A DNA stretch of 64,000 nucleotides from Armatimonadota bacterium (GTDB lineage: Bacteria; Armatimonadota; Fimbriimonadia; Fimbriimonadales; Fimbriimonadaceae). Within the stretch, counting starts at the first letter, position 1. Each line of letters begins with the position of its first letter. Position numbers and translations under genes: made by a program. The stretch covers positions 1,240,001 through 1,304,000 of the forward strand of contig JAFDWS010000002.1 in the NCBI GenBank assembly GCA_018268375.1, written 5' to 3'. The notes under the pieces are model-generated. The model searched no databases. It was not told where the DNA came from and saw only the letters and a program-made list of their open reading frames with translations. Shown in pieces: positions 1 to 64,000 of the stretch.

Positions 1-1810
1 CTTCGCCAGCGTTGACCTTCTGCCCCAGGTCATAGGGGGAGAAATACAGCCGGAAGGGCTGACCGACAGGGTTGCCGCCCGAATCGGGAGACCCGCCAAT
101 GAAGCACTCACCGGGGCCAAGGCCGTTAGCGCCGATGTAGCGAGAGACCCGGTATTGCCGTGCTGCCTTGAACGGCTGCACCGACCACTCACCTCGCGCC
201 ATGTACATCACCTTGATGTTGCGGGCGGAGATGTCGGGAACGAGCACCCGCGGCGCCCAAGGGTTGTTCGGGTCGCCGGTCGGATACTGGAACCAAGCGG
301 AGAGGCCGTTGGCGGCATTGCCGTCCACGTCGCGAAAAACGATCTGGCCGATGCTGCGGTCGACCGTCCAGGCGCTGTCGGGGTTCTTCTCGATGTTGCC
401 GAGGATGATCGCCCCGGTGTCGGTGTCCTCGACGATGATGTCGTCTGTGTCGGTCGAGGGAAGCGCGACCAGAGTCGGAGTGCTCAGACCCATGCCATGG
501 TAGGCGAGTTGGTCCGGCTCCTCAGTACCGCGCGGCTTGATCGAGCCCGCCGTCAGCTTCACCTGCTTGGGCAGCAGGGCGCCACCAACGGTCTCGGGCA
601 CCGGAACGCGGAACTCGTCCTTCAAGATGCGCCAGTCGAAAACCGAGTAGTCGACTTTGGCCTCGAGCGCCTCGCTGACGCCTGCTTGGGACCGCACGCG
701 CGTCCCAAAACCGACCGGGTTGCACAGCAGGGTGCCGAGGGCGTAGCCTCGTGTGTCGGGGCCGGTGCCGACCGTCCCTGAACCGATCACCTTGTACTGG
801 TAAGGGTCGTTCGGGTCGAACGTCTGGGCGAGCGGGATCTCGTCATAAATCCGCTGCACTCGCACGGACTCGCCTTCGGCATAGAGGTAGTTGGCCTTGA
901 CAAAGTTCTGGTCACCGTAGATGTCGGGCACGGCCACCAGTTCTGGCAACGAGACCACCCAATAGTTGCCTACCCGCAGAGCGTAGGGAGGAATGTTGTT
1001 CGGGTCGAGCACGGCCTTGACGATCACGTCGAACTGGGCTGGCTGGCCGTTCACGCTGTAGGCGAAACTGAACGCGACGCGAAGGTTGCGGGCAAGGCTC
1101 GGCCCCACCCAGATCTGGTCTTCGTTCGGGAAATAGGTGTCGTCGGTGTCGTCCGCGGCGACGTAGTAGAACTCGCCTTCTCGAACGCGGCCGAACGGGT
1201 TCGGCTGGTTGAAATCGCGGTTGCCGTAACGGCGCTGGTAGTCGTTCCCGTAGACCTGGACGACGTCGGGCTCGCCGATACCGTTGGGCTGGGAGTAGTA
1301 GTACGCCGGGCCGAAGATCAATTGGAGGACGCTGCCGAAGTTCTGTCCGGGCGGCAGGCCAGGCACGCGTCTCGGGGCAGGCACTGGGGTCGACTCGCCG
1401 ATCACTCGGTTGAAAAGGTTCGCTCCACTGACCAGTTGCCAATTGGATGTGGGGTTGCCACCGATCATGACCTGGCCCTTCTCGTTGATCTGACCCTTGC
1501 CAAGGCCAGGGTCGATCGCAGGCATCAGGTCGTTGCGCTTGCGGTTGGTGTCAATGGTGACGCGCAGACCGGTCCCCGTGTTCGTGTAGGTCACAGGCAC
1601 GATCATTTCGGGCAGGTCGCTCGCCTGGCCCCGGATCCGGCTCATCTCGGACGTGCCGAGCTGGGACGCGCGAGTCACGTCGCGCGTGCGCCTCAAAATC
1701 GTCAGACCGGGCGGGAAGACCTGGACGATGGCCAGGATCCCGACCAAGAACACGACGATGACCACGAGGACTTCGATCAAAGTCGTACCGGACCGCTTAC
1801 TCATTCGCAT
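1..1810 (-). CDS. Prepilin-like protein with large exported domain (3' end cut by window)
   Basis: The reading frame is open from an ATG at 1810 to base 1, about 603 codons, with the C-terminus outside the window. The N-terminus is a short basic leader (MRMSKRSG) followed by TTLIEVLVV and a hydrophobic segment, which is the class III signal cleaved by a prepilin peptidase. The usual Phe or Met after the cleavage-site Gly is Thr here, and Glu+5 is kept. GGAG at 1819-1822 lies 8 bases upstream and favours this start over the ATG at 1804. The body of more than 550 residues has no family I recognise, and is far larger than a typical 150-200-residue pilin. It follows another prepilin and the peptidase on the same strand, so it is probably a minor pilin or surface pseudopilin. 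Confidence 0.85.
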   Translation of the reverse strand, partial: MRMSKRSGTTLIEVLVVIVVFLVGILAIVQVFPPGLTILRRTRDVTRASQLGTSEMSRIRGQASDLPEMIVPVTYTNTGTGLRVTIDTNRKRNDLMPAIDPGLGKGQINEKGQVMIGGNPTSNWQLVSGANLFNRVIGESTPVPAPRRVPGLPPGQNFGSVLQLIFGPAYYYSQPNGIGEPDVVQVYGNDYQRRYGNRDFNQPNPFGRVREGEFYYVAADDTDDTYFPNEDQIWVGPSLARNLRVAFSFAYSVNGQPAQFDVIVKAVLDPNNIPPYALRVGNYWVVSLPELVAVPDIYGDQNFVKANYLYAEGESVRVQRIYDEIPLAQTFDPNDPYQYKVIGSGTVGTGPDTRGYALGTLLCNPVGFGTRVRSQAGVSEALEAKVDYSVFDWRILKDEFRVPVPETVGGALLPKQVKLTAGSIKPRGTEEPDQLAYHGMGLSTPTLVALPSTDTDDIIVEDTDTGAIILGNIEKNPDSAWTVDRSIGQIVFRDVDGNAANGLSAWFQYPTGDPNNPWAPRVLVPDISARNIKVMYMARGEWSVQPFKAARQYRVSRYIGANGLGPGECFIGGSPDSGGNPVGQPFRLYFSPYDLGQKVNAGE

Positions 1811-1856
1811 GCCTTGGGCTCCAAAGACGTTTCAATTCGCGCTCTGAGGGGGAGCC

Positions 1857-2723
1857 TCAGGGCATGACCCTCCAACTTCGCTCATTCACGAGGTTGGAAC
1901 CGAACGGGCGGGCGCCACCGCCCAGGAACAACACGATGTCCCGCTTGGCGGCGACGACCTGACCGTTGTTGTAGTCGCGGAAGTAGCCGTTCCAAGTGAT
2001 CGGAGTCGTGTCGGGCGGATCGGTGTAGCCCAATTGGCGAGGATCGTCGTTGGCGGCGCCGTTGCCAAAGCCCGGGCCGCTGCCGATCGCAAAATTGGTC
2101 CAGAAAAGGGCGTACCGCAGCTCGTAGCGCTTGTTGCCGGTCTGGGGGTCGGTCACTTCGGCAACGTCGTAGCCGCTCAATTTGTAAAGCTTGATCTGCT
2201 GGTCCGTGACCTGGCAGGGAGCACCGCCCTTGCAGACCGGGTCGGTGTCGTTCGGCCAGTAGTAGGCCTGGCGGGCGCCGTCGATGTCGTCGTTCGAGTC
2301 GATCTTTCCGTCGCCGTTCGTGTCCACGATGGCGGCGCTACCAAGGGCCCTCGTGTCGCGGGCCGGCCACACGGCCGTCGTCACGTCGAGGTTGCCGAAC
2401 TTGTTGAAAGCTGGGCGAAACGTCGAGACCGCATCGATCCTTTTGGGATACAAGAACCCCTTGGCGAGGTCGGCGGGGACGGTGTCCGAGCCACCGGGGG
2501 TGTACGTCGTCGCGTAGCCGAGCAACTGGGGTGGATTGCCGCCCTGGTCGAGGCGGTAAAGCTGCAGCGCCGTCCGCAACGCGTTCATGTTCGAAATGTC
2601 GCCAGCGCGGAAGGCCGCCTCCTTCGCTTTCGCGAAGACAGGCAACAAGATCGCCGCCAAAATAGCGATGATCGCGATGACGACGAGGATTTCTATGAGT
2701 GTGAAAGCTTTCCTGAGACGCAT
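1857..2723 (-). CDS. Type IV prepilin-like protein with calcium-loop motif
   Basis: This 288-residue protein begins MRLRKAFTLIEILVV and continues through a hydrophobic helix ending in LLPVFAKAKEAA. That is a canonical type III signal with cleavage before Phe7 and the conserved Glu at +5. The helix-end sequence is typical of Armatimonadota pseudopilins. Residues 134-146 (DTNGDGKIDSNDD) match an EF-hand/dockerin-like calcium loop, with Asp and Asn at alternating positions. The pair C164/C170 could form a disulfide. It lies 53 bases downstream of the prepilin peptidase gene and 46 bases before the next prepilin, so the three probably form one operon. The role of a major versus minor pilin cannot be decided from sequence. 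Confidence 0.92.
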   Translation of the reverse strand: MRLRKAFTLIEILVVIAIIAILAAILLPVFAKAKEAAFRAGDISNMNALRTALQLYRLDQGGNPPQLLGYATTYTPGGSDTVPADLAKGFLYPKRIDAVSTFRPAFNKFGNLDVTTAVWPARDTRALGSAAIVDTNGDGKIDSNDDIDGARQAYYWPNDTDPVCKGGAPCQVTDQQIKLYKLSGYDVAEVTDPQTGNKRYELRYALFWTNFAIGSGPGFGNGAANDDPRQLGYTDPPDTTPITWNGYFRDYNNGQVVAAKRDIVLFLGGGARPFGSNLVNERSWRVMP

Positions 2724-2776
2724 GTTGCCCTACCGTCGTTTGAAACTTTGACTGTCTCCGTGCACCGATTGTTCCT

Positions 2777-3850
2777 TCAGGCTGCCCGGTAAACCCACTG
2801 GGTATACGAATTCACCAAACCTGTCAGTTGGGGAGCGAAAAGCACCGCGGCTAAAGCCCCCGCCGCCAGGTACGGCCCGAATGGAATCATCGTCAGTTCT
2901 ACCCGAGGCTCCTCCTCCAATTCCTCGACCGCGTACGGGTTCTCTTTGAACCAGGCCTCGTACATCCTCGGCGCCGCCAATCCGATCACGTCGATACAAA
3001 GCACGTAGCCCAGGCCCGATTGAGCGAGCGACCCGAAGCTCTCGGGTTCGTATTCTTCACCTTCTGCGCCCTCCTCGTCCTCACTGTCCTTCACCTTCCC
3101 CAGCATGCGGAGCAGCACGATGGCGATCCCGATGAGCGCACCCAAGACGATCGCTAGCCCAAAACTCACAAGGGACAAGAAAGGGAAAAGCACAGCGCCG
3201 ATCCCGCGGGCCATCTTGATGTCGCCGTGCCCCATCGCGTCCTTCCGGAAGAACAATCGGCCAAGGAAGGCGATCCCCCAAAGAACCACGACTCCTACGA
3301 GAGCGCCGGCGACCGCGCTCGGCACGCCCATCGTCCACGCCTCAGCCCGGTGCTGCGCGATCATGACGCCGTTCATGACCAGCCCAACGACGAGCATGAA
3401 GGCGTTGATCTGGTCCGGAATGATGTAGTGCGCGAGATCGGTGAAGATCGCCGCCACCAAGGCGCTCGCAAAGAGCATGTACGCCACCGCGCGGACAGGA
3501 TCGGCAGAAATGACCACGTGGAGCTCGTTACCGGTGAACTTCAGCACGTCGGGAGCGGCGAGTTGTTGGTACCAGATCACGGCCCAAAGCGCGCCGTTGA
3601 TCAACTCCACCCAGAAATAGCGGCTGCTGACTTTCGCCTTGCAGTGGCGACACTTGCCGCCAAGGAAGAGCCAGCTCAGCAACGGAAAGAGGTCGAGGGT
3701 GGTCAGTTGCGCCTTGCAGTTCGGACAAAAGCTGTGGGCGGGTTTGTAGATGCTGAGCCCACGCGGCAACCGATAGATGACGACGTTCAGGAAGCTACCG
3801 ACCGCCGCCCCGATCCAGAACCCGATGATCCAAGTCCACTCTGGGAACAC
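2777..3850 (-). CDS. pilD: Prepilin peptidase (A24 family) with acidic loop insertion
   Basis: This polytopic inner-membrane aspartic peptidase of 357 residues cleaves and usually N-methylates type IV prepilins. Visible hallmarks are the N-terminal GSFLNVVIYRLP block, a cytoplasmic zinc module with C42xxC45 and C67xxC70, the first catalytic Asp at 138 (FTDLAHYIIPD), and the second in GHGD at 207-210. The canonical IPFGPYLA block near residue 322 is normally close to the second catalytic helix. Here it is displaced by about 65 residues that include a strongly acidic run (about 255-270) and what may be an extra helix. Its substrates are probably the two prepilins encoded immediately downstream. 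Confidence 0.95.
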   Translation of the reverse strand: MFPEWTWIIGFWIGAAVGSFLNVVIYRLPRGLSIYKPAHSFCPNCKAQLTTLDLFPLLSWLFLGGKCRHCKAKVSSRYFWVELINGALWAVIWYQQLAAPDVLKFTGNELHVVISADPVRAVAYMLFASALVAAIFTDLAHYIIPDQINAFMLVVGLVMNGVMIAQHRAEAWTMGVPSAVAGALVGVVVLWGIAFLGRLFFRKDAMGHGDIKMARGIGAVLFPFLSLVSFGLAIVLGALIGIAIVLLRMLGKVKDSEDEEGAEGEEYEPESFGSLAQSGLGYVLCIDVIGLAAPRMYEAWFKENPYAVEELEEEPRVELTMIPFGPYLAAGALAAVLFAPQLTGLVNSYTQWVYRAA

Positions 3851-3935
3851 TTTTCGCCCCTCCTTGGGCTCGCTGGGAAGGTTACCGCATCAGCCCCCGG
3901 CACATTCTTAGATATGATCCGGGTCAGAGGGAACC

Positions 3936-6900
3936 ATGTTCGAAACAATCGCGCTCGTGCTTGCGGCCAGCCAAGCCCACACTCCATTAGAAACCGCGAG
4001 ACAAGCCCTTGACAAGAGCCTGGGCAATCGGGCCTCAAACGTGCTCGTCAGAGTCGATGAGAAATTAGGCAAGGAGAGCTACTCGATCCGGCCCTCAGGC
4101 AGGACTGTGGTGATCACGGGCGGCGATCAGACGGGCGCCATGTACGGTTGCTTCGAATTCATCGAAAGGACTCAAACTAATGGAGAACGAACCTGGAAGG
4201 AAAGCGCCAAAGGTCGTCCTTACTTGCCAGACCGCGGCGTCAATCTCTTCCTGACACTCCCTTGGGACTATAGCAAGCACGATACTGACTACTCTTTATC
4301 GGCGCTGACCGACCCAGAAAAGTGGTGGTTCCATAACGAAGACTATTGGACGACGCTGCTCGACCTCATGGCCCGCAGCCGGTTGAACTGGCTCGATATT
4401 CACGGCGCATGGGACATCAGCGTCACCGACGCCCCTAACCTTTATGCTTATTTCGTCACGAGCCCTTCCTTTCCTCAGGTCGGGGTACCGCAGGCGACCA
4501 AAGACGCCAACCTTTCGCGGTTGAACACTGTTATTCAAATGGCCCATGCGCGGGGGATTCGGGTCAGCCTTATGGCTTACCAGGCAAACCTGAAGATTCC
4601 CCAGAACAGGAACGTGCCCTACGAAGAGACTGAGGCCAACGTTTACAAATATACGAAAGAGGTCGTCGAACAGATGATCCGGCGCGCGCCTGGCTTGGAC
4701 GCCATCGGTTTCCGGATCGGCGAAAGCGGAAAGAGCGAGTCCTTCTTCAACTGCTATCACGAGGCCGTCAAGGCGAGCGGGCGCGACATCCCGCTGGTCA
4801 CGCGCAGTTGGATCACCAAACGCCAAAAGGTGCTGCCGCTTGCACGCGCCTCAAAAGACTTCACGGTCGAGATCAAATACAACGGTGAGCAGTGGGGGGC
4901 GCCGTACATGATCGCGGGCGGCCGAATGGCCAATTGGTCGAGCTACTCTTACGAGGACTACCTGAGCGACGCTGGTTCGCCAAGCCGGAACACGAAGACG
5001 TGGCCAGGCTGGGCCGATGGCAGAGGAGGGCAATGGCCCAGCAACCCTTACAAGATCGTGTGGCAAGTCCGGGCCAACGGCACCCACCGGATCTTTCCGT
5101 TCTACAACCCGGATTGGGTGCGCCGCTCAATCCAAGCGATGAAAGTGGGCACCGCGTCCGGCTACACCATCGAAGGCGAAGACGCCTACTACCCGAAGTC
5201 ACCGGACTACTATCTGGCGAAGGCGGGGGACAAATACTGCAACTGGATCCACCAGCGCGACGAGATGTACTGGACGACTTGGGGGAGGCTGGGCTATGAC
5301 CCGACGCTGACTGACGAAGTCTTTGACAAGCGCGCTGCAAGCTGGTTCGGTAAGAACGGCAGCCAGATCGTTGACTCCTGGAAACACGCCAGCCTTGTGA
5401 CGCCGACTGCCTTCTTGGCCTCCGCCTATGGCCCCGACCACCGCGACCACGCACCGGAACTCGAGTGGAATGGCCCGGTTCGAGACCTCGCCCAAATGCA
5501 GCCGTTCGATAGCTTCGCCGTCAAGTCGGTTGCCGAGGAGGTCCTTCAGGAAAACCTGGGAGTCAGCGACGGCCGGCTCACGACGGTTCAACTCTTTATG
5601 ACCCAGGCAAGCAACAAACTCATCGACTGGGAGATGCCCGGCGACCTCGCTGAGGGCAACCGGTTCAAGGAAATTGCTGCCGCGGTGAGTTCCCTCAACG
5701 GTTTAGGGCACTACTCGCTCCAGCGGCTCATGATCGCGAAGGACTTGGCCGAACAGGAGCGAGACCATCCGGTCGCCGCCAGATCGACCTTCGTCAAGGG
5801 CATGGCGGAAAGCATCGGCGACTGGTGGGAACTTCTGGGCAAAGGCTACTACAAGCCCTTCACCGAGCGGCTTCGGATGCACACGAACACGTTCCACTGG
5901 AAAGACGAGGCCGCCGCTGTTGAGCAAGACAGCGCTTCACTTCTAGGAATGCCAAAGTCCAACCAAGAGACGCTCGGAAAATGTAATTTCCAGGCCCCGA
6001 TGGCCCATGCTCCCAAACTGAATGTCGAGTGGGACGCCAAGGAAGTGCGTTGCGAGCTCTCCGCGAAAGGACTCAACCGCGCGTGGGCGTTGGTCAAACC
6101 TCTGCCCAGTTCCACCTTTTTCCATCGGATTCCGATGACCAAGAGCGGCAGCTCGTTCAGCGCACGGTGGCCAAGGCAGAAGTGGGGCTCTTGCGTCGCA
6201 GCCGAATTCAAGGATGCTCAGGGAATCGTCGAGCGCTCGCCAATGCCGATCCTCGAACAACCGTACGTGATGGTGCCTTCCCTCCCGGGCCCGACGCCAC
6301 AGGTGTACAACACCTCAGAGGCGCTGGCTTTCCTTGACCCGGCCGTCCTGACGCCATCCAAGTTCAGCTCCATGCTCCTTGCCCCTCGGGCTTGGACCTT
6401 CTTCAACAACTACGACCGGGCAAGCAAGCGAAAGGTGCTTGATGGGGTCCGCAAGGGCCTTGACCTGGTGATCCTCCAACAAGACTTTGCCTCCGGCCGC
6501 TACAAGCTTGACTTCTTGCCTGTGCCGCCTAAGGTCGAAAACTGCCCCACCCCCGATGTCTTTGAACCTGCCGGAGCCCTCGGCCTCCCGCGCGTTGAAG
6601 CTCCTGGCATCCTTTGGCAAAGAATCGGTGCGTCTCAGGGTTGGACAATTCTCGGCAACGGGGGCGTGGCCCGCTACGACCTCGGTCAGGGCCACGTGTG
6701 GCTCGTAATGGGGCGATTCATGCAGATGGCGCACCGACGAGGCTGCTCGCAAGCGATCAAGTCGCTCCTGGAGTCGCACGGAAGGGCCAAACCTATGGTC
6801 CTCTTGGATGCAGGCACGGAGTCTGCCGCCTACACGACCTCCTTCTGGCCCGACACAATGAACGTTCTCGACGTTCCCTTCTTGACCCTCGGTGAAGTCG

Positions 6901-8708
6901 TGGCCAATGAGCAGGGCATGAGTTCCTTCACGCCGATCCCGGGGCCGATAGCGGACGACGATGTACTGGGCGGCAAGGGGAAGGACATGGCCAACAGTTT
7001 CTTCCGGTCTGAGGTTCAACGGCTTTCAAAGCAACCGACCCCACCATCGCGGCAAGCGTTTGAAACGGAGAGAAAGCGCCGCAAGACCGAGCTTCTCCGA
7101 ACCTTGGGGCTAGATCCAATGCCTTCGAGGACACCTCTGAACGCACGCGTCACCGGTGTGATCCAGCGCGAGGGCTATCACATTGAGAAGGTGGTGTTCG
7201 AAAGTCGGCCCAAGTTCTATGTGACGGCGCACGTTTACAGGGCGGACCATCCTGCCGAGCCGAAGTTGCCTGTGATCATGAACGTCAATGGACACTGGGC
7301 GCACAAGAAGGACGAGGATCGGATCCAGCTCCGCTGCGCGTTCCAAGCCCTCCACGGCTACATTGCGATCGCGATCGACAGCCCAGGCTGGAGCTTCGAG
7401 GGCGACAGCCTGATCGAACGGCGAGGCGAGGGCAGCCATTTCGAATTCAAGATGGTCGAGGGTGGCACGAACGCCACCGGCTACTACGTCTGGGACGCGA
7501 TCAGGGCGATGGACTACATGGAGACCCGCCCCGACACTGACATGGCACACGCCGGCATCACGGGCGCATCTGGCGGCGGCTTGGCGACCCTCTACGCATT
7601 TGCCGCCGATGCTCGCTACAGGGCGGCGGTTCCTGTGGTGTACATGTCCAGCATGGAGCTGGCACCCGACAATGGGTGCCCGTGCAACCACGTTCCCGGC
7701 ACCTGCCAAATCGGCGACCGCTCGGATGTGATCAGCGTCCAAGCACCAAAGCCTGTCCTCATCATGGGGGCTGAACAGGACGGAGAGTTCCCTCCTGGTG
7801 CGATGCGCCTGACCCAGAAGAAGATGGCGGAGACCTGGGCGCTGTTCGGCTCGTCGCGCGACGCACAAGTCCTCATCTTTCCCGGGGGCCATGACTATAG
7901 CCAGCCGATGCGTGAAGCGGCGATCGGGTTCTTCGACAAATACGTGAGGGGCGTTGGTGACGGCTCTCCCGTCCCACAACCCGCCCTGACGGCGCTGGCT
8001 CCAGAGGATCGGCAACTGCTCGTCCTCGATCCTGCCCCAAAGGATGAGCGAACCATGATGAGTCTCGCGGCCGAATCATTGGCCGCGGCAAATCTGGCTC
8101 GGCCGGCCGGCGACGCGATCGCTGTCAACGGCGGTCGTCCGGCCAAATCTCCGCTCAACTTTTCCGAGCTGGGGACGGGCCCGAAGAGGACCGTCACCTT
8201 CGAAAGCGAGCCCGGTTTGAAGACGCCGGGAATCCTCGTGATGCCTGCTCACAAGCCGAAGAAGGTTGTGATCGTCGTCGATGACCGTGGCAAAGCAACG
8301 GCCTGCGCCGAGGCGCCAAAGACGGAGGACGCAAGGCTCTACTTGGACACCGTCGGCCTGGGCGAACTTGCCGGCGTCGAGATCCGATATCCGGTGTATG
8401 CGGGTCGGTCGCTAGCCTTCATAGGCGGATGGCAGGTGGTTCGGGCCGCTGAGGCGATGAGGAAGTACACAGACGACATCGAGATCGTCGGCAAAGGGCC
8501 GCTCGCCTCGCTCACCGTCATGTACGCCGGACTCCTCGATCCCACCATCGGCAAGGTGACCGGCCTGGACGGGATCAAGGACTGGGCGGACACCTTCTCG
8601 CCCGAGATCCCCGATTCTGCGATCCAGCCCAGGGCCAACCTGTGCGGATCCCTGAGTGGTTTGCGAAAGCAGGTTCACAAGGGAACCTGGACATTCGCAC
8701 CGAGGTAA
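3936..8708 (+). CDS. Multidomain alpha-glucuronidase-like / alpha-beta hydrolase esterase fusion
   Basis: This 1590-residue protein has a short hydrophobic N-terminus that may be a signal peptide. Residues about 15-500 resemble the N-terminal and barrel regions of GH67-type alpha-glucuronidases, with the GAMYGCFEFIE and PDRGVNLFL blocks and a conserved-looking RIGESG segment containing E263. Residues about 800-960 may be a ThuA/glutamine-amidotransferase-like fold. Residues about 1070-1350 form an alpha/beta hydrolase like acetyl-xylan or glucuronoyl esterases, with Ser1212 in GASGGG, Asp1282 in GAEQDGE and His1319 in GGHDY as a plausible triad. The start is supported by GAGGG just upstream and a TATGAT hexamer at 3913-3918. 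Activity on glucuronoxylan is an inference. The barrel could be only a GH67/GH20-like relative. Confidence 0.8.
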   Translation: MFETIALVLAASQAHTPLETARQALDKSLGNRASNVLVRVDEKLGKESYSIRPSGRTVVITGGDQTGAMYGCFEFIERTQTNGERTWKESAKGRPYLPDRGVNLFLTLPWDYSKHDTDYSLSALTDPEKWWFHNEDYWTTLLDLMARSRLNWLDIHGAWDISVTDAPNLYAYFVTSPSFPQVGVPQATKDANLSRLNTVIQMAHARGIRVSLMAYQANLKIPQNRNVPYEETEANVYKYTKEVVEQMIRRAPGLDAIGFRIGESGKSESFFNCYHEAVKASGRDIPLVTRSWITKRQKVLPLARASKDFTVEIKYNGEQWGAPYMIAGGRMANWSSYSYEDYLSDAGSPSRNTKTWPGWADGRGGQWPSNPYKIVWQVRANGTHRIFPFYNPDWVRRSIQAMKVGTASGYTIEGEDAYYPKSPDYYLAKAGDKYCNWIHQRDEMYWTTWGRLGYDPTLTDEVFDKRAASWFGKNGSQIVDSWKHASLVTPTAFLASAYGPDHRDHAPELEWNGPVRDLAQMQPFDSFAVKSVAEEVLQENLGVSDGRLTTVQLFMTQASNKLIDWEMPGDLAEGNRFKEIAAAVSSLNGLGHYSLQRLMIAKDLAEQERDHPVAARSTFVKGMAESIGDWWELLGKGYYKPFTERLRMHTNTFHWKDEAAAVEQDSASLLGMPKSNQETLGKCNFQAPMAHAPKLNVEWDAKEVRCELSAKGLNRAWALVKPLPSSTFFHRIPMTKSGSSFSARWPRQKWGSCVAAEFKDAQGIVERSPMPILEQPYVMVPSLPGPTPQVYNTSEALAFLDPAVLTPSKFSSMLLAPRAWTFFNNYDRASKRKVLDGVRKGLDLVILQQDFASGRYKLDFLPVPPKVENCPTPDVFEPAGALGLPRVEAPGILWQRIGASQGWTILGNGGVARYDLGQGHVWLVMGRFMQMAHRRGCSQAIKSLLESHGRAKPMVLLDAGTESAAYTTSFWPDTMNVLDVPFLTLGEVVANEQGMSSFTPIPGPIADDDVLGGKGKDMANSFFRSEVQRLSKQPTPPSRQAFETERKRRKTELLRTLGLDPMPSRTPLNARVTGVIQREGYHIEKVVFESRPKFYVTAHVYRADHPAEPKLPVIMNVNGHWAHKKDEDRIQLRCAFQALHGYIAIAIDSPGWSFEGDSLIERRGEGSHFEFKMVEGGTNATGYYVWDAIRAMDYMETRPDTDMAHAGITGASGGGLATLYAFAADARYRAAVPVVYMSSMELAPDNGCPCNHVPGTCQIGDRSDVISVQAPKPVLIMGAEQDGEFPPGAMRLTQKKMAETWALFGSSRDAQVLIFPGGHDYSQPMREAAIGFFDKYVRGVGDGSPVPQPALTALAPEDRQLLVLDPAPKDERTMMSLAAESLAAANLARPAGDAIAVNGGRPAKSPLNFSELGTGPKRTVTFESEPGLKTPGILVMPAHKPKKVVIVVDDRGKATACAEAPKTEDARLYLDTVGLGELAGVEIRYPVYAGRSLAFIGGWQVVRAAEAMRKYTDDIEIVGKGPLASLTVMYAGLLDPTIGKVTGLDGIKDWADTFSPEIPDSAIQPRANLCGSLSGLRKQVHKGTWTFAPR

Positions 8709-8711
8709 GCG

Positions 8712-8744
8712 AAAGCCCCGCCTGGTTCGACCGGGCGGGGCTTT
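8712..8744. terminator. Bidirectional hairpin terminator
   Basis: AAAGCCCCGCC (8712-8722) pairs perfectly with GGCGGGGCTTT (8734-8744), with extra GGT/ACC pairing inside. It sits between the convergent esterase-fusion and pilC genes, and A and T runs at the stem ends would serve both strands. Confidence 0.8.
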
Positions 8745-8762
8745 GTGCCGGAACGTCCGAGG

Positions 8763-9995
8763 TCAGTCGGTGTTGTCGCCGCTGGACAAACCTTCGATGA
8801 CCTTGATGAGAGGCATGAACATCGCGATAACGATGAAGCCGACAATGAAGCCCAAGAACAAGATCAACAAGGGCTCGAGGGCAGCCGTCAGGGAGGCCAA
8901 CTGAGCTTCCACTTCGGCTTCGTAGAAGTCAGCGATCTTCTGCAGCATGAAGTCGAGCGAACCCGACTCCTCGCCGACGCCGATCATGTGGACGACCATC
9001 GGCGGGAACATCTTGGAGGACTCGAGCGGGTCGCCGATCCGGTCACCTTCTCGGATCCTGGCGCGAGCGTCCAGAACCGCGTCGGCCATGATCGTGTTGC
9101 CGACCGTTCCCGCGACCGTCTCCATAGCCTGGAGGATCGGAACGCCGGACGTGAGCAACGTGCCCATGGTGCGGCTGAAGCGCGCCATACAGACCTTGTG
9201 GTGCAATTTGCCGAAGACGGGCATGATGAGTTTCATCCTGTCCGCCGTGCGACGGCCGAACCGCGTGGAGACGAACAGCTTCCATCCCACGATGATCACG
9301 ACGATGGAGATCAGGATGATCAGCCAGTTCTGCTGGAAGTTCTTGCTGAGGTCGATCAGGAACTTCGTCATGGCTGGGAAGTCCTGGTCCTTCAAGCCAA
9401 TGTCTTTGAACAGCGCGGCGAACTGAGGAACGACCCAAGACACAAGGAAGATGACGATGCCGAGAGCGGCGATCATGACCAAGACCGGATAGGTCAAGGC
9501 GGACTTCACTTTGCGGCGAAGGGCGACGTCCGATTCCAAGAAGCCGGAAAGCCTTTGCAGGGTCTCTTCCAAGACACCGCCAACCTCACCAGCGCGGATC
9601 AAACCGATGAACAGGTTGTTGAAGGTGCGCGGGTGGCGCTGCATCGCGCGGGAAAGCGATTCGCCGCCCTCGACCCTTTCGCCGATGTCGATCAGGATCT
9701 TTTTGAGCTTGGGGTCTTGAGTCTGCCTGCTCAGAACGTCCAAACAGCGGACGAGCGAGACACCGGCATCGACCATAGTCGAGAACTGGCGGCAGAAGAC
9801 GGCCAAGTTGCCGAGCTTGACCTTGCCGTAACGCTTGGCTTGAGCCTTGCCCGACTTCTTGATGAGCTGGACTTCGACAATCTCGAGTCCCTGCTCGGCA
9901 AACCTTGCGCGAAGAGCGTCTTCGGTGTCGGCTTCGGCGGTTCCCTTCTGGAGTCCACCGGCAGCGTCCTTGAATGTGTAGCTGTAGACAGGCAT
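8763..9995 (-). CDS. pilC: Type IV pilus inner-membrane platform protein PilC (copy 1)
   Basis: This is a T2SSF/PilC family protein of 410 residues, the usual length. It starts MPVYSYTFKDAAG and carries two repeated T2SSF domains (about 65-190 and 265-390), each with three predicted helices, ending in PLIKVIEGLSSG. In pilus assembly it is the inner-membrane platform contacted by the PilB and PilT ATPases. An in-frame ATG exists at 10037, but it overlaps a GATAAT hexamer (10036-10041) that is more likely the promoter, so 9995 is preferred. It is separated from pilT and pilB by a divergent membrane-protein gene. A second PilC is at 35452-36657. Confidence 0.94.
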   Translation of the reverse strand: MPVYSYTFKDAAGGLQKGTAEADTEDALRARFAEQGLEIVEVQLIKKSGKAQAKRYGKVKLGNLAVFCRQFSTMVDAGVSLVRCLDVLSRQTQDPKLKKILIDIGERVEGGESLSRAMQRHPRTFNNLFIGLIRAGEVGGVLEETLQRLSGFLESDVALRRKVKSALTYPVLVMIAALGIVIFLVSWVVPQFAALFKDIGLKDQDFPAMTKFLIDLSKNFQQNWLIILISIVVIIVGWKLFVSTRFGRRTADRMKLIMPVFGKLHHKVCMARFSRTMGTLLTSGVPILQAMETVAGTVGNTIMADAVLDARARIREGDRIGDPLESSKMFPPMVVHMIGVGEESGSLDFMLQKIADFYEAEVEAQLASLTAALEPLLILFLGFIVGFIVIAMFMPLIKVIEGLSSGDNTD

Positions 9996-10035
9996 CGGCT
10001 TGGTCCCGCGGTCCAGGCGCACTGCGCCCAGTCCC

Positions 10036-10041
10036 ATTATC
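10036..10041 (-). promoter_or_regulatory. Candidate -10 element for pilC copy 1
   Basis: On the minus strand this reads GATAAT, about 40 bases upstream of the pilC start at 9995. No convincing -35 is visible 17 bases further up. Confidence 0.4.
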
Positions 10042-10260
10042 GGTTGACGGGAAGAGTACCTGGAAAGTTCGGGTTTGGTGAACGGTTGTCAGCGCGCGAC
10101 AGGTTCCACCGCGAGCGGGGCGTTTGCCTCTCATGTCGTCACGGGAGGCGCGCCGGGGGGTCTGCGTGAAGATGGATGATGTGTGGAAACACGAGTCAAG
10201 GCGAAGTCCCTCCTCGTCGATCGCGATGGCAGACCAGCGCGGCTCGGACAGGCACCGTGA

Positions 10261-10266
10261 TACACT
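10261..10266 (+). promoter_or_regulatory. -10-like hexamer TACACT next to a start codon
   Basis: TACACT ends six bases before the ATG at 10273, and no Shine-Dalgarno sequence intervenes. This predicts a leaderless transcript. Confidence 0.5.
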
Positions 10267-10272
10267 CTAACG

Positions 10273-10623
10273 ATGAACGTTGCTTCAAACGTTCAGATTC
10301 CTTGGATTGCCCAACGCGCTGCGGCCAGCGTTGTTCTCAACCTCAGCGCTTCCTGCGCTTCCCTTTACGGTGCTGGCGGCGTCGCTTCTGCCTACGCTGC
10401 ACGGTGCGGATTTGGGCTGGACTTGTACCTCCCGTTGCTTTACTTGGTCGGGCCCGTTCTCGCCCTGATTGGCCGCAAGGTCGGGTTTTATTGGAGCGAC
10501 GCTGAAGGCACGATGCTCATGACTCCGATTGCGAGAGCCTTCTCCATCATTGCCTTTGGCGTCCTTGTGGGATCCATCTTGGCCGTGATCTTTGGCCCCG
10601 TGTACGCGAACGCCAGAGGCTGA
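10273..10623 (+). CDS. Small hypothetical membrane protein
   Basis: This protein of 116 residues has a hydrophobic segment around 15-45, a clear transmembrane helix around 50-65 (LDLYLPLLYLVGPVLALIG) and another around 87-110. I do not recognise the family. The TACACT hexamer six bases upstream of the ATG matches the leaderless promoter pattern seen elsewhere in the window, which supports it being a real gene. It lies divergently between pilC and pilT, so a link to the pilus is possible but rests only on position. Confidence 0.6.
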   Translation: MNVASNVQIPWIAQRAAASVVLNLSASCASLYGAGGVASAYAARCGFGLDLYLPLLYLVGPVLALIGRKVGFYWSDAEGTMLMTPIARAFSIIAFGVLVGSILAVIFGPVYANARG

Positions 10624-10639
10624 GACTTCCCGAACAACC

Positions 10640-10672
10640 CTCTCAGCGGGAAAGGCTCGCAACCGCTGAGAG
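10640..10672. repeat. Perfect 10-bp inverted repeat
   Basis: CTCTCAGCGG (10640-10649) and CCGCTGAGAG (10663-10672) are exact inverted repeats around a 13-base loop, just after the small membrane-protein gene. There is no T-run, so this may be a weak terminator, an mRNA 3' stem or an operator-like site. Confidence 0.5.
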
Positions 10673-10732
10673 CAGGGCAAGCATAGTTTCACCCAGCCCG
10701 CCCGACGCCAACGGGTCGGTTCAGACAGAGTA

Positions 10733-10760
10733 AGAGTGCGCAAGCAAGCCTGCGCACTCT
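10733..10760. terminator. Hairpin terminator between convergent genes
   Basis: AGAGTGCGCA (10733-10742) pairs exactly with TGCGCACTCT (10751-10760), followed by CTTGTGCTTT. It lies eight bases past the 3' end of pilT and downstream of the small membrane-protein gene. Confidence 0.65.
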
Positions 10761-10768
10761 CTTGTGCT

Positions 10769-12070
10769 TTATCGTCTGGGCGAGGGAGCGGCGCCCTGCT
10801 GGCCACCCATGTTGATCATCTTCTTGAGCTCTTCGATGTTCTGGCAGCGGTTGAACGCTTCCTCCATCGTGATGATGCCCTTCATATAGAGGTCGCGCAG
10901 GCACTGGTCCATGCTGAGCATGCCCATGGCGGCGCTGGTCTGGATCATCGAAGGGATCTGGTGGGTCTTGCCTTCACGGATCAAGTTTCGAATGGCGGGC
11001 GAGGCGATCATGATCTCGTTGGCAGGGACGCGGCCCGGGCCGCTCGCCCTCGGCAACAACTGCTGCGCGATGATCGCAACGATGTTGTTCGAGAGCTGGA
11101 CACGGATCTGCTCCTGCTGGCCAGGGGGGAAGACGTCGATGATACGGTCAATGGACTCCGCAGCGTTGTTCGTGTGCAAAGTGGCAAAGACCAAGTGGCC
11201 GGTTTCAGCCGCGGTGATGGCGAGGGCGATCGTCTCCGTGTCGCGCATCTCACCGACGAGGATGACGTCCGGGTCTTCGCGAAGGCAGGCGCGCAGAGCG
11301 TTCGAGAAGCTCTTGGTGTCCATGCCCAACTCGCGCTGATTGATGACCGACAGCTTGTGGGAGTGGAGGTACTCGATCGGGTCTTCGATCGTAATGATGT
11401 GGTGCGACTTGTTCAGGTTGATGAAGTGGATCATCGCGGCGAGCGACGTCGACTTGCCTGAACCTGTCGGGCCGGTGACTAGGATGAGTCCGCGAGGGCG
11501 TTCCGTCAACTGCTCCAAGAGCGGCGGAAGGTTGAGCTCGCGGCACGTCGGAATGCGGTTCGAGATCAATCGGAAGGCAGCCGCGACGGAACCCCGGTCG
11601 CGGTACATGTTGACTCGGAAGCGGGCCCGGCGCGGGAGCTGGTAGGAAAAGTCGAGCTCGAGGGTCTGCTCAAAGCGAGTGATCTGATCGTCGCTGACGA
11701 TCTCGTACATCATGCGCTGGCACTGCTGCGGCGTGAACTTCTCATAGTTCAGCCTCTTGAGCTGGCCGTCTTCTCGAATGATCGGTTCGCTGTGCGAGCA
11801 AATATGCAGGTCCGAGCAGTTACGATCGACCACGACGTGCAGAAGCTCGTCGATGTGGAGGTCTTCGAGCGGCTTAGGTTGGCCCGCACCGACCTTGGCC
11901 ATGCCGCCTTCCGGCTTCTCCTCTTTCGGGGCTTCCGCAGCCCGGTTACCCGTCGCAGGTCCGCCGACGGGAGGCATGTCGGCTTCAGTCTGTGGCTTGG
12001 GCGGTTCGCCGGTCGGGTTGACGACATCTGCTGGCAACGGGGACGGCGTGTAGGGCGGCTGGTTCTCCAT
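10769..12070 (-). CDS. pilT: Type IV pilus retraction ATPase PilT
   Basis: This secretion-superfamily hexameric ATPase drives pilus retraction and twitching. Of 433 residues, the first 67 or so are a proline- and glutamate-rich, probably disordered extension not found in typical PilT (about 350 residues). The core then begins LHIDELLHVVVDRNCSDLHI. Visible motifs are Walker A (GPTGSGKST), the Asp box with ITIEDPIE, Walker B (VILVGEMRD), the His box (HLVFATLHTNNA) and the PilT-specific AIRNLIREGK signature near the C-terminus, which is needed for retraction in known PilT. It lies 52 bases downstream of pilB on the same strand. Confidence 0.96.
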   Translation of the reverse strand: MENQPPYTPSPLPADVVNPTGEPPKPQTEADMPPVGGPATGNRAAEAPKEEKPEGGMAKVGAGQPKPLEDLHIDELLHVVVDRNCSDLHICSHSEPIIREDGQLKRLNYEKFTPQQCQRMMYEIVSDDQITRFEQTLELDFSYQLPRRARFRVNMYRDRGSVAAAFRLISNRIPTCRELNLPPLLEQLTERPRGLILVTGPTGSGKSTSLAAMIHFINLNKSHHIITIEDPIEYLHSHKLSVINQRELGMDTKSFSNALRACLREDPDVILVGEMRDTETIALAITAAETGHLVFATLHTNNAAESIDRIIDVFPPGQQEQIRVQLSNNIVAIIAQQLLPRASGPGRVPANEIMIASPAIRNLIREGKTHQIPSMIQTSAAMGMLSMDQCLRDLYMKGIITMEEAFNRCQNIEELKKMINMGGQQGAAPSPRR

Positions 12071-12121
12071 GGTCTTATCTGTTCAGTAGCTGATCGGTGG
12101 GTTCAAAATCCTCTTCAGGCC

Positions 12122-13891
12122 TTAGTAACCCGCGGTGAAGACGACGCGCATGACTTCTTCAGGAGTCGTCTGGCCAGCAAGCACCTTGGCCAGTCCGTCT
12201 TCCCGGAGTTCCTTCATGCCGTTGACCTTTGCCGCGGCCTTGATATCGGCCAGCGGCGCGCGGCGCACGACAAGTTCGGCGATCTCTTCGTTCATCGAGA
12301 GAAGCTCGTGGACGCCCATTCGGCCCTTGTATCCGGTCATGCGGTTGCTGTCGGCAGGGATGCCGCGATAAAGCGTGACTTTCTCGTCAGGGTCGGTCAC
12401 AGGGAAGCCGAACCGGCGCAAGTCGATGGCAGGAACTTCGTAGGCTTCCTTGTTCTCGGTGTCAATTCTGCGTCCCAACCTCTGGGCCAAAATGCCGATG
12501 ACGGTGGCGGAAATCAAATAGGGCTCGACGCCCATGTCGATCATTCGGATCGTGGCGGACGGAGCATCGTTCGTGTGGAGCGTGGAAAGGACCAAGTGGC
12601 CCGTGAGCGACGCTTCGATCGCGATCTCGGACGTTTCCAAGTCGCGCATCTCACCGACCAAGATGATGTCCGGGTCTTGCCTCAAGAAGGCGCGAAGGCC
12701 AGTAGCAAAGGTCAGACCTGCCTTTCGGTTGACCTGCACCTGGGCGATGCCTCCAAGCTGGTACTCAATGGGGTCTTCAACGGTGATGATGTTGACCTCC
12801 ATCGTGTTCAACTTGTGAAGGACGGAGTACTGCGTCGTCGTCTTTCCAGAACCCGTCGGGCCCGTACAGAGGAACATGCCGTTCGGCTGGCTGACGAGCT
12901 CCTCGATGCGAGCCTGGACCTCGGGCAACATTCCGAGCTTTCCAAGGCCCACCATGGCGTTCCCCTTGTCGAGGATTCGCATGACGACCTTCTCACCATA
13001 GGGTGTAGGAATGGTGCTGACGCGGAGGTCGAACTCCTTTCCACCGGTCCGGACTTCAATACGACCGTCTTGAGGAACGCGCCTTTCAGCGATGTTCATC
13101 TCGGCCATGATCTTCAAGCGCGAGATCAGTGGTGCCTGCAAGTTCTTGGGCACCGTCATGGCTTCCATCAAGACGCCGTCAATTCTGTAGCGGACGCGCA
13201 CCGCGCGCTCTTGGGGCTCGACGTGGATGTCGCTGGCCCGGTCGTTGATCGCTTGCTGGATGACCGCGTTCGCGAGTTTGATAATCGGAGCCTGCTCCGC
13301 CATCTCCTCGTCAGACTGATCCTCCTTGATGCCCTTGTCCGCAATGTCGCGCCCGGCCTGCGCCTGCGCCATGAGCGCGCGAACGTCGGAGGTCATTTTG
13401 TCGCCGCCCGGAGCTCCGCTCGCCGGCTTCTCAGCGGCCGCCTCACCGTTGGTGCTCGCGCCCGAGTAATACTTCCGAACCGCGTCCTCGATGGCACCGG
13501 GGACAGCGACCGCGGGTTTCACCAAGAGGCCGCTTGCCAACCGCAACTGGTCCAGCGCTTCGAGGTTGTTCGGGTTGGCCATCGCAACCCACAACACACT
13601 GCCTTCCTTTTTCACGGGGATGACGTTGTGCATCTTGGCGATGCGCTCAGGGACGACGTTGACGGCGCTCGGCTCGACCGTGACGCGGTCGAGGTCGACG
13701 AACGGATGGCCAGACTCTTGGGCCTGTGCGTGAAGAACTTCGCGCTCTCCGGCGAAACCTAAATTGACGATCGTTCGTCCAAGTTCTGTGCTGGTCTGCT
13801 GCGAGACCTTTTTGGCTTCGTCCAACTGTTCAGGGGTCACGTAACCCCTTTGGACTAGGAACTCGGCCATCGGTAAGCGCGGTACTGCCAT
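12122..13891 (-). CDS. pilB: Type IV pilus extension ATPase PilB
   Basis: This GspE/PilB-family ATPase of 589 residues powers pilus polymerisation. An MshEN-like N-terminal domain (about 10-140) precedes a variable linker, the N2 domain and the ATPase core, with Walker A at about 344-352 (GPTGSGKTT), the Asp box (ITVEDPIEYQ) and Walker B (IILVGEMRD). AGGGA six bases before ATG 13891 fixes the start, and a TTG at 13909 lacks such support. The C-terminal zinc-type tetracysteine motif of most PilB/GspE proteins is absent: the region from LGRRIDTENK to MTGYKGR has no cysteine. In the MshEN domain the usual RLG is ELG, so c-di-GMP binding is uncertain. Confidence 0.95.
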   Translation of the reverse strand: MAVPRLPMAEFLVQRGYVTPEQLDEAKKVSQQTSTELGRTIVNLGFAGEREVLHAQAQESGHPFVDLDRVTVEPSAVNVVPERIAKMHNVIPVKKEGSVLWVAMANPNNLEALDQLRLASGLLVKPAVAVPGAIEDAVRKYYSGASTNGEAAAEKPASGAPGGDKMTSDVRALMAQAQAGRDIADKGIKEDQSDEEMAEQAPIIKLANAVIQQAINDRASDIHVEPQERAVRVRYRIDGVLMEAMTVPKNLQAPLISRLKIMAEMNIAERRVPQDGRIEVRTGGKEFDLRVSTIPTPYGEKVVMRILDKGNAMVGLGKLGMLPEVQARIEELVSQPNGMFLCTGPTGSGKTTTQYSVLHKLNTMEVNIITVEDPIEYQLGGIAQVQVNRKAGLTFATGLRAFLRQDPDIILVGEMRDLETSEIAIEASLTGHLVLSTLHTNDAPSATIRMIDMGVEPYLISATVIGILAQRLGRRIDTENKEAYEVPAIDLRRFGFPVTDPDEKVTLYRGIPADSNRMTGYKGRMGVHELLSMNEEIAELVVRRAPLADIKAAAKVNGMKELREDGLAKVLAGQTTPEEVMRVVFTAGY

Positions 13892-13993
13892 GTTTTTCCC
13901 TGAAACCAAAGCCCGGACCCGACCCAGTCGCGAGCCGTGCCCCCTCGAACATGCCGAGGGCTGCCATCGCCTTCCCGGCCTGTTCGAAAGACT

Positions 13994-13999
13994 ATTCTA
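13994..13999 (-). promoter_or_regulatory. Candidate -10 element for pilB/pilT
   Basis: TAGAAT on the minus strand lies about 100 bases upstream of pilB in the 190-base gap. The -35 position is not clear. A short inverted repeat (GTGGC and GCCAC, seven bases apart) lies just upstream of the hexamer. Nothing else is recognisable in this gap. Confidence 0.35.
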
Positions 14000-14082
14000 G
14001 CCGCATCGTGGCGGAACGTGCCACCACCGGCGAATTTTTGACGTTGCCAGGTTAACGTTTAGTTCGGCCAAATCCGGCAGAT

Positions 14083-14919
14083 TTACTTTCCGCCGAGGCC
14101 GCCGAGCATGCCGCCCATACTGCCTCCGATGTCGCCGTTCACCGTAAACCATTTCCTGACCTCGTATTTGTCGCAGACGTCTTGAACGAGCCGGTCGGAC
14201 TGCTTGCCCGCCACGTCGATCCGGGACTCGCTTTGCCCCCGCATTTTCATCAACGTGGCCACTGCCGCCTTGGGATCGTCCGTCGAGCCGCCCACAACTC
14301 GCAAGACGTCATTGATCATCACGCTGGTCTCGCCTAGGCACTGAGAATAGGCATCTCGGATCGGGACGCACTCAGGAGGAGGAGGAAGCGAGTCGAAGTC
14401 TTTGATGAGGGCTGCCCATGCCTTGCGCTGGTCCTCGGCCTGGTTGCCTATCTCCTTGGCGGGATTCGAGGTCTCCACGTCCGCCTCGTCTCCAAGCAGG
14501 CCCTTGAGGGCGCCCTCCGTAGCCCCGGCCCCTTGGAGCATCGTCAATTGGAACAGAAGGTCGGCCACTTGCTTGCCAGCCATGTCCTTGCGCTTGTTCT
14601 CGATCCGCTCCAGGTGCTTGAGCCAGTCGAGGACGTCCTTCGGCATCGTCTTGACCTCGATGGGAGCCGCTGTCACCGCGTTGGGGGAGGCCGTCGCGGC
14701 CGTCACGGGCTCGGGAAGAGAAGCAGCAGCTTGGGTGACAGGTTTTCCTGGGCCGGTCGCGTTGCTCAGGACAGGGGCGCCGACGCCCGTTCCAAACCCA
14801 AAGAGGCTGCGCCCGAACAAGCCGAGCAACGCAGCGATGAGCAGGAGGACCGCTCCAACCGTGGCGTACCTCTTTGTCTCGCTGGATTGGCGAGAATACG
14901 GATCGACCGTGCTCTGCAT
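14083..14919 (-). CDS. Hypothetical membrane-anchored protein
   Basis: Starting from the ATG at 14919 this is 278 residues. A basic N-terminus is followed by one transmembrane helix (about 19-35, VGAVLLLIAALLGLFG), a low-complexity Pro/Ala/Thr stretch to about residue 85, and a soluble helical domain with repeated charged segments. The C-terminus is glycine-rich (GSMGGMLGGLGGK). The topology suggests an inner-membrane anchor with a periplasmic domain. No family is recognised. An in-frame extension to 15030 would overlap the divergent gene, and lacks a signal-like N-terminus, so it is less likely. Confidence 0.65.
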   Translation of the reverse strand: MQSTVDPYSRQSSETKRYATVGAVLLLIAALLGLFGRSLFGFGTGVGAPVLSNATGPGKPVTQAAASLPEPVTAATASPNAVTAAPIEVKTMPKDVLDWLKHLERIENKRKDMAGKQVADLLFQLTMLQGAGATEGALKGLLGDEADVETSNPAKEIGNQAEDQRKAWAALIKDFDSLPPPPECVPIRDAYSQCLGETSVMINDVLRVVGGSTDDPKAAVATLMKMRGQSESRIDVAGKQSDRLVQDVCDKYEVRKWFTVNGDIGGSMGGMLGGLGGK

Positions 14920-14989
14920 ACCCGTGCCGTCAATACTGCCTGAGTTTTGCCTGGACGGTCGAGTCGAACCGGTCCCGGCCAACCATATG

Positions 14990-14997
14990 ACTATAGA
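14990..14997. promoter_or_regulatory. Possible overlapping divergent -10 elements
   Basis: The ACTATAGA stretch reads TATAGA on the plus strand (14992-14997) and TATAGT on the minus strand (14990-14995). It lies between the divergent starts at 14919 and 15045. This is a prediction from the hexamers only. Confidence 0.35.
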
Positions 14998-15044
14998 ACA
15001 TGGACGTCTCTTGCACCGTCCACTGTTCAACAGGGACTGAAAAG

Positions 15045-15566
15045 ATGTCGTGCCCCGAAGGCGGCCAGCAATTGCTCCACCTGTTCCGCGAACAGGTGCA
15101 CTTGGCGGTGTCCAAGGCTGCTCCAGCTCGCTCGTCCGACGACATCGAGGACTACCTGAGCTTTCTTCTGTATTCGTTCGTCCGTACCGACAGCGTTTTC
15201 GCGATACGGGGCGCCGACGGGAGAAGGCTCACCTCGGTCTTCGAAATGCTTGCTGAAGGCGACGTCAGGTTGAACGCGGACAGCTTCGAAAGGGAGAGGT
15301 CGGTACACAAGCACATCGGGGACTACATCTTGTTCTGGAGCGGAGTCAACCCGGACTTCCTCCGTCGCTTGAAGCTCGACGACGGCCGCGATCTGGTGTG
15401 CGACTATACGAGGCAGGGCAAGGACAGCTATTTGCTGGTCTCCACGTTCGACTATGTGCCCTACGCCACGGAAGCACCGATGTTTCGTAAGCTCAGCGAA
15501 GGGTTCGAGAGCCTTGCCATGGCCCTGCAGGTCGTCGCCCACCAACTGCCGTTCCGCGTCGCCTAG
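15045..15566 (+). CDS. Hypothetical protein
   Basis: The protein is 173 residues, starting MSCPEGGQQLLHLFREQ. CAGGGA at 15031-15036 lies eight bases before the ATG and supports this start over the ATG at 15000. It is mixed alpha/beta with no membrane segment or signal. Conserved-looking blocks are YLSFLLYSFVRTD and GDYILFWSGVNPDFL, but I cannot assign a family. Its stop codon overlaps that of the convergent MFS gene by four bases. Confidence 0.65.
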   Translation: MSCPEGGQQLLHLFREQVHLAVSKAAPARSSDDIEDYLSFLLYSFVRTDSVFAIRGADGRRLTSVFEMLAEGDVRLNADSFERERSVHKHIGDYILFWSGVNPDFLRRLKLDDGRDLVCDYTRQGKDSYLLVSTFDYVPYATEAPMFRKLSEGFESLAMALQVVAHQLPFRVA

Positions 15567-16795
15567 CTAGGGCGCGGCATCGTGGAGTCGCGAAACTCCT
15601 TGCTCCCAAAAAGCGCTGCGAGTGGCGGAACCAGCATTCCTATCCCCATCGCCAAGTACATGGTCGTCAGGCCATAAACCTTCAGCCCGACACCGGCCAA
15701 CCCCGCGCCGACCGGTTGCACGCCGGCGGTGACCATTGCCGAGACCGCGTTGACCCTGCCCCTCACGCCGTCTGGGACAGTGAGGTTGATATAAGTCATC
15801 GCCGGGATAGTCGCGAACGGCAGGGCGACCCCGCAAAGAAAATTCATCGACACGTAGAGCCAGAAGTTCCTGGCAAACCCCATGACAGCTACGGCGGCAC
15901 CGATCGCAACCATGCACAAGGCATAAGCCACTCCCACCCGCGTGACCTTGATTTGGCCAACGACAAGGCTCGCGATCACAACGGGCACCATGAAAGTGAG
16001 CTCGATGATCGCAAGGGAGAGAAAGTTGCCGCCAAACCAAGCGCGGTTCGTCGCGGTGTAAACGACCATGAACCCTGAAATAGCAAGGTTGATCAGGAGG
16101 CTGACGCCGAGGATGATCCGGAGCACACAGTGCTTCCAGATAAGGCCTGCCCCCTCTTTCAGGTCCTGGAGCCAATGCGCCTCCGTGGAATCGTCGCGCA
16201 CAGGCAGCAAGCGCGGCAGAGTCGCGATGAAGCCCGCTGACACCAAGAAGGATGCCGCGTTGACCAAGACGGCGACGAGGAAGAAGCGGGTCGGCGCAAT
16301 CGCCTCTAAGGGCGCGAGCAGCAGTGCCGCTGCAATGAGGCCCACCGCGTTCATCGCATATTGGGTGGCGGAAGACAGTGAGTTTGCCGATAGCAGTTGC
16401 TCCCCCGGCACCAATGCGGGCACCGCGGCCCCACGGGCAGGCGTGAAGAACGCGTTGATCGAGCTTAAGAAGAGCGGCACGGCGAACAGGGCCCAGACCG
16501 GCGGCTGGCCCCGCAAAAGAACAAACGCGAACATCACCAGAGTCAACGCGCTCACCAAGTCGGCGCCCAACATGATGTTCTTGCGGTCGTGGCGGTCGGC
16601 AAAGACGCCAGCGACGGGCCCGACGAGCAGGAAGGGCAGTCCAGCGCAGGCCGCGACGCCTCCCACGATGAGAGGATCCTTGGTCAACTTGTCCGCCATG
16701 TAGATGAACAACATGCCGTAGACAGCGTCACCGAACTGGGACACCGTCTGGCCGATCCACAGGTTGCGGAAGCCTCTGATCTTGAGGACGGACAT
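15563..16795 (-). CDS. MFS transporter
   Basis: This 410-residue major facilitator superfamily protein has about 12 predicted helices. It opens with FRNLWIGQTVSQFGDAVYGMLF and carries the loop 2-3 signature AGVFADRHDRKN. This layout matches the MFS_3/enterobactin-exporter-like drug or metabolite efflux branch. The substrate cannot be inferred. It ends four bases inside the convergent gene and lies 20 bases downstream of tdh on the same strand, so the two may be cotranscribed. Confidence 0.9.
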   Translation of the reverse strand: MSVLKIRGFRNLWIGQTVSQFGDAVYGMLFIYMADKLTKDPLIVGGVAACAGLPFLLVGPVAGVFADRHDRKNIMLGADLVSALTLVMFAFVLLRGQPPVWALFAVPLFLSSINAFFTPARGAAVPALVPGEQLLSANSLSSATQYAMNAVGLIAAALLLAPLEAIAPTRFFLVAVLVNAASFLVSAGFIATLPRLLPVRDDSTEAHWLQDLKEGAGLIWKHCVLRIILGVSLLINLAISGFMVVYTATNRAWFGGNFLSLAIIELTFMVPVVIASLVVGQIKVTRVGVAYALCMVAIGAAVAVMGFARNFWLYVSMNFLCGVALPFATIPAMTYINLTVPDGVRGRVNAVSAMVTAGVQPVGAGLAGVGLKVYGLTTMYLAMGIGMLVPPLAALFGSKEFRDSTMPRPS

Positions 16796-16815
16796 CGCTT
16801 GACCTTGGAGGGGCT

Positions 16816-17841
16816 TTAGAAGTCGAGCACGATCTTGCCAGCCTCGCCCCGTTTGAGCGTCTCCATGGCTTCGATCACGTCCGTATAAGGCATTTCGTGG
16901 GTCACGACGGGAGTCACATCCAGTCCCTTTTCAGCCAGGAGCCAAGTCATTTGATCCCATGTCTCCCACATCTTTCTGCCAATGATGCCGTGGACCTTCA
17001 GCCCCTTGAAGATCAGGCGGTTGAAGTCGACACCATCCAAAACGTCGGGGTAAAGACCCAGGAGGCCGACCCTCCCGCCGGGCCTGGTGTTCTCGATCGC
17101 CAGATCAAGGCTCGCCTTCTTGCCCGCCATTTCGAGGGTTCCATCGACTCCCCGTGGCTCAAGCTTTCGCAGCTCCGTTGCAACATCCTCTTTCGCAGGG
17201 TTGAGAATGACGTCCGCGCCCAGTTGCTCGGCCAGTTTGATGCGATAAGGACTGACCTCGGTGGCATAAACCTTCTTGGCCCCCAAGCACTTACAGATCG
17301 CGACCGAGAACAGCCCGATGGGGCCCATCCCGGTAATCAAGATCGTCTGCCCTTCCACGGGTCCGTCCATCACCGTGTGGACCGCGTTCCCCAGGGCGTC
17401 CTGCATGCTCGCCACCGATTTGGGAACCACGCTCGGCGTGTGCCGGGCGTTCATCGCTGGGATCACCGCATACGGAGCGAAGCCACCGTCGACGTCGACA
17501 CCCAAGAGGCGCGTGGACTGGGCGATGTGCCCATCACCACGAAGATAGTCCGGGTCATTGGGATCGACAATATGGGACTCGCTGCTGACAAAGTCGCCAA
17601 CTTTGTGCGTCGTCACCCCCTCCCCGACCTCGACGACGGTGCCACAAAACTCGTGCCCGATGACGGTCGGTGGGTGCATGCGGCCAGCAGACCAAGCGTC
17701 CCAGTTGTAAATGTGAAGGTCGGTGCCGCAGACTGAACCGTGTGCGACCCTGACCTTGACGGTCCCCGGTCGAAGAACGGGTTCGGGGACATCGATGATT
17801 TCGACGCCTGGCTCTGGTCGCGACTTTGCGATCGCCTTCAC
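16816..17841 (-). CDS. tdh: L-threonine 3-dehydrogenase-like zinc alcohol dehydrogenase
   Basis: This medium-chain dehydrogenase of 341 residues matches L-threonine 3-dehydrogenase along its length: the CGTDLHIYNWDAW block, catalytic zinc ligands C38 and H63 with E64 (IGHEF), a Rossmann domain with GMGPIGLFSVAICK, and the FKGLKVHGIIGRKMWETW block. Known TDH converts threonine to 2-amino-3-ketobutyrate using NAD. The structural-zinc loop, which normally carries four cysteines around residue 95, has none here (SSESHIVDPNDPDYLRG). The start is GTG, with TAACCT seven bases upstream, so the mRNA is probably leaderless. Confidence 0.88.
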   Translation of the reverse strand: MKAIAKSRPEPGVEIIDVPEPVLRPGTVKVRVAHGSVCGTDLHIYNWDAWSAGRMHPPTVIGHEFCGTVVEVGEGVTTHKVGDFVSSESHIVDPNDPDYLRGDGHIAQSTRLLGVDVDGGFAPYAVIPAMNARHTPSVVPKSVASMQDALGNAVHTVMDGPVEGQTILITGMGPIGLFSVAICKCLGAKKVYATEVSPYRIKLAEQLGADVILNPAKEDVATELRKLEPRGVDGTLEMAGKKASLDLAIENTRPGGRVGLLGLYPDVLDGVDFNRLIFKGLKVHGIIGRKMWETWDQMTWLLAEKGLDVTPVVTHEMPYTDVIEAMETLKRGEAGKIVLDF

Positions 17842-17848
17842 GTCGCCG

Positions 17849-17854
17849 AGGTTA
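17849..17854 (-). promoter_or_regulatory. -10-like hexamer TAACCT for tdh
   Basis: TAACCT on the minus strand ends seven bases before the GTG start of tdh with no Shine-Dalgarno sequence between, fitting a leaderless promoter. Confidence 0.5.
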
Positions 17855-17897
17855 CCAACTGCTGAGGGTCCCCGTAGGAACGTCGGCTTGTGCGAGT

Positions 17898-18773
17898 CTA
17901 AGCTTGTAGTAGAGACCGTGCGAGGCCGAGGGTCGAGGGCGACGGCGCGCTCCCGTCCTCAACGTCCCAACAGCACGACATGACGCTTCCACAAAACCCC
18001 CAAAGGCGCAGACGCTCCGGATCCAGGCCGGTCATGTCAGCAACTACCTTGAGCCGGGTTGGCCACAGATCCTGAAGAAGCGGCGAGGCTTCCGCAGGGT
18101 TGTGGAGCAAACAATAGGCTTCGAACGCAGGGTCTCCGACCACACCCATCGGGTCGATGGCCTTAAACCCCTCTCCACACGAAAGCACATTGCCGTGGTG
18201 AAGGTCCCCATGAAGCAACATCGAGTCCGGAGCGCTTCGCTCAAGCTCGTCCCAGACTTCGACTGCTCTCAGCCTCAAGTCCTCGGGAACACCAGCTTTG
18301 GGTTCCCTGACCGTGCGCGACAAGTCCATCGTGGATTGAAATCGATGGCCTTGAGGATGCGGGTGGGCTAGCCCCAGCATTGTCCTGGCCAAGATGGTCG
18401 TCTGCTCGTCGTCGTTCTGCGGGCTCCACCCGGCATCTAGACGGACTCCGGGCGAAAGATCCTCCATGAGCAGCGCAGCCAGGCTGGGTTCAAAGTCAAG
18501 GAGCTCGGCAGCGAAGTCCCCACCGAAGGCACCGAGGGCGGCCGCCTCCGATTCCATCCAAGGCTCTGGAACCCCGAGCTTGAGAACAACCGGCAAGCCT
18601 TCCCTCGTGGCCCTCGCGACGAAGTGATAGCTCAATTCAGGGAAGGGAGCGACCTCCTTCAACGCCCACTTCGAGCAGGCCTCGGATAGGACTTCGTCGA
18701 ACCGGCCGAGCCAAGCTGCTCCGTTCGCCTTCCAGACGCCGCGGATCGTCGCCTTGAGGTGTTCGGGCAGCAT
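17898..18773 (-). CDS. Aminoglycoside/hydroxyurea-type phosphotransferase
   Basis: This 291-residue protein of the streptomycin 6-kinase/hydroxyurea kinase family (APH(6)-like) has a protein-kinase-like fold that phosphorylates small hydroxylated compounds. Visible motifs are the N-lobe VVLKLGVP lysine, the catalytic loop HGDLHHGNVL and the metal-binding IDPMGVVGDPAFE. Family members confer antibiotic resistance in some hosts, but many chromosomal copies have unknown substrates. A TAGGAT hexamer lies nine bases before the ATG. It is divergent from the BSH/KOW-like gene, with 75 bases between starts. Confidence 0.88.
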   Translation of the reverse strand: MLPEHLKATIRGVWKANGAAWLGRFDEVLSEACSKWALKEVAPFPELSYHFVARATREGLPVVLKLGVPEPWMESEAAALGAFGGDFAAELLDFEPSLAALLMEDLSPGVRLDAGWSPQNDDEQTTILARTMLGLAHPHPQGHRFQSTMDLSRTVREPKAGVPEDLRLRAVEVWDELERSAPDSMLLHGDLHHGNVLSCGEGFKAIDPMGVVGDPAFEAYCLLHNPAEASPLLQDLWPTRLKVVADMTGLDPERLRLWGFCGSVMSCCWDVEDGSAPSPSTLGLARSLLQA

Positions 18774-18782
18774 CGCCGTCCC

Positions 18783-18788
18783 ATCCTA
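18783..18788 (-). promoter_or_regulatory. -10-like hexamer TAGGAT for the phosphotransferase gene
   Basis: TAGGAT on the minus strand, then a nine-base GC-rich spacer before the ATG at 18773, with no Shine-Dalgarno sequence. Confidence 0.45.
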
Positions 18789-18830
18789 CCGGAGCCCCCC
18801 AACGTCACGGCCCTTCAACTGACCGTCGGC

Positions 18831-18836
18831 CATAAT
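18831..18836 (+). promoter_or_regulatory. -10-like hexamer CATAAT for the BSH/KOW-like gene
   Basis: CATAAT ends 12 bases before the ATG at 18849. A transcript would have a leader of only a few bases. Confidence 0.5.
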
Positions 18837-18848
18837 TCCAGGCTACAA

Positions 18849-19973
18849 ATGGGCTCTGCATACACTCCCGGCCTCACCGTCAGCAAAGACGTCGTCGTCC
18901 AGCGCGTGCGCCGGCTCCCCATCAAAGGAGAGGTTCTCGTGGCCAAGGGCGACGAGGTCAAGTTCGACACTGTGGTCGCACGCGCCATGCTGCCTGGCCC
19001 CCTTCAGACCATCAAGCTCGCAGAGAAATTGGGAGTCGAGGCCAAGGAAGTCCCGGGAGTGGTGACCGTCAAAGAGGGCGACACCGTGGCCAAGGGCGAC
19101 ATCGTCGCCAAGACCAAGGGGTTTCTCGTGTTCAAGGGCAGGGAGGAGGCAAGCCCCTATGACGGCGTCGTCGAAAGCATCTCCGAGATCACGGGGAGCA
19201 TGCTCGTCCGCGAGCCCAGCATTCCCGTGGAGATCAGGGCCTACGTGCAAGGCAAGGTCGTCGATGTCATGGAGTCCGAGGGCGCGGTGATCGAGACACG
19301 GGCCGCCATGGTGCAAGGAATTTTCGGGGTAGGGGGCGAACGCAACGGCCAGATCAGAGTGGCGGTCGACTCGCCCAGCGCGGTTCTGGATGCCAAGGAC
19401 ATTCGCGACGACGACGCTGGGAAGATCGTCGTAGGCGGTGCGGGCGTGACGTTCGAGGCGATCCAAAAAGCAAACCAGTCGGGGATCGTCGGCCTTGTGG
19501 TGGGCGCGGTGCGCGACGTGGACCTGACCAAGTTCTTGGGATACGACATTGGTGTCGCCATCACCGGACAAGAGCAAATCAACATCACGATCATAGCCAC
19601 CGAGGGGTTCGGGACCCTTAACATGGCGGACCGCACATTTAACCTTTTGAAAACAATCGAGGGACAGAATGCCAGCATCAACGGTGCGACTCAAATCCGC
19701 GCCGGCGTCATCAGGCCCGAAGTCATTGCCCCGATGACGAGCGCGACTGGCGAGGCGCACATGGCAGCCTCCGGCGGAACGCTCGCTGTCGGGACTTCGA
19801 TCAGGGTCATCCGGGAGCCTTATTTCGGCATCCTCGGCAAGGTGACGGGCTTGCCGCCGCAGCTAGTGACGGTTGAGTCCGGAGCCGAGGTGAGGGTGCT
19901 CGAAGCGAAGCTCGATGACGGCCGGGAGGTGACAGTGCCCCGTGCCAACGTCGAGATCATCGCTGCCTCATGA
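18849..19973 (+). CDS. Conserved-looking protein with barrel-sandwich and KOW-like regions
   Basis: This 374-residue protein has no signal peptide or clear membrane helix. The N-terminal half is built of Gly- and Val-rich segments such as KGEVLVAKGDEVKFDTVVA and KEGDTVAKGDIVAKTKG, typical of biotinyl/lipoyl-like barrel-sandwich hybrids, though no carrier lysine motif is evident. The middle has an alpha/beta region with GVGGERNGQI and GYDIGVAITGQEQ. The C-terminus (GILGKVTGLPPQLVTVESGAEVRVLE) resembles a KOW/SH3-like fold. ATGA at 19970-19973 couples it to the response regulator. I cannot name the family or its function. Confidence 0.75.
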   Translation: MGSAYTPGLTVSKDVVVQRVRRLPIKGEVLVAKGDEVKFDTVVARAMLPGPLQTIKLAEKLGVEAKEVPGVVTVKEGDTVAKGDIVAKTKGFLVFKGREEASPYDGVVESISEITGSMLVREPSIPVEIRAYVQGKVVDVMESEGAVIETRAAMVQGIFGVGGERNGQIRVAVDSPSAVLDAKDIRDDDAGKIVVGGAGVTFEAIQKANQSGIVGLVVGAVRDVDLTKFLGYDIGVAITGQEQINITIIATEGFGTLNMADRTFNLLKTIEGQNASINGATQIRAGVIRPEVIAPMTSATGEAHMAASGGTLAVGTSIRVIREPYFGILGKVTGLPPQLVTVESGAEVRVLEAKLDDGREVTVPRANVEIIAAS

Positions 19974-20668
19974 AAGTCCTCATAGTCGACGACGAACCAA
20001 CCCTTTGCGAAACTGTCGAGACCAAGCTTCGGCGTGAGGGCTATACGACCTTTACGGCCGACTCTGCCGAGGATGGCATGCGCCTCTTCAAGATGGTCAA
20101 GCCAGACCTCGTCTTGCTCGACGTCATGCTCCCGAACCGGTCAGGATTCGACCTGTGCCGGGCAATCCGAAAGAACTCCCACACCCCGGTCATCTTCTTG
20201 ACGGCAAGGGCCTCGGAAGAAGACCGAGTGGCGGGGCTCGACCTTGGCGCGGACGACTACGTCGTCAAACCCTTCTCCCTGGCGGAACTGGCAGCCCGGG
20301 TCAAGTCGGTCCTCCGTCGGTCCGGAAGCGACACCGGCTCGAGCGAAGCCGTCGAGTTGCCATGGCTCATGATCGATCCCAAGACCCACGAGGTCAAGAT
20401 CGCGTCTGATCCAGACAACACAAAGCCAGACACGGCGCTATCGCTGTCTCCGAAGGAGTTCGCCTTGTTGCACTTCTTGGCGCGCAACATCGGCCAAGTC
20501 TTTGGTAGGGACGCCCTCTTGGACCGCATTTGGGGCCAAGACGCCTATGTCTCCCCCAGGACCGTGGACGTCCACGTCCGCTGGCTGCGCAAGCACATCG
20601 AGCAGGACCCTTCAGAACCCAAGCGGATTGTCACTGTTCGTGGTGTGGGCTATAAGCTGGTCGCCTAA
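19970..20668 (+). CDS. OmpR/PhoB-family response regulator
   Basis: The 232-residue protein has a receiver domain (1-120) with acidic residues D7-D8-E9, phosphoacceptor D51 (LLDVMLP) and K104-region VKPFSL, then a winged-helix DNA-binding domain ending in RTVDVHVRWLRKHIEQDP...TVRGVGYKL. It is a transcription factor controlled by phosphorylation. No histidine kinase is encoded nearby. It overlaps the upstream BSH/KOW-like gene by four bases (ATGA), so the two are translationally coupled. Its stop overlaps the convergent small gene by four bases. Confidence 0.95.
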   Translation: MKVLIVDDEPTLCETVETKLRREGYTTFTADSAEDGMRLFKMVKPDLVLLDVMLPNRSGFDLCRAIRKNSHTPVIFLTARASEEDRVAGLDLGADDYVVKPFSLAELAARVKSVLRRSGSDTGSSEAVELPWLMIDPKTHEVKIASDPDNTKPDTALSLSPKEFALLHFLARNIGQVFGRDALLDRIWGQDAYVSPRTVDVHVRWLRKHIEQDPSEPKRIVTVRGVGYKLVA

Positions 20669-20979
20669 GAGTCGCCGCTGACGTGTCGGGCGTCCGCCCC
20701 GTAAACGCCCTGCTGTTCCCTGTGCTGCCTGCGGTCCGAGAGCGCCTTCTTCGCCAAGGTCAGATGGTGGAGGGCGGTCGCATTTTCATCGCACGCAAGA
20801 GCACGGCCCTGAAAGTCGAGCAGCTTGTCGATCAATACGTCCACGAGGTCTTCGACCCGGCAACCATTGACCCCAACTTCATGGGGCGGGCCATGCTGGA
20901 ACACGACCCGGATGTAAGGAAGCGAGACTTCCGCCGGACTTCCGTCCATGTGGGCCATTGTGGGTTCGTTGTCGCTCAT
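20665..20979 (-). CDS. Small helical-hairpin protein, possibly Acb2/Tad1-hairpin-like
   Basis: The protein is 104 residues. After a variable N-terminus, residues 29-45 (HGPPHEVGVNGCRVEDL) lead into two predicted helices, about 42-57 and 66-90. The pattern CDENATALHHLTLAKKAL followed by RRQHREQQGVYG recalls, from memory, small phage and bacterial proteins annotated with an Acb2/Tad1-type hairpin domain (N-x3-A-x2-L...R-x2-R-x3-GV-x-G). Such domains in phages bind cyclic nucleotides, but binding here is unproven. Its ATG overlaps the alpha-mannosidase stop (ATGA), so it is coupled to that gene. Confidence 0.65.
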   Translation of the reverse strand: MSDNEPTMAHMDGSPAEVSLPYIRVVFQHGPPHEVGVNGCRVEDLVDVLIDKLLDFQGRALACDENATALHHLTLAKKALSDRRQHREQQGVYGADARHVSGDS

Positions 20980-23900
20980 AGTTCCAGGAGTACGGTCAGG
21001 ATCTCGAACGGCTTGTAGTTGAACAGCACGGCGCCCTCTTGGATTTCCAGTTCGTGCTGGCGGGTCTCATTGAGGTCGGCCAGCCAGGCCCTCTTGACGG
21101 GCATCGCGCACTGAAGAAAGGCAGATCCCCGCGTGTTGTGGCATTCGTAAAGGCGTGCGACAACGAGTTCCGAGTCTTCTGCCTTCTTGACCGCCTCGAT
21201 GACCACGTTTCGATTGTCACAAGCGATGAGTCGCGGCATCTCCGCCTTCAAGCCCTTCTTTGGCTTCAACATGGCAGTCCGGGCCGGGGAGTTCAAAGCG
21301 TAAGCTGCTGCGACCACGTCGCTGTGCTGGAGCTGGTCGTAGTGCGGCAACAGGACGTACGTGAACCGGTGACGTCCAATGTCGCAGGTCGGATCCGGCG
21401 CCTTCGGAGCTCTCAACAAAGTGATACGCATCGTGTCGCCTTGGACGTCGTGCCCGTATTTGCCGTCGTTCAGCAGGGCAACGCCGTGCCCGCCTTCGCT
21501 CATGTCGACCCACTTGTGGGCACAAACCTCGAACCGCGCTACGTCCCAACTCGTGTTCCGGTGCGTCGGCCGCTCGACGTGGCCGAACTGGATTTCAAAG
21601 CTGGCGCGCTGGGCGTTCACGTTGACCGGGAACGCGGCCTTCAACATCTTGTCCTCCTCGTGCCAGTCAATCTGCGTGTCAAAGCGGATGCCTGGAGTCG
21701 GCCCGAGGCTGATCCGCTGCCGAACCGTCGAGTTGCCAAATTTCTTCACGACCTCGGCGGCAATGCGCACGGGGCCCTTCTCAACGATCTCGAAGCTTTC
21801 GCACCGCACCAAGTCCCTTTGCGTCTCCAGGGCATAGATGTCAACGTCCCAAGCGTCCCAATAGAGGGGATGGTCGTCGAACAACTGCAAGACGTTCCCT
21901 AGCTTGCCGGGGGTTATGAACTCGATCGGATCATCGTCTAGCGTTTGGACGCTTGTGATGTTCCCGTTCCCGTCGAACCGGACGGCGAACTCGTTGTTCT
22001 CAAGCCTTCGGCTCGCCACCTTAAGGCGGGGCACGAACATAGGCAAGGAGTCTGAGAACTCACCAACGGCAACCGCGCCCAGCGCGTCGAGAGGCGTCTG
22101 GAACACCAGCTTCTTTTCGCCGAAGTCGTCGACCAGTTGGACACCAAGGCTCTCGTCCCCGACGCGGACCGATTTGGGCGTCCATTCCTGCTTCCAACCC
22201 ATTTCAACCTGTGATGGGAGCGCGCAGTTATGGAAGATCGCGACCGGACTGTTGAAATCAGACGTGTCGAGCTTGCCGCCGCAGTGCTGCAGGCACTCTT
22301 CGATCACCTTCGTTCCGATCTGTCTGACCCGGGCGTAGTCGGCCTTGCTGTCTTCATAGACCTCGCGGACCGACGAGCCCGGGATGATGTCGTGGAACTG
22401 GTTGAGCAAGACGAGCTTCCACGCTTCTTCAAGGGCCTGGCGAGGGTATCCGCCTGGCCGTTCGCAAAACGCCGCCAGCCATTCTGCGTCCCGCAACAGG
22501 AACTCTGATTCCCGGTTCGACTTCTTGTTCGCGGCTTGGCTCGTGTACGTGCCTCGATGGAGCTCGAAGTAAAGCTCTCCCACCCACGTGCAAAGGTCTT
22601 CGCTCGACGCTATTGCCTCTTCGAAGAAGTCAGCCGCCTTTTTGCGGGATGCGACCACAGGAAGTCCCGGCGCCTGCCTCGCTCGCCTGAGGAACTCCAA
22701 GTGGTTTTCGGTTGGGCCGCCGCCACCATCGCCCCACCCGAAGACATACATCGACATGTCGGACCGGGAAGCGTCCTTGAACTTCCGCACGCTCTCGGCG
22801 ATCTGCGTCGGCTCGGCGCTGGCGCAATAGGTGTCCGCCGGCGGGAAGTGAGACCATACGCGACTGCCATCAATCCCTTGCCAATAGAAGGTGTGGTGAG
22901 GGAGCTTGTTGAACTGGTTCCAACTCAGCTTCTGGGTCAAGAAAGCCTTGATCCCGAACTTAGTCAAAATTTGCGGCAACGCCGCCGAGTAACCGAAGAC
23001 GTCGGGCAGCCACATATCGATGGTGTTGACCCCGAACTTCTCGCGGAAGTAGCGCTTCCCGTAGAGGAACTGGCGGACGAGCGACTCCGAACCCGTAAGG
23101 TTGCAATCGGCTTCCACCCACATCGATCCGAGGACTTCCCATTGGCCCTTCCGCACAGCCCGTCGGACGCGTTCGAAAAGCTCCGGCTGGTCCTGCTCGA
23201 GCCACTCGTATTGCGACGCTTGACTGTGCACGAACACGTACTCCGGATAGCGCTCCATCAGGCCGAGCTGGACAGCCGTCGTGTGGAACATCTTCAGGTG
23301 CGTGACGCTCAGGGGCCAAAGCCAGGCCGTGTCAAGGTGCGCATGGCCGACCGGGACGATTTCGTGGTGCGTCTCGTCGGTCAGGCTGTCCATCGCGTCC
23401 TTGATAATCCGCCGGCAGTGGCTGACCGCACGCCGTTGGCCGGGTCGATAAAGGTTGCAGACTTCGTTGAGCGCTCGGAGCAAGACCGCCCGTCCGGGAT
23501 TGCCTTCGTCGAAAGCGTCGTGCAGGTTCAGACAAAACGCGACATCGTAGGCGAGGGCCACCGCGTCAGGATCAACTGACACCAACCAGAACCCTTTATA
23601 GACTTCCGGTTCCGGGGTACGCGGCTTCTCCTTTCCGTGGCACGTGGTCTCCTTGTTGTGGGCAAAGGTTTGCAAGCGGAGTTCAAAGGATTCGCCGCCG
23701 TCGCACTTGTCGGCGAAGCGGTGATAGCTACGGCCCCAGTCGAGACCTCCCACCGCCTTGCCGTCCTGGTAGATCGTGGCCTCGACCGACCCCTCGAGCT
23801 GGCCCCAAATGTCGGCTTGGCCGTAACAGAGGCCGATTTCGCGCCCTTCCCACGCCTTGGGCACCTTGACGCGAAGACGGTACCAACCGGGCGTATACGC

Positions 23901-24056
23901 GGGGCCCCAAGCAAAGCCTGGCTCGATCGCTTGCCAATCCTTACCGTCGCCAAACTCTGCCTTGAGCGCCACCGTCTCGGTCACTGCCTTGTCCTTGAGT
24001 TCCCGCCTCAGGAACTGGCGGATTCGGTCATAGGTGAGCTGGGGGTGTTTGAGCAT
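20976..24056 (-). CDS. Alpha-mannosidase, GH38 family
   Basis: This retaining exo-alpha-mannosidase has 1026 residues, the usual size. Residues about 1-230 form an N-terminal beta domain. The catalytic domain has zinc ligands H240 and D242 (HAHLDTAWLW), the nucleophile D352 (WLPDVFGYSAALPQIL) and zinc ligand H555 (NQFHDIIPGSS). The remainder is the C-terminal beta-rich domain. No signal peptide is visible, so it may be cytoplasmic and act on imported mannosides. It is followed by the coupled small hairpin gene. The upstream gap contains no good Shine-Dalgarno sequence on this strand. Confidence 0.96.
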   Translation of the reverse strand: MLKHPQLTYDRIRQFLRRELKDKAVTETVALKAEFGDGKDWQAIEPGFAWGPAYTPGWYRLRVKVPKAWEGREIGLCYGQADIWGQLEGSVEATIYQDGKAVGGLDWGRSYHRFADKCDGGESFELRLQTFAHNKETTCHGKEKPRTPEPEVYKGFWLVSVDPDAVALAYDVAFCLNLHDAFDEGNPGRAVLLRALNEVCNLYRPGQRRAVSHCRRIIKDAMDSLTDETHHEIVPVGHAHLDTAWLWPLSVTHLKMFHTTAVQLGLMERYPEYVFVHSQASQYEWLEQDQPELFERVRRAVRKGQWEVLGSMWVEADCNLTGSESLVRQFLYGKRYFREKFGVNTIDMWLPDVFGYSAALPQILTKFGIKAFLTQKLSWNQFNKLPHHTFYWQGIDGSRVWSHFPPADTYCASAEPTQIAESVRKFKDASRSDMSMYVFGWGDGGGGPTENHLEFLRRARQAPGLPVVASRKKAADFFEEAIASSEDLCTWVGELYFELHRGTYTSQAANKKSNRESEFLLRDAEWLAAFCERPGGYPRQALEEAWKLVLLNQFHDIIPGSSVREVYEDSKADYARVRQIGTKVIEECLQHCGGKLDTSDFNSPVAIFHNCALPSQVEMGWKQEWTPKSVRVGDESLGVQLVDDFGEKKLVFQTPLDALGAVAVGEFSDSLPMFVPRLKVASRRLENNEFAVRFDGNGNITSVQTLDDDPIEFITPGKLGNVLQLFDDHPLYWDAWDVDIYALETQRDLVRCESFEIVEKGPVRIAAEVVKKFGNSTVRQRISLGPTPGIRFDTQIDWHEEDKMLKAAFPVNVNAQRASFEIQFGHVERPTHRNTSWDVARFEVCAHKWVDMSEGGHGVALLNDGKYGHDVQGDTMRITLLRAPKAPDPTCDIGRHRFTYVLLPHYDQLQHSDVVAAAYALNSPARTAMLKPKKGLKAEMPRLIACDNRNVVIEAVKKAEDSELVVARLYECHNTRGSAFLQCAMPVKRAWLADLNETRQHELEIQEGAVLFNYKPFEILTVLLEL

Positions 24057-25002
24057 AGCCAGAAAGGAGGCCGGGAGGTTACCAGGTATAACCCGGCCGT
24101 TGGAGAAGGGAGAGACTCTCGCCAGCGCCGTGGTTTTGGGGGCGCTCTATGCCCGGGGTGCGCCCCGTCGAACACGCCTTGTCCGCAAGCGTTGGGGTCT
24201 CGTCCGTGACGCCCTCTGTCGCTCGCTGCCCAGCCTGTCCCAAGCGGGCGAGTGCCTTCGCGAGGCGGGCCTGTGGGACGAAGCCGCCACGCTCTCCGAT
24301 TCGGACCTGTTGGATTGGGCACTGCGGAACGCCGAAGACGGCCGGCTCCTCACCGTTGTTGACCGCGACTATCCTGCCCGTTGGCTCTCCGTCCTCGGCG
24401 CCCACGCTCCGCCCAGCATCTGGGTCACGGGCCGTTGGCCGGGCGCGGACTCGGTCTCCGTGGTAGGCAGCCGGCACATCGATGCGGACGACCGCGAGTT
24501 CGCCAGAGACGTCGGATCCGCGGTGATCCAAATGGGCATGTCGCTCGTGACCGGCGGAGCCATCGGAAGCGACACTGCCTCAATCAACGGCGCGCTCGAA
24601 GCAGGAGGAGCGGGCCGAATCGTCGTACTGCTTCCTTACGGGCTAGAAGGGGCGAGCCACCAAAGGACTCTGAGTCACGAGATCGTGTGGGCGTCGGTGG
24701 CAGAACCGACGGCAGGATTCACTGCACCCCAGGCGATGGAGCGGAACACATTGATCTTTGCCGCTTCCAACACTTCTGTCGTCGTCCACGCCCGCTACAA
24801 GGAGGGCGGCAGTTGGCACGGCGCAGTCGGGGCGATTCGCGAGCGACACTCGAACGTGTGCGTCCGATCGGACGAGTCCAATAAGGCGAGCAGCGTTCTC
24901 GTCAAGTTAGGTGCCGTACCGATACGTAGTGCGGAAGACATAAAGTTGACGACGACTTTGAAGGAGCCCTCAGGTTTGACCGAGTCCCCGAACAGCAGAT
25001 GA
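24034..25002 (+). CDS. dprA: DprA/Smf-family DNA-processing protein (start uncertain)
   Basis: The Rossmann-like DprA core is clear: LTVVDRDYPARWLSVLGAHAPP, SVVGSRHID, SLVTGGAIGSDTASINGALEAGG, IVVLLPYGLE and AMERNTLIFAAS. DprA loads RecA on incoming single-stranded DNA during transformation, which fits an organism with type IV pili. The protein is divergent and lacks a clear C-terminal winged helix. The start is unclear. GTG 24034 overlaps the mannosidase gene; TTG 24100 and GTG 24130 are alternatives, and AAAGGAGG at 24063-24070 is not well placed for any of them. It overlaps ruvC by 33 bases at the 3' end. Confidence 0.8.
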   Translation: MSWGCLSIARKEAGRLPGITRPLEKGETLASAVVLGALYARGAPRRTRLVRKRWGLVRDALCRSLPSLSQAGECLREAGLWDEAATLSDSDLLDWALRNAEDGRLLTVVDRDYPARWLSVLGAHAPPSIWVTGRWPGADSVSVVGSRHIDADDREFARDVGSAVIQMGMSLVTGGAIGSDTASINGALEAGGAGRIVVLLPYGLEGASHQRTLSHEIVWASVAEPTAGFTAPQAMERNTLIFAASNTSVVVHARYKEGGSWHGAVGAIRERHSNVCVRSDESNKASSVLVKLGAVPIRSAEDIKLTTTLKEPSGLTESPNSR

Positions 25003-25461
25003 GCGCAGGGCGTAGGTGAGCGCGATCGCCAAAGCGTCCGCCACGTCGTCTGGCCGAGGCGGCTGGGCTAAGCCCAATAGCTTCTGAACCATGTATTGGA
25101 CTTGCTTCTTCTCAGCGGCCCCGTTCCCCACGATGGCGCTCTTGACCTCGGGCGGGCTGAACTCCATGCAGGGAAGCCCCGAATGGCTGATCACAAGTTG
25201 GATGACACCGAGGGCTTTGGCTACGTCGATAGCTGTCGTCTGGTTCTTGGCGAAGAAGAGCTTCTCCGTGCAGACCGCGTCCGGTCCGTGCTTCTCCAAG
25301 ATGCCCGTCAGTTCCGCATGAATCATCGCCAGACGTTCTGGGGTTGGGCCCTTAGGGGTCGTCACGAGTCCGAAGGCCAGGGCTTTCATCTGCGAGCCGC
25401 ACCGCTCGACAACGCCCCAACCGATGCGCTCAAGGCCAGGGTCGATTCCCAGGACAACCAT
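24970..25461 (-). CDS. ruvC: Holliday junction resolvase RuvC
   Basis: This 163-residue RNase H-fold nuclease resolves Holliday junctions with RuvAB. Catalytic acidic residues are visible in VLGIDPGLERIGWG near the N-terminus, in CTEKLFFAKN and in PDDVADALAIALTY. The start ATG 25461 gives the canonical N-terminus, and the GGGCGG just upstream may act as a weak ribosome site. An upstream in-frame extension would run into the preceding gene. The last 33 bases overlap the convergent dprA gene. Confidence 0.95.
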   Translation of the reverse strand: MVVLGIDPGLERIGWGVVERCGSQMKALAFGLVTTPKGPTPERLAMIHAELTGILEKHGPDAVCTEKLFFAKNQTTAIDVAKALGVIQLVISHSGLPCMEFSPPEVKSAIVGNGAAEKKQVQYMVQKLLGLAQPPRPDDVADALAIALTYALRSSAVRGLGQT

Positions 25462-25471
25462 CCGCCCGATG

Positions 25472-25756
25472 TTAGCCCTGGGCGACTGACGTGAGGAGGC
25501 CCCGGCTGACAACGCCCACGTACCATGGATCGCCTTCGATGTCCGGAGTTTGGTGCCAGTCGTAAAGGTAGCCGTCGACCAAATTCAGGGTGGCGAGGCG
25601 ACGGTCCAGGTCAGCGGCTGAGACCCAGACTTCGGTGAGAACGGGGTACCAGTCGGTGGGCAAGGGCGGTTGCATGAAGCGGTAGTCGTCGCTCACGTCC
25701 ACTACGACTATCTTGGCGAGGTTGAACCGCCACATATTGGGAAGGATCACCGCCAT
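25472..25756 (-). CDS. Hypothetical protein
   Basis: This 94-residue protein starts MAVILPNMWRFNLAK, with GGAGG seven bases before the ATG, a clear ribosome binding site. It is rich in Trp, Tyr and Asp (DVSDDYRFMQPPLPTDWYPVL, DLDRRLATLNLVDGYLYDWHQ) and has no membrane segment. I do not recognise it. It ends 10 bases before ruvC, so the two are probably cotranscribed. Confidence 0.75.
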   Translation of the reverse strand: MAVILPNMWRFNLAKIVVVDVSDDYRFMQPPLPTDWYPVLTEVWVSAADLDRRLATLNLVDGYLYDWHQTPDIEGDPWYVGVVSRGLLTSVAQG

Positions 25757-25840
25757 TGTTCGACCTCCATGTCGTCAACTTAGGGACGCAATACCAGGAC
25801 GCAAGGGAGCGCAAGGCAACGAATTCTTGACTTTGGTCCG

Positions 25841-26707
25841 CTATTGCCCGCCAGCGAGGTTCGGCATCTTGAAAACGCCTTCGATGCTCTCCCGGTTGAC
25901 GTCTGCGGGTAGCCCCTGGATGCCCGCTTGCTTGAAGGCATAAGGGATGAGCACGGAGACCCGCCGGTTGCTGAAATGGTAGGGATCGCTCGGCACACGC
26001 AACTGGTTGTCGGCGTGACCGGTCACGGCGATAAATTGGGCGACCGGGCAACCTCCCTGGACCAAGATTCGACGCACGGCATTGGCACGGTCGTGGCTCA
26101 AGTCGAAGTTGTCGTAACCGGGACGGTTCAAGGGGCGAGCATCGGTGTGACCATCGACGACCATCTTACGGTGCGTTTGGGCCAAGACCGGTGCGAGACG
26201 GGTCAGGATCGAGCGCGCCTGCGGCCGCACCTCCGCGCTCCCAAGTTTAAAGAACAACTCGGAGTTCATCTCGTTTTCCGTCAGCTCGATCTTGAGGCCC
26301 TCAGGCGTCATTTCGACCTTGACCGCCTTGTTCTGCTCGAGCGACTTGAGTTGTGGATCCTTTGAGATAGTCTGTACGACCTTGTCCTCGATCTTCTTCA
26401 TGACCGACATCTCGGAGCGGGCGGAACTGTCCCTGCCGTTCCTGCCGGGGGATGTGCTGATGCTGCCAGAGTCCTTGATCAAGTTCACTTGGTGCTTCGG
26501 TGTGTTCTTCTCAAAGCCGATCGGATCCTTGAAATACCCGGCGATCATCTCGCGGGTCGGTTGGTCCATGCCCATGATCCACATCACCATGAAGAAGGCC
26601 ATCATCGCGGTCACGAAGTCGGCATAGGCCACCTTCCAGGCACCGCCGTGGTGGGCGTGCCCATGCGCCTTCTTCTTCTTGATGATGATCGGGGTGCCTT
26701 CTTGCAT
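25841..26707 (-). CDS. motB: Flagellar motor stator protein MotB
   Basis: This 288-residue stator subunit begins with a basic, His-rich leader (KKKKAHGHAHHGG), then one transmembrane helix with the proton-channel Asp in AYADFVTAMMAFFMVMW. A periplasmic plug/linker is followed by a C-terminal OmpA-like peptidoglycan-binding domain (VDGHTDARPLNRPGYDNFDLSHDRANAVRRIL). It pairs with MotA, encoded 37 bases upstream, to drive flagellar rotation. AAAGGAG lies about 13 bases before the ATG. Confidence 0.95.
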   Translation of the reverse strand: MQEGTPIIIKKKKAHGHAHHGGAWKVAYADFVTAMMAFFMVMWIMGMDQPTREMIAGYFKDPIGFEKNTPKHQVNLIKDSGSISTSPGRNGRDSSARSEMSVMKKIEDKVVQTISKDPQLKSLEQNKAVKVEMTPEGLKIELTENEMNSELFFKLGSAEVRPQARSILTRLAPVLAQTHRKMVVDGHTDARPLNRPGYDNFDLSHDRANAVRRILVQGGCPVAQFIAVTGHADNQLRVPSDPYHFSNRRVSVLIPYAFKQAGIQGLPADVNRESIEGVFKMPNLAGGQ

Positions 26708-26744
26708 CAGGCTCGGGCTGCTCCTTTCAAAGTCTCAAGCGCCT

Positions 26745-27602
26745 TTAGGCCGCGTCCTTTTCCTTCACGGCCTTTTCAAGCTCCTGGAAGCCGGGCCGGA
26801 CGGAGGGGTCGATGTTGCGCCGGGCGAACTCGACGCAGGTGATGGGAGACTCGCCCCGCGCGAAGCTAAAGAGGGCGTAGCGAATACAGGTGAGATACTG
26901 GCCGCCTGAGCGCACGCGGTTGCCGATCGACTTAGCCATCGGCGCAACGATCACGTAGCCTGCGAAAATGCCGAAAAACGTTCCTGCGAGTGCAGCGGCG
27001 ACGGAGTGACCGATCGAGGCGGGATCGCCACCGATCTTCCCCATCGTGATGATGATGCCGAGGACAGCGGCAACAATGCCGACCGCCGGCATGGCGTCGG
27101 CCACGTTCTGCATGGCGTCGGCGGGAACCATCTCTTCGGCATGAGCGACCTCAAGGTCGAGCTCCATCATCTCGGAGAGGTCGTGAGGGCCGACGGCACC
27201 CGTGAGGATGACTTTCATCGTGTCGCAGAGGAAGTGGACCGCGTGGTGGTTCGCGAGGAACGACGGAAACTTCTTCATGATGTCGCTGTTCTCTGGCTCC
27301 TCCACGTGCTTCTCAAGGCCGAGGAGACCTTCCTTCCTCGCCACAGTGAACAGCTGGTACATCATCTTCAGAAGGTCGATGTAGTCCTTCTGAGCCGGGG
27401 GCGGCTTCATCAGCCCTGTAAGGGCTTTGATCGTCTGCTTGAGCACTTCGAGGCCGTTCGAGCCCAAAAAGATTCCGAGCCCGGCGCCTCCAAGGATGAC
27501 GAACTCGTTGACTTGGATCAGGACACCGATCTGGCCCCCGTGCATGAGGTACCCGACCAATACGGCGACGACGCCGACGATGATCCCGATAAAGGTGAAC
27601 AT
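26745..27602 (-). CDS. motA: Flagellar motor stator protein MotA
   Basis: This 285-residue, four-helix inner-membrane stator subunit has an N-terminal helix MFTFIGIIVGVVAVLVGYLM, a large cytoplasmic loop with conserved charged residues and C-terminal helices including GIVAAVLGIIITMGKIGGDPASIG and AALAGTFFGIFAGYVIVAP. It forms the ion channel with MotB. The gene order motA-motB is canonical. MutL is divergent, 84 bases away. Confidence 0.95.
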   Translation of the reverse strand: MFTFIGIIVGVVAVLVGYLMHGGQIGVLIQVNEFVILGGAGLGIFLGSNGLEVLKQTIKALTGLMKPPPAQKDYIDLLKMMYQLFTVARKEGLLGLEKHVEEPENSDIMKKFPSFLANHHAVHFLCDTMKVILTGAVGPHDLSEMMELDLEVAHAEEMVPADAMQNVADAMPAVGIVAAVLGIIITMGKIGGDPASIGHSVAAALAGTFFGIFAGYVIVAPMAKSIGNRVRSGGQYLTCIRYALFSFARGESPITCVEFARRNIDPSVRPGFQELEKAVKEKDAA

Positions 27603-27625
27603 GACCGATCAAATCGGGCGGGGTG

Positions 27626-27631
27626 TAGAAT
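27626..27631 (+). promoter_or_regulatory. Candidate -10 element for mutL
   Basis: TAGAAT, in the context GTAGAATGGG, lies 55 bases upstream of the mutL ATG. The same ten bases occur before the gene at 53115. Here they would give a leader of about 48 bases. Confidence 0.4.
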
Positions 27632-27686
27632 GGGCCCAACCCCGCACAATTTCTATTGTCGGCGGCGTCCCCTCAGTACGTTAGCC

Positions 27687-29459
27687 ATGCCCAACCCTGT
27701 CGCGAGCCCCCAGCCGGTCGTCAGGTTGCTCGACCCCCATACCGTCAATCAAATCGCGGCGGGCGAGGTGGTCGAAAGGCCCGCCTCGGTGGTCAAGGAG
27801 CTCGTCGAGAACGCTCTCGACGCGGGCGCGACATGGGTCGAAGTCCGGCTCGAGGACTATGGCCGCAAGCTCATCGAGGTCGCTGACGACGGTTGCGGAA
27901 TGGATCTTGAAACGGCAAAAACCTCTCTCCAACGCCACGCGACCTCAAAGATCCGCCGGGTCGAGGACCTGAACAGTGTCGCCACCCTTGGCTTTCGCGG
28001 GGAGGCGCTCCCTTCGATTGCTTCTGTCTCGAGAACGACCCTCACCACCGCCCTCGAGGACGGTGTCCGCTCCGTCTTAGCCATCGAAGGCGGCCAGATC
28101 GCTGAGCCCGGCAGCCAACCTGGGCCGAAAGGAACGACCGTCTCCGTTCGTGACCTCTTCTTCAACACCCCCGCCAGGCTCAAATTCCTTAAGTCGGATG
28201 CCACCGAGCTGGCCGCCTGTGTCGAAACCGTATCGCGCTATGCCGTGGCCTATCCCGAGGTCCGGTTCCTGCTCACCCACGGCCCGAGCGTGCTTGTCCA
28301 GACCAGCGGCTCAGGCGACTTCGTCTCGGCAGTCTCCGACGTTTGGGGCAGAGACGTCGCCAGGGCCATGGCGCCGGTGGAGTCGTTCAATGGATCCGCC
28401 CGCGTGCGCGGGTTCGTTTCTCCGCCCCACTTCACAAGGCCGACGCGAGCCTTCCAGTGGTTCACGGTCAACAACCGTCCCGTACGGTCGAAGACGCTCC
28501 AGGCCGCGCTCGATCAAGCCTTCCGCTCTCTCACTCCAGAACGCCGCTACCCGCTTGCCATCCTCCACGTCGACATTGACCCGAACCGGGTGGACGTGAA
28601 CGTATCGCCGACCAAAAGCGAGGTTCGCTTCCATATTGAAGGCGCAGTGTTCGACGCGGTGAGGAGAGGAGTGACGGCTGCCCTCCTCGATACGGGCATG
28701 GTGCCCCACGCTGAAGGCGTCGCGGCTGCGAACGCCGCGCTCCAGTCTGCGTCCGGCTTGCAAGCGCCGCTTCTCGCCACCGGCTTCTTGGAGGCTGCCC
28801 TCGATGCTCAACGGCCCCTTTCGGCGACATTCGGCACCGATCAGCCCAACCTCGGCGAGGCTGCTCAGCCGGGGCCATCGTTCCTTGTCGGGCTGAGGGT
28901 TTTGGGGCAGGTCGACGACACCTTCATCATCGCAGAGAATCAGCAGAGCCTTTTGGTCATCGACCAGCACGTGGCCCACGAGCGCGTCATCTATGAACGA
29001 CTGCGGGACTCGCGGGGCAGCGGTAAAGTCGAGACCCAAGCGCTGCTAGAGCCAGAAACGCTGCACCTCGATCGCCGGTCGGCCGAACTGCTTGGCGAGC
29101 GCATCGCCGAACTGGCCGCCATCGGCTTCCAACTGGAGCCCTTCGGTGGAGACAGCTTTATCGTCAGATCGGTGCCAGCTCTTTGGCGCGGCAGACCTCC
29201 GCTGCAAGTCCTTCGAGACCTCGCCGACGAGCTAGCGGACGGGCTCGGCCAAGGGTGCCTGACATCGCTCCGCGACGACGTCTACATCATGTGCTCTTGC
29301 AAGATGGCGGTCAAGGCTGGCGACCCGCTCGGAATGGCCGAGATGGAGCGCCTGATCCAAGACCTGGCTCTCACCGAGAACCCCTACCTTTGCCCCCACG
29401 GCAGACCGATCACGATCGTCTTACCGAAGTCAGACCTCTACCGCCGGTTCAAGAGGTGA
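27687..29459 (+). CDS. mutL: DNA mismatch repair protein MutL
   Basis: This 590-residue GHKL ATPase and mismatch-repair endonuclease coordinates MutS recognition with strand removal. The N-terminal domain has the ATP-binding blocks NQIAAGEVVERPASVVKELVENALDAGA, DDGCGM, and TLGFRGEALPSI, then the transducer domain. The C-terminal nuclease signature is DQHVAHERVIYE (starting D426), with CSCKMAVKAGD and CPHGRP further on, so it is a nicking-type MutL. The frame stays open upstream across motA, but homology begins at the ATG at 27687. Confidence 0.96.
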   Translation: MPNPVASPQPVVRLLDPHTVNQIAAGEVVERPASVVKELVENALDAGATWVEVRLEDYGRKLIEVADDGCGMDLETAKTSLQRHATSKIRRVEDLNSVATLGFRGEALPSIASVSRTTLTTALEDGVRSVLAIEGGQIAEPGSQPGPKGTTVSVRDLFFNTPARLKFLKSDATELAACVETVSRYAVAYPEVRFLLTHGPSVLVQTSGSGDFVSAVSDVWGRDVARAMAPVESFNGSARVRGFVSPPHFTRPTRAFQWFTVNNRPVRSKTLQAALDQAFRSLTPERRYPLAILHVDIDPNRVDVNVSPTKSEVRFHIEGAVFDAVRRGVTAALLDTGMVPHAEGVAAANAALQSASGLQAPLLATGFLEAALDAQRPLSATFGTDQPNLGEAAQPGPSFLVGLRVLGQVDDTFIIAENQQSLLVIDQHVAHERVIYERLRDSRGSGKVETQALLEPETLHLDRRSAELLGERIAELAAIGFQLEPFGGDSFIVRSVPALWRGRPPLQVLRDLADELADGLGQGCLTSLRDDVYIMCSCKMAVKAGDPLGMAEMERLIQDLALTENPYLCPHGRPITIVLPKSDLYRRFKR

Positions 29460-29470
29460 GGCCCCGGGCC

Positions 29471-30544
29471 TCACTCCACCCAGTCGGCGACAAAGATGTT
29501 CGTCTCGTGCGGCACCGACCCGTGTCGGTTGGACGCCCAAACCACTTTCTTGCCGTCACGTGAGAACATCGGGAAGCCGTCAAAGTCGGGGCTGGTGGTG
29601 ATCCGCTCGACACCAGTTCCGTCCTTTCGGACCGTATAGAGGTCGAACTCGCGGCCCTTCGGATCCTCGTAGTTGCTGGCGAAGATGATGCGCTTGCCGT
29701 CCGGATGCATGAATGGCGCGAACGAGGCTCCGGGAAGATGGGTGACCTGCCTCTTGTGCCGGCCCATCGAATCCATGATCCACAAATCCATGCGCTTTGG
29801 TCGGACGAGGTGCTGCTTGTGAAGATCAATGTAGTCCTGCTTGTCCTGATCGTCGTCGAACGGGCCGCGACGATAGACGATCACCTTGCTGTCCCAACTG
29901 ATAAACGGTCCACCGTCATAGCCAGCCACATCGGTGAGACGCGTCATGCCGCTACCATCGAGGTTCGCCCGGTAAATGTCGATGTCGCCTTCCCAGTCTC
30001 CGGTGAACACCATGTACTTGCCGTTGGGAGCGATCGTGGTCTCCGCGACATACCCGTTCATCTTCACGACCGGCATCAGGGCCATGCGCGCTTTCGTGTT
30101 TGGCGACGGTCCGAGGCGTTGGCGGTACAGCGCAAAGTCCGGGTTCACGCGCCAAACGTAGCCCTTGCTCATGTCCACCGCCTCTTGGGCCCCGGTGTTC
30201 CGTTCGTGGGTACTGCTGAAGTACAGCCACTGGTTGTTGGGCGTGAAATAGCTGCAGGTGCAACGCCCGAGACCAGTGCTCATGAGGGTCTTGCCGCTGC
30301 CGTCGGCTCGCATCACGATGATCTGCTCGTCCGGCCAAGGAGACTGGCGGGTCTGGAACGTGATCCAGTTCCCATCCTTGCTCCAATAGGCCTCGGCGTT
30401 TTGGCCGCCAAACGTGAGCTGCCGGATGTTGCGCAGGTGCCTCTCGCCTGGAGCGGAGGGCCATGCCTTGCTGTTCGGCCAGTGAGCAAACGGCGATTCT
30501 TGGTGTGGCACTGCCAGTAGGGCGAGAAGAAGGGCTCCGGTCAT
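29471..30544 (-). CDS. Exported TolB-like beta-propeller protein
   Basis: This 357-residue protein has a short signal peptide (MTGALLLALLAVPH). It carries repeated PD40/TolB-type blades, each with a motif like xxDGxxIxFxS: AYWSKDGNWITFQTR, APNGKYMVFTGDWEGDIDIY, HPDGKRIIFASNYEDPKG and SRDGKKVVWASNRHGS. These form a six-bladed propeller in the periplasm or at the surface. It may bind proteins or act as a lactonase-like scaffold, but no catalytic set is evident. A TAACCT hexamer eight bases before the ATG suggests a leaderless mRNA. Confidence 0.88.
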   Translation of the reverse strand: MTGALLLALLAVPHQESPFAHWPNSKAWPSAPGERHLRNIRQLTFGGQNAEAYWSKDGNWITFQTRQSPWPDEQIIVMRADGSGKTLMSTGLGRCTCSYFTPNNQWLYFSSTHERNTGAQEAVDMSKGYVWRVNPDFALYRQRLGPSPNTKARMALMPVVKMNGYVAETTIAPNGKYMVFTGDWEGDIDIYRANLDGSGMTRLTDVAGYDGGPFISWDSKVIVYRRGPFDDDQDKQDYIDLHKQHLVRPKRMDLWIMDSMGRHKRQVTHLPGASFAPFMHPDGKRIIFASNYEDPKGREFDLYTVRKDGTGVERITTSPDFDGFPMFSRDGKKVVWASNRHGSVPHETNIFVADWVE

Positions 30545-30552
30545 CTGACCCT

Positions 30553-30558
30553 AGGTTA
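30553..30558 (-). promoter_or_regulatory. -10-like hexamer TAACCT for the TolB-like gene
   Basis: TAACCT on the minus strand is eight bases before the ATG at 30544, without a Shine-Dalgarno sequence. Confidence 0.5.
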
Positions 30559-30633
30559 CTCCCGAAGAACGCCTTACTGTGCGACCTTCAAAGAACTCTA
30601 GGACAGTGTCGGCCTCCGACAACACCGGGCCGG

Positions 30634-30639
30634 TAACAT
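30634..30639 (+). promoter_or_regulatory. -10-like hexamer TAACAT for speE
   Basis: TAACAT ends 11 bases before the ATG at 30651. No Shine-Dalgarno sequence is present in the spacer. Confidence 0.45.
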
Positions 30640-30650
30640 CACGCGCTCCG

Positions 30651-31592
30651 ATGTCCGAAAAGCTCTTCTCGCAATCGACCGGCATGTTCATCGCCGAGAC
30701 CCATACCGAAGGCATGACTTGGTTCTTCAGCGTGGACCGGTTCCTCGTCGAAGGAAAGAGCAAATACCAGCAGTACCAAATCGTCGAAATCCCCGTCTTC
30801 GGCAAGACACTGTTCCTTGACTACAAGATCCAAAGCAGCTTGCTCGACGAGTACGTCTACCACGAGAGCATGGTGCAGCCCGCCATGACGACCCACCCCG
30901 ATCCGCGCAAGGTACTGGTGTGCGGCGGTGGCGAAGGCGCCACCCTCTGGCAAGCCCTTCAGCACAACACCGTGCAGGAAGCCCACATGATCGATCTCGA
31001 TGAAGAGTTGATCGGTTGGGTCAAGCAACACATGGTGGAATGGCACAAGGGCTGTTTCGACGATCCGCGGGTCACGCTCAAGCACGAGGACGCGCGCGGC
31101 TGGGTGGAGAACCACAAGGGCTTCGGCTACGATGTGATTCTGAGCGACCTACCCGGCCCCCACGAAGGCTCGCCGGCGAGGATGCTCTATACCAAGGAGT
31201 ACTTCCAGCACATTGCCGACGCTCTCTCCGATGACGGCCTGTTCGTGCTGCAGAGCGGTGCTTGCAACGAGACCTACCCATACCTCTTCGCGCAAATCCA
31301 CGCGACGCTCGACTCGATGAAGGACACGTTCCCGGTCGTACGGGGTTTCTACGGGCTGGTGACCACCTTCCAGATGCCTTGGGGCTTCATCATGGCGAGC
31401 AAGAAACACGACCCACTGGCCCTCTCCCAAGACGAGATTGCGGCACGCCTCGCCGCCCGCGGGGTGACCAACCGATACGCCACGCCACGATTCATGCCGA
31501 GCATGTTCGTCCTTCCCGAATACATGCTGAAGGCGATCGCTGAGCACGGCAAGGTCTTGACCGACGCCGAGCCTTTCCTTTGGACAGCGTAA
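30651..31592 (+). CDS. speE: Spermidine synthase (polyamine aminopropyltransferase)
   Basis: The 313-residue protein transfers an aminopropyl group from decarboxylated S-adenosylmethionine to a diamine. An N-terminal beta domain (SVDRFLVEGKSKYQQYQIVE) precedes the Rossmann methyltransferase-like core with VLVCGGGEGATLWQAL, the acidic IDLDEELI and the catalytic Asp in SDLPGPHEGSPA. ATG 30651 is chosen because the family N-terminus begins here and a TAACAT hexamer sits 11 bases upstream. Polyamine specificity (spermidine versus related amines) cannot be read from sequence. It stands alone, with no speD or speA nearby. Confidence 0.92.
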   Translation: MSEKLFSQSTGMFIAETHTEGMTWFFSVDRFLVEGKSKYQQYQIVEIPVFGKTLFLDYKIQSSLLDEYVYHESMVQPAMTTHPDPRKVLVCGGGEGATLWQALQHNTVQEAHMIDLDEELIGWVKQHMVEWHKGCFDDPRVTLKHEDARGWVENHKGFGYDVILSDLPGPHEGSPARMLYTKEYFQHIADALSDDGLFVLQSGACNETYPYLFAQIHATLDSMKDTFPVVRGFYGLVTTFQMPWGFIMASKKHDPLALSQDEIAARLAARGVTNRYATPRFMPSMFVLPEYMLKAIAEHGKVLTDAEPFLWTA

Positions 31593-31620
31593 ACCGTTTC
31601 CCTTCCGCAAACCAGACAGG

Positions 31621-31626
31621 TAATCT
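31621..31626 (+). promoter_or_regulatory. -10-like hexamer TAATCT
   Basis: TAATCT ends 12 bases before the ATG at 31639, matching the spacing seen before the gene at 18849. Confidence 0.4.
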
Positions 31627-31638
31627 CCCGCGGTCCAA

Positions 31639-31950
31639 ATGAAGTTCAGGAAGATCTATTGGGTGACCGAGCAACTCGGCTCGGACGGGACATCCACGGT
31701 CGCAGGTGTCTACACCTCGATCAACGACTTGATCGAACGCGGCATCAACTGGAAGGACGGGTGCGAGAAGCAGGCAGCCTTCCGGCTGACTTTGGCCCAA
31801 CTAGATTCGCGAAACATGCCGTTGGGAAGTTGGACATCGCCGGGGTTCGACGGGTTAGAAGGCGACCTGGCTCCCCTCGTGGCCGGCCTTGAGTTGAGCG
31901 GTTTGGACGTCGACCAGCTTTGCCAGGAAATCCGAGCCTTCTGCTCATAG
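31639..31950 (+). CDS. Small hypothetical protein
   Basis: The 103-residue soluble protein begins MKFRKIYWVTEQLGSDG and contains GVYTSINDLIERGINW and a C-terminal acidic helix. No signal or membrane segment is seen, and I do not recognise a family. The upstream TAATCT hexamer and the strong terminator at 31973 define a single-gene transcription unit, or one shared with speE, which supports a real gene. Confidence 0.7.
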   Translation: MKFRKIYWVTEQLGSDGTSTVAGVYTSINDLIERGINWKDGCEKQAAFRLTLAQLDSRNMPLGSWTSPGFDGLEGDLAPLVAGLELSGLDVDQLCQEIRAFCS

Positions 31951-31972
31951 GTTCTGGGCCCAGAGAAGCAAG

Positions 31973-32003
31973 AAACCCCTTGGCACATACCAAGGGGTTT
32001 TTT
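31973..32003. terminator. Strong bidirectional hairpin terminator
   Basis: AAACCCCTTGG (31973-31983) and CCAAGGGGTTT (31990-32000) are perfect complements around a six-base loop, followed by more T residues. It separates convergent transcription from 31639-31950 and from the lipoprotein gene. Confidence 0.9.
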
Positions 32004-32022
32004 CCTTTATCAGCTCGCCGAC

Positions 32023-33051
32023 TTACTTGCTCTGAGAGCCGCTCGCCTGCTCGGCCGCTTGCTCCGCTTGCTTCTGAAGCAGGGTCGAGAAGTTCTTCCA
32101 GGCTTCCTTGAGCGACTCGCGGCGCACCACGACTTCGCTCGTTCGCAATTTCTCAATGAGGGTCTTGCGCAGATCGTTCGCCTTGTTTCCGCGCTGGATG
32201 GCGAGGTTGCGGCGCACGCTCTCTTTGCGCGCATCGGTCAGTTTGATCGGCTCGGCCGCCGTCTTCTTATCGACGTGAAACTTGGCCCAGCCTTCAGTAA
32301 ACTTGATCCAAGGAGTATCGCCGCCTTCTGGCGTCGTCTCGATCGGCGTGCGGAGGTTCGGAGTCATCTGGTTGATCGGAAGCGGACCCCGGTCAGGCAA
32401 GTACTTGCCCTTCATGATGGCCGCGTTCGGCGCTTGGCTGAACTTCACGGCCACTTCCTCGAACTTCTGGCCGGCTTTGAGCGCTTGGTCAGCTTGCGTC
32501 TTCTTGACGTCGGTCGTCGCCAAGATCCAGCTCAGCTCGACGGCGGCAGGCTTGACGCTCGCTTCAGGGTTGCGCTTGAGCCAAGCGTCGACCTCTTCGT
32601 CGCTCACCTTGATGCCTTTCGTGATCAGGCCTTCTTGGATGAGCGAGAACCGGATCTCGTCACGGATCTGACCAACCGTCATCCCGCGCCTCTGATAGTT
32701 GTTCATGAAGTTCGGGTCGAGCTCTTCCTGGAACTTGAGCTCTTTGTCGACGTCTTCCTTGCTGGGAAGCACGCCTCCCTCCTTCGCCATTTGGGTCAGG
32801 ATGGTGCGGGACACGAGGTCCTGCATCGCCTGGAAAGCCAAGGTGTCGGACACGGGAAGCTCCACCACCTGTCCCTGGAGGACGACGCGGGCGCTGCCCT
32901 TGACGCCAAGGTAGTTGTTGAACTGGTCCACGGTGATGGGCTCGCCACCGACCGTCGCGAGAATCTCCGAGCTACCGCCTCCCTTCTGGCATCCCGCCAA
33001 GGACAACAGCACCGGCACAATTGCCAGGGGAAAAATCGTCTTGATCTTCAT
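32023..33051 (-). CDS. PrsA/SurA-like peptidyl-prolyl isomerase lipoprotein
   Basis: This 342-residue protein has a lipoprotein signal (LLSLAGC, Cys21). It is followed by a SurA/PrsA N-terminal chaperone region (ILATVGGEPITVDQFNNYL), helical segments, a degenerate parvulin-like domain (AVELSWILATTDVKKTQAD, KFSQAPNA, LPDRGPLPINQM) and a Lys/Glu-rich C-terminal helix. It probably helps fold exported proteins. Key parvulin active-site residues are hard to identify, so it may be a chaperone without isomerase activity. Confidence 0.85.
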   Translation of the reverse strand: MKIKTIFPLAIVPVLLSLAGCQKGGGSSEILATVGGEPITVDQFNNYLGVKGSARVVLQGQVVELPVSDTLAFQAMQDLVSRTILTQMAKEGGVLPSKEDVDKELKFQEELDPNFMNNYQRRGMTVGQIRDEIRFSLIQEGLITKGIKVSDEEVDAWLKRNPEASVKPAAVELSWILATTDVKKTQADQALKAGQKFEEVAVKFSQAPNAAIMKGKYLPDRGPLPINQMTPNLRTPIETTPEGGDTPWIKFTEGWAKFHVDKKTAAEPIKLTDARKESVRRNLAIQRGNKANDLRKTLIEKLRTSEVVVRRESLKEAWKNFSTLLQKQAEQAAEQASGSQSK

Positions 33052-33158
33052 GATTCTTTCTTGCCGAACGAAGTGATGGAACGGCCATGCTACCCGTTCA
33101 CGAGCCTATGGCCCGGCCTTACCTTCAACAGGGGTGCGGCAAGGAATGTGCCAACGAG

Positions 33159-33356
33159 TCAGGCTTCCAAGTCGATGTGGTGCTCGCCGTCCGAGTCGCT
33201 CAGTTCGCTGTCAAGGACGGCTTCAGACTCCTCTAATTCTTCTTCAGAGGTCTCAGAAGACGGACGAGGCTTGCCCTTTCGGCGCTCTTTGAGCCAATCG
33301 GGCCGCCTCGAAGACACTTGCGGTTCTGGCCCTCGGAGGGGGCCGATTCCGTCCAC
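33159..33356 (-). CDS. Small acidic protein after fliA
   Basis: This 65-residue protein starts at GTG 33356, with GGAGG seven bases upstream, only 14 bases after the fliA stop. The N-terminal half is basic and proline-rich (RRPDWLKERRKGKPRP). The C-terminal half is very acidic (SEEELEESEAVLDSELSDSDGEHHIDLEA). There is no family match. The strong ribosome site and tight spacing make it a real gene. It could be a FliA partner, but it is shorter than known FlgM and shows no clear FlgM motif. Confidence 0.7.
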   Translation of the reverse strand: MDGIGPLRGPEPQVSSRRPDWLKERRKGKPRPSSETSEEELEESEAVLDSELSDSDGEHHIDLEA

Positions 33357-33370
33357 TTCATACCTCCACT

Positions 33371-34153
33371 TCAGGCCACTTGTGCCGTCCCCTGCTCTTT
33401 CATAAACGTCCGAAGTCGGGCCATCGCCTGAGTGTGAAGCTGATAGACACGGCTCTCGCTGACACCGAGCACCTTGCCGATCTCCTTGAAGGTCAGGCCC
33501 TCAAAGTAGTAAAGCGCGATGACGAGCCGTTCCCGCTCCGGGAGGTTGTCCACGCCGCTCGCTAGGATACGGCGCAGTTCCTTGCCTTCTGCCTCGCCGT
33601 CCGGACTGGCGTCCTCGTCGACGATCATCTCGATGAAGTGGATGTGGTCGTCTCCGTCGCTGGTTCCGCCGACCACGTCGTCGAGACTGAAGACGCTGGT
33701 CCGGCCAGACCGCACCATCAGGTCGTCGACCTCTTCGTCGGTCATGCCCAGGTAATCGCCAAGCTCGCGGACGGTCGGGGCCTTGCCCAGCGCCGTCTCC
33801 AGCTTTTGCTGAGCTCGCTCAAGCGCCTTGAGCTTCTCACGGATACTGCGGGGCACCCAGTCCTCGTCCCGCAGCATCTCCAGGATTGCGCCGCGGATGA
33901 GGGCAATGGCATAGGTCTCGAACTTGACGTCGCGAGAAGGGTCGTATTGGTCGACGCTCTTGATGAGCCCGATGACGCCGGAACTGACGAGGTCCTCACG
34001 GTCGAGACCGTTGGGGACGTTGCTGACCAATCGGCCGGCGGTGATTTTGACGAGATACGAATAATGGTTGATAAGGTCAAACCGCGCGCGAGGATCCTTG
34101 TACACCTTGTACTCGATCCACGCCCGCTGTAATTGTTCTTGCGACAATGGCAT
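33371..34153 (-). CDS. fliA: RNA polymerase sigma factor FliA/WhiG family
   Basis: This 260-residue sigma-28-type factor for flagellar and motility genes has region 2 with NHYSYLVKITAGRL, LDREDLVSSGVIGLIKSVDQYDP and VKFETYAIALIRGAILEMLRDEDWVPRS, region 3, and region 4 with LPERERLVIALYYFEGLTFKEIGKVLGVSESRVYQ. GGAGGGA six bases before the ATG at 34153 settles the start over an in-frame site at 34180. It follows a small membrane protein and precedes the small acidic protein on the same strand. Confidence 0.95.
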   Translation of the reverse strand: MPLSQEQLQRAWIEYKVYKDPRARFDLINHYSYLVKITAGRLVSNVPNGLDREDLVSSGVIGLIKSVDQYDPSRDVKFETYAIALIRGAILEMLRDEDWVPRSIREKLKALERAQQKLETALGKAPTVRELGDYLGMTDEEVDDLMVRSGRTSVFSLDDVVGGTSDGDDHIHFIEMIVDEDASPDGEAEGKELRRILASGVDNLPERERLVIALYYFEGLTFKEIGKVLGVSESRVYQLHTQAMARLRTFMKEQGTAQVA

Positions 34154-34176
34154 TTGTGTCCCTCCGGAACCCCCGA

Positions 34177-34434
34177 TCAAGCTGCTTCGGCCTCATTGCC
34201 GGAGACAGACTCACCCAGCGGCGGATCCATTTCTGGCCCGTCATTTCTCCCGACGTCCTCCGCCGGGAAAAGGGCGCACCAGACACCTGTCAAGAGCTTT
34301 CCTGCGAAGAAGGCCGCGAGGCCCCTGAGCAAACAAGTCATCGGATCGACCCTGGCGATCACCGCCGAGGCCAAAGCCGCCAAAGCCGTCAAACTGGCCA
34401 CTAAGGTCATGGTCAGTGGCTGTGGCTTCTTCAT
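34177..34434 (-). CDS. Small membrane protein upstream of fliA
   Basis: The protein is 85 residues, with two predicted helices (about 7-27 and 33-55, LLRGLAAFFAGKLLTGVWCALF) and a hydrophilic acidic tail. Similar small membrane proteins sit in flagellar operons of other phyla, but I cannot name it. GAGGG lies 12 bases before this ATG; an in-frame TTG three bases upstream is an alternative start. It ends 23 bases before fliA. The 137-base gap upstream holds no other feature I can support. Confidence 0.7.
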   Translation of the reverse strand: MKKPQPLTMTLVASLTALAALASAVIARVDPMTCLLRGLAAFFAGKLLTGVWCALFPAEDVGRNDGPEMDPPLGESVSGNEAEAA

Positions 34435-34571
34435 CAACGCCGAAAACCCTCACATTTGCTGTCGGCACAAGCTGCGTTCTCCTATAGGTCCAAGATGTAA
34501 AAAAGTGTGAGCTTTTCTAGTCTACGGCATTAAAGTGCCGTTTCAGCATTGGAACTTGGCCGATTTCGAGG

Positions 34572-35333
34572 TTAGAAGGGAATGCGGAGACCGTCATAGG
34601 CGAGCTCGATTCCGGCGGGGAGATCGGCGTTCGTCTGGTCGTGGTCGTAGTCGTCGGACAGGTGCGTGAAATACGTCTGACGGGCACCGAGCTTGAGGGC
34701 CACCTCGATCGCCCTTTCAAAATGGAAGTGGTTCGGGTGGGGCTTGAACCTGACAGCGTCCAACACGAGCACGTCGAGACCCTGCAATTGGGCCCAAGCC
34801 GCTGCCGGGATTTCTCCGACGTCGGTGACGTAGGCGAAGTCGGCCACTCGAATGGCTAGAACCGGCCACCGACCGTGCTCGACCCAAAATGTCTTGATGT
34901 CGAGCCCCGCCAAGTGAAGGACTTTGGGAACGTCGCGAAGGTCGAACCGAGGCACCCAGATCCCTTCAGGGAAGTCCTCGAACGCATAGGGAAAGATCCT
35001 TTTGACGTCCTCTTGGTACTGTGGAGCTGTGTAAACCGGCATCGCCCGCTGATCTCGGATGCACAGCGACCTCAGGTCGTCCATCCCCATCACGTGGTCT
35101 GCATGAGTGTGGGTAAGCAGCACGGCCTCCAGGTTATGAACGCCCTCCCTCGTCAGTTGAAGGCGGAGTTCGGGAGGGCAGTCCACGAGCACGTTCCCAT
35201 CGGGCCCTTGCAACAAGAGGGCGGGCCGAGTGCGATGGTTTTTGGGGTTAGCGAGATAACCGGCCGGATAAGCCTTCCCCAAGGACGGGACGCCGTTGCT
35301 GGTTCCCGACCCGAGGACGATAGCCTGCCCCAT
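34572..35333 (-). CDS. MBL-fold metallo-hydrolase (PhnP-like)
   Basis: This 253-residue metallo-beta-lactamase-fold phosphodiesterase-like enzyme begins MGQAIVLGSGTSNGVPSLG. It carries the dinuclear metal motif HTHADHVMGMDDLR, VTDVGE and a C-terminal THLSDDYDH with further His ligands. It resembles PhnP and related cyclic phosphodiesterases more than RNase Z, but the substrate is not predictable. TAGCCT seven bases before the ATG suggests a leaderless mRNA. It is divergent from pilC copy 2. Confidence 0.9.
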   Translation of the reverse strand: MGQAIVLGSGTSNGVPSLGKAYPAGYLANPKNHRTRPALLLQGPDGNVLVDCPPELRLQLTREGVHNLEAVLLTHTHADHVMGMDDLRSLCIRDQRAMPVYTAPQYQEDVKRIFPYAFEDFPEGIWVPRFDLRDVPKVLHLAGLDIKTFWVEHGRWPVLAIRVADFAYVTDVGEIPAAAWAQLQGLDVLVLDAVRFKPHPNHFHFERAIEVALKLGARQTYFTHLSDDYDHDQTNADLPAGIELAYDGLRIPF

Positions 35334-35340
35334 GGTGCCC

Positions 35341-35346
35341 AGGCTA
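35341..35346 (-). promoter_or_regulatory. -10-like hexamer TAGCCT for the MBL hydrolase gene
   Basis: TAGCCT on the minus strand precedes the ATG at 35333 by a seven-base GC-rich spacer (GGGCACC), with no Shine-Dalgarno sequence. Confidence 0.45.
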
Positions 35347-35451
35347 CCCGTCGTCGCAAGAAATCCCCGTAACCTCCCCTGGGGATCAGGGCCGCCGGTC
35401 GCCGACAATCTCTTTAGGAGCGCCGTGGTGAGCGTTCCGGAGCCGACGAAC

Positions 35452-36657
35452 ATGCCCTTTTATGCCTACACTGCAGTCGATAAGGCGGGCCGCAAGATCA
35501 AAGCGGTCATGGAGGCGGACAACGAGGCCCTCATTCTTCAGCACTTGAGAGCCGAGGCCCTTCAGGTCTTGGAGCTCAAGGAGACCAAGAAGAAGTCCGG
35601 TGGCGGATTCAACAAGGGCAAGATGAAGCCCAAGGCACTGGTCGTGTTCTCACGCCAGTTCGCCACGATGATCGATGCGGGCATCCCGATCCTGAGGTGC
35701 CTGGACATTCTCGTCGGACAGACAAAGGATCCCATCCTCAAGCCCGTCCTCGAGCAAGTACGCAACGACGTCAAAGGAGGCTTGACCCTCACCGAGTCGA
35801 TCGCGAAGCACCCGAACATCTTCAGCAAGCTCTACGTCAACATGATCCGCGCAGCCGAGCTGGGCGGCATCTTGGACGTCATCCTGGACAGGCTCTCTGG
35901 CTTCCTCGAATACGAGAACGAAGTCAGGGCGAAGATCAAGAGCGCGATGATGTACCCGGTGCTCGTCCTTGCCTTCTCCCAGGTCATGCTGTTCGTACTG
36001 TTCAGCTTCGTCCTGCCGAAGTTCAAGGACATCTTTAGCGGCATGAACGTGAAGCTCCCCGCGATGACAGCGATGCTCTTCGCGATGGGAGACTTCATGC
36101 AGAAGTACTGGTGGACCGTCATCTTGATGGTGGTCGCCGGCATCTTCGGGCTCAAGATTTACGGCAAGACGCCTAAGGGACGCTACCAAATGGACTTCTT
36201 GAAGCTGAAGTTCCCCATCATCGGTGAGCTCTCTCTCAAGATGAGCGTCGCGCGCTTCTGCCGCACGTTCGGCACGCTGATCAACAGTGGTGTCCCGATG
36301 ATGCGCAGTCTGGAGATTGTTGGCGAGACGATGGCGAACGCCGTCCTTGCCGAAGCCATCGACAACACCCGCGTCAGCATCAGAGAGGGCCAGAAACTCT
36401 CCCTGCCGCTTTCGCAGAGCGGACTGTTTCCCAGCATGGTCACCCACATGATCGACGTTGGTGAAGAATCCGGCCGTCTGAGCGAAATGCTCGTGAAGGT
36501 CGGGGACTTCTACGACACCGAAGTGGAAGCCACCGTCAAGGGCCTGACGTCGATGATCGAGCCGCTGCTGATCATCTTCTTGGGCGGCGTGGTCGGCTTC
36601 ATCGCCATCTCAGTCATGACACCGATCTTCACGCTGGTCAACAACGTTAGCAAGTAA
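35452..36657 (+). CDS. pilC: Type IV pilus inner-membrane platform protein PilC (copy 2)
   Basis: This 401-residue PilC/GspF protein starts MPFYAYTAVDKAGRK and carries two T2SSF domains with the FSRQFATMIDAGIPILRCLDIL and ARFCRTFGTLINSGVPMMRSLEIV blocks. It is a paralog of the protein at 8763-9995. It may be the platform for a second pilus or a type II-like secretion pseudopilus. It is followed after 129 bases by the sigma-GGDEF gene. GGAG lies 12 bases upstream, and an in-frame upstream extension lacks homology. Confidence 0.94.
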   Translation: MPFYAYTAVDKAGRKIKAVMEADNEALILQHLRAEALQVLELKETKKKSGGGFNKGKMKPKALVVFSRQFATMIDAGIPILRCLDILVGQTKDPILKPVLEQVRNDVKGGLTLTESIAKHPNIFSKLYVNMIRAAELGGILDVILDRLSGFLEYENEVRAKIKSAMMYPVLVLAFSQVMLFVLFSFVLPKFKDIFSGMNVKLPAMTAMLFAMGDFMQKYWWTVILMVVAGIFGLKIYGKTPKGRYQMDFLKLKFPIIGELSLKMSVARFCRTFGTLINSGVPMMRSLEIVGETMANAVLAEAIDNTRVSIREGQKLSLPLSQSGLFPSMVTHMIDVGEESGRLSEMLVKVGDFYDTEVEATVKGLTSMIEPLLIIFLGGVVGFIAISVMTPIFTLVNNVSK

Positions 36658-36786
36658 CCCCGGCACCGGCTGCGGCCGGAGCCACCGACCCGGCGCCAAA
36701 GGCGCCAAAAAAGCAAATCTCGCGGCACCTGGAGGGGCGCAGCGGGCGCTGGACAAGATGTCTGGCGGACGAATCACGGAGCGAAT

Positions 36787-38049
36787 ATGTCAGAGGCTTT
36801 GGCCGGATCTAAGAAGGACGTCGAGCAGTTGGTGCTCGAATACAGCGAGTCGCGTCGACCCGACTTGAAGGACTTGATCATCTTGCAGTGTTCAGGGATG
36901 ATCGAACGCATCGCGCGCCGCTTCAGCGGCGTCGAGCCGTTCGACGACCTTGTCCAAGTTGGCTATATCGGGTTGCTCAACGCGCTCTCCAAGTTCGATC
37001 CTGCGAACGGGGTCCGGTTCAACACCTATGCGACGCACTTGGTGGCTGGCGAGATCAAGCACTATCTCCGCGACCGCTCACAAATCATCCGTCACCCTGC
37101 ATGGGTGCAGGAACTCCGTCAGCGCCTGAACAAGGCCTCCGTGGCCTTGCAGGCAGAATTGGGAAGGCAACCGACGATCCGCGAGATTGCGGAGGCTTGC
37201 TCCGTCAGCGAGAACGCTGTCGAGGAAGTCCTTGCCACCCAGGACCTGCTCCGTGTCTCGAGCCTCGATGCGCCATCCTCGTCGGACGAAGACGGTGAAA
37301 GCGAGATCGACAAGCTCGATGCGATCGGCCCCTGCCAGGGCCAGCTTGGCGTAGAAGAGCGGGTCGTGCTGGAGGCCGCCATCAGCCAATTACGCGACCT
37401 CGAGCGGGACGTCCTGACGATGTTCCACTTCGAAATGCTGAGTCAAACCGAGATCGCGGCGAAGCTCGATATCTCGTGCAACTACGTCTCGCACATCCTG
37501 AGGCAGTCTCTCAACAAGCTCCGCAAGGCCCTGGTCAACGAGGAAGAGGCGGACCGCGCCCTGCGCAAGGATCTGCCCAACGAGGGCGACTCGCTGGACA
37601 CTGAGTCCCGCGCCTATTCCGAGCAGTACTTCATCAACCGGTTGACAGAGGAGATCCATCGCGTGGTCGGAACCGAAAACTCCGTCGCCGTCATCAGCGT
37701 CCAGTTCAGCGGCCTGTCCTCGCTCCAAGGCTTCTATGGGACGAACAGCGTGCGCGACTTCCTGGTGGATGCCGCCGAGTTCCTCCGCCACTCAGTCCGC
37801 TCGCTTGACGTGGTTTGCCGCTATGGAACCACCGGCTTCGGAATCATCTTGCCAGACACCGGCGAGCGCGCGACCCAAGTGTTCCAGAGGCTGCACCGCA
37901 GGTTCGAGCAATGGATGCTCGGCCGCTTCGGGAACAACGGCTCGATCCACGCGGACATCGGCTTTGCCACCGCACCGATCGACGGACGCTCGGTCAACGA
38001 GATCGTGGCCAAGCTCGCCGAGGGCGATGCGACGAAGAAGGCTGCCTGA
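36787..38049 (+). CDS. Sigma factor fused to degenerate GGDEF domain
   Basis: The protein is 420 residues. The first 250 or so are a SigB/SigF/FliA-type sigma factor: region 2 with DDLVQVGYIGLLNALSKFDP and RFNTYATHLVAGEIKHYLRD (about 53-95), region 3 with GRQPTIREIAEACSVSE, and region 4 with LRDLERDVLTMFHFEMLSQTEIAAKLDIS (about 202-230). Residues about 275-415 look like a GGDEF domain, but the active-site GGDEF is replaced by RYGTTGF (345-351), so cyclase activity is unlikely. It may sense c-di-GMP, GTP or a protein partner and modulate the sigma. GGAG lies about 8 bases before the ATG. Confidence 0.9.
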   Translation: MSEALAGSKKDVEQLVLEYSESRRPDLKDLIILQCSGMIERIARRFSGVEPFDDLVQVGYIGLLNALSKFDPANGVRFNTYATHLVAGEIKHYLRDRSQIIRHPAWVQELRQRLNKASVALQAELGRQPTIREIAEACSVSENAVEEVLATQDLLRVSSLDAPSSSDEDGESEIDKLDAIGPCQGQLGVEERVVLEAAISQLRDLERDVLTMFHFEMLSQTEIAAKLDISCNYVSHILRQSLNKLRKALVNEEEADRALRKDLPNEGDSLDTESRAYSEQYFINRLTEEIHRVVGTENSVAVISVQFSGLSSLQGFYGTNSVRDFLVDAAEFLRHSVRSLDVVCRYGTTGFGIILPDTGERATQVFQRLHRRFEQWMLGRFGNNGSIHADIGFATAPIDGRSVNEIVAKLAEGDATKKAA

Positions 38050-38063
38050 TCGCGTAATCGGGC

Positions 38064-38069
38064 CACAAT
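38064..38069 (+). promoter_or_regulatory. -10-like hexamer CACAAT
   Basis: CACAAT ends nine bases before the TTG start at 38079. No Shine-Dalgarno sequence is visible. Confidence 0.4.
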
Positions 38070-38078
38070 CAGTGTGCC

Positions 38079-38744
38079 TTGAACCCATACGAAGACCTCC
38101 ACCTGCGTGAGCCTTCCGGCGCGAGCCCCTTCGTGGCAATCAACATGGTCACGACGATTGACGGCAAGATCCTGTCAGGCGGTCGCGACGAGGGCGTCAT
38201 GGATCTGGGCAGCCCGGTCGACCACCAGGCCATGCGTAACATTGAGGCGGCTTGCGACGCCGTGATGATCGGCGCGGGCACGCTCCGGGCCACCAAAGGG
38301 CTCTGGTACGACGCCCGCCTGACCCGAATCGTGGTCAGCCCCAGCGGCAATCTGCCCTACCAGTCCCGCTTCTTCACCGACGCACCCGAAAAGGCGTGGG
38401 TGTTGACGAGCGAAGTGGGCGAATCCGCGGTTCCTTCGAACGTTCAGCGTATCGCGACGAAAGAGCCGATCGAATGGCCTGGCGTCCTCGAGAGGCTGGG
38501 CAACGAATTGGGCGTCAGACGCTTGCTCGTCGAAGGAGGTTCCGAGTTGAACGCTTCTTTGCTCGCCCAAGATGTGGTCGATGAGCTCTTCTGGACTGTC
38601 GCTCCGAAGGTCCGACTCGGCCGAAACATCCCGACCTACGCAGATGGGGAGCCCTTCCCTCGCCACGGCCTCCTCAAATTCAGCCTTGTCTCCAACCTCG
38701 TCATCGACGACGAAGTGTTCCTGCGCTATAGGCGGTCACGCTAA
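38079..38744 (+). CDS. RibD C-terminal/dihydrofolate reductase-family protein
   Basis: This 221-residue reductase-fold protein of the RibD_C family has VAINMVTTIDGKILSGGRDEG, a nucleotide-binding MIGAGTLRATKG and VRRLLVEGGSELNASLLAQDVVDELFWTVAPKV. Family members reduce a pteridine or pyrimidine intermediate with NADPH, for example in riboflavin synthesis. The deaminase half of RibD is absent, so its exact substrate is unknown. The start is TTG, 30 bases after the sigma-GGDEF stop, with CACAAT upstream. Confidence 0.9.
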   Translation: MNPYEDLHLREPSGASPFVAINMVTTIDGKILSGGRDEGVMDLGSPVDHQAMRNIEAACDAVMIGAGTLRATKGLWYDARLTRIVVSPSGNLPYQSRFFTDAPEKAWVLTSEVGESAVPSNVQRIATKEPIEWPGVLERLGNELGVRRLLVEGGSELNASLLAQDVVDELFWTVAPKVRLGRNIPTYADGEPFPRHGLLKFSLVSNLVIDDEVFLRYRRSR

Positions 38745-38775
38745 GTCCGCCCGTGCATGCGGAACACTAAGCACC

Positions 38776-39918
38776 TTGCGCAATCCTTTGGCCCCGACGG
38801 TGTTCCTCGTCAGGAACGCCGGAAAGACCTTGCCCCTGATCGGCGTGATCGTCTTGGCCGTCATGCTGATCGCTGGGATCGTGGCCATCATGGACAGCAT
38901 CCCCCTCAGCATCCGCACCACTTATGGCTACAGCAAAGCCTACTTAGGGGTGACACCCCGTGGCAACAACGCCATGACGCCCGTCCTGCGGACTCAGATT
39001 GAACAGGAAGCGCCCGTGCCTCTCGGCCCGGTCATGACCTGCCGGGCCAGCGATTGCGAGGTCAAGAGCATCGTGGGCCCCTGGAGGTTTGTGGTCCTCG
39101 CCCTGTCCCAGGAGGATATGCGCACCTACCTCTCGCGGCTCGGGGGAGGGCGGGTCGAGGGCCGGTGGCCCAGCTCCGGCGCTCCCGAGGCGATCGTCAG
39201 CGAACCTGTTGCTAGGAACCTGGGCAAGCGGATCGGGGACACAATGCTGAGCCCGACCGACGTCAATAATTTCTCACCCAAACCGGTGAAGATCGTCGGG
39301 ATCGTCCACATGCAACCGTGGATGGCCCTCATGCCGATTGAATACCACCGCAAGTACCACTTCCCCCCGATCGACCTCCTCATCGTGATGGCCAAGGACA
39401 TTCGAGACCAGGACAGACTCGACCGGTGGGCCTTCGAAAGGTTCAAGGGACAGCAGGCGAGGGTCTTCGCCTACTTCGAGTTGGAGAAGGAGACGGACGA
39501 GATGTTCCGCATCCTTTACTCGATCCTGAACGTGGTGATCGGCATGCTCGTGGTGGTGATCACCTTGATGATGGCGATGCTCATGAACATCTACCAGTCG
39601 CAGAGGATCCAAGAGTTTGGATTGCTGCAAGCCCTCGGATACACCCGGAGCATTCTGCTCAAGCGTGTCTTGGCGGAGACCGCCTTGGTCGTGGTGGGCG
39701 GCTGGATCATCGGCTTGGGCGTCGCTTTCCTGGCCCTCCTGATTGTCCGGGCGGTGCTGATGGAGCCAAGGGCCTTCATGCTGGATCCGGGCGACTTCAA
39801 GGCCTACTCCTACACGATCCCCGTGCCGATAGCAATCTTTGTCGCGGCGACCTTCACAGTGGTGCAGCGCTTCCGCAGGTTCGATCCCGTCGGCGTGGTC
39901 GAAAGGAGGCTGGTTTGA
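38776..39918 (+). CDS. ABC transporter permease (FtsX/MacB-like)
   Basis: Starting at TTG 38776 this is 380 residues. An N-terminal helix (LIGVIVLAVMLIAGIVAIMD) precedes a large extracytoplasmic domain and three C-terminal helices, including VVIGMLVVVITLMMAMLMNIYQ. The conserved segment QEFGLLQALGYTRSILLKRVLAE is the ATPase-contact region of FtsX/MacB-type permeases. These usually couple ATP use to envelope processes or lipoprotein export rather than uptake. The start codon is not certain; GTG 38809 is an alternative. The stop overlaps the start of the ATPase gene. Confidence 0.88.
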   Translation: MRNPLAPTVFLVRNAGKTLPLIGVIVLAVMLIAGIVAIMDSIPLSIRTTYGYSKAYLGVTPRGNNAMTPVLRTQIEQEAPVPLGPVMTCRASDCEVKSIVGPWRFVVLALSQEDMRTYLSRLGGGRVEGRWPSSGAPEAIVSEPVARNLGKRIGDTMLSPTDVNNFSPKPVKIVGIVHMQPWMALMPIEYHRKYHFPPIDLLIVMAKDIRDQDRLDRWAFERFKGQQARVFAYFELEKETDEMFRILYSILNVVIGMLVVVITLMMAMLMNIYQSQRIQEFGLLQALGYTRSILLKRVLAETALVVVGGWIIGLGVAFLALLIVRAVLMEPRAFMLDPGDFKAYSYTIPVPIAIFVAATFTVVQRFRRFDPVGVVERRLV

Positions 39919-40559
39919 TCCAAGTCGATAAGGCGTCCCTGGTCTACAACGACCACGGCCGTGACGTCTATGCCTGCCGTTCGATCGACCTGGAGGTCAA
40001 GGACGGTGAGTTCCTAGGGATCTTGGGGCCAAGCGGATCCGGAAAGTCATCTCTGCTGTACTTGATGTGCGGCCTGAAGACCCCACACGAGGGGCAAGTG
40101 CTTTATCGAGGAAGGGTTGTGCAGGCGATGGACGAACAGGAGCGCGCTTCCCTTCGGCTCAACCGCTTCGGCTTCGTCTTTCAATATCCTTACCTCCTCG
40201 GCTATTTGTCGGCCCTTGAGAACGTGCTCGTCGCCCAGCCCTCTGGCCATCGCCGGGCTGAGGCGGTCGCATTGTTGGAGAGCTTGGGCCTGGGCGATAA
40301 GCTCCATCGCCTGCCTCACGAACTGAGCGGCGGGGAAAAGCAACGGGTGTGCATTGCCCGCGCGCTCCTTGGCGGCCGCGAGGTCATTTTTGCTGACGAG
40401 CCGACCGCCAACCTCGATCATCGCAACGGGGTCGCCGTTGTCGAGACGCTTGTCGCCTCCCGAGGAACAGGCAGCCTCGTTATGGTCACCCACGACCCAA
40501 CCATGCTGGAGAAAGCGGACCGGGTCGTCACGATCGCGGACGGCGAGCTTGTCCAATGA
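39915..40559 (+). CDS. ABC transporter ATP-binding protein (LolD/MacB-like)
   Basis: This 214-residue ABC ATPase has Walker A (GPSGSGKSS), Q-loop (FQYPYLLG), signature (LSGGEKQRVCIARALL), Walker B (VIFADEPTANLD) and switch His (VTHDP). AAAGGAGG five bases before TTG 39915 fixes the start, which overlaps the permease stop (TTGA). It forms the energy-coupling half of the transporter encoded by the preceding gene. Similar pairs include LolCD and MacB-type exporters, but the cargo is unknown. Confidence 0.96.
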   Translation: MIQVDKASLVYNDHGRDVYACRSIDLEVKDGEFLGILGPSGSGKSSLLYLMCGLKTPHEGQVLYRGRVVQAMDEQERASLRLNRFGFVFQYPYLLGYLSALENVLVAQPSGHRRAEAVALLESLGLGDKLHRLPHELSGGEKQRVCIARALLGGREVIFADEPTANLDHRNGVAVVETLVASRGTGSLVMVTHDPTMLEKADRVVTIADGELVQ

Positions 40560-41422
40560 AGGCGACGATCTTCTTAATGGCTGTCACCGCCAGTCTCGGT
40601 TGCGGCTCTCCCCGGCTCGGTGGGCACCAAGTTCCCCGAACCAACGAGGAACCTCGACATCCTACGGCCAAATCTGTCGATAGGGCTGGGCCGGCTCGTC
40701 TGTCCCCCGATGGGCAACGACTCGCTTTCCCCTATGGAAACCGATTGATCGTCATGACCCTGCCGCTTGACGAGCCTGGAGATCGGTTTGACGTCAACAT
40801 TGACCCCTCGGGGTTCCAAGACGCAGCCTTCTCAGCCTCGAGCCGCTACTTGGTGGCTGTCAGCGTTGGCTGGTCCGGCCCTAGCACAGCGTACTTATTT
40901 GAGGGAAACCAGCTGGTCTCAGTTAATCGACGGGCAACAGAGGACGATGCCACTAACGTCGAATTTGCGCGTGATGGCCGAACCGTGTCCGTGGCGGAGG
41001 CAGCGAAGACAAATTCGCTGGAGGTTCCGACCCTGAAGAGGATTCGCTCCGCTCCAAACGCGAGTGCGACTGCGACCTCAGACTCTTATCCGCGTTTGTT
41101 TAGGAGCGAAGATAGGACTCAGGCATTCTTTGAAACGACAATTGGCAAGGTTGCCTTGGAGAAGCCAGGAGGGCTCGTTGGGCAAGACCTCTCGATGCTG
41201 AACAAGAGCCTCGCATCGGCATTCTGTACTTCAACACTGGTCATTTGGGACGTTCATTCCGGGGAACTTTTGTTAAGGATTGCTATGGACAATTCCGAGC
41301 AAACGACATTCACGTTCAGAGACGGGCGAATCTTTCACCTTCGTCAAGATGACAATCCCGGCTCATTTGAGAATGTCGAGAATGACCTGAAGCTTTCGCT
41401 GCGAGCAGTACTTGCTCGCTGA
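40556..41422 (+). CDS. Lipoprotein with WD40/propeller-like repeats
   Basis: The protein is 288 residues, with a lipoprotein signal (MKATIFLMAVTASLGC, Cys16). It has propeller-like segments such as RLSPDGQRLAFPYGNRLIVM, FSASSRYLVAVSVG, EFARDGRTVSVAE and TLVIWDVHSGELLLRI. ATGA overlap with the ATPase stop makes it part of the ABC operon, so it may be a periplasmic partner. Codon use in the second half is visibly more AT-rich than its neighbours, which could reflect transfer or relaxed selection. Confidence 0.75.
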   Translation: MKATIFLMAVTASLGCGSPRLGGHQVPRTNEEPRHPTAKSVDRAGPARLSPDGQRLAFPYGNRLIVMTLPLDEPGDRFDVNIDPSGFQDAAFSASSRYLVAVSVGWSGPSTAYLFEGNQLVSVNRRATEDDATNVEFARDGRTVSVAEAAKTNSLEVPTLKRIRSAPNASATATSDSYPRLFRSEDRTQAFFETTIGKVALEKPGGLVGQDLSMLNKSLASAFCTSTLVIWDVHSGELLLRIAMDNSEQTTFTFRDGRIFHLRQDDNPGSFENVENDLKLSLRAVLAR

Positions 41423-41461
41423 GACCCACTCCCTAAAAGAAGGGACTCACCGTACATGCGG

Positions 41462-42865
41462 CTACTTCTTCCCTTGGTCTAGGTTCACCATCGTCCCCAT
41501 GAGCGTCTTCTCGGCGCCTCCGGTGTCCCCCCTCTGAATGGCCTGCATCGCGATGGTGACTTCTTGGGCTTCGCTGGTCCGGCCCTGAGACATCAGCAAC
41601 GCTTGCGTCTTCTGGAGGTCGGACAGGGCAGCCGCCGCAGTGATCTGCTGCGTCTTGAGGCCCATGATCGTCTTCTCGACCGTCCTCGAAGCCGCGCTCA
41701 CTTGGGCAGCAGCCGAAACCCGAGGGTCGACGGGCGCCGAATAACGGGCTGCATCGGCGGTGAACTCCATGACCAAATCCAGGTTTTGCGAACGCTCTAG
41801 GCCACTGGCATCGGTGTAGTTCAAAGCGCCGCCTGCGACCCGATAGTGACCAAGCGGGTGGTTAGGGAAATCGAAGTCCATCACGATCTGCATGACTGCG
41901 CCCCTTTCAAGGTCGGCGAGGTCGAGTGTGAACTCGCGGGAGTCTGGCGGTACGGAATGGCCCGTCACCCCCCGAAGGTTGACCCAGCGTGAGAGCCTCA
42001 GGGACAGCCTGAGGTGCATGGCGCTGACTGACATCAGCTTCTGGAGTTCGGTCCGGAAGATCTCGGGGATGAGCTGGGGCTGAGGAATGTAGTAGTAGTT
42101 CCCGCCTGCCTTCTTCGCCATCGCGGCGAGCAGCTCTTCGTTGTAGTCGGGGCCAAAGCCCAGGAAGGTGCAGGTGATCCCCCGCGTCTTGACGTCCCCT
42201 GCGTGGGCGACGAGGCTTGCGAAGTCTTTGATGCCGGCCGTCGGGTCTCCGTCAGAGAGCACGACCATGCGCGTCGCCCGTCCGCTCTCAGCATGCTGGG
42301 CAAGTTGGTGCGCGGCGAGGTGGATGCCGTCGTAAAGATTGGTGGTGTAGCCCGGGGTCAGTTGGGAAATGCCGTCTTTGACAGCCTGACGGTTGGTGAC
42401 GCGCTGGGGCGCCATCAGAACCTCGACGGTCTCGTCGAAGACCACGATCGAAAGGATGTCGTCCGGCCCCATCAGGTCGACGACGAAGCCGCACGCTTGC
42501 TTGGCGTATTCAAGCGGCGGCCCCTCCATGGAGCCGGAACGGTCAATGACAAGGCACAGGTTGAGCGGCGTTCGGGGGCCGGCCGAAGCGACCCCGGGAA
42601 GTCCAGGGTCGGACGGAGCAGAGAGCTCCACGAGGAACTGTTCGCGAGCGGGCCCGTTCGACATCGTCGCGATGCGGCTCGGCGTCACGGTGACGGAGAG
42701 CTCCTGCGATGGCGGTGCCCAAGCGGTCGTTCGGTTCGGGTCTGCCCCGGGGGCGGCACCCATGGCCACTGTGCGGTTGTCGGCTGGGCCAGCGCCGATC
42801 ACCGTCTTGTTCGGATCGAAACCCGTCAAAACAGTCTTGTTCGGATCATCGGGAAACTGGCTCAT
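41462..42865 (-). CDS. VWA-domain protein with N-terminal DPNKTV-type repeats
   Basis: The 467-residue protein has no signal peptide. Residues 1-50 carry four short repeats, at 7-12 and 17-22 (DPNKTV), 29-33 (DNRTV) and 42-47 (DPNRTT), each centred on a Thr. A von Willebrand A domain follows, with a MIDAS motif D108-R-S-G-S112 and further metal-binding Thr/Asp candidates. A Ser/Thr-rich C-terminal helical region ends the protein. The repeats resemble phosphothreonine targets of FHA domains, and two FHA proteins are encoded just upstream. This functional link is inference. Confidence 0.88.
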   Translation of the reverse strand: MSQFPDDPNKTVLTGFDPNKTVIGAGPADNRTVAMGAAPGADPNRTTAWAPPSQELSVTVTPSRIATMSNGPAREQFLVELSAPSDPGLPGVASAGPRTPLNLCLVIDRSGSMEGPPLEYAKQACGFVVDLMGPDDILSIVVFDETVEVLMAPQRVTNRQAVKDGISQLTPGYTTNLYDGIHLAAHQLAQHAESGRATRMVVLSDGDPTAGIKDFASLVAHAGDVKTRGITCTFLGFGPDYNEELLAAMAKKAGGNYYYIPQPQLIPEIFRTELQKLMSVSAMHLRLSLRLSRWVNLRGVTGHSVPPDSREFTLDLADLERGAVMQIVMDFDFPNHPLGHYRVAGGALNYTDASGLERSQNLDLVMEFTADAARYSAPVDPRVSAAAQVSAASRTVEKTIMGLKTQQITAAAALSDLQKTQALLMSQGRTSEAQEVTIAMQAIQRGDTGGAEKTLMGTMVNLDQGKK

Positions 42866-42920
42866 TCTCTACAAATCCTTGGCAAATCTACCGTTTTCTA
42901 GACGCTCCCACCGGCCCGAT

Positions 42921-44297
42921 CTACTCAACTCGCAAGTTCGTGCTCCCGATGGTGACCACGTCGCCGCTGCGCAAAGCCGACGTCTGAACCTTTTGGCCAT
43001 TGACGTAGGTGCCGTTCGTGCTCCCAAGGTCGGTGACCATCAGCCCCGCTGGCGTCGAACTGATGTTGGCATGCTTCCTGGAAGCCTGGGGATCCACCGC
43101 CAGCCCGATCCCAGTGCCCTCCCTGCCAACCTCGAGTACGCCTTGCACCGCAAACCGCTGCCCCGTCAATGGGCCGCTGGTCACCACCACGGCTTGTTGG
43201 GGAGCGGTCGCTGGCTGAGCCGCATAGACCCCTGTGGGAGCTGCGGAAGGCTGCTGGACAGGCTGTAGCGGCTGGGCTGGTTGGTATTGGAGCTGTGGCG
43301 AGGAGTACTGCGGCTGCCCGCCGATCGGTACTGCCTTCGCACGACCCTCCGCTGCCGCCGATCCACCCGCCTTCATCATGAATTGGAAATTGAGCGTGCC
43401 AATCTGAATCGTGTCGCCGGGGCTGAGGACAGCCTGGGGGACGCGGACACCGTTGTGCCCGACTCCGATCGGCGAGCCTGGATCTTGGAGGACGTATTGG
43501 TTGCCGCTCCGTGCGATGACAGCGGCAAGGGGCGGCACCGACGGGTCGCCGAACAAAGGGACGTGCGCTCGTTCGTCGCGACCGATCAAGGTCTGGGCAG
43601 AATCAAGCGGCCATTCTCGACCCTCGTTCCGTCCAAGGACAAGGCGCAGCCAGGCCTTCCGAGTCGCCAGGTCAACCAGAGCAGTGAACAGGCCGATGAG
43701 AAGGCCCAGTCCGAAGGCCAAGACTGCCCGTCCCGGTGCTCCCGCCTCCGCTTGGAAGCCGGGAGGCAAGTCTGCGATCTGGGCCGGCAGCATGAGCTGC
43801 GAGAGCATTTGTGAGAGCGGGTCGAACAGAGCCCCCGTGACAAAACCCCCCAGTCCGCCACCAATCGCACCCGAGACCAGGGCGCGGACCGACCGTTGGG
43901 ACGCGCCAACCGCCGCACCGATCAAAAGACCGAAGGGAAGGAACGCGAACGTCCGGGCGATCATGTTGCCGTTCGACGCGTTTCCACCCAGGAGGACGTA
44001 GACCATGCCCGCGATCCCATGGCCGAACGTGGCTCCGACGGCACCGAAGATGAGCCCGAGCCCCGCCGAGATGAGAACGTTGCTTCGGCCCCCTCGCTCC
44101 CTACCGTTCAAGATTCCGGCGGCGAGGCCGATGAAAGCACCGAGCAGGAACGTGAAGATCAGTTCGACTTGGGTGAAGCGCGAATCGAGAGTGATTGCAC
44201 CGAGCGGGATGCGCTTCGGGAAGAATGGCTCGCACAAAACCCACGCGAGCGCGCCCGCAGCACCGCAAACGAACGCCTTAAGCAGGGCCCTGGTCAT
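42921..44297 (-). CDS. Polytopic membrane protein with one intact and one degenerate FHA domain
   Basis: The protein is 458 residues. The first 220 or so contain six or more Gly/Ala-rich helices (e.g. LIFTFLLGAFIGLAAGIL and LAFGLGLLIGLFTALVDLA). A degenerate FHA module follows (about 240-310) with IGRDE but no SxxH. A Pro/Gln-rich linker (about 330-380) leads to a good C-terminal FHA with GREG, SRKHA and GSTNGTYVNG. It may display a phosphothreonine-binding module on the cytoplasmic side of the membrane. It is in an operon between the second FHA protein and the VWA gene. Confidence 0.88.
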   Translation of the reverse strand: MTRALLKAFVCGAAGALAWVLCEPFFPKRIPLGAITLDSRFTQVELIFTFLLGAFIGLAAGILNGRERGGRSNVLISAGLGLIFGAVGATFGHGIAGMVYVLLGGNASNGNMIARTFAFLPFGLLIGAAVGASQRSVRALVSGAIGGGLGGFVTGALFDPLSQMLSQLMLPAQIADLPPGFQAEAGAPGRAVLAFGLGLLIGLFTALVDLATRKAWLRLVLGRNEGREWPLDSAQTLIGRDERAHVPLFGDPSVPPLAAVIARSGNQYVLQDPGSPIGVGHNGVRVPQAVLSPGDTIQIGTLNFQFMMKAGGSAAAEGRAKAVPIGGQPQYSSPQLQYQPAQPLQPVQQPSAAPTGVYAAQPATAPQQAVVVTSGPLTGQRFAVQGVLEVGREGTGIGLAVDPQASRKHANISSTPAGLMVTDLGSTNGTYVNGQKVQTSALRSGDVVTIGSTNLRVE

Positions 44298-44301
44298 TCA
44301 A

Positions 44302-45552
44302 TTACTCCTCGTACCGAAAAGCAACCGCCCCGAACTGGACCGAGTCACCGACTTTCAAGCTGACCGGCCCCGTAAGCCTCACGCCGTTCACAAACGTCCC
44401 GTTGGTGCTCCCAGCGTCACTCAAGGTCACCGCGTCTCCTGTTCGTTCGAGGCGTGCGTGCTGGCGGGACACCGACGATTCGCCATCCAAGACGATTTCG
44501 GCGGGTGCTTCTCGACCCACAGTCGAAGCTCCCTCCGAGAGCAAGACGATCGATCCGTCGGGGCGGACCAAGCGAGGATTGGCGACGGCAGCCGAGGTCG
44601 AGGCGATCGGCGTGAGCGCTGCGGCAGGGGCCGCATCACCCAAGACGATGGGCTTGATCGGTTGCGGCTGAGCCGGTGCCGGGGGCAGGTCGGAGTCAAT
44701 CTGAGCCTGTTGGTCACCAAGCCCGGCCTTCTTCAGAACGTCCTCGACTTGCTTGGGGTTCTTTTTCACATACGAGTAGATCCCGTAGCAGATGCCGCCG
44801 ATAACGGCAAGCCCAATGATCAGGTTGAGAAAACTGATGCCGGGGTTGGGAGCGGGCACCTGCTCGCGTTCCCTTGGCTTGGCCGCGTCTTTCGTGTCGC
44901 CTTTCGTCTCGGTGGATTTGACGTCGGCTGGCTTTGTCGCTGACTCCTCCGGGATGGTCTCGACCTTGTCAGCGATCGTGATGGTCTTCGGCGCGGGTAC
45001 TCCCGATCCCAGCTTCACCTCGAAGCTCTGGGGCGGGGTCGTCTTCGTCGCCTCGCCAGTCTTGTACTGGACGACCACCTCGAGTGTGCCTGCTGGGAGG
45101 TTGTAGAGGTTTGCCAGGCCCTTGTCAGCCGGGGTCAACAGGGCTTCGCGCGTCTCTGCGCCGATCTTGGCCTTCAGGACCGCGCTTGAGACGGGAGCGG
45201 AGCCTTCGCCCGTGACATGAAACTCCATCCGGAAGACGCGCCTTTCTTCGGTTGGCAGCACCTTCCACTCGCCTGTCTTGGCCGCCTCAGCGAGGAGCTT
45301 TTCGGCGACGTTGCCGGATTTCTTGTCGTGAGCGTAGAGCACCCACCCGGCCGGGTCGGCGGGCGCGTCGAGCGTGATCGAGGTGCCGTTCGCCGCAACA
45401 GGATCTTTGAAAAGACCCGGATCCTTGGCCGGGCCAATCCAGACCTCGCGGTCTCCCTCGCTGGGGAATGTGATCTTGACCGGCTTTGCCCCTTGGGCCA
45501 GAGCTGAACCACACAACAGCACAGCCCACAGAATCCCCGTCGCTCTTGTCAC
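44302..45552 (-). CDS. Secreted/membrane FHA-domain protein
   Basis: Starting at GTG 45552, whose last bases overlap the nnr stop (GTGA), this is 416 residues. A signal peptide (about 1-20, ending SALAQG) is followed by an Ig-like beta region (about 20-190), a Lys/Glu-rich linker, one transmembrane helix (about 240-260, FLNLIIGLAVIGGICYGIYSY) and a C-terminal FHA domain (about 332-416) with VGREAPAEI, SRQHA and GSTNGTFVNG. The topology places the beta domain outside and the FHA in the cytoplasm. No partner kinase is in the window. Confidence 0.87.
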   Translation of the reverse strand: MTRATGILWAVLLCGSALAQGAKPVKITFPSEGDREVWIGPAKDPGLFKDPVAANGTSITLDAPADPAGWVLYAHDKKSGNVAEKLLAEAAKTGEWKVLPTEERRVFRMEFHVTGEGSAPVSSAVLKAKIGAETREALLTPADKGLANLYNLPAGTLEVVVQYKTGEATKTTPPQSFEVKLGSGVPAPKTITIADKVETIPEESATKPADVKSTETKGDTKDAAKPREREQVPAPNPGISFLNLIIGLAVIGGICYGIYSYVKKNPKQVEDVLKKAGLGDQQAQIDSDLPPAPAQPQPIKPIVLGDAAPAAALTPIASTSAAVANPRLVRPDGSIVLLSEGASTVGREAPAEIVLDGESSVSRQHARLERTGDAVTLSDAGSTNGTFVNGVRLTGPVSLKVGDSVQFGAVAFRYEE

Positions 45553-47069
45553 GTTGATAGGATAGACCGCGCCCGAGGCAGGAAATGTGCGAGGTCGGAC
45601 GCAGAAAAGCCGATTTCTCCGAGTTCCTTGGCGCAGAGGTCTCCGGCGAGCCCATGCCAATAGGCACCGGTGACACCGGCCAGCGGAACATGGGGATTCG
45701 GATCTGCGGACAAGAGAGCAGCGATGACGCCGGACAAGACGTCCCCCATGCCTCCCGTCGCCATTCCTGCGTTTCCGGTCGGGTTGACAAAGAGCGGTTG
45801 GTCAGCGATGGCGCTCACGGTGTAGGCGCCCTTGAGAACTACGGGCCAACCGTAACGGGAGAGTAACCCTCGCGCGGCTGTGAAGCGGTCAGACTGGACC
45901 ACCTTGGTCTCGGTCTTGAGCAAACGTGCCGCTTCTCCGGGATGGGGAGTCAGGATGTTAAGGCCAGGTGGCAGGGGCAATCCCTCAGCGACCAGATTGA
46001 GCGCATCGGCGTCGATCACGCTCGGCGTCCACCAGTCACGCCACACTTCCTGGAGAAAGCTGCGAACCGAGTTTGCGGTTGTCAAACCCGGACCGAACAC
46101 CGCCGATGTGACCTTCCCCATCTGGATCTTGAGGGTCTGGGCGGCTTCGGTGGCGATCGCTCCGTTTTCCTCCGGCAACGGGAGAAAGATGGCTTCCGGC
46201 ACTTGGGCGGCGACTGCCTGGATCACAGGCTCGATTGCCGCCACAGTGACGAGCCCGGCCCCCGCCCTGAGCGCGCCGAGCGTGGCAAGCGTCGCCGCAC
46301 CGCGGTAGCGAGAACTCCCAGCGACGATCAGGACGTGGCCGTTGTCCCCTTTCTGCCGGCCGCGTTCCGGTGGCTTCAATTCGGCCAGGTTGGCGAGCTT
46401 CGCCCCGCTCCGAACTTGGTGAGGCAATCCGATGTCCACAACCGCCCATTCGCCGACGAGATCGCGGCAAACATCGTGGAACAAGTACGGTTTGGCCAAG
46501 CCGAGGCAGACCGTCCATGTGGCTTGGACGGCGACACCCAGTTCTTGGCCCGTGTCAGCGTCCAAGCCAGACGGCACGTCGATGGCGAGGACTTGCCACC
46601 CAAATTTGCGCAGATCGCCGATCCCCTCAGCGACGGGGCCAGTCGGCTCACCGGACAAGCCCGTACCCAACAAGGCGTCAATCCGGAGATCGTAAGCCGA
46701 GCCTGAAGCTCGGCCCCAAGCAGCGCCTTCGTCGTGCCAAACAATGGTGGCGCCCGCCTCCTTTGCGCGCTCCATCTGGAGCCTGCAAAGATCGCCCAAT
46801 TGGCCAAGATCAGCCGCCACAATGCACGCAACTTGAAAGCCGGCTTGTTGAGCTAAGCGGGCGACAACAAAGCCATCCCCGCCATTGTTGCCTTTGCCAC
46901 AGTAGATCCCAAGGCGGGCGGGAGACGGGCAGACTTCGAGAACCTTTTCGAACACAGCCCTCCCGGCGTTCTCCATGAGGGCTTCGAGCGTTATCTCGCC
47001 CAGCGCCACCGCACGAGCCTCAATGTCCCGCATCTCAGCGGCGGTGACGATCCAGCTATTCGTCGACAC
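45549..47069 (-). CDS. nnr: Bifunctional NAD(P)H-hydrate epimerase/dehydratase Nnr
   Basis: This 506-residue repair enzyme converts damaged NADHX/NADPHX. The epimerase domain (1-210) has YCGKGNNGGDGFVVARL and VLAIDVPSGLDADTG. The ADP-dependent dehydratase domain (about 215-500) has GDNGHVLIVAGSSRYRGAATLA, ILTPHPGEAARLL and NPTGNAGMATGGMGDVLSGVIAALL. The gene overlaps the upstream ASCH gene by 14 bases and the downstream FHA gene by four, so it sits inside that operon. The metabolic link to the FHA genes is not obvious. Confidence 0.95.
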   Translation of the reverse strand: MSTNSWIVTAAEMRDIEARAVALGEITLEALMENAGRAVFEKVLEVCPSPARLGIYCGKGNNGGDGFVVARLAQQAGFQVACIVAADLGQLGDLCRLQMERAKEAGATIVWHDEGAAWGRASGSAYDLRIDALLGTGLSGEPTGPVAEGIGDLRKFGWQVLAIDVPSGLDADTGQELGVAVQATWTVCLGLAKPYLFHDVCRDLVGEWAVVDIGLPHQVRSGAKLANLAELKPPERGRQKGDNGHVLIVAGSSRYRGAATLATLGALRAGAGLVTVAAIEPVIQAVAAQVPEAIFLPLPEENGAIATEAAQTLKIQMGKVTSAVFGPGLTTANSVRSFLQEVWRDWWTPSVIDADALNLVAEGLPLPPGLNILTPHPGEAARLLKTETKVVQSDRFTAARGLLSRYGWPVVLKGAYTVSAIADQPLFVNPTGNAGMATGGMGDVLSGVIAALLSADPNPHVPLAGVTGAYWHGLAGDLCAKELGEIGFSASDLAHFLPRARSILST

Positions 47070-47403
47070 GAGAGAAGTAGATGACCGTCACGAGGTGGGC
47101 GGGCGTCACGAACTCGCCGTAGATGCGGGTCAAGATGCCGATCACGTCGTCGTGCGACCTCATCTCGGGGTTCTCGCGCTCGATGTCCCGGGGCGAGAGC
47201 TCACTGATCGGTTTGACCTCGACGCGGTCGAGGATCGCGGAATAGAGCTTTTGCCTGCGTCCAAAGCGGGGCCCGACGGTGATCCACACCACCATGCCCG
47301 TCATGTACTTGTCGGACTTATCGCCCAACCGGATCGTGGCCGTTTTCCGGTTCTTGGTCAGGAGGTCTTCGTAAAGCTCCGAATAGAAATTGAGGGCGAA
47401 CAT
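47056..47403 (-). CDS. ASCH/PUA-like domain protein
   Basis: This 115-residue protein is built like an ASCH domain: an N-terminal LNFYSELYEDLLTKNRKTATIRLGDKSDKY block with the conserved K-T-x-T-x-R pattern, MVVWITVGP and a C-terminal VTVIYFSRVDE strand. ASCH proteins bind RNA or act as nucleoside amidohydrolases; which applies is unknown. TAGAAT on the minus strand at 47420-47425 lies 16 bases before the ATG. It is the first gene of the ASCH-nnr-FHA-FHA-VWA operon. Confidence 0.78.
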   Translation of the reverse strand: MFALNFYSELYEDLLTKNRKTATIRLGDKSDKYMTGMVVWITVGPRFGRRQKLYSAILDRVEVKPISELSPRDIERENPEMRSHDDVIGILTRIYGEFVTPAHLVTVIYFSRVDE

Positions 47404-47419
47404 GGAGTGCCGGGCCCGT

Positions 47420-47425
47420 ATTCTA
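47420..47425 (-). promoter_or_regulatory. Candidate -10 element for the ASCH-nnr-FHA operon
   Basis: TAGAAT on the minus strand, 16 bases before the ASCH ATG, predicts a leader of about 9 bases. Confidence 0.4.
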
Positions 47426-47465
47426 TCCTAAGGACGCAGAAACGCAACCAACGAGTGCCGCGTTA

Positions 47466-48413
47466 TTGTGGATTGCGGAGGCCCATATCCAATTCCTGAC
47501 CATCGCCCTCGTCGTTCTCGGCAGCTTGGCTGTCTTGCACGTCCTTGTGATGCTGGTGGCATCGTTCGTCAGCGTTCGGCCCCCAAGAATCCCACTCCTG
47601 CTCTCGCCTGCGATGTTGGGAGATCCACAGGAGACACTGGACATCCAGACCGATGACGGCCTCAACCTAAGGGGTTGGTGGTGCGAAGGTGGCGACGACT
47701 GGGTCGTCGTGTGCACTCACGGGTACTTTGCGAATCGCAGCGAACTCGTTCCCTACGGTCCCCGATTGCGTCAAAGCGGCCCGTCGCTGATGTTCTTCGA
47801 TTTTCGCTGCCATGGAACGAGCCAACGGGCAAAGTGCACGTTCGGGATCGAAGAGGTGCGCGATTTGAAGGCGGCCATTGACCTCGCCAGGGCCCGCAAG
47901 CCTCACGCGAAAGTCGCTGTCTTCGGCAGCAGCATGGGTGCAGCCTGTGCTGCTCGGACGGCAACCCAATATCCGGGGCTCATCGATCTCCTCGTGCTCG
48001 ACGGAGCCTACAACCGGCTTGACGAGGCAGCAACCGGTTTCTGGTACGTCACGAACATGAAGCCCTTAGCGCGGTATCTCAAGCCCGTCGCCTGGTTTGG
48101 GCGTCTTTGGGCAGGGTTCGATCCCCGTAAAATTGACATGGTCCCGGTCTACCGGCAATTGGACGGGTTGCCGACACTCTTCCTGTATGGGGCCGCGGAT
48201 CCGGTGGTACCTCTCGAATCGGCAAGGCAATGCGTCGAAGCCGCCGGTCGTGAGACGAAAGTCGTCTGGTTTGAGGGATGCGGGCATAGCCAAGCGCGCT
48301 ACTTCATGGCCGACGAGTACTACAGGTCGATTCACGAGTTTCTCGCCAGCCAAGGCGTGTTTTCGGACCGGACCCAGGTGCCTTCGACCTTTTTGACGTC
48401 AAGTTCCGTCTAA
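47466..48413 (+). CDS. Membrane-anchored alpha/beta hydrolase
   Basis: The protein is 315 residues, starting at a TTG codon (start not certain). An N-terminal helix (FLTIALVVLGSLAVLHVLVMLVASFV) anchors an alpha/beta hydrolase with the oxyanion region CTHGYFANRSE, the nucleophile elbow GSSMGAA, an Asp in YGAADPVVPL and a His in EGCGHSQA. It resembles serine aminopeptidase/lysophospholipase-like hydrolases, and the substrate is unknown. A Tyr/Trp-rich cap lies between strands. Confidence 0.88.
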   Translation: MWIAEAHIQFLTIALVVLGSLAVLHVLVMLVASFVSVRPPRIPLLLSPAMLGDPQETLDIQTDDGLNLRGWWCEGGDDWVVVCTHGYFANRSELVPYGPRLRQSGPSLMFFDFRCHGTSQRAKCTFGIEEVRDLKAAIDLARARKPHAKVAVFGSSMGAACAARTATQYPGLIDLLVLDGAYNRLDEAATGFWYVTNMKPLARYLKPVAWFGRLWAGFDPRKIDMVPVYRQLDGLPTLFLYGAADPVVPLESARQCVEAAGRETKVVWFEGCGHSQARYFMADEYYRSIHEFLASQGVFSDRTQVPSTFLTSSSV

Positions 48414-48496
48414 TCAGATGGTACGATCACCGTCGCTTTGGGACAACGGAGTTCCAGAGGACGAGTCTCACACTCGTTGCACTGAATCTCCAACAT

Positions 48497-49006
48497 ATGA
48501 AGACCGCAATTGCCCACTGGGCGCTTCCTCAGTTCGAGCGCCTGGAACAGTCGAGTCCCGAGCGATTTGAAGCCATCCTCGCAGCTCTCCGCGAAGTGCG
48601 CCCCGATCTCTTTGGCGAACTCACCCTCATGGCCGCCGAACATGGCGAGATCAGTCATGAGGAGGCGGGAGAACTGCTCGGTTCTCCCTCGACCGATGTC
48701 GAGCAACTCCTGACCGACTACCGCGAGGTCATGACCGAGGTCACTCAGCGCCGCTTGATCGAGCTCGACGCCCGTGGCGTAGCCCGCATCGCCGGGAAGC
48801 ACGTCACCGTCTGGGAAGTCGTCCGCGAATACCGCCGCGTCGATTCTGTCAGTGGCATGAACGAAGCGTTCCCCGGCCTCAGCGAGCTCGAACTCCGAGC
48901 GGCGCTGGTCTACGCCGGCCGAAACCCCGACGAGATCGGCGGCCAGATCCGGGCTTACGAAGAGATTCTCGAGCGCAGCAAGGCCGCCTACCCCTACGCC
49001 AAGTAG
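48497..49006 (+). CDS. DUF433-like protein with N-terminal helical extension
   Basis: The protein is 169 residues. The C-terminal half (about 88-165) fits the DUF433/VapB45-like winged-helix pattern: RIAGKHVTVWEVVREYRRVDSV followed by FPGLSELELRAALVYAGRNPDEI. The N-terminal half (FERLEQSSPERFEAILAALREV) is a helical region absent from most small DUF433 antitoxins. No toxin gene is adjacent. A GAATCT hexamer lies seven bases before the ATG but deviates from the usual pattern. Confidence 0.75.
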   Translation: MKTAIAHWALPQFERLEQSSPERFEAILAALREVRPDLFGELTLMAAEHGEISHEEAGELLGSPSTDVEQLLTDYREVMTEVTQRRLIELDARGVARIAGKHVTVWEVVREYRRVDSVSGMNEAFPGLSELELRAALVYAGRNPDEIGGQIRAYEEILERSKAAYPYAK

Positions 49007-49009
49007 GTC

Positions 49010-49015
49010 CATAAT
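49010..49015 (+). promoter_or_regulatory. -10-like hexamer CATAAT for purC
   Basis: CATAAT ends seven bases before the purC ATG (spacer CCGGGCC), without a Shine-Dalgarno sequence. This is one of the clearest leaderless layouts in the window. Confidence 0.6.
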
Positions 49016-49022
49016 CCGGGCC

Positions 49023-49913
49023 ATGCCCGTCCTCATGGAGTCGTCCCTTGGCGGCCTCCGCCTCGCCCATCGCGGCAAAGTGCGCGACACCTACGACCTG
49101 GGCGAGCACCTCCTGATCATCGCAAGCGACCGCATCTCGGCTTTCGATGTCGTCATGGCGAACGGAATCCCCGACAAGGGCCGCATCCTCACCCGAATGT
49201 CGAACTTCTGGTTCGGCGAGCTCGGGGCCGTCTGCCCCAACCACCTTGTCGAAACGAGCGACGAGGGCATTCGAGCCCGCGTAGACGGTTGGACTCCTGA
49301 CTTGGCGGGACGGGCGGTCGTCGTGAGGAAGGCCCGGCCCCTCACGATCGAATGCGTGGCGCGCCAATACATCGCTGGCTCCCTGTTTAAGGAGTACAGA
49401 GCCGAAGGCGGAAAGATCCACGGGCTCGACCTGCCTCCCGGCCTTGCCGACGGCGACCGGCTCCCCGAAGTGATCTTTACACCCGCCACCAAGGCGACAA
49501 GCGGACACGACGAGAACATTTCCTTTGCGGAAGCTGCCAACCGTGCCGGAACAGAGGTGGCGGAACTTGCGCGAAAGTGGACGCTTGCGCTCTTTGCAAA
49601 GGCAGTCGAGCACGCCGCATCCGCAGGCTTGATCCTCGCTGACACCAAGTTTGAGTTTGGACTCACCGAAGACGGGCTCGTCTGGATCGACGAGGCACTG
49701 ACGCCCGACTCCTCTCGCTACTGGGAGGCTTCCCTCTGGAAACCCGGAGGTGCCCAACCGAGCTTTGACAAGCAGTTCGTGCGCGACTATCTGGAGTCGA
49801 TCGGGTGGGACAAGCGTCCGCCTGGCCCGACGCTTCCAGCCGAGGTCGTTGAGAAGACGAGGGCCAAGTACCTTGAGTGCTATCGCCGCGTGACCGGCGG
49901 GGAGCTTGCCTGA
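49023..49913 (+). CDS. purC: Phosphoribosylaminoimidazole-succinocarboxamide synthase PurC
   Basis: This 296-residue SAICAR synthetase joins aspartate to CAIR in purine biosynthesis. Conserved blocks are HRGKVRDTYDLGEHLLIIASDRISAFD, YIAGSLFKEY, FTPATKATSGHDENIS, LADTKFEFGL and WIDEALTPDSSRYW. The length matches the longer single-domain form (like yeast ADE1). It is a single gene here with no other pur genes nearby, and has its own leaderless-type promoter. Confidence 0.96.
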   Translation: MPVLMESSLGGLRLAHRGKVRDTYDLGEHLLIIASDRISAFDVVMANGIPDKGRILTRMSNFWFGELGAVCPNHLVETSDEGIRARVDGWTPDLAGRAVVVRKARPLTIECVARQYIAGSLFKEYRAEGGKIHGLDLPPGLADGDRLPEVIFTPATKATSGHDENISFAEAANRAGTEVAELARKWTLALFAKAVEHAASAGLILADTKFEFGLTEDGLVWIDEALTPDSSRYWEASLWKPGGAQPSFDKQFVRDYLESIGWDKRPPGPTLPAEVVEKTRAKYLECYRRVTGGELA

Positions 49914-49929
49914 CCCTTAGCTGACCTCA

Positions 49930-51240
49930 ATGATCTGGATTTACAACTTTCTCCTCACCCTAGCCTCGCCGTTCTGGGTGCCCTGGATGATCTGGCGCGC
50001 CCGACGCCGCAAGGAAGGGGTCGACTGGAAGGAGCGGGGAGGCGACTACCCATTTCGCCTCGCGAAAGGCACTCCAAGGCTCTGGATGCACGCTGTCTCG
50101 GTCGGGGAGGTCATGGCGGCCCTGCCCATCTTGCGGGCTGTGCGAGCCAAGGACCCTAGCCTCGAAATCGTTCTCAGCGTCACGACGAGCAGCGGGCACA
50201 AGACCGCGCAAGACGCTGGCGAGGGCCTTTTTGACCATTTGGTGTACTACCCGATAGATGTCTACCGTTTTGTACTTGCTGGACTCGCCAGAGTCCGCCC
50301 GACGGTCGTCGCCGTTATGGAGACCGAGCTTTGGATGAACTTTCTGGATGCGGCGAAGAACATCGGGGCGACAACGATGCTTGTGAACGGCCGAATCAGC
50401 GACCGCTCGTTCCCGAGGGCACGGCTGTTCCGGTTCTTCTACAGGTCGCTCCTGACACGGATCGACCGCTGTTTGATGCAGAGCGAAACGGACCGCGAAA
50501 GGATCCTAGCCCTGGGGGCGAAGGAGGCGGAAGTCTTTGGTAATTGCAAGTTCGATCAAGCCGCCGAGGGCCTTGATGCCGATCCGGAGCATTGGCGGTC
50601 AGAGCTCGGGCTCTCAAATGACCGACCCGTGGTCGTCATCGGGTCGACCCGAAGCGAAATGGAGGAGGATTTTGTCCTCCAGGCAATCCGCGGCCTTGAC
50701 GCCCAAGTCGTCTGGGCCCCGAGGCACCTGGAGCGCACAGGAGCGATCAAGTCTCTCCTTGAAGGCGCAGGTGTTTCAGTCAGGCTGCGCTCGCAAGGAT
50801 CAGCACCGCCTTCCCAGGTCGTGCTCTTGGACACCTATGGCGAACTTTCGCAGGTTTACTCGGTGGCGGACATCGTCGTCATCGGGGGCGGATTCGACGA
50901 CCTCGGGGGACAAAACTTGATTCAGCCCCTTGCCCATGGAAAACCAGTCATCCACGGGCCGAACATGCAGAACTTCAAAGACGTGACAGAGGCAGCCGAC
51001 AGGGCGGGAGCGGCGCGCTGCGTGAGAACACCGTCCGAGCTGCGGACAGCCCTCGAGACCCTGCTCGCAGACAAGGCTCTTCGCGTTCGGATGGGCGGAT
51101 TGGCGACCGATCTCGTAAAAGTCAATTTAGGGGCGAGCGAACGGTATGCCGAGGCAATTGTCCGGGCCAGTGGTCATCAGTCAAAGGGTCCGGAACTCAC
51201 ACCCACCAGTACCACTCCAGCCCACCCGGCAAAGCGCTGA
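49930..51240 (+). CDS. waaA: 3-deoxy-D-manno-octulosonic acid transferase (Kdo transferase)
   Basis: This 436-residue inner-membrane glycosyltransferase of family GT30 adds Kdo to lipid A precursors. An N-terminal membrane anchor (IYNFLLTLASPFWVPWMIWRAR) precedes WMHAVSVGEV, the acceptor-side AVMETELWMNFLDAAK and the donor-site IGGGFDDLGGQNLIQPLAHGKPVIHGPNMQNF. It is good evidence for an LPS-bearing outer membrane. It lies 16 bases after purC. Its last 44 bases overlap the convergent PhyH gene. Confidence 0.95.
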   Translation: MIWIYNFLLTLASPFWVPWMIWRARRRKEGVDWKERGGDYPFRLAKGTPRLWMHAVSVGEVMAALPILRAVRAKDPSLEIVLSVTTSSGHKTAQDAGEGLFDHLVYYPIDVYRFVLAGLARVRPTVVAVMETELWMNFLDAAKNIGATTMLVNGRISDRSFPRARLFRFFYRSLLTRIDRCLMQSETDRERILALGAKEAEVFGNCKFDQAAEGLDADPEHWRSELGLSNDRPVVVIGSTRSEMEEDFVLQAIRGLDAQVVWAPRHLERTGAIKSLLEGAGVSVRLRSQGSAPPSQVVLLDTYGELSQVYSVADIVVIGGGFDDLGGQNLIQPLAHGKPVIHGPNMQNFKDVTEAADRAGAARCVRTPSELRTALETLLADKALRVRMGGLATDLVKVNLGASERYAEAIVRASGHQSKGPELTPTSTTPAHPAKR

Positions 51241-51901
51241 CCGCGAACTCTAAGTGAAGCACGCGACGATGCCCCACCCTCTCGGCAGCAGAGCTGGCAT
51301 GGAGCAGCAGAGGCTTCATCGCCACCAGCCCTCCGGCCGAACAAGTACAAACCTCGACCGGGCCCTCTGCCACGATCCTTCCGGTCGGGCCGATCGTGAG
51401 AAGTCCGTGGCGATGGCTGCCCAGAACAACCTTGAGCGGACCGTTCTCGGGGCCGCAATCGTCGAGGTGATAACGCAAAGTGACCATCCCTTCGAGCACA
51501 TCGGAGGTCGGCTGGCAATGTGGGGCTCCCTCCTTCTCCGACCAGCCCCGGAACCCGTCGATCTCTCGCCTCTCCTTCACCGCGATCTTCCTGTCTTGGT
51601 GCCACGGCACCTTCCAGTTCGCCCCGTCGTGCTTATCGAACAGGATCGCTCGGACACACCGCGCACCGGAGTACCCGAGTTGGGCGAGGTCCCCCTGGAC
51701 TTGATCCGAGAGCACAAAGTCTCGACCCCAGCCATATTCGAGCAAAGACCGCATCCCCGCTCGCTCGCCGAGAAGTCCCTCCGTATGTTGCACGAGGCCA
51801 CTGACAGCTTGGGAGTTCAAGTGCCGGTCCAAGACCGCGAAGCCGTCAGCTTCGAGGCTCTCTCTCCAGCTCCGGGCTACCTTGTCTGCCAGCTCTTCCA
51901 A
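51197..51901 (-). CDS. Phytanoyl-CoA dioxygenase-family protein
   Basis: This Fe(II)/2-oxoglutarate-type oxygenase has 234 residues from TTG 51901. The metal motif is visible as HQDRK (H-x-D) and a distal His in LLLHASS, with a cupin core RYHLDDCGPENGPLKVVLGSHRHG. GAGGA nine bases before TTG supports that start, which overlaps the end of hmgA by 25 bases; an in-frame longer form from 51943 would overlap more. The substrate is unknown. Position suggests coexpression with homogentisate breakdown. Confidence 0.8.
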   Translation of the reverse strand: MEELADKVARSWRESLEADGFAVLDRHLNSQAVSGLVQHTEGLLGERAGMRSLLEYGWGRDFVLSDQVQGDLAQLGYSGARCVRAILFDKHDGANWKVPWHQDRKIAVKERREIDGFRGWSEKEGAPHCQPTSDVLEGMVTLRYHLDDCGPENGPLKVVLGSHRHGLLTIGPTGRIVAEGPVEVCTCSAGGLVAMKPLLLHASSAAERVGHRRVLHLEFAVSALPGGLEWYWWV

Positions 51902-53034
51902 TAGTCGGGGTCCTCGATGGCGACGGCACCCTCGGTCAGCCAAAGGGGATGGAAGGTGTCGAGCATCACGGCAAGCTCCTCGGTCTTGGTATGGCCAAGC
52001 GACTTCTCGACGGCGCCGGGCTGAGGGCCGTGTGGGATGCCGAGCGGGTGGACGGTGATCGAGCCTTCCTCGATGCCCTTGCGCGAGCCGAACTTGTCGT
52101 TGCAGTAATAAAGGATCTCGTCGGAGTCCACGTTCGAGTGGTTGTACGGGATCGGGATGGCGTTCGGGTCAAAGTCCAGCATGCGGGGACAGAAGGAGCA
52201 GACGACGAAGTTCCAGCCGGTGAAGGTCTGGTGGATCGGCGGCGGGAGGTGGAGCTTGCCCACGATCGGCTGAAAATCGTTGATGTTGAACATCCAGGGA
52301 TACACGAACCCGTCCCAGCCAACTACGTCGAAGGGATGGAACTTGTAGTGGTAGCGAGTGTGCCTGCCCCTCGCTTGAACGACCACGTAGAAATCGCCGT
52401 CCTCGTCAAAGGTCTTGAGTTCGGTCGGCGGGTGAATGTCCCGCTCCGAGTAGGGCGCCTCCTCAAGCAGTTGCCCGTACTGATTACGATAGTTCTTCGG
52501 GACAGTGACGGGGCCATAGCTCTCGATCGTCAGCATGCGCACGGGAAGTGTGTCGAACTCGATTCTCCAAATCGTGCCTCGCGGGATAACCAAATACGCT
52601 CCAGGCTTAAAAGGCACATCGCCGTACATGGAGTGCAAAACGCCCGAGCCGTCATGGACGAAGAGGATCTCGTCGGCCTGAGCGTTCTTGAAAAAGTCGG
52701 TCATTTGCTCCGCGACAAGAACTTGGTGCCAAATAACGTCGTTGTTGCCCATCAAAGCTATTCGGCCCGTCACGGCGTCACCGCACGGCTTCATACGGGC
52801 CGTCTTCAGGTGCCTGTGCCGTAGGGGCTCGTCCTTCAAATACTTCGGCGCGACCGACCCCTTGTCCTCCCAACCTGCGACCTCCGTGGGAAGGTTAATG
52901 TGGTACATGGTGGACATCATGTCGCTGAAGCCATGGGTGCTGAACAGCTCTTCGGCATAGAGCGATCCGTCTGGCTTGCGGAACTGGACGTGCTTCTTTT
53001 CTGGCATCTTGCCAAGGCGGTGGTATCGGGGCAT
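51877..53034 (-). CDS. hmgA: Homogentisate 1,2-dioxygenase
   Basis: This 385-residue cupin dioxygenase opens the aromatic ring of homogentisate in tyrosine and phenylalanine catabolism. Conserved blocks are FVHDGSGVLHSMYGD, LVIPRGTIWRIEF, RHTRYHYKFHPFDVVGWDG, PPPIHQTF and HPLGIPHGPQPG, with iron-ligand His and Glu candidates in the last. It matches the shorter bacterial-type family. No maleylacetoacetate isomerase or fumarylacetoacetase is in the window. AGAGG and TACAAT (53055-53060, minus) lie upstream. Confidence 0.93.
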   Translation of the reverse strand: MPRYHRLGKMPEKKHVQFRKPDGSLYAEELFSTHGFSDMMSTMYHINLPTEVAGWEDKGSVAPKYLKDEPLRHRHLKTARMKPCGDAVTGRIALMGNNDVIWHQVLVAEQMTDFFKNAQADEILFVHDGSGVLHSMYGDVPFKPGAYLVIPRGTIWRIEFDTLPVRMLTIESYGPVTVPKNYRNQYGQLLEEAPYSERDIHPPTELKTFDEDGDFYVVVQARGRHTRYHYKFHPFDVVGWDGFVYPWMFNINDFQPIVGKLHLPPPIHQTFTGWNFVVCSFCPRMLDFDPNAIPIPYNHSNVDSDEILYYCNDKFGSRKGIEEGSITVHPLGIPHGPQPGAVEKSLGHTKTEELAVMLDTFHPLWLTEGAVAIEDPDYWKSWQTR

Positions 53035-53054
53035 CTCGTTCGACCTCTAGTTCC

Positions 53055-53060
53055 TGGATT
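53055..53060 (-). promoter_or_regulatory. Candidate -10 element for hmgA
   Basis: TACAAT on the minus strand, 20 bases before the ATG at 53034, with AGAGG as the ribosome site between. This is a conventional leadered layout. Confidence 0.45.
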
Positions 53061-53101
53061 GTACTGAGAAACAAGTCACGGGTGGGCCGTGTCGCCGGGC
53101 G

Positions 53102-53107
53102 TAGAAT
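53102..53107 (+). promoter_or_regulatory. -10-like hexamer TAGAAT
   Basis: TAGAAT ends seven bases before GTG 53115 (spacer GGGCTTC). It contains the first two bases of a potential ATG at 53106, so that ATG is unlikely to be the real start. Confidence 0.55.
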
Positions 53108-53114
53108 GGGCTTC

Positions 53115-53570
53115 GTGGACATCGCCACGCAACGGCGTGTTGCCCGGCTCCTCATGTGGGGTGCGATCGCTTTCGGGCTTGGGCTGGGACTCTGGTTCGT
53201 TTTTCTCGGTGCTGGCAACTCGAACACATCGAAGCAAGTCGATCCGATGCTGTACGTGATGGGAGGAGTATCGATTCTTCTCGTTGTCGGTGGGACGGTC
53301 GCAGCCGGCCTTGGGCTCGGTATCGGCTGGAAGCACGCACTCTCTGACGACACCAGCGATGAGCCCCGCGAGTTCCCGGGGACGTCCGTGCTGACCCTCT
53401 TGGAAGGAGCGGCCGCCGGAGCCGACCCAAGCGTGCAAATCCGATTGTCGGACGGGAACTGCAAGGAGCTCCAACTCGACCCTGGCCTCTTCAGCACGCT
53501 GGGAGAAGGAATGCGGGGCACCGCGACCATCAAGGGCCACCGTCTCATCGGCTTCGTCCGGCCCTCGTGA
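53115..53570 (+). CDS. Hypothetical membrane protein
   Basis: From GTG 53115 this is 151 residues, with two predicted helices (about 14-31 and 43-65, VMGGVSILLVVGGTVAAGLGLGIGW) and a small C-terminal soluble domain (TSVLTLLEGAAAGADPSV, RGTATIKGHRLIGFV). I do not recognise it. The start follows the leaderless-promoter logic; ATG 53106 lies inside the TAGAAT hexamer. It is divergent from hmgA. Confidence 0.65.
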   Translation: MDIATQRRVARLLMWGAIAFGLGLGLWFVFLGAGNSNTSKQVDPMLYVMGGVSILLVVGGTVAAGLGLGIGWKHALSDDTSDEPREFPGTSVLTLLEGAAAGADPSVQIRLSDGNCKELQLDPGLFSTLGEGMRGTATIKGHRLIGFVRPS

Positions 53571-53588
53571 GAGAGGCGTCTGACCGGC

Positions 53589-53594
53589 CATAAT
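53589..53594 (+). promoter_or_regulatory. -10-like hexamer CATAAT
   Basis: CATAAT ends ten bases before the ATG at 53605, with no Shine-Dalgarno sequence. Confidence 0.45.
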
Positions 53595-53604
53595 GAGCGC
53601 CTAG

Positions 53605-54213
53605 ATGCCGGAACTTGCGCAAACCTGGAGCGAAGTGCTTCCAGACATCAGAAAAGGGGTGACGGGCGTCGGCGTATGGACTGCTTTGAACGCCGCTGTG
53701 CCACTCACGATTGAAGACGGCGTCTTAGTCCTTGGTTTGCCGCCTGCAGGTGCCGATTTGGCCGGCCACCTGCGCCTTCCCCAGACCCGCAGGCTCATTG
53801 AGAGCGAAGTCGGCCGCCATTTCGACCAGCCCCTGACCTTAAGGGTGATCGAAGGAACGACCCAAGAAGACTGGAGCACGGAGAAAATCCGTGACACCGA
53901 AAAGAGAAGGCTCCAAGAGCAAGCGTTGGCAAGGGCGAAAGCGCAGCTCCAGGCAGGAACCTCTTGGGAAGGCGTTTACGAGCAGTTGAGCCGCAAGTTC
54001 GCAGAGACCCCCAACCGGTCGTTGCCTCAAAACCGGGCTAAGTTCTTCCTGGAGGCTGTGGCCATCGTGGTCCAAGCCCTGCAGGAGACCCCGATCACCG
54101 ACGATCTCCAAGAGCGCAACTACGCCCGATGTATCGAGCGAATCGCTCAGTACGCCGAGATTCCGAGCACGATCGTTGCAGTAGCGGTGCTCCAAAAGTC
54201 CTTCGAAGGTTAA
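53605..54213 (+). CDS. Protein with DnaA domain I-like N-terminus
   Basis: The protein is 202 residues. The first 90 or so (WSEVLPDIRKGVTGVGVWTALNAAVPLTIEDGVLVLGLPPAGADLAGHLR) resemble DnaA domain I in pattern: W-x-x-V-L...L..A.P..ieDg.L.L..p..fa...l. A charged helix (STEKIRDTEKRRLQEQALARAKAQL) and a helical C-terminal region follow. The AAA+ part of DnaA is absent. It may bind DnaA or helicase-loading partners, but this is inference. A perfect terminator overlaps its stop codon. Confidence 0.65.
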   Translation: MPELAQTWSEVLPDIRKGVTGVGVWTALNAAVPLTIEDGVLVLGLPPAGADLAGHLRLPQTRRLIESEVGRHFDQPLTLRVIEGTTQEDWSTEKIRDTEKRRLQEQALARAKAQLQAGTSWEGVYEQLSRKFAETPNRSLPQNRAKFFLEAVAIVVQALQETPITDDLQERNYARCIERIAQYAEIPSTIVAVAVLQKSFEG

Positions 54214-54239
54214 GGCGGGGTGAAGGTTTCACCCCGCCT
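54213..54239. terminator. Perfect 12-bp hairpin terminator
   Basis: AGGCGGGGTGAA (54213-54224) pairs exactly with TTCACCCCGCCT (54228-54239) around a three-base loop, between convergent genes. No long T-run follows. Confidence 0.75.
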
Positions 54240-54250
54240 CTGACCGAATG

Positions 54251-56002
54251 TTATGGGTCGAGGACCAATACGTTCTGGTCCACCGTCGCAACCCAGTTTG
54301 GATTGGGAACCGGCCCAACCGCCTTCCACGTCACCCGGCAGTTGGCAGTGCCAGACCCAGGCGTGATGTAGTTGGCAGGATTCGGGACATTGACCACGAT
54401 GTTGGTCAACGCTTGCGGAGCTGGCCTTACATCCACCACGTCCCAGTTCTGCGTGTTGATGTTCTGCATCATCGTCTGCATCTCGATGTTCGGCGTGTTG
54501 ACCATGCTCCACATCCAGACGCTGAGCACGCTCGGGGTCGTGTTCACGATGCCCGTGGTTGTCGTCACCAACTGAATCGGCGGCTCGCCCGGGGTCAGAG
54601 TCAGACCCGGTTTGGCGGTCGCCGAATTCCCGTCTTTGAGGAACAGGGACTGCAAGTTGCCGCCCAATTGCTGACCACGCAACCACTGGAACGTCGAGGG
54701 GATCTCGATCCTGTTGATGATCTTGTTGGTGTAGATCTCTGCCTGGTTGGTCCGCGTGTCCAAATAGACTGGATACACGTGCCGGGCTCCGATCCCCATG
54801 CCGTTGTAGTCGCCCATGAACGACGTGCCGGCGTTCCGCCCGTCGTTGAAGCTGTTGAAGGCATTGGGGGTCAGACGGAAGATCTGCGACCAGTTCGCTC
54901 CTTCGTCGTCGCTGTAGAAGTAGTCCTGGTCCCAGAACCCGGCCGCCACACCATCAGTCTGGTTAGGAGTCCGCGAGGTGTCGAAACACAGGACGTTGAG
55001 TCGGCCTTCACGAGTGAACTCCACCCATGGGAAGATCATGTCCGAGACGGTGTTGATGTTCCGATAGGGAAGCCGAGCAGGAACCGACCATGTGACACCC
55101 TTGTCAGTTGACCGGGTGAGGTAGAGGTCCAGGTTGCGCTGGTTGTTCACCACGTTCGTCTGGTCGAAGTAAACGATGACGATGTCGCCCGTAGTCGGGC
55201 TGACGGCCATCGTGTGGATCGGTGGGTTGCGGAAGTTGCCTGGGATTCCATAGTTTTGAACCCCCCAGGTGGCCAAGCGCGTTGCGGCTGACACCGCGTT
55301 GCTCCACGTCTGCCCGCCATCCAGACTTCGTCGGAACTTGATACCGAGGCTCGTGTCCCAGTAGGTGACATAAAGCTCCCCGTTTGGCCCGACCCGAGGG
55401 AGGAACCCAAGGCCAGAACCCAGGCTGAACGGTGCCGTCCAGGTGTTCCCAAGGTCGTCAGATCGGATCACGCCCTGGTTGAACGTGATGTAGAGACGGG
55501 TCGAATTGGGGTTGCCCGGAAGCGGACCCGCGTCCATCCATCCCTTATCGACAGAGCCGTTGATGCGCGCCATCACAGCGGTCGAGAACGAGTTCTGTCC
55601 AGCGTTCTTTCGCGCTATGTAAATGCCTCCGTTGCTGCCGAAGGCCATTGCACCGGCGAAGAGAGTATTGGTCCTCTTGTCGTAGCAAGCCATCGGGTCG
55701 CCCTCGACGGTGGTCTGGTTCTGAACAGGCGGTCGCAGAACGATCTGCGCCCAACTCTGACCTCCGTCGCTGGAAACACCAAAACTGGACTTGATGGTGC
55801 CGTCCGTCCGATAGTCGTTGAACCCACCGACGATTTCGGATCCGTCGAGAGAACTGGAACCGCTGGTCTCGTCGCCGGAGTTGCTTGCGTTGTCCACGGA
55901 CATTCGGAGCTGACCGCCCATGATCGGGTCTTGAGCGTAAACGCACGCAGCCGACACGGCAAAGGCGAGCAAGAGCAGGTGTTTCATTGTGTTTGGTCTC
56001 AT
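54251..56002 (-). CDS. Secreted sialidase/BNR-repeat protein
   Basis: The protein is 583 residues, with a signal peptide (MRPNTMKHLLLLAFAVSAACVYAQ). At least five Asp-box repeats are visible (SSDGGQSWAQI, RSDDLGNTWTAPF, RSLDGGQTWSNAV, RSTDKGVTWSVP, YSDDEGANWSQI), typical of exo-alpha-sialidase-like six-bladed propellers. Sialidase catalysis is not established. The C-terminal 130 residues are beta-rich and may be a carbohydrate or surface-attachment module. The ATG at 56002 overlaps the TPR gene stop (ATGA). An internal ATG at 55987 would also give a good signal peptide. Confidence 0.87.
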   Translation of the reverse strand: MRPNTMKHLLLLAFAVSAACVYAQDPIMGGQLRMSVDNASNSGDETSGSSSLDGSEIVGGFNDYRTDGTIKSSFGVSSDGGQSWAQIVLRPPVQNQTTVEGDPMACYDKRTNTLFAGAMAFGSNGGIYIARKNAGQNSFSTAVMARINGSVDKGWMDAGPLPGNPNSTRLYITFNQGVIRSDDLGNTWTAPFSLGSGLGFLPRVGPNGELYVTYWDTSLGIKFRRSLDGGQTWSNAVSAATRLATWGVQNYGIPGNFRNPPIHTMAVSPTTGDIVIVYFDQTNVVNNQRNLDLYLTRSTDKGVTWSVPARLPYRNINTVSDMIFPWVEFTREGRLNVLCFDTSRTPNQTDGVAAGFWDQDYFYSDDEGANWSQIFRLTPNAFNSFNDGRNAGTSFMGDYNGMGIGARHVYPVYLDTRTNQAEIYTNKIINRIEIPSTFQWLRGQQLGGNLQSLFLKDGNSATAKPGLTLTPGEPPIQLVTTTTGIVNTTPSVLSVWMWSMVNTPNIEMQTMMQNINTQNWDVVDVRPAPQALTNIVVNVPNPANYITPGSGTANCRVTWKAVGPVPNPNWVATVDQNVLVLDP

Positions 56003-56697
56003 GGGCGTGGCGCCGCCTCCTTCAGCAAGGGAATGAACTGCGGCGGAACGTTCTGCTTCCTCCGCTGAGCCTCGTCGAGGTACTTCCAAGCCGAAGAATA
56101 GTCGTGCTTGTAGTAGGAAGCGATGGACATCCGCGCGTAGGTGTCGGGGTATGCCGGGTTGCGGAGCGCAAGTGCGTTCCACTGCTCCAAGGCACCCTCG
56201 TAGTCGCCGTTCGCTTGGCGGGAAAGCCCGAGCGAGAACTGGGCCTTGTCGAAGTGAGGGTCGGCGATAAGTGCAGCCTTCAGGGCCTTCTCGGAGTGCT
56301 CGACGTCGCCCTCCAAGAGAAAGGCGCGCGACATGGCTTCAAAGGCAGGGGCATAGCTCGGATCGGCGACAACGGCGTCCCGGAAGTTGCCAACGGCCGT
56401 GAACCAGACGTTTTCAGTCGCAAGAATTCGCTCGCCAGCTTTGTATGCCGCAAGCGCCTTCGTCCGATCGTGTCGGACCGGCGCGGTCACGCGGACTGCC
56501 GATCCCGTAAAGTCAAGTCCAGCGGTCGCATCCTGGAAGCGCTTCTCCTCAAGGGCTTCCTTAGGATCGTCCACCACTGGACCCAGGCTCCCAGCCCGGG
56601 ATGTGTTGTGGGGCTTGCCGGCAGCTCCCTGAAGCCCCCATACGAGGGCGACCGAAAGTGCGGCAACACCAAGCCCAATGAATGTTCTAGGTGTCAT
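55999..56697 (-). CDS. Tetratricopeptide-repeat protein
   Basis: The protein is 232 residues, with an N-terminal membrane helix or signal (IGLGVAALSVALVWGLQGA). TPR-like helical repeats cover about 80-215 (WFTAVGNFRDAVVADPSYAPAFEAMSRAF, HSEKALKAALIADPHFDKAQFSLGLSRQ, YEGALEQWNALALRNPAYPDTYARM). It is probably an envelope scaffold. AGGAG seven bases before the ATG is a good ribosome site. It overlaps the sialidase-like gene, so the two are translationally coupled and probably work together. Confidence 0.87.
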   Translation of the reverse strand: MTPRTFIGLGVAALSVALVWGLQGAAGKPHNTSRAGSLGPVVDDPKEALEEKRFQDATAGLDFTGSAVRVTAPVRHDRTKALAAYKAGERILATENVWFTAVGNFRDAVVADPSYAPAFEAMSRAFLLEGDVEHSEKALKAALIADPHFDKAQFSLGLSRQANGDYEGALEQWNALALRNPAYPDTYARMSIASYYKHDYSSAWKYLDEAQRRKQNVPPQFIPLLKEAAPRP

Positions 56698-56797
56698 GAA
56701 AATCTCCTGAATGCACGGCAGGCACCATCGGCGCCGCCAACTTCCAGTATGCGCGATGTCTGGTTCGAACAGACCTCGTCGAAGTACGAGCTACCGG

Positions 56798-56803
56798 TAT
56801 CCT
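56798..56803 (+). promoter_or_regulatory. -10-like hexamer TATCCT for the GH57 gene
   Basis: TATCCT ends seven bases before the ATG at 56811 (spacer GGGCTCA), with no Shine-Dalgarno sequence. Confidence 0.5.
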
Positions 56804-56810
56804 GGGCTCA

Positions 56811-58499
56811 ATGCCTCAGGGACGATTCATGTTGGTGCTGCACTCGCACATGCCATACGTCCTTTCCCACGGCAAGTCGCCCCACGGCACTGACTGGCTC
56901 TTCGAAAGCGCCGCGGAGTGCTATTTGCCCATCCTTGACGCGCTGGATCGTCTTCGTGTGGCTGGCATTAAGCCGCGTTGGACGATCAACGTGACCCCCA
57001 TCCTTGCAGAACAGCTTGACGATCCTGCTTTCAAGGATGGCTTCGTCGCTTACTGTGAGGAAAAGATCGCGTTCGCGGACGAGGACATCGAAAGGTTCCG
57101 TGGCCAGAACGAACTCTGGCTCGAAGGACTGGCCGCGATGTGGAAGCGCTTCTACAGCCGGGCTCGCGACCAGTTCACGGAGAAGTGGAACCGCTCCATC
57201 AACTCGGCGTGGCGCCATTTCGAGGAAGAGGGCTTGATCGAACTGATCACATGCGGCGCCACTCACGGCTACTTCCCGTTGCTCGGAACCGACGAGAGCG
57301 TGTCGGCCCAAGTGCGTCTCGCCGTCGAGTCGCACGGGGCGCGGTTCGGTAAGAAACCAAAAGGCATATGGCTCCCTGAGTGCGCATACCGGCCCGCCTA
57401 CGAATGGAAGGCGCCGACCAACGACGAAGACCCTTGGCCACGCCGAGCCGTGGACGAGTTCCTCCGCGAAAACGGAATCGAGTTCTTCTTCGTGGATTCC
57501 CACATGATCCGAGGGGGCGAGCCACTGGGCACCTATTGGCAAAAATTCCCCCAGTTGGCCGAGATGTTCGCCAGGACACGGCACTTGTTCACACCGCCGG
57601 AGGAGTTTCGGAGCGAGTACGAGCACTACTCGATCCCCGGTGGGACGACGATCTTCGCCCGCGACCCGCAGACAACAGTCAAGGTCTGGTCGGGCGACGT
57701 CGGATATCCAGGCGACGAGTGGTACTTGGAGTTTCACAAGCAGCTCTATCCAGGGCGGCACAAGTACTGGCGCATCAGCCCGAACAAGCAGGACCTGGGC
57801 GCCAAGCAGCCCTACGATCCGTGGGTCGCTTACGACCACATCACCGCTCATGCCAAGGACTTCGCCCAGCTTGTGAAGACGACCTTGGCGACGTACAAGG
57901 GCCAGTCAGAAAGGGAAGGGACGGTCGTCGCGATGTACGACACCGAGCTCTTTGGACACTGGTGGTTCGAGGGTCCCGAGTTCCTGTACGAGTGCGCGGT
58001 CGAGATGGCCAAGGATCCGGATCTGGCCATGTGCAGCGGTTCCGACGTCATCTCCCAGGAGCCTGCCCGACACGTCGTCCCTCTTCCTGAAGGTTCTTGG
58101 GGAGAGGGGGGCTACCACAGCGTGTGGCTGAACGACGACAACTTCTGGACTTGGAAGCGGCTTTACCCAATCGAGCGGCGATTCCGCGACCTCGTCGAAA
58201 GGGCGAACGAAGGACTGGCACAGGAAATCGCCGAACAGTGCGCCAGGGAAATGTTGTTGGCCGAAGCCAGCGATTGGCAGTTCCTCATCTCCACTTGGTC
58301 GGCGCGAGACTACTCCGAGGCTCGGTTTACTGACCACGTCGACCGCTTTGAACGCCTCGAACGGCTGGCGCACTTGGTGCTTGACGGCGGGACTCTGTCG
58401 GCAGAAGACGTGGCGTTTTTGCGGGAGTGCCAGGAAAAGGACGCTCCGTTCCCCAATTTGACCCTCGACCTTTGGCGGAGCAAGACGACCATAGCGTAA
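56811..58499 (+). CDS. GH57 1,4-alpha-glucan branching enzyme-like protein
   Basis: The 562-residue GH57 family protein has the (beta/alpha)7 catalytic region with HSHMPYV, nucleophile E190 (WLPECAYRP), general acid D377 (MYDTELFGHWW) and a C-terminal DUF1957-type helical domain. Length and motifs fit the branching-enzyme branch, which makes alpha-1,6 branches in glycogen or methylglucan. It is cytoplasmic, as no signal peptide is present. Its stop codon overlaps the start of the next gene (TAATG). Confidence 0.93.
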   Translation: MPQGRFMLVLHSHMPYVLSHGKSPHGTDWLFESAAECYLPILDALDRLRVAGIKPRWTINVTPILAEQLDDPAFKDGFVAYCEEKIAFADEDIERFRGQNELWLEGLAAMWKRFYSRARDQFTEKWNRSINSAWRHFEEEGLIELITCGATHGYFPLLGTDESVSAQVRLAVESHGARFGKKPKGIWLPECAYRPAYEWKAPTNDEDPWPRRAVDEFLRENGIEFFFVDSHMIRGGEPLGTYWQKFPQLAEMFARTRHLFTPPEEFRSEYEHYSIPGGTTIFARDPQTTVKVWSGDVGYPGDEWYLEFHKQLYPGRHKYWRISPNKQDLGAKQPYDPWVAYDHITAHAKDFAQLVKTTLATYKGQSEREGTVVAMYDTELFGHWWFEGPEFLYECAVEMAKDPDLAMCSGSDVISQEPARHVVPLPEGSWGEGGYHSVWLNDDNFWTWKRLYPIERRFRDLVERANEGLAQEIAEQCAREMLLAEASDWQFLISTWSARDYSEARFTDHVDRFERLERLAHLVLDGGTLSAEDVAFLRECQEKDAPFPNLTLDLWRSKTTIA

Positions 58500-59473
58500 T
58501 GACCCAGAGAGCGAAAATTTTTCGACTGCAGGCAACTTTGTCGCCCACATCGTCTGTCATTAGCTTGGTGAATAGAGCGTTGTTGGGCGTGCTGGCTGGT
58601 TGCGCCATCTTGGCTGTTCCGGGCTGCAACCCTTCTTCTAGCGTAGCTGCCAAACCGCCCGAGCAGCCCGTGAACGCCGCGCCAACGGGTTCGGCCGGAT
58701 CGGAGACCGTCACTCCAAAGACTGGCCCGACAGACAGAGCGATCCCACCAAAGATCGACGCCCACATCCCGCCCGAGACGTTTCGCATTCCAAAGCCGGA
58801 CCAAGGCAAGGAGAAGCGTTCCTCAATGGACCTCGCTGATTTGGGCGACAAGATGGACAAAGCTTGGTTTGGCTCCGGAGAGCTCCTTTGCGAGACCGAC
58901 ACCGTCTACGACGTCCAGGAGGGCAAAGGCTCGGGCAAAGCGACCATCAAGGTGAAGGACGCGAAGACCTTCAATGTCCAGTACTACACTTCGGACACCG
59001 AGGCGACCTTGAACCGGATCATCGCCAACGGCACCGAGAAGATTTCCTTCTACAAAAGTGCATACCAGCGAGTGCCCAACACCGGCCCGACCGGCAAGGG
59101 AGTCGAAGACACCAGCGTTGCGAGTTTCGCCCGTAACTTCAACCGGGAGATGTTCGCCCCGTTCGAGACCGGAGCCAGCGTCTGGGGCCCTGTGTTCCGA
59201 GCCTGGGACAAGGGTGCCGATGGTGCCACCGCGACTGTCCACGAAACGAACTACGGCGACCACGTCGAATACAGGATCGTCGCCCAGGACTCGAAGGGGG
59301 CCCAGATGGACATTCGCGTCGACGGCAAGCGCTTCTTGCCTGTGGCAGTCCGTAGCGTCATCAAGACGCCAAAAGGCACTGACAACCGCATGTGGGACGC
59401 CAAGTGGAAGCTGGGCGGGCACCACACGGACAAGGACTTCGTACTACCTAGAGACGCTTCCACGAATCGTTAA
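58499..59473 (+). CDS. Lipoprotein, LolA-like beta domain suspected
   Basis: Starting at ATG 58499 (TAATG overlap with the GH57 stop) this is 324 residues. A lipobox LAVPGC follows a hydrophobic signal with a long N-terminal region; GTG 58568 is an alternative start that gives a more normal signal. A Pro/Ser linker leads to a beta-rich domain from about 110 with ETDTVYDVQEGKGSGKATIKVKD, RVDGKRFLPVAVRS and a repeated Lys/Asp pattern, which resembles LolA/LppX-type folds. Function is unknown. Confidence 0.75.
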   Translation: MTQRAKIFRLQATLSPTSSVISLVNRALLGVLAGCAILAVPGCNPSSSVAAKPPEQPVNAAPTGSAGSETVTPKTGPTDRAIPPKIDAHIPPETFRIPKPDQGKEKRSSMDLADLGDKMDKAWFGSGELLCETDTVYDVQEGKGSGKATIKVKDAKTFNVQYYTSDTEATLNRIIANGTEKISFYKSAYQRVPNTGPTGKGVEDTSVASFARNFNREMFAPFETGASVWGPVFRAWDKGADGATATVHETNYGDHVEYRIVAQDSKGAQMDIRVDGKRFLPVAVRSVIKTPKGTDNRMWDAKWKLGGHHTDKDFVLPRDASTNR

Positions 59474-59506
59474 AGAACCATGCACGTCCAAAACCTGAGG
59501 ATCGAT

Positions 59507-60520
59507 ATGAGAGTAAGGATGCTCGCGTTAGTCTTCTGCGCACTCGCCCCGCTCGCCGCTTCGGCCGAGCTCACCGTCAACCGTGTCCGCACCATTGACC
59601 AGTTTCGCTTGACAGCGGCAGCCACCGCGTTCTCGGGGGCGCTGATCGCCTTTGCTACCGAAGACCGCACGGTACGGATTTTCGACCCCGTGGCGATGTC
59701 GACGCGGTTCCAGCTTGTCGGGCACCCGCAGCCCGTCACGGCAGTGGCGTTTAACCGTGCAGGCACCCTCTTGGCGACCGCGGACGCCTCAGCAAGACTG
59801 TACTTGTGGGACGTTAAGACCGGCAAGAAGGTCCGCGAGTTTTCGCGGGACAAGGGGCACACCAAAGGCATCATTGGGATCGCCTTTTCTCCTGACGGAA
59901 CGAAGATCGCCACCGTCGGCGACGACGATGCCATTAAGGTTTGGAAGACCGCAGGCGGCAACCCCATCGGCACGATCCTGGGCAAGGGCGACAACCTCTA
60001 CGGCATCGCGTGGTCGACAAGCGGCGCCATCCTCACCAGCAGCCTTGCGGACGGCCTCCGCGTCTACAACGGGCAGACGTTCCAACTCGCGGCAAAAATG
60101 GCGCTGCCGGGCGGACAAGGGTCCAATAGCATTGCCACGAACCGAGACGGGACAGTGGCCGTCACCGCCGGGCGCGATGGAAAGCTCGTCGCTTGGAACG
60201 TTCCCGGCCGAAAGAAGACCCTCAGCCTGCCACCTCATAACGATTGGGTGATCAAGGCCGCGGTCTCGCCCAACGGCGCCTATGGCGCAAGCTCCTCCGC
60301 TGACGGTACGACCGTCATCTGGAACTTGAAGAGCGGAGCGTCTGTGGCCAAGCTGACGGACACGTCTCCCGTCGGCTCTCCCGTCGGTTTCACCGGCGAT
60401 GGGCGGTTCTTTATTGCGACCTCAGCTTCGGACGCCCTGCAGGTCTATGCCGTGACTCCACCCGTTTCGAGCGGTGGGGCTGCGACCGTCAAGACAAAGG
60501 CAGTCAAGAAGAAGAAGTAG
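59507..60520 (+). CDS. Exported WD40-repeat propeller protein
   Basis: The 337-residue protein has a signal peptide (MRVRMLALVFCALAPLAASA). GAGG six bases before ATG 59507 is preferred over ATG 59480, which has no ribosome site. Seven WD40-like blades are seen, with GHPQPVTAVAFNRAGTLLATADASARLYLWDV, GIIGIAFSPDGTKIATVGDDDAIKVW and DWVIKAAVSPNGAYGASSSADGTTVIWNL. The C-terminus is a Lys-rich tail. It is likely a periplasmic or surface protein-protein scaffold. Confidence 0.9.
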   Translation: MRVRMLALVFCALAPLAASAELTVNRVRTIDQFRLTAAATAFSGALIAFATEDRTVRIFDPVAMSTRFQLVGHPQPVTAVAFNRAGTLLATADASARLYLWDVKTGKKVREFSRDKGHTKGIIGIAFSPDGTKIATVGDDDAIKVWKTAGGNPIGTILGKGDNLYGIAWSTSGAILTSSLADGLRVYNGQTFQLAAKMALPGGQGSNSIATNRDGTVAVTAGRDGKLVAWNVPGRKKTLSLPPHNDWVIKAAVSPNGAYGASSSADGTTVIWNLKSGASVAKLTDTSPVGSPVGFTGDGRFFIATSASDALQVYAVTPPVSSGGAATVKTKAVKKKK

Positions 60521-60551
60521 GCAGCTCACAAGCTGAGCCACGGAATCTTTC

Positions 60552-60581
60552 TCAATGGGCGGTCGGACGACTGCCCATTGA
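60552..60581. terminator. Hairpin between convergent genes
   Basis: TCAATGGGC (60552-60560) pairs with GCCCATTGA (60573-60581), with more pairing in the middle. It lies between the WD40 gene and the M42 peptidase gene and has no strong T-run. Confidence 0.55.
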
Positions 60582-60584
60582 ATC

Positions 60585-61631
60585 TTAGTCTTCGATCAAA
60601 TACTCCGCAATCAGCGCCGCCGTGTCCCGGAGGGCGTCGACGTGTGTCCTTTCGTAACCATGGCTTGTGTCCACCCCGGGGCCGATCAAGGCGACCTGCG
60701 CCTTGCCACCCGACTGCCAATAGACAGTACCGTCCGAGCCGTAGTGAGGATAGACGTCAGGCTTGAGCTCGATCCCGTTTCTATCGGCTAGGGTTCTGAG
60801 CTTGTCGGACAAGTCCTTGCTGTACGGGCCGCCACTGTCCTTCGTGCAAACCGAGCAATGGAACTCGTCGCCGTTCTGCCCTTCGCCAATGCAGGCCATA
60901 TCGATCACGACGAGCTCGACCAAGTCCTCAGGCAGCCCCTCGAATCCGCCGTGGCCAACCTCCTCGTAGGTGCTGAACAGCACGCTCGTCCGTTGCGCCG
61001 GGCTCACGCCCGCTTCATGGAGGGCTTTCAGAGCGGCGAGCACGCAGGCGACCGCTGCCTTGTCGTCCAAGAAACGCGAACGGACAAACCCGCTCGGCCC
61101 CGCCTCAAATCGCGGATCGAAGGCGACAAAGTCGCCGACATCGATGCCGAGCAGCCGGGTCTCTTCAGCGCTGTTCGTCCTCTCGTCGATCCTCACTTCG
61201 AGGGTGTCCGCGGTCCGTTCTGAAGTCCGGGCTTCCTTGTTGACGTGGACCGCACCGTTCTTCAGAACGATCGAGCCCCTGATCTGCGTGCCTTTGCGGG
61301 TCGAGACCGTGACTCCCTCGCTTTCGACCGAAGGCCACATGACCCCGTTCAGCGCTGTCAACCGCAGGCGGCCGTTCTCCTTGATCTCGGCGACCATGGC
61401 CCCGAGAGTATCGACATGGGCAGAAAGGGCGCGCGGCTTGTCGTTCTTCAATCCGTCGAAATACGCGATCAGAGCCCCCTTCGTCGTCTTCACGCTGTGG
61501 ATGCCCAATGAGTCCAGCTCGGCCTGAATCAGGCTCACGGCCCAATCCGTATCGCCGGTCGGGCTGGGAGTGTTAACCAAGTCCTGGAGAAACTGGACCA
61601 AGTAGTCGCTGGAGATATCGAAGCGAGGCAT
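60585..61631 (-). CDS. M42-family aminopeptidase
   Basis: The 348-residue metallo-aminopeptidase of the M42/glutamyl-aminopeptidase family has metal-binding and catalytic blocks LSAHVDTLGAMV, LDDKAAVACVLAALKAL, STYEEVGHGG, VVIDMACIGEG and HGYERTH. It trims peptides in the cytoplasm. ATG 61631 (MPRFDISSDYLVQFLQDL) is preferred over 61697 because homology starts there and TAAACT sits eight bases upstream. Confidence 0.93.
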   Translation of the reverse strand: MPRFDISSDYLVQFLQDLVNTPSPTGDTDWAVSLIQAELDSLGIHSVKTTKGALIAYFDGLKNDKPRALSAHVDTLGAMVAEIKENGRLRLTALNGVMWPSVESEGVTVSTRKGTQIRGSIVLKNGAVHVNKEARTSERTADTLEVRIDERTNSAEETRLLGIDVGDFVAFDPRFEAGPSGFVRSRFLDDKAAVACVLAALKALHEAGVSPAQRTSVLFSTYEEVGHGGFEGLPEDLVELVVIDMACIGEGQNGDEFHCSVCTKDSGGPYSKDLSDKLRTLADRNGIELKPDVYPHYGSDGTVYWQSGGKAQVALIGPGVDTSHGYERTHVDALRDTAALIAEYLIED

Positions 61632-61639
61632 CGCGGGGT

Positions 61640-61645
61640 AGTTTA
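61640..61645 (-). promoter_or_regulatory. -10-like hexamer TAAACT for the M42 gene
   Basis: TAAACT on the minus strand is eight bases before the ATG at 61631, with no Shine-Dalgarno sequence. Confidence 0.5.
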
Positions 61646-61691
61646 GCCCAGCAACGTTGGCCTTGGGCGAACCAAAACGGCCCAAGAACCG

Positions 61692-61697
61692 TATCAT
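61692..61697 (+). promoter_or_regulatory. -10-like hexamer TATCAT for the DUF4342 gene
   Basis: TATCAT ends eight bases before the ATG at 61706, with no Shine-Dalgarno sequence. Confidence 0.5.
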
Positions 61698-61705
61698 CGA
61701 TCGGC

Positions 61706-61978
61706 ATGGACGAGAACAAGCGCACAGAGGAGTTCAAGGTCGACGGTGCAGACCTCATGGGCAAGCTCAAGGAGCTGATCCATGAAGGCAATGTGACCCG
61801 GGTCGTCGTGAAGACCCGCGAAGGCAAGACCCTGCTCGATATGCCCCTCGTCGTAGGAGCCGTCGGAGCCTTGCTCCTTCCCTTCTGGGCGGCCGTCGCT
61901 GCCGTCGTCGGGTTGGCGAACGAATACTCCTTGACCGTCGAGCGAGCAGAGGAGCCCGCCCAGCCCAAGGCTGAGTGA
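61706..61978 (+). CDS. DUF4342 family protein
   Basis: The protein is 90 residues, with the DUF4342 pattern: FKVDGADLMGKLKELIHEGNVTRVVVKTREGKTLLDMPLVVG, then a hydrophobic helix (VGALLLPFWAAVAAVVGLA) and a short charged tail. The family is widespread in bacteria and has no known function. The promoter predicts a leaderless mRNA. It is divergent from the M42 gene and 30 bases ahead of rimO. Confidence 0.88.
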   Translation: MDENKRTEEFKVDGADLMGKLKELIHEGNVTRVVVKTREGKTLLDMPLVVGAVGALLLPFWAAVAAVVGLANEYSLTVERAEEPAQPKAE

Positions 61979-61996
61979 AGTCGAACCCGAACCTTC

Positions 61997-62002
61997 CATA
62001 AT
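61997..62002 (+). promoter_or_regulatory. -10-like hexamer CATAAT for rimO
   Basis: CATAAT ends six bases before GTG 62009, with no Shine-Dalgarno sequence. Confidence 0.55.
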
Positions 62003-62008
62003 CACCGG

Positions 62009-63325
62009 GTGCCTCCATCCAACGTGAGGATCGTCACCCTCGGGTGCGCGAAGAACGACGTCGACAGCGAGGAGATCGCTGGCGTCCTTAAGGGCGCTGG
62101 CTACATGGTCGACGGCCAGCAACACGCAGACGTCACCGTCATCAATACGTGCGGTTTCCTTGAGTCCGCGAAGCACGAGTCGATCGAAGCGATCAAGCGG
62201 GCGGTCGCTGAAAAAGGGAGCGGAAAGGTCGTTGTCGCAGGTTGTCTTGCCCAGCGCCTCGGCGAAGAGCTCGTGCGCCTGGCGCCGGGCGCGGACGCGT
62301 ATGTCGGTGTCGGCCAGATGGGCCGGTTCAACGAGATCGTCGGCGGCCTCAAGAGCACGCAGCAACCCTTACTCGACGTCAAGCCGCCGCACCATCGCTG
62401 GGCAGAGGTTCCCAGCCGGGCGCGCACGGGGAGGCCCTGGAGCGCCTACCTTAAGGTCAGCGAAGGCTGCGACCACAGGTGCACCTTCTGTACCATCCCA
62501 AGCTTTCGGGGAAGCCATCAAAGCAAGCCGCTGGAGCGTGTTATCGAGGAGGCCAAGTTCCTGGCCTCGACCGGCGCCAAGGAACTCAACTTGATCGCCC
62601 AGGATGTGACCCAATACGGTTACGACCTCTACAAGGAGTTCACCTTGCCCAAACTCCTGAAGAGCCTGAACGAGTGCGATGGGGTCGAGTGGATCCGGCT
62701 CCTCTACTTTTATCCGAACCGCCTGACCGACGAGGTCATCGAAGCGATGGCCACCCTCGACAAGGTTCTGCCCTATGTCGACATCCCCCTCCAGCACGTC
62801 CACCCCGACACCCTGCGCAGGATGAAGCGGCCTTGGGACGGCGAAAGGTACTTGAAGCTTTTCGAAAAGCTAAGACAAGCCATGCCTGAGGCGGCGATCC
62901 GCACTACTTTCATCGTTGGCTTTCCCGGCGAGACGGAGCAGGAATTCCAGGCCCTGCTCGACTTTGTCAGGGAAGCCCGGCTCGACCGCGTCGGCGCCTT
63001 CACCTTCAGTCGGGAAGCCGGCACCCCCGCTCACGACATGGCTGCTCAGGTTCCTTTCTTGACCAAGCGTGAGCGATATGACCGCCTCATGCGGATGCAG
63101 GCTGGCATTTCACTGGCTAAGAACAAGGCTTGGGAGGGACGCTCGCTCACGGTCCTTGTCGACGAGTGCAAGGATGGCTGGATCAGCGGACGGTCGTTCC
63201 GAGATGCGCCCGAGATTGACGGATGGGTCTACGCAAGCGGTGAAGCGACGCCAGGCGCATTCGTCGAGGTCTGCGTAACGGATGGCCGGGAGCACGACCT
63301 TTACGGCGAGATCGTCCCAGCATAG
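62009..63325 (+). CDS. rimO: Ribosomal protein uS12 methylthiotransferase RimO
   Basis: This 438-residue radical-SAM enzyme adds a methylthio group to an aspartate of ribosomal protein S12. The N-terminal UPF0004 domain supplies cluster ligands C13, C48 and C79. The radical SAM core has C154, C158 and C161 (CDHRCTFC), then FRGSHQSKPLERVIEEAKFL. A TRAM domain ends the protein. RimO rather than MiaB is favoured by the SEGCDHRCTFC and IPSFRG context. GTG start. Confidence 0.95.
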   Translation: MPPSNVRIVTLGCAKNDVDSEEIAGVLKGAGYMVDGQQHADVTVINTCGFLESAKHESIEAIKRAVAEKGSGKVVVAGCLAQRLGEELVRLAPGADAYVGVGQMGRFNEIVGGLKSTQQPLLDVKPPHHRWAEVPSRARTGRPWSAYLKVSEGCDHRCTFCTIPSFRGSHQSKPLERVIEEAKFLASTGAKELNLIAQDVTQYGYDLYKEFTLPKLLKSLNECDGVEWIRLLYFYPNRLTDEVIEAMATLDKVLPYVDIPLQHVHPDTLRRMKRPWDGERYLKLFEKLRQAMPEAAIRTTFIVGFPGETEQEFQALLDFVREARLDRVGAFTFSREAGTPAHDMAAQVPFLTKRERYDRLMRMQAGISLAKNKAWEGRSLTVLVDECKDGWISGRSFRDAPEIDGWVYASGEATPGAFVEVCVTDGREHDLYGEIVPA

Positions 63326-63415
63326 TCACCAGAGTTTCCAACCAGGTCGGCCCATTTGGCCACGAGTTTGCCGCCAGGCCACTTAGTCCCAACAAACGGG
63401 ACAGGGACTCGACCA

Positions 63416-64000
63416 ATGTACCGACACGTCATCGTCGCCCTCGCCGTGGCAGCCACCTCTGTTGCGCAAGCCTCCGCTCTCATCAACGGTAGCTTCGAGC
63501 AGCCCGGATCTTCCGTCTTCAATCAGTTCAACAATGGAGAGGTGCCGGGGTGGACGGCCCAGGCAGGCAAGACCATCGAGATCGGAGTCCCTGTCGTTTA
63601 TGGCGTCACGAATTACGACGGCCTGAACGTGATGGAGGTTGACTCCACCGAGAACGTGACGGTCAAGCAGACGGTGACCCTGGCGTCAGGTTCATACGAC
63701 CTGTCCTTCCTCTTCGCGGAGAGGGGTAAGAACATGGTCGGCAAGCCGGCCGATACGTGCGACTTCGACGTGCTTTGGAACAACACCGTCGTCGCGCACT
63801 ACAGGCCCGACAGCACGGTCATGTCCCTCGCCGACCTCCACGTCAATGCGCTCCAAGGCTCCAACACGGTGGCCTTCCGTGGTTCAGGAACCAGCGATGG
63901 CTACGGCGCAATTCTGGACAAGGTCGAGCTTAATCCCGTCCCAGAGCCCAGCCTCTGCGCCGCCCTTGGAATTTCCGCACTGGCAGCTTTGCGGCGCAAG
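63416..64000 (+). CDS. PEP-CTERM protein with DUF642-like domain (cut at window end)
   Basis: From ATG 63416 there are 195 codons to the window edge. A signal peptide (MYRHVIVALAVAATSVAQASA) precedes a beta domain that starts NGSFEQP, as in DUF642-type carbohydrate-binding proteins (GEVPGWTAQAGKTIEIG, QTVTLASGSYDLSFLFAER). The C-terminus shows the PEP-CTERM sorting tag: PVPEPS, a hydrophobic helix (AALGISALAAL) and RRK. Only a few codons are probably missing. Exosortase would cleave it for surface attachment. Confidence 0.88.
   Translation, partial: MYRHVIVALAVAATSVAQASALINGSFEQPGSSVFNQFNNGEVPGWTAQAGKTIEIGVPVVYGVTNYDGLNVMEVDSTENVTVKQTVTLASGSYDLSFLFAERGKNMVGKPADTCDFDVLWNNTVVAHYRPDSTVMSLADLHVNALQGSNTVAFRGSGTSDGYGAILDKVELNPVPEPSLCAALGISALAALRRK

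Follow-up and report, generated by a model that had tools for sequence, protein, structure and literature searches.

The gene at 36787..38049 of the window (the whole 64,000-nucleotide stretch of DNA that was analysed) encodes a sigma factor that continues in the same frame into a degenerate GGDEF domain. We think that this protein is probably a c-di-GMP-responsive sigma factor with a regulon tied to a type IV pilus and with additional layers of control through CsrA and a C-terminal Ala-Ala sequence, while c-di-GMP binding, dimerisation, gating, the target genes and the action of ClpXP and CsrA are all inferred.

A sigma factor with a GGDEF domain in the same open frame

The gene and its domains are arranged as follows:
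36787..38049, + strand: sigma-GGDEF fusion gene, 420 aa (ATG start; frame matches relatives)
36889..37080, + strand: sigma-70 region 2, aa 35-98 (Pfam PF04542)
37111..37302, + strand: sigma-70 region 3, aa 109-172 (Pfam PF04539)
37378..37527, + strand: sigma-70 region 4, aa 198-247 (Pfam PF04545)
37579..38040, + strand: GGDEF-fold domain, aa 265-418 (PF00990 and structure match)

This architecture of sigma regions 2-4 followed by GGDEF within 36787-38049 had been proposed in the original prediction and is reproduced by the open reading frame and by Pfam, where all four matches (Sigma70_r2, Sigma70_r3, Sigma70_r4 and GGDEF) exceed the curated cut-offs and the GGDEF match spans aa 275-408 (54 bits, E 2e-14). 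The best NCBIfam model is that of SigB/SigF/SigG (TIGR02980), with 187.9 bits and thus below its curated cut-off of 234.35, so that the sigma half appears related to this group without being a member by NCBIfam score; the nearest solved structure by sequence is Staphylococcus aureus SigB (8x6g). An AlphaFold2 model of the protein has a mean pLDDT of 79 and a pTM of 0.38, meaning that the mutual placement of the sigma and GGDEF halves is not determined despite good local confidence. Residues 267-418 of the model match GGDEF structures with Z scores of 16-19, including Thermotoga maritima 4urs (Z 18.6, rmsd 2.4 over 147) and PleD 2wb4 (Z 18.1, rmsd 2.5 over 150; model residues 265..418 on chain residues 286..445). 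The comparison of a predicted structure with GGDEF folds, which had been suggested as a check, has therefore recovered this fold, and a non-GGDEF fold is ruled out.

The fusion is found in a single open frame in 58 of the 61 genomes of the genus, family and order, counting the source genome; the named relatives belong to the Fimbriimonadales/Fimbriimonadaceae of the Armatimonadota. The three genomes without it (G024, G052 and G054) are 72-86% complete, and in a few further genomes such as G003 and G167 a stop or the end of a contig interrupts the fusion. In the near-complete genome G167, the frame is cut within the GGDEF domain (L128, G167:C1:2834296) with one TGA on read-through, and the fusion there may be broken or mis-assembled. 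This search of related genomes had likewise been suggested, and the shared open frame rules out that a sequencing error has joined two separate genes. By our own count, roughly 33 of the 45 Armatimonadota families sampled contain the fusion, while the best matches in families f39-f43 and f45 are of plain sigma length only; presence in most sampled families indicates that the fusion is old. A search of plasmids from outside the phylum gives 195 matching records, none of which covers 80% of the query, with plain sigma factors as the top matches, although this search does not cover the chromosomes of other phyla.

Loss of the active site and retention of the inhibitory site

Four features of the GGDEF domain are central to our interpretation, with conservation counted over 128 aligned fusion homologues:
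37660..37662, + strand: Arg292, equivalent of PleD R313 (127/128; offset from comparison with the PDB structure)
37798..37809, + strand: RxxD I-site, Arg338-Asp341, equivalent of PleD R359/D362 (R 128/128, D 127/128)
37819..37839, + strand: degenerate active-site motif RYGTTGF, aa 345-351 (sequence and homologue alignment)
37888..37890, + strand: Arg368, equivalent of PleD R390 with a one-residue shift (122/128)

The RYGTTGF sequence is present where it had been described, and the inference of dead catalysis drawn from it extends, on sequence evidence, to the whole phylum: a G[GS][DE][DE]F motif is found in none of the 128 homologues, and at the positions equivalent to PleD D327, N335, D344, G369, E370 and E371 the commonest residue reaches only 21-45%. 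An active diguanylate cyclase is ruled out by this motif together with the variable catalytic positions. The conservation ranking within the domain is instead led by R338, D341 and R292, followed by P356, E289, R285 and R368; this retention of the I-site was not part of the original prediction. In PleD, the four equivalent residues form the c-di-GMP inhibitory site, with three contributed by one domain and R313 by its neighbour (PMC7288161), and through this site c-di-GMP dimers hold two GGDEF domains together (PMC7288161, PMC12943098). The assignment of these residues rests on the homologue L104, which is near-canonical (GGGTF) and whose PleD offset places them on R359, D362, R313 and R390, and the structural alignment to PleD gives the same offset. 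L104 and L106 look like intermediates descending from an active domain.

The source genome encodes ten GGDEF places (including the fusion), one EAL, five HD-GYP and four PilZ domains and, judged from these enzymes, both makes and breaks c-di-GMP. RxxD is also present in six of its nine other GGDEF domains and is common in active GGDEF domains, which makes it weak evidence on its own, and its conservation could partly be structural. What carries weight is that all four I-site residues are kept while the rest is lost across the entire phylum. Catalytic loss combined with a near-invariant I-site makes c-di-GMP the specific predicted ligand, in the absence of binding data. The nucleotide or protein signal originally envisaged is thereby narrowed to c-di-GMP, while binding and gating remain inferences.

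Two other readings of these patterns have to be considered. The degenerate domain might be a protein-docking or dimerisation module that binds no c-di-GMP and has kept RxxD for folding or as a partner surface, with an adaptor, an anti-sigma factor, a pilus ATPase or a partner diguanylate cyclase as possible partners. Degenerate GGDEF domains do often work via protein contacts, and conservation extends beyond the I-site to E288, E289 and R285 of the first helix. However, a role in structure alone gives no reason to expect retention of just those four residues that contact c-di-GMP amid drifting neighbours, and the source genome has an active c-di-GMP system, so we see docking alone as unlikely without dismissing it. 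Far harder to sustain is the idea that the protein is simply an alternative sigma factor whose GGDEF tail is a vestige without function. It would fit the loss of the catalytic residues and the shortened end of the domain, but a vestige would be expected to erode or vanish, whereas this domain stays in frame across most families with near-invariant positions; we give this idea very little credence.

The C-terminal Ala-Ala sequence

The protein ends in a short sequence that resembles known degradation signals:
38041..38046, + strand: C-terminal Ala-Ala, aa 419-420, candidate ClpXP-type degron (homologue tails)

ClpX is known to read the Ala-Ala ends of ssrA tags. Ala-Ala forms the end of 97 of the 128 homologues (source protein included) and Val-Ala that of another four, with tails of 19-50 residues past P397. 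As background, about 13 of 868 other open reading frames of at least 200 aa at the same loci (about 1.5%) end in this way, or 23 of 879 before removal of sigma fusions and of cyclases fetched for another reason. The CtrA degron similarly ends in NAA (review, PMC8138137). The most distant families do not have the Ala-Ala tail even though the I-site is present, indicating that the tail was gained or lost within the phylum. Ala-Ala ends are also found in 20 of 35 distinct other GGDEF proteins sampled from the lineage (L134-L142 of the source genome itself and L194-L221), which raises the possibility that a C-terminal degron is a general means of controlling the c-di-GMP enzymes of this lineage. 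In family f2, an apparent Ala-Ala end is also seen in PilT-like proteins encoded close to the fusion (L109, L110 and L112).

These observations leave room for a model in which c-di-GMP sets the stability of the sigma factor via ClpXP rather than its binding to RNA polymerase, with a PopA-like GGDEF domain and a CtrA-like tail combined in one chain. Both the frequency of the Ala-Ala end among the homologues and its occurrence on other GGDEF proteins of the lineage favour it, as does the precedent of PopA, a degenerate GGDEF protein with RxxD that directs CtrA to ClpXP (PMC12564702). Yet the I-site of distant families without Ala-Ala implies that the ancestral function can do without the tail, which may also be constitutive. 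We regard stability control as the sole effect of c-di-GMP as rather improbable and favour a c-di-GMP-responsive sigma factor for which turnover is one additional layer.

A putative CsrA-type mRNA leader

The leader of the gene contains the following elements:
36658..36786, + strand: leader between pilC and the sigma gene
36719..36746, + strand: imperfect hairpin with loop GGAG at 36731-36734 (predicted minimum-free-energy fold; weaker than in relatives)
36747..36767, + strand: 9-bp hairpin with loop AGA, located where relatives have an AGGA-loop hairpin (fold compared with relatives' leaders)
36776..36781, + strand: ACGGAG ribosome-binding site, also fitting ANGGA (A(C/T)GGAG kept in many relatives)

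Hairpins of at least 5 bp with GGA in the loop are found within 150 nt of the start in 53 of 67 leaders of the order, compared to 26 of 206 controls (12.6%) and 6.6 in shuffled leaders (Fisher p 6e-24, with leaders that are not independent). Stems of at least 7 bp occur in 43% of the order's leaders versus 2.4%, and the hairpin centres cluster at -32, -60 and -8. When GGAs are picked by position only, their flanks pair as stems in 66% of cases versus 31-48% when slid, and up to six pair types per stem position are seen as covariation. This resembles the CsrA consensus RUACARGGAUGU, in which GGA is presented in a hairpin loop, and the glgC arrangement, in which a second CsrA site lies over the ribosome-binding site (PMC7652899). 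CsrA is encoded in 59 of the 61 genomes including the source genome. The layout of at least two GGA motifs, one looped and one at the ribosome-binding site, is order-wide, and the window's own leader has a weak version of it in which the stem of the -32 hairpin is present with loop AGA, not AGGA. The far families show little or no GGA-hairpin leader, and Rfam found no known RNA family over 34000-40000. We therefore consider the CsrA layer a property of the order that is only probable for the source genome, with CsrA action itself inferred.

Association with a type IV pilus

The gene upstream encodes a component of type IV pilus systems:
35452..36657, + strand: pilC (T2SSF), directly upstream (PF00482; adjacency in relatives and co-loss)

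The pilC gene that was originally noted directly before the fusion is supported by its Pfam match, and it lies directly upstream on the same strand at 37 of 64 relatives' loci, 20 of them from distant families, with many of the remaining loci interrupted by contig ends. At the distant locus L100, genes for a secretin, PilB with an MshEN domain, PilT, PilC and the sigma-GGDEF protein stand in a row. The PilB(MshEN)-PilT pair of the order is located elsewhere in the genome, leaving pilC as the only link in cis in this order. In genus g19, all nine genomes with the sigma factor have the orthologous pilC adjoining it (E 1e-170 or better), while all eight near-complete genomes without the sigma factor lack this orthologue (best matches of 1e-97 to 1e-104 are paralogues); the matching pilT scores 1e-156 or better with the sigma factor versus 1e-114 to 1e-138 without it. 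The Fisher p value of 4e-5 for this co-occurrence ignores the non-independence of genomes of the same genus, and the co-loss may represent one or a few events. The eight g19 genomes without the sigma-GGDEF gene, its pilC and its pilT (G128, G129, G130, G137, G139, G141, G142 and G144) offer natural knock-outs for comparison.

Phylum-wide synteny and co-loss thus strengthen the originally suggested link to pili, while the pilus regulon itself is inferred; that no target promoter was found speaks against this reading. A promoter motif common to the region upstream of the fusion gene was sought and rejected, as the enriched word pairs mostly represent the 3' end of pilC. In the co-inherited pilus set, PilB (L226:6672-8525) has an MshEN domain. 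Such domains are known elsewhere as c-di-GMP binders, so that c-di-GMP may act on both expression and assembly of the pilus. A further PilT/PilB-type ATPase pair in the window, at 10814-11878 (- strand) and about 12467 (- strand), is a second pilus or secretion set.

Possible control without a separate anti-sigma factor

Control of a sigma factor normally falls to a separate anti-sigma protein. No stand-alone RsbW-like protein (short HATPase_c_2) was seen in the source genome, where every HATPase_c_2 match falls within a frame of 447-933 aa, a size to be expected of kinases; short stand-alone HATPase_c_2 proteins are present in relatives G009 and G039. Control without an anti-sigma factor, as initially proposed for this gene, is therefore plausible, though it rests on the absence of an RsbW-like protein alone and other types, RsiG-like ones included, are not excluded. 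A second, FliA/WhiG-like sigma gene ending in Val-Ala lies 2.6 kb from the fusion (window 33371-34180, - strand), and a sigma gene a short way from the fusion recurs in G007, G013, G018, G019, G027, G032 and G033.

Proposed mechanism and relation to known systems

We propose a SigB/F/G-like sigma factor whose own chain includes a degenerate GGDEF domain, without catalysis but with all four residues of the inhibitory site. Binding of a c-di-GMP dimer by R338, D341 and R368 of one molecule and R292 of another would clamp two GGDEF domains together and alter the amount of sigma factor able to engage RNA polymerase; such an effect would follow from the position of the GGDEF domain directly behind region 4. 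We favour lower sigma activity at high c-di-GMP, by analogy with the sequestration of WhiG by RsiG, although this direction is no more than a guess. As output we envisage the regulon of one type IV pilus system, represented by pilB-pilT-pilC of the co-inherited set. CsrA-type repression of translation via the GGA hairpins of the leader would, in this order, lower the level of the sigma factor, and a further reduction would come from turnover through the putative Ala-Ala degron, and c-di-GMP binding might also change recognition of this degron.

The nearest precedent for this logic is the WhiG-RsiG-c-di-GMP switch of Actinobacteria and, for the receptor, PopA of Caulobacter. Like the proposed system, WhiG-RsiG couples a FliA/WhiG/SigB-class sigma factor to c-di-GMP and, in Rubrobacter, acts on type IV pilus genes (PMC8325347), but c-di-GMP there binds the separate coiled-coil anti-sigma factor RsiG, whereas the candidate receptor of the fusion lies in the sigma factor itself. 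PopA has a dead active site with RxxD kept, acts as a c-di-GMP effector and is linked to ClpXP, yet it is no sigma factor but an adaptor of the response-regulator type, acting in trans on CtrA. Degenerate GGDEF receptors such as PelD similarly read c-di-GMP through the I-site, though with polysaccharide export as the output of PelD instead of promoter choice. The hallmarks of PopA/PelD-type effectors, i.e., a GGDEF fold, RxxD and equivalents of R390 and R313, are all present in the fusion, from which c-di-GMP binding is inferred. SigB/SigF/SigG proteins share regions 2, 3 and 4, the best NCBIfam match and the closest structure, but the fusion differs by its score below the cut-off, its extra GGDEF domain and the lack of a visible stand-alone RsbW-like partner in the source genome. 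ECF41 and ECF42 sigma factors also have regulatory domains fused behind region 4, but these C-terminal SnoaL-like or TPR extensions are not nucleotide receptors. We found no description of a sigma-GGDEF fusion, or of a sigma factor with its own c-di-GMP-type domain, in the open-access literature, in agreement with the earlier statement that no such regulator is well described. Degenerate GGDEF receptors and c-di-GMP-controlled sigma factors are each known, and we believe that their combination is undescribed.

Extended to the whole phylum, these sigma factors could form a class of second-messenger receptors in which the c-di-GMP dimer clamp on the sigma factor's own GGDEF domain directly sets the promoter choice of RNA polymerase and, with CsrA on the mRNA and Ala-Ala-dependent proteolysis on the protein, builds a three-level type IV pilus switch, a possibility that we take seriously but hold only tentatively. 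If the c-di-GMP site is real, no shorter route by which a second messenger sets promoter choice would be known. For the Armatimonadota, a poorly studied phylum with almost no genetics, our findings suggest that a single regulator of type IV pili is the point where c-di-GMP, CsrA and proteolysis meet.
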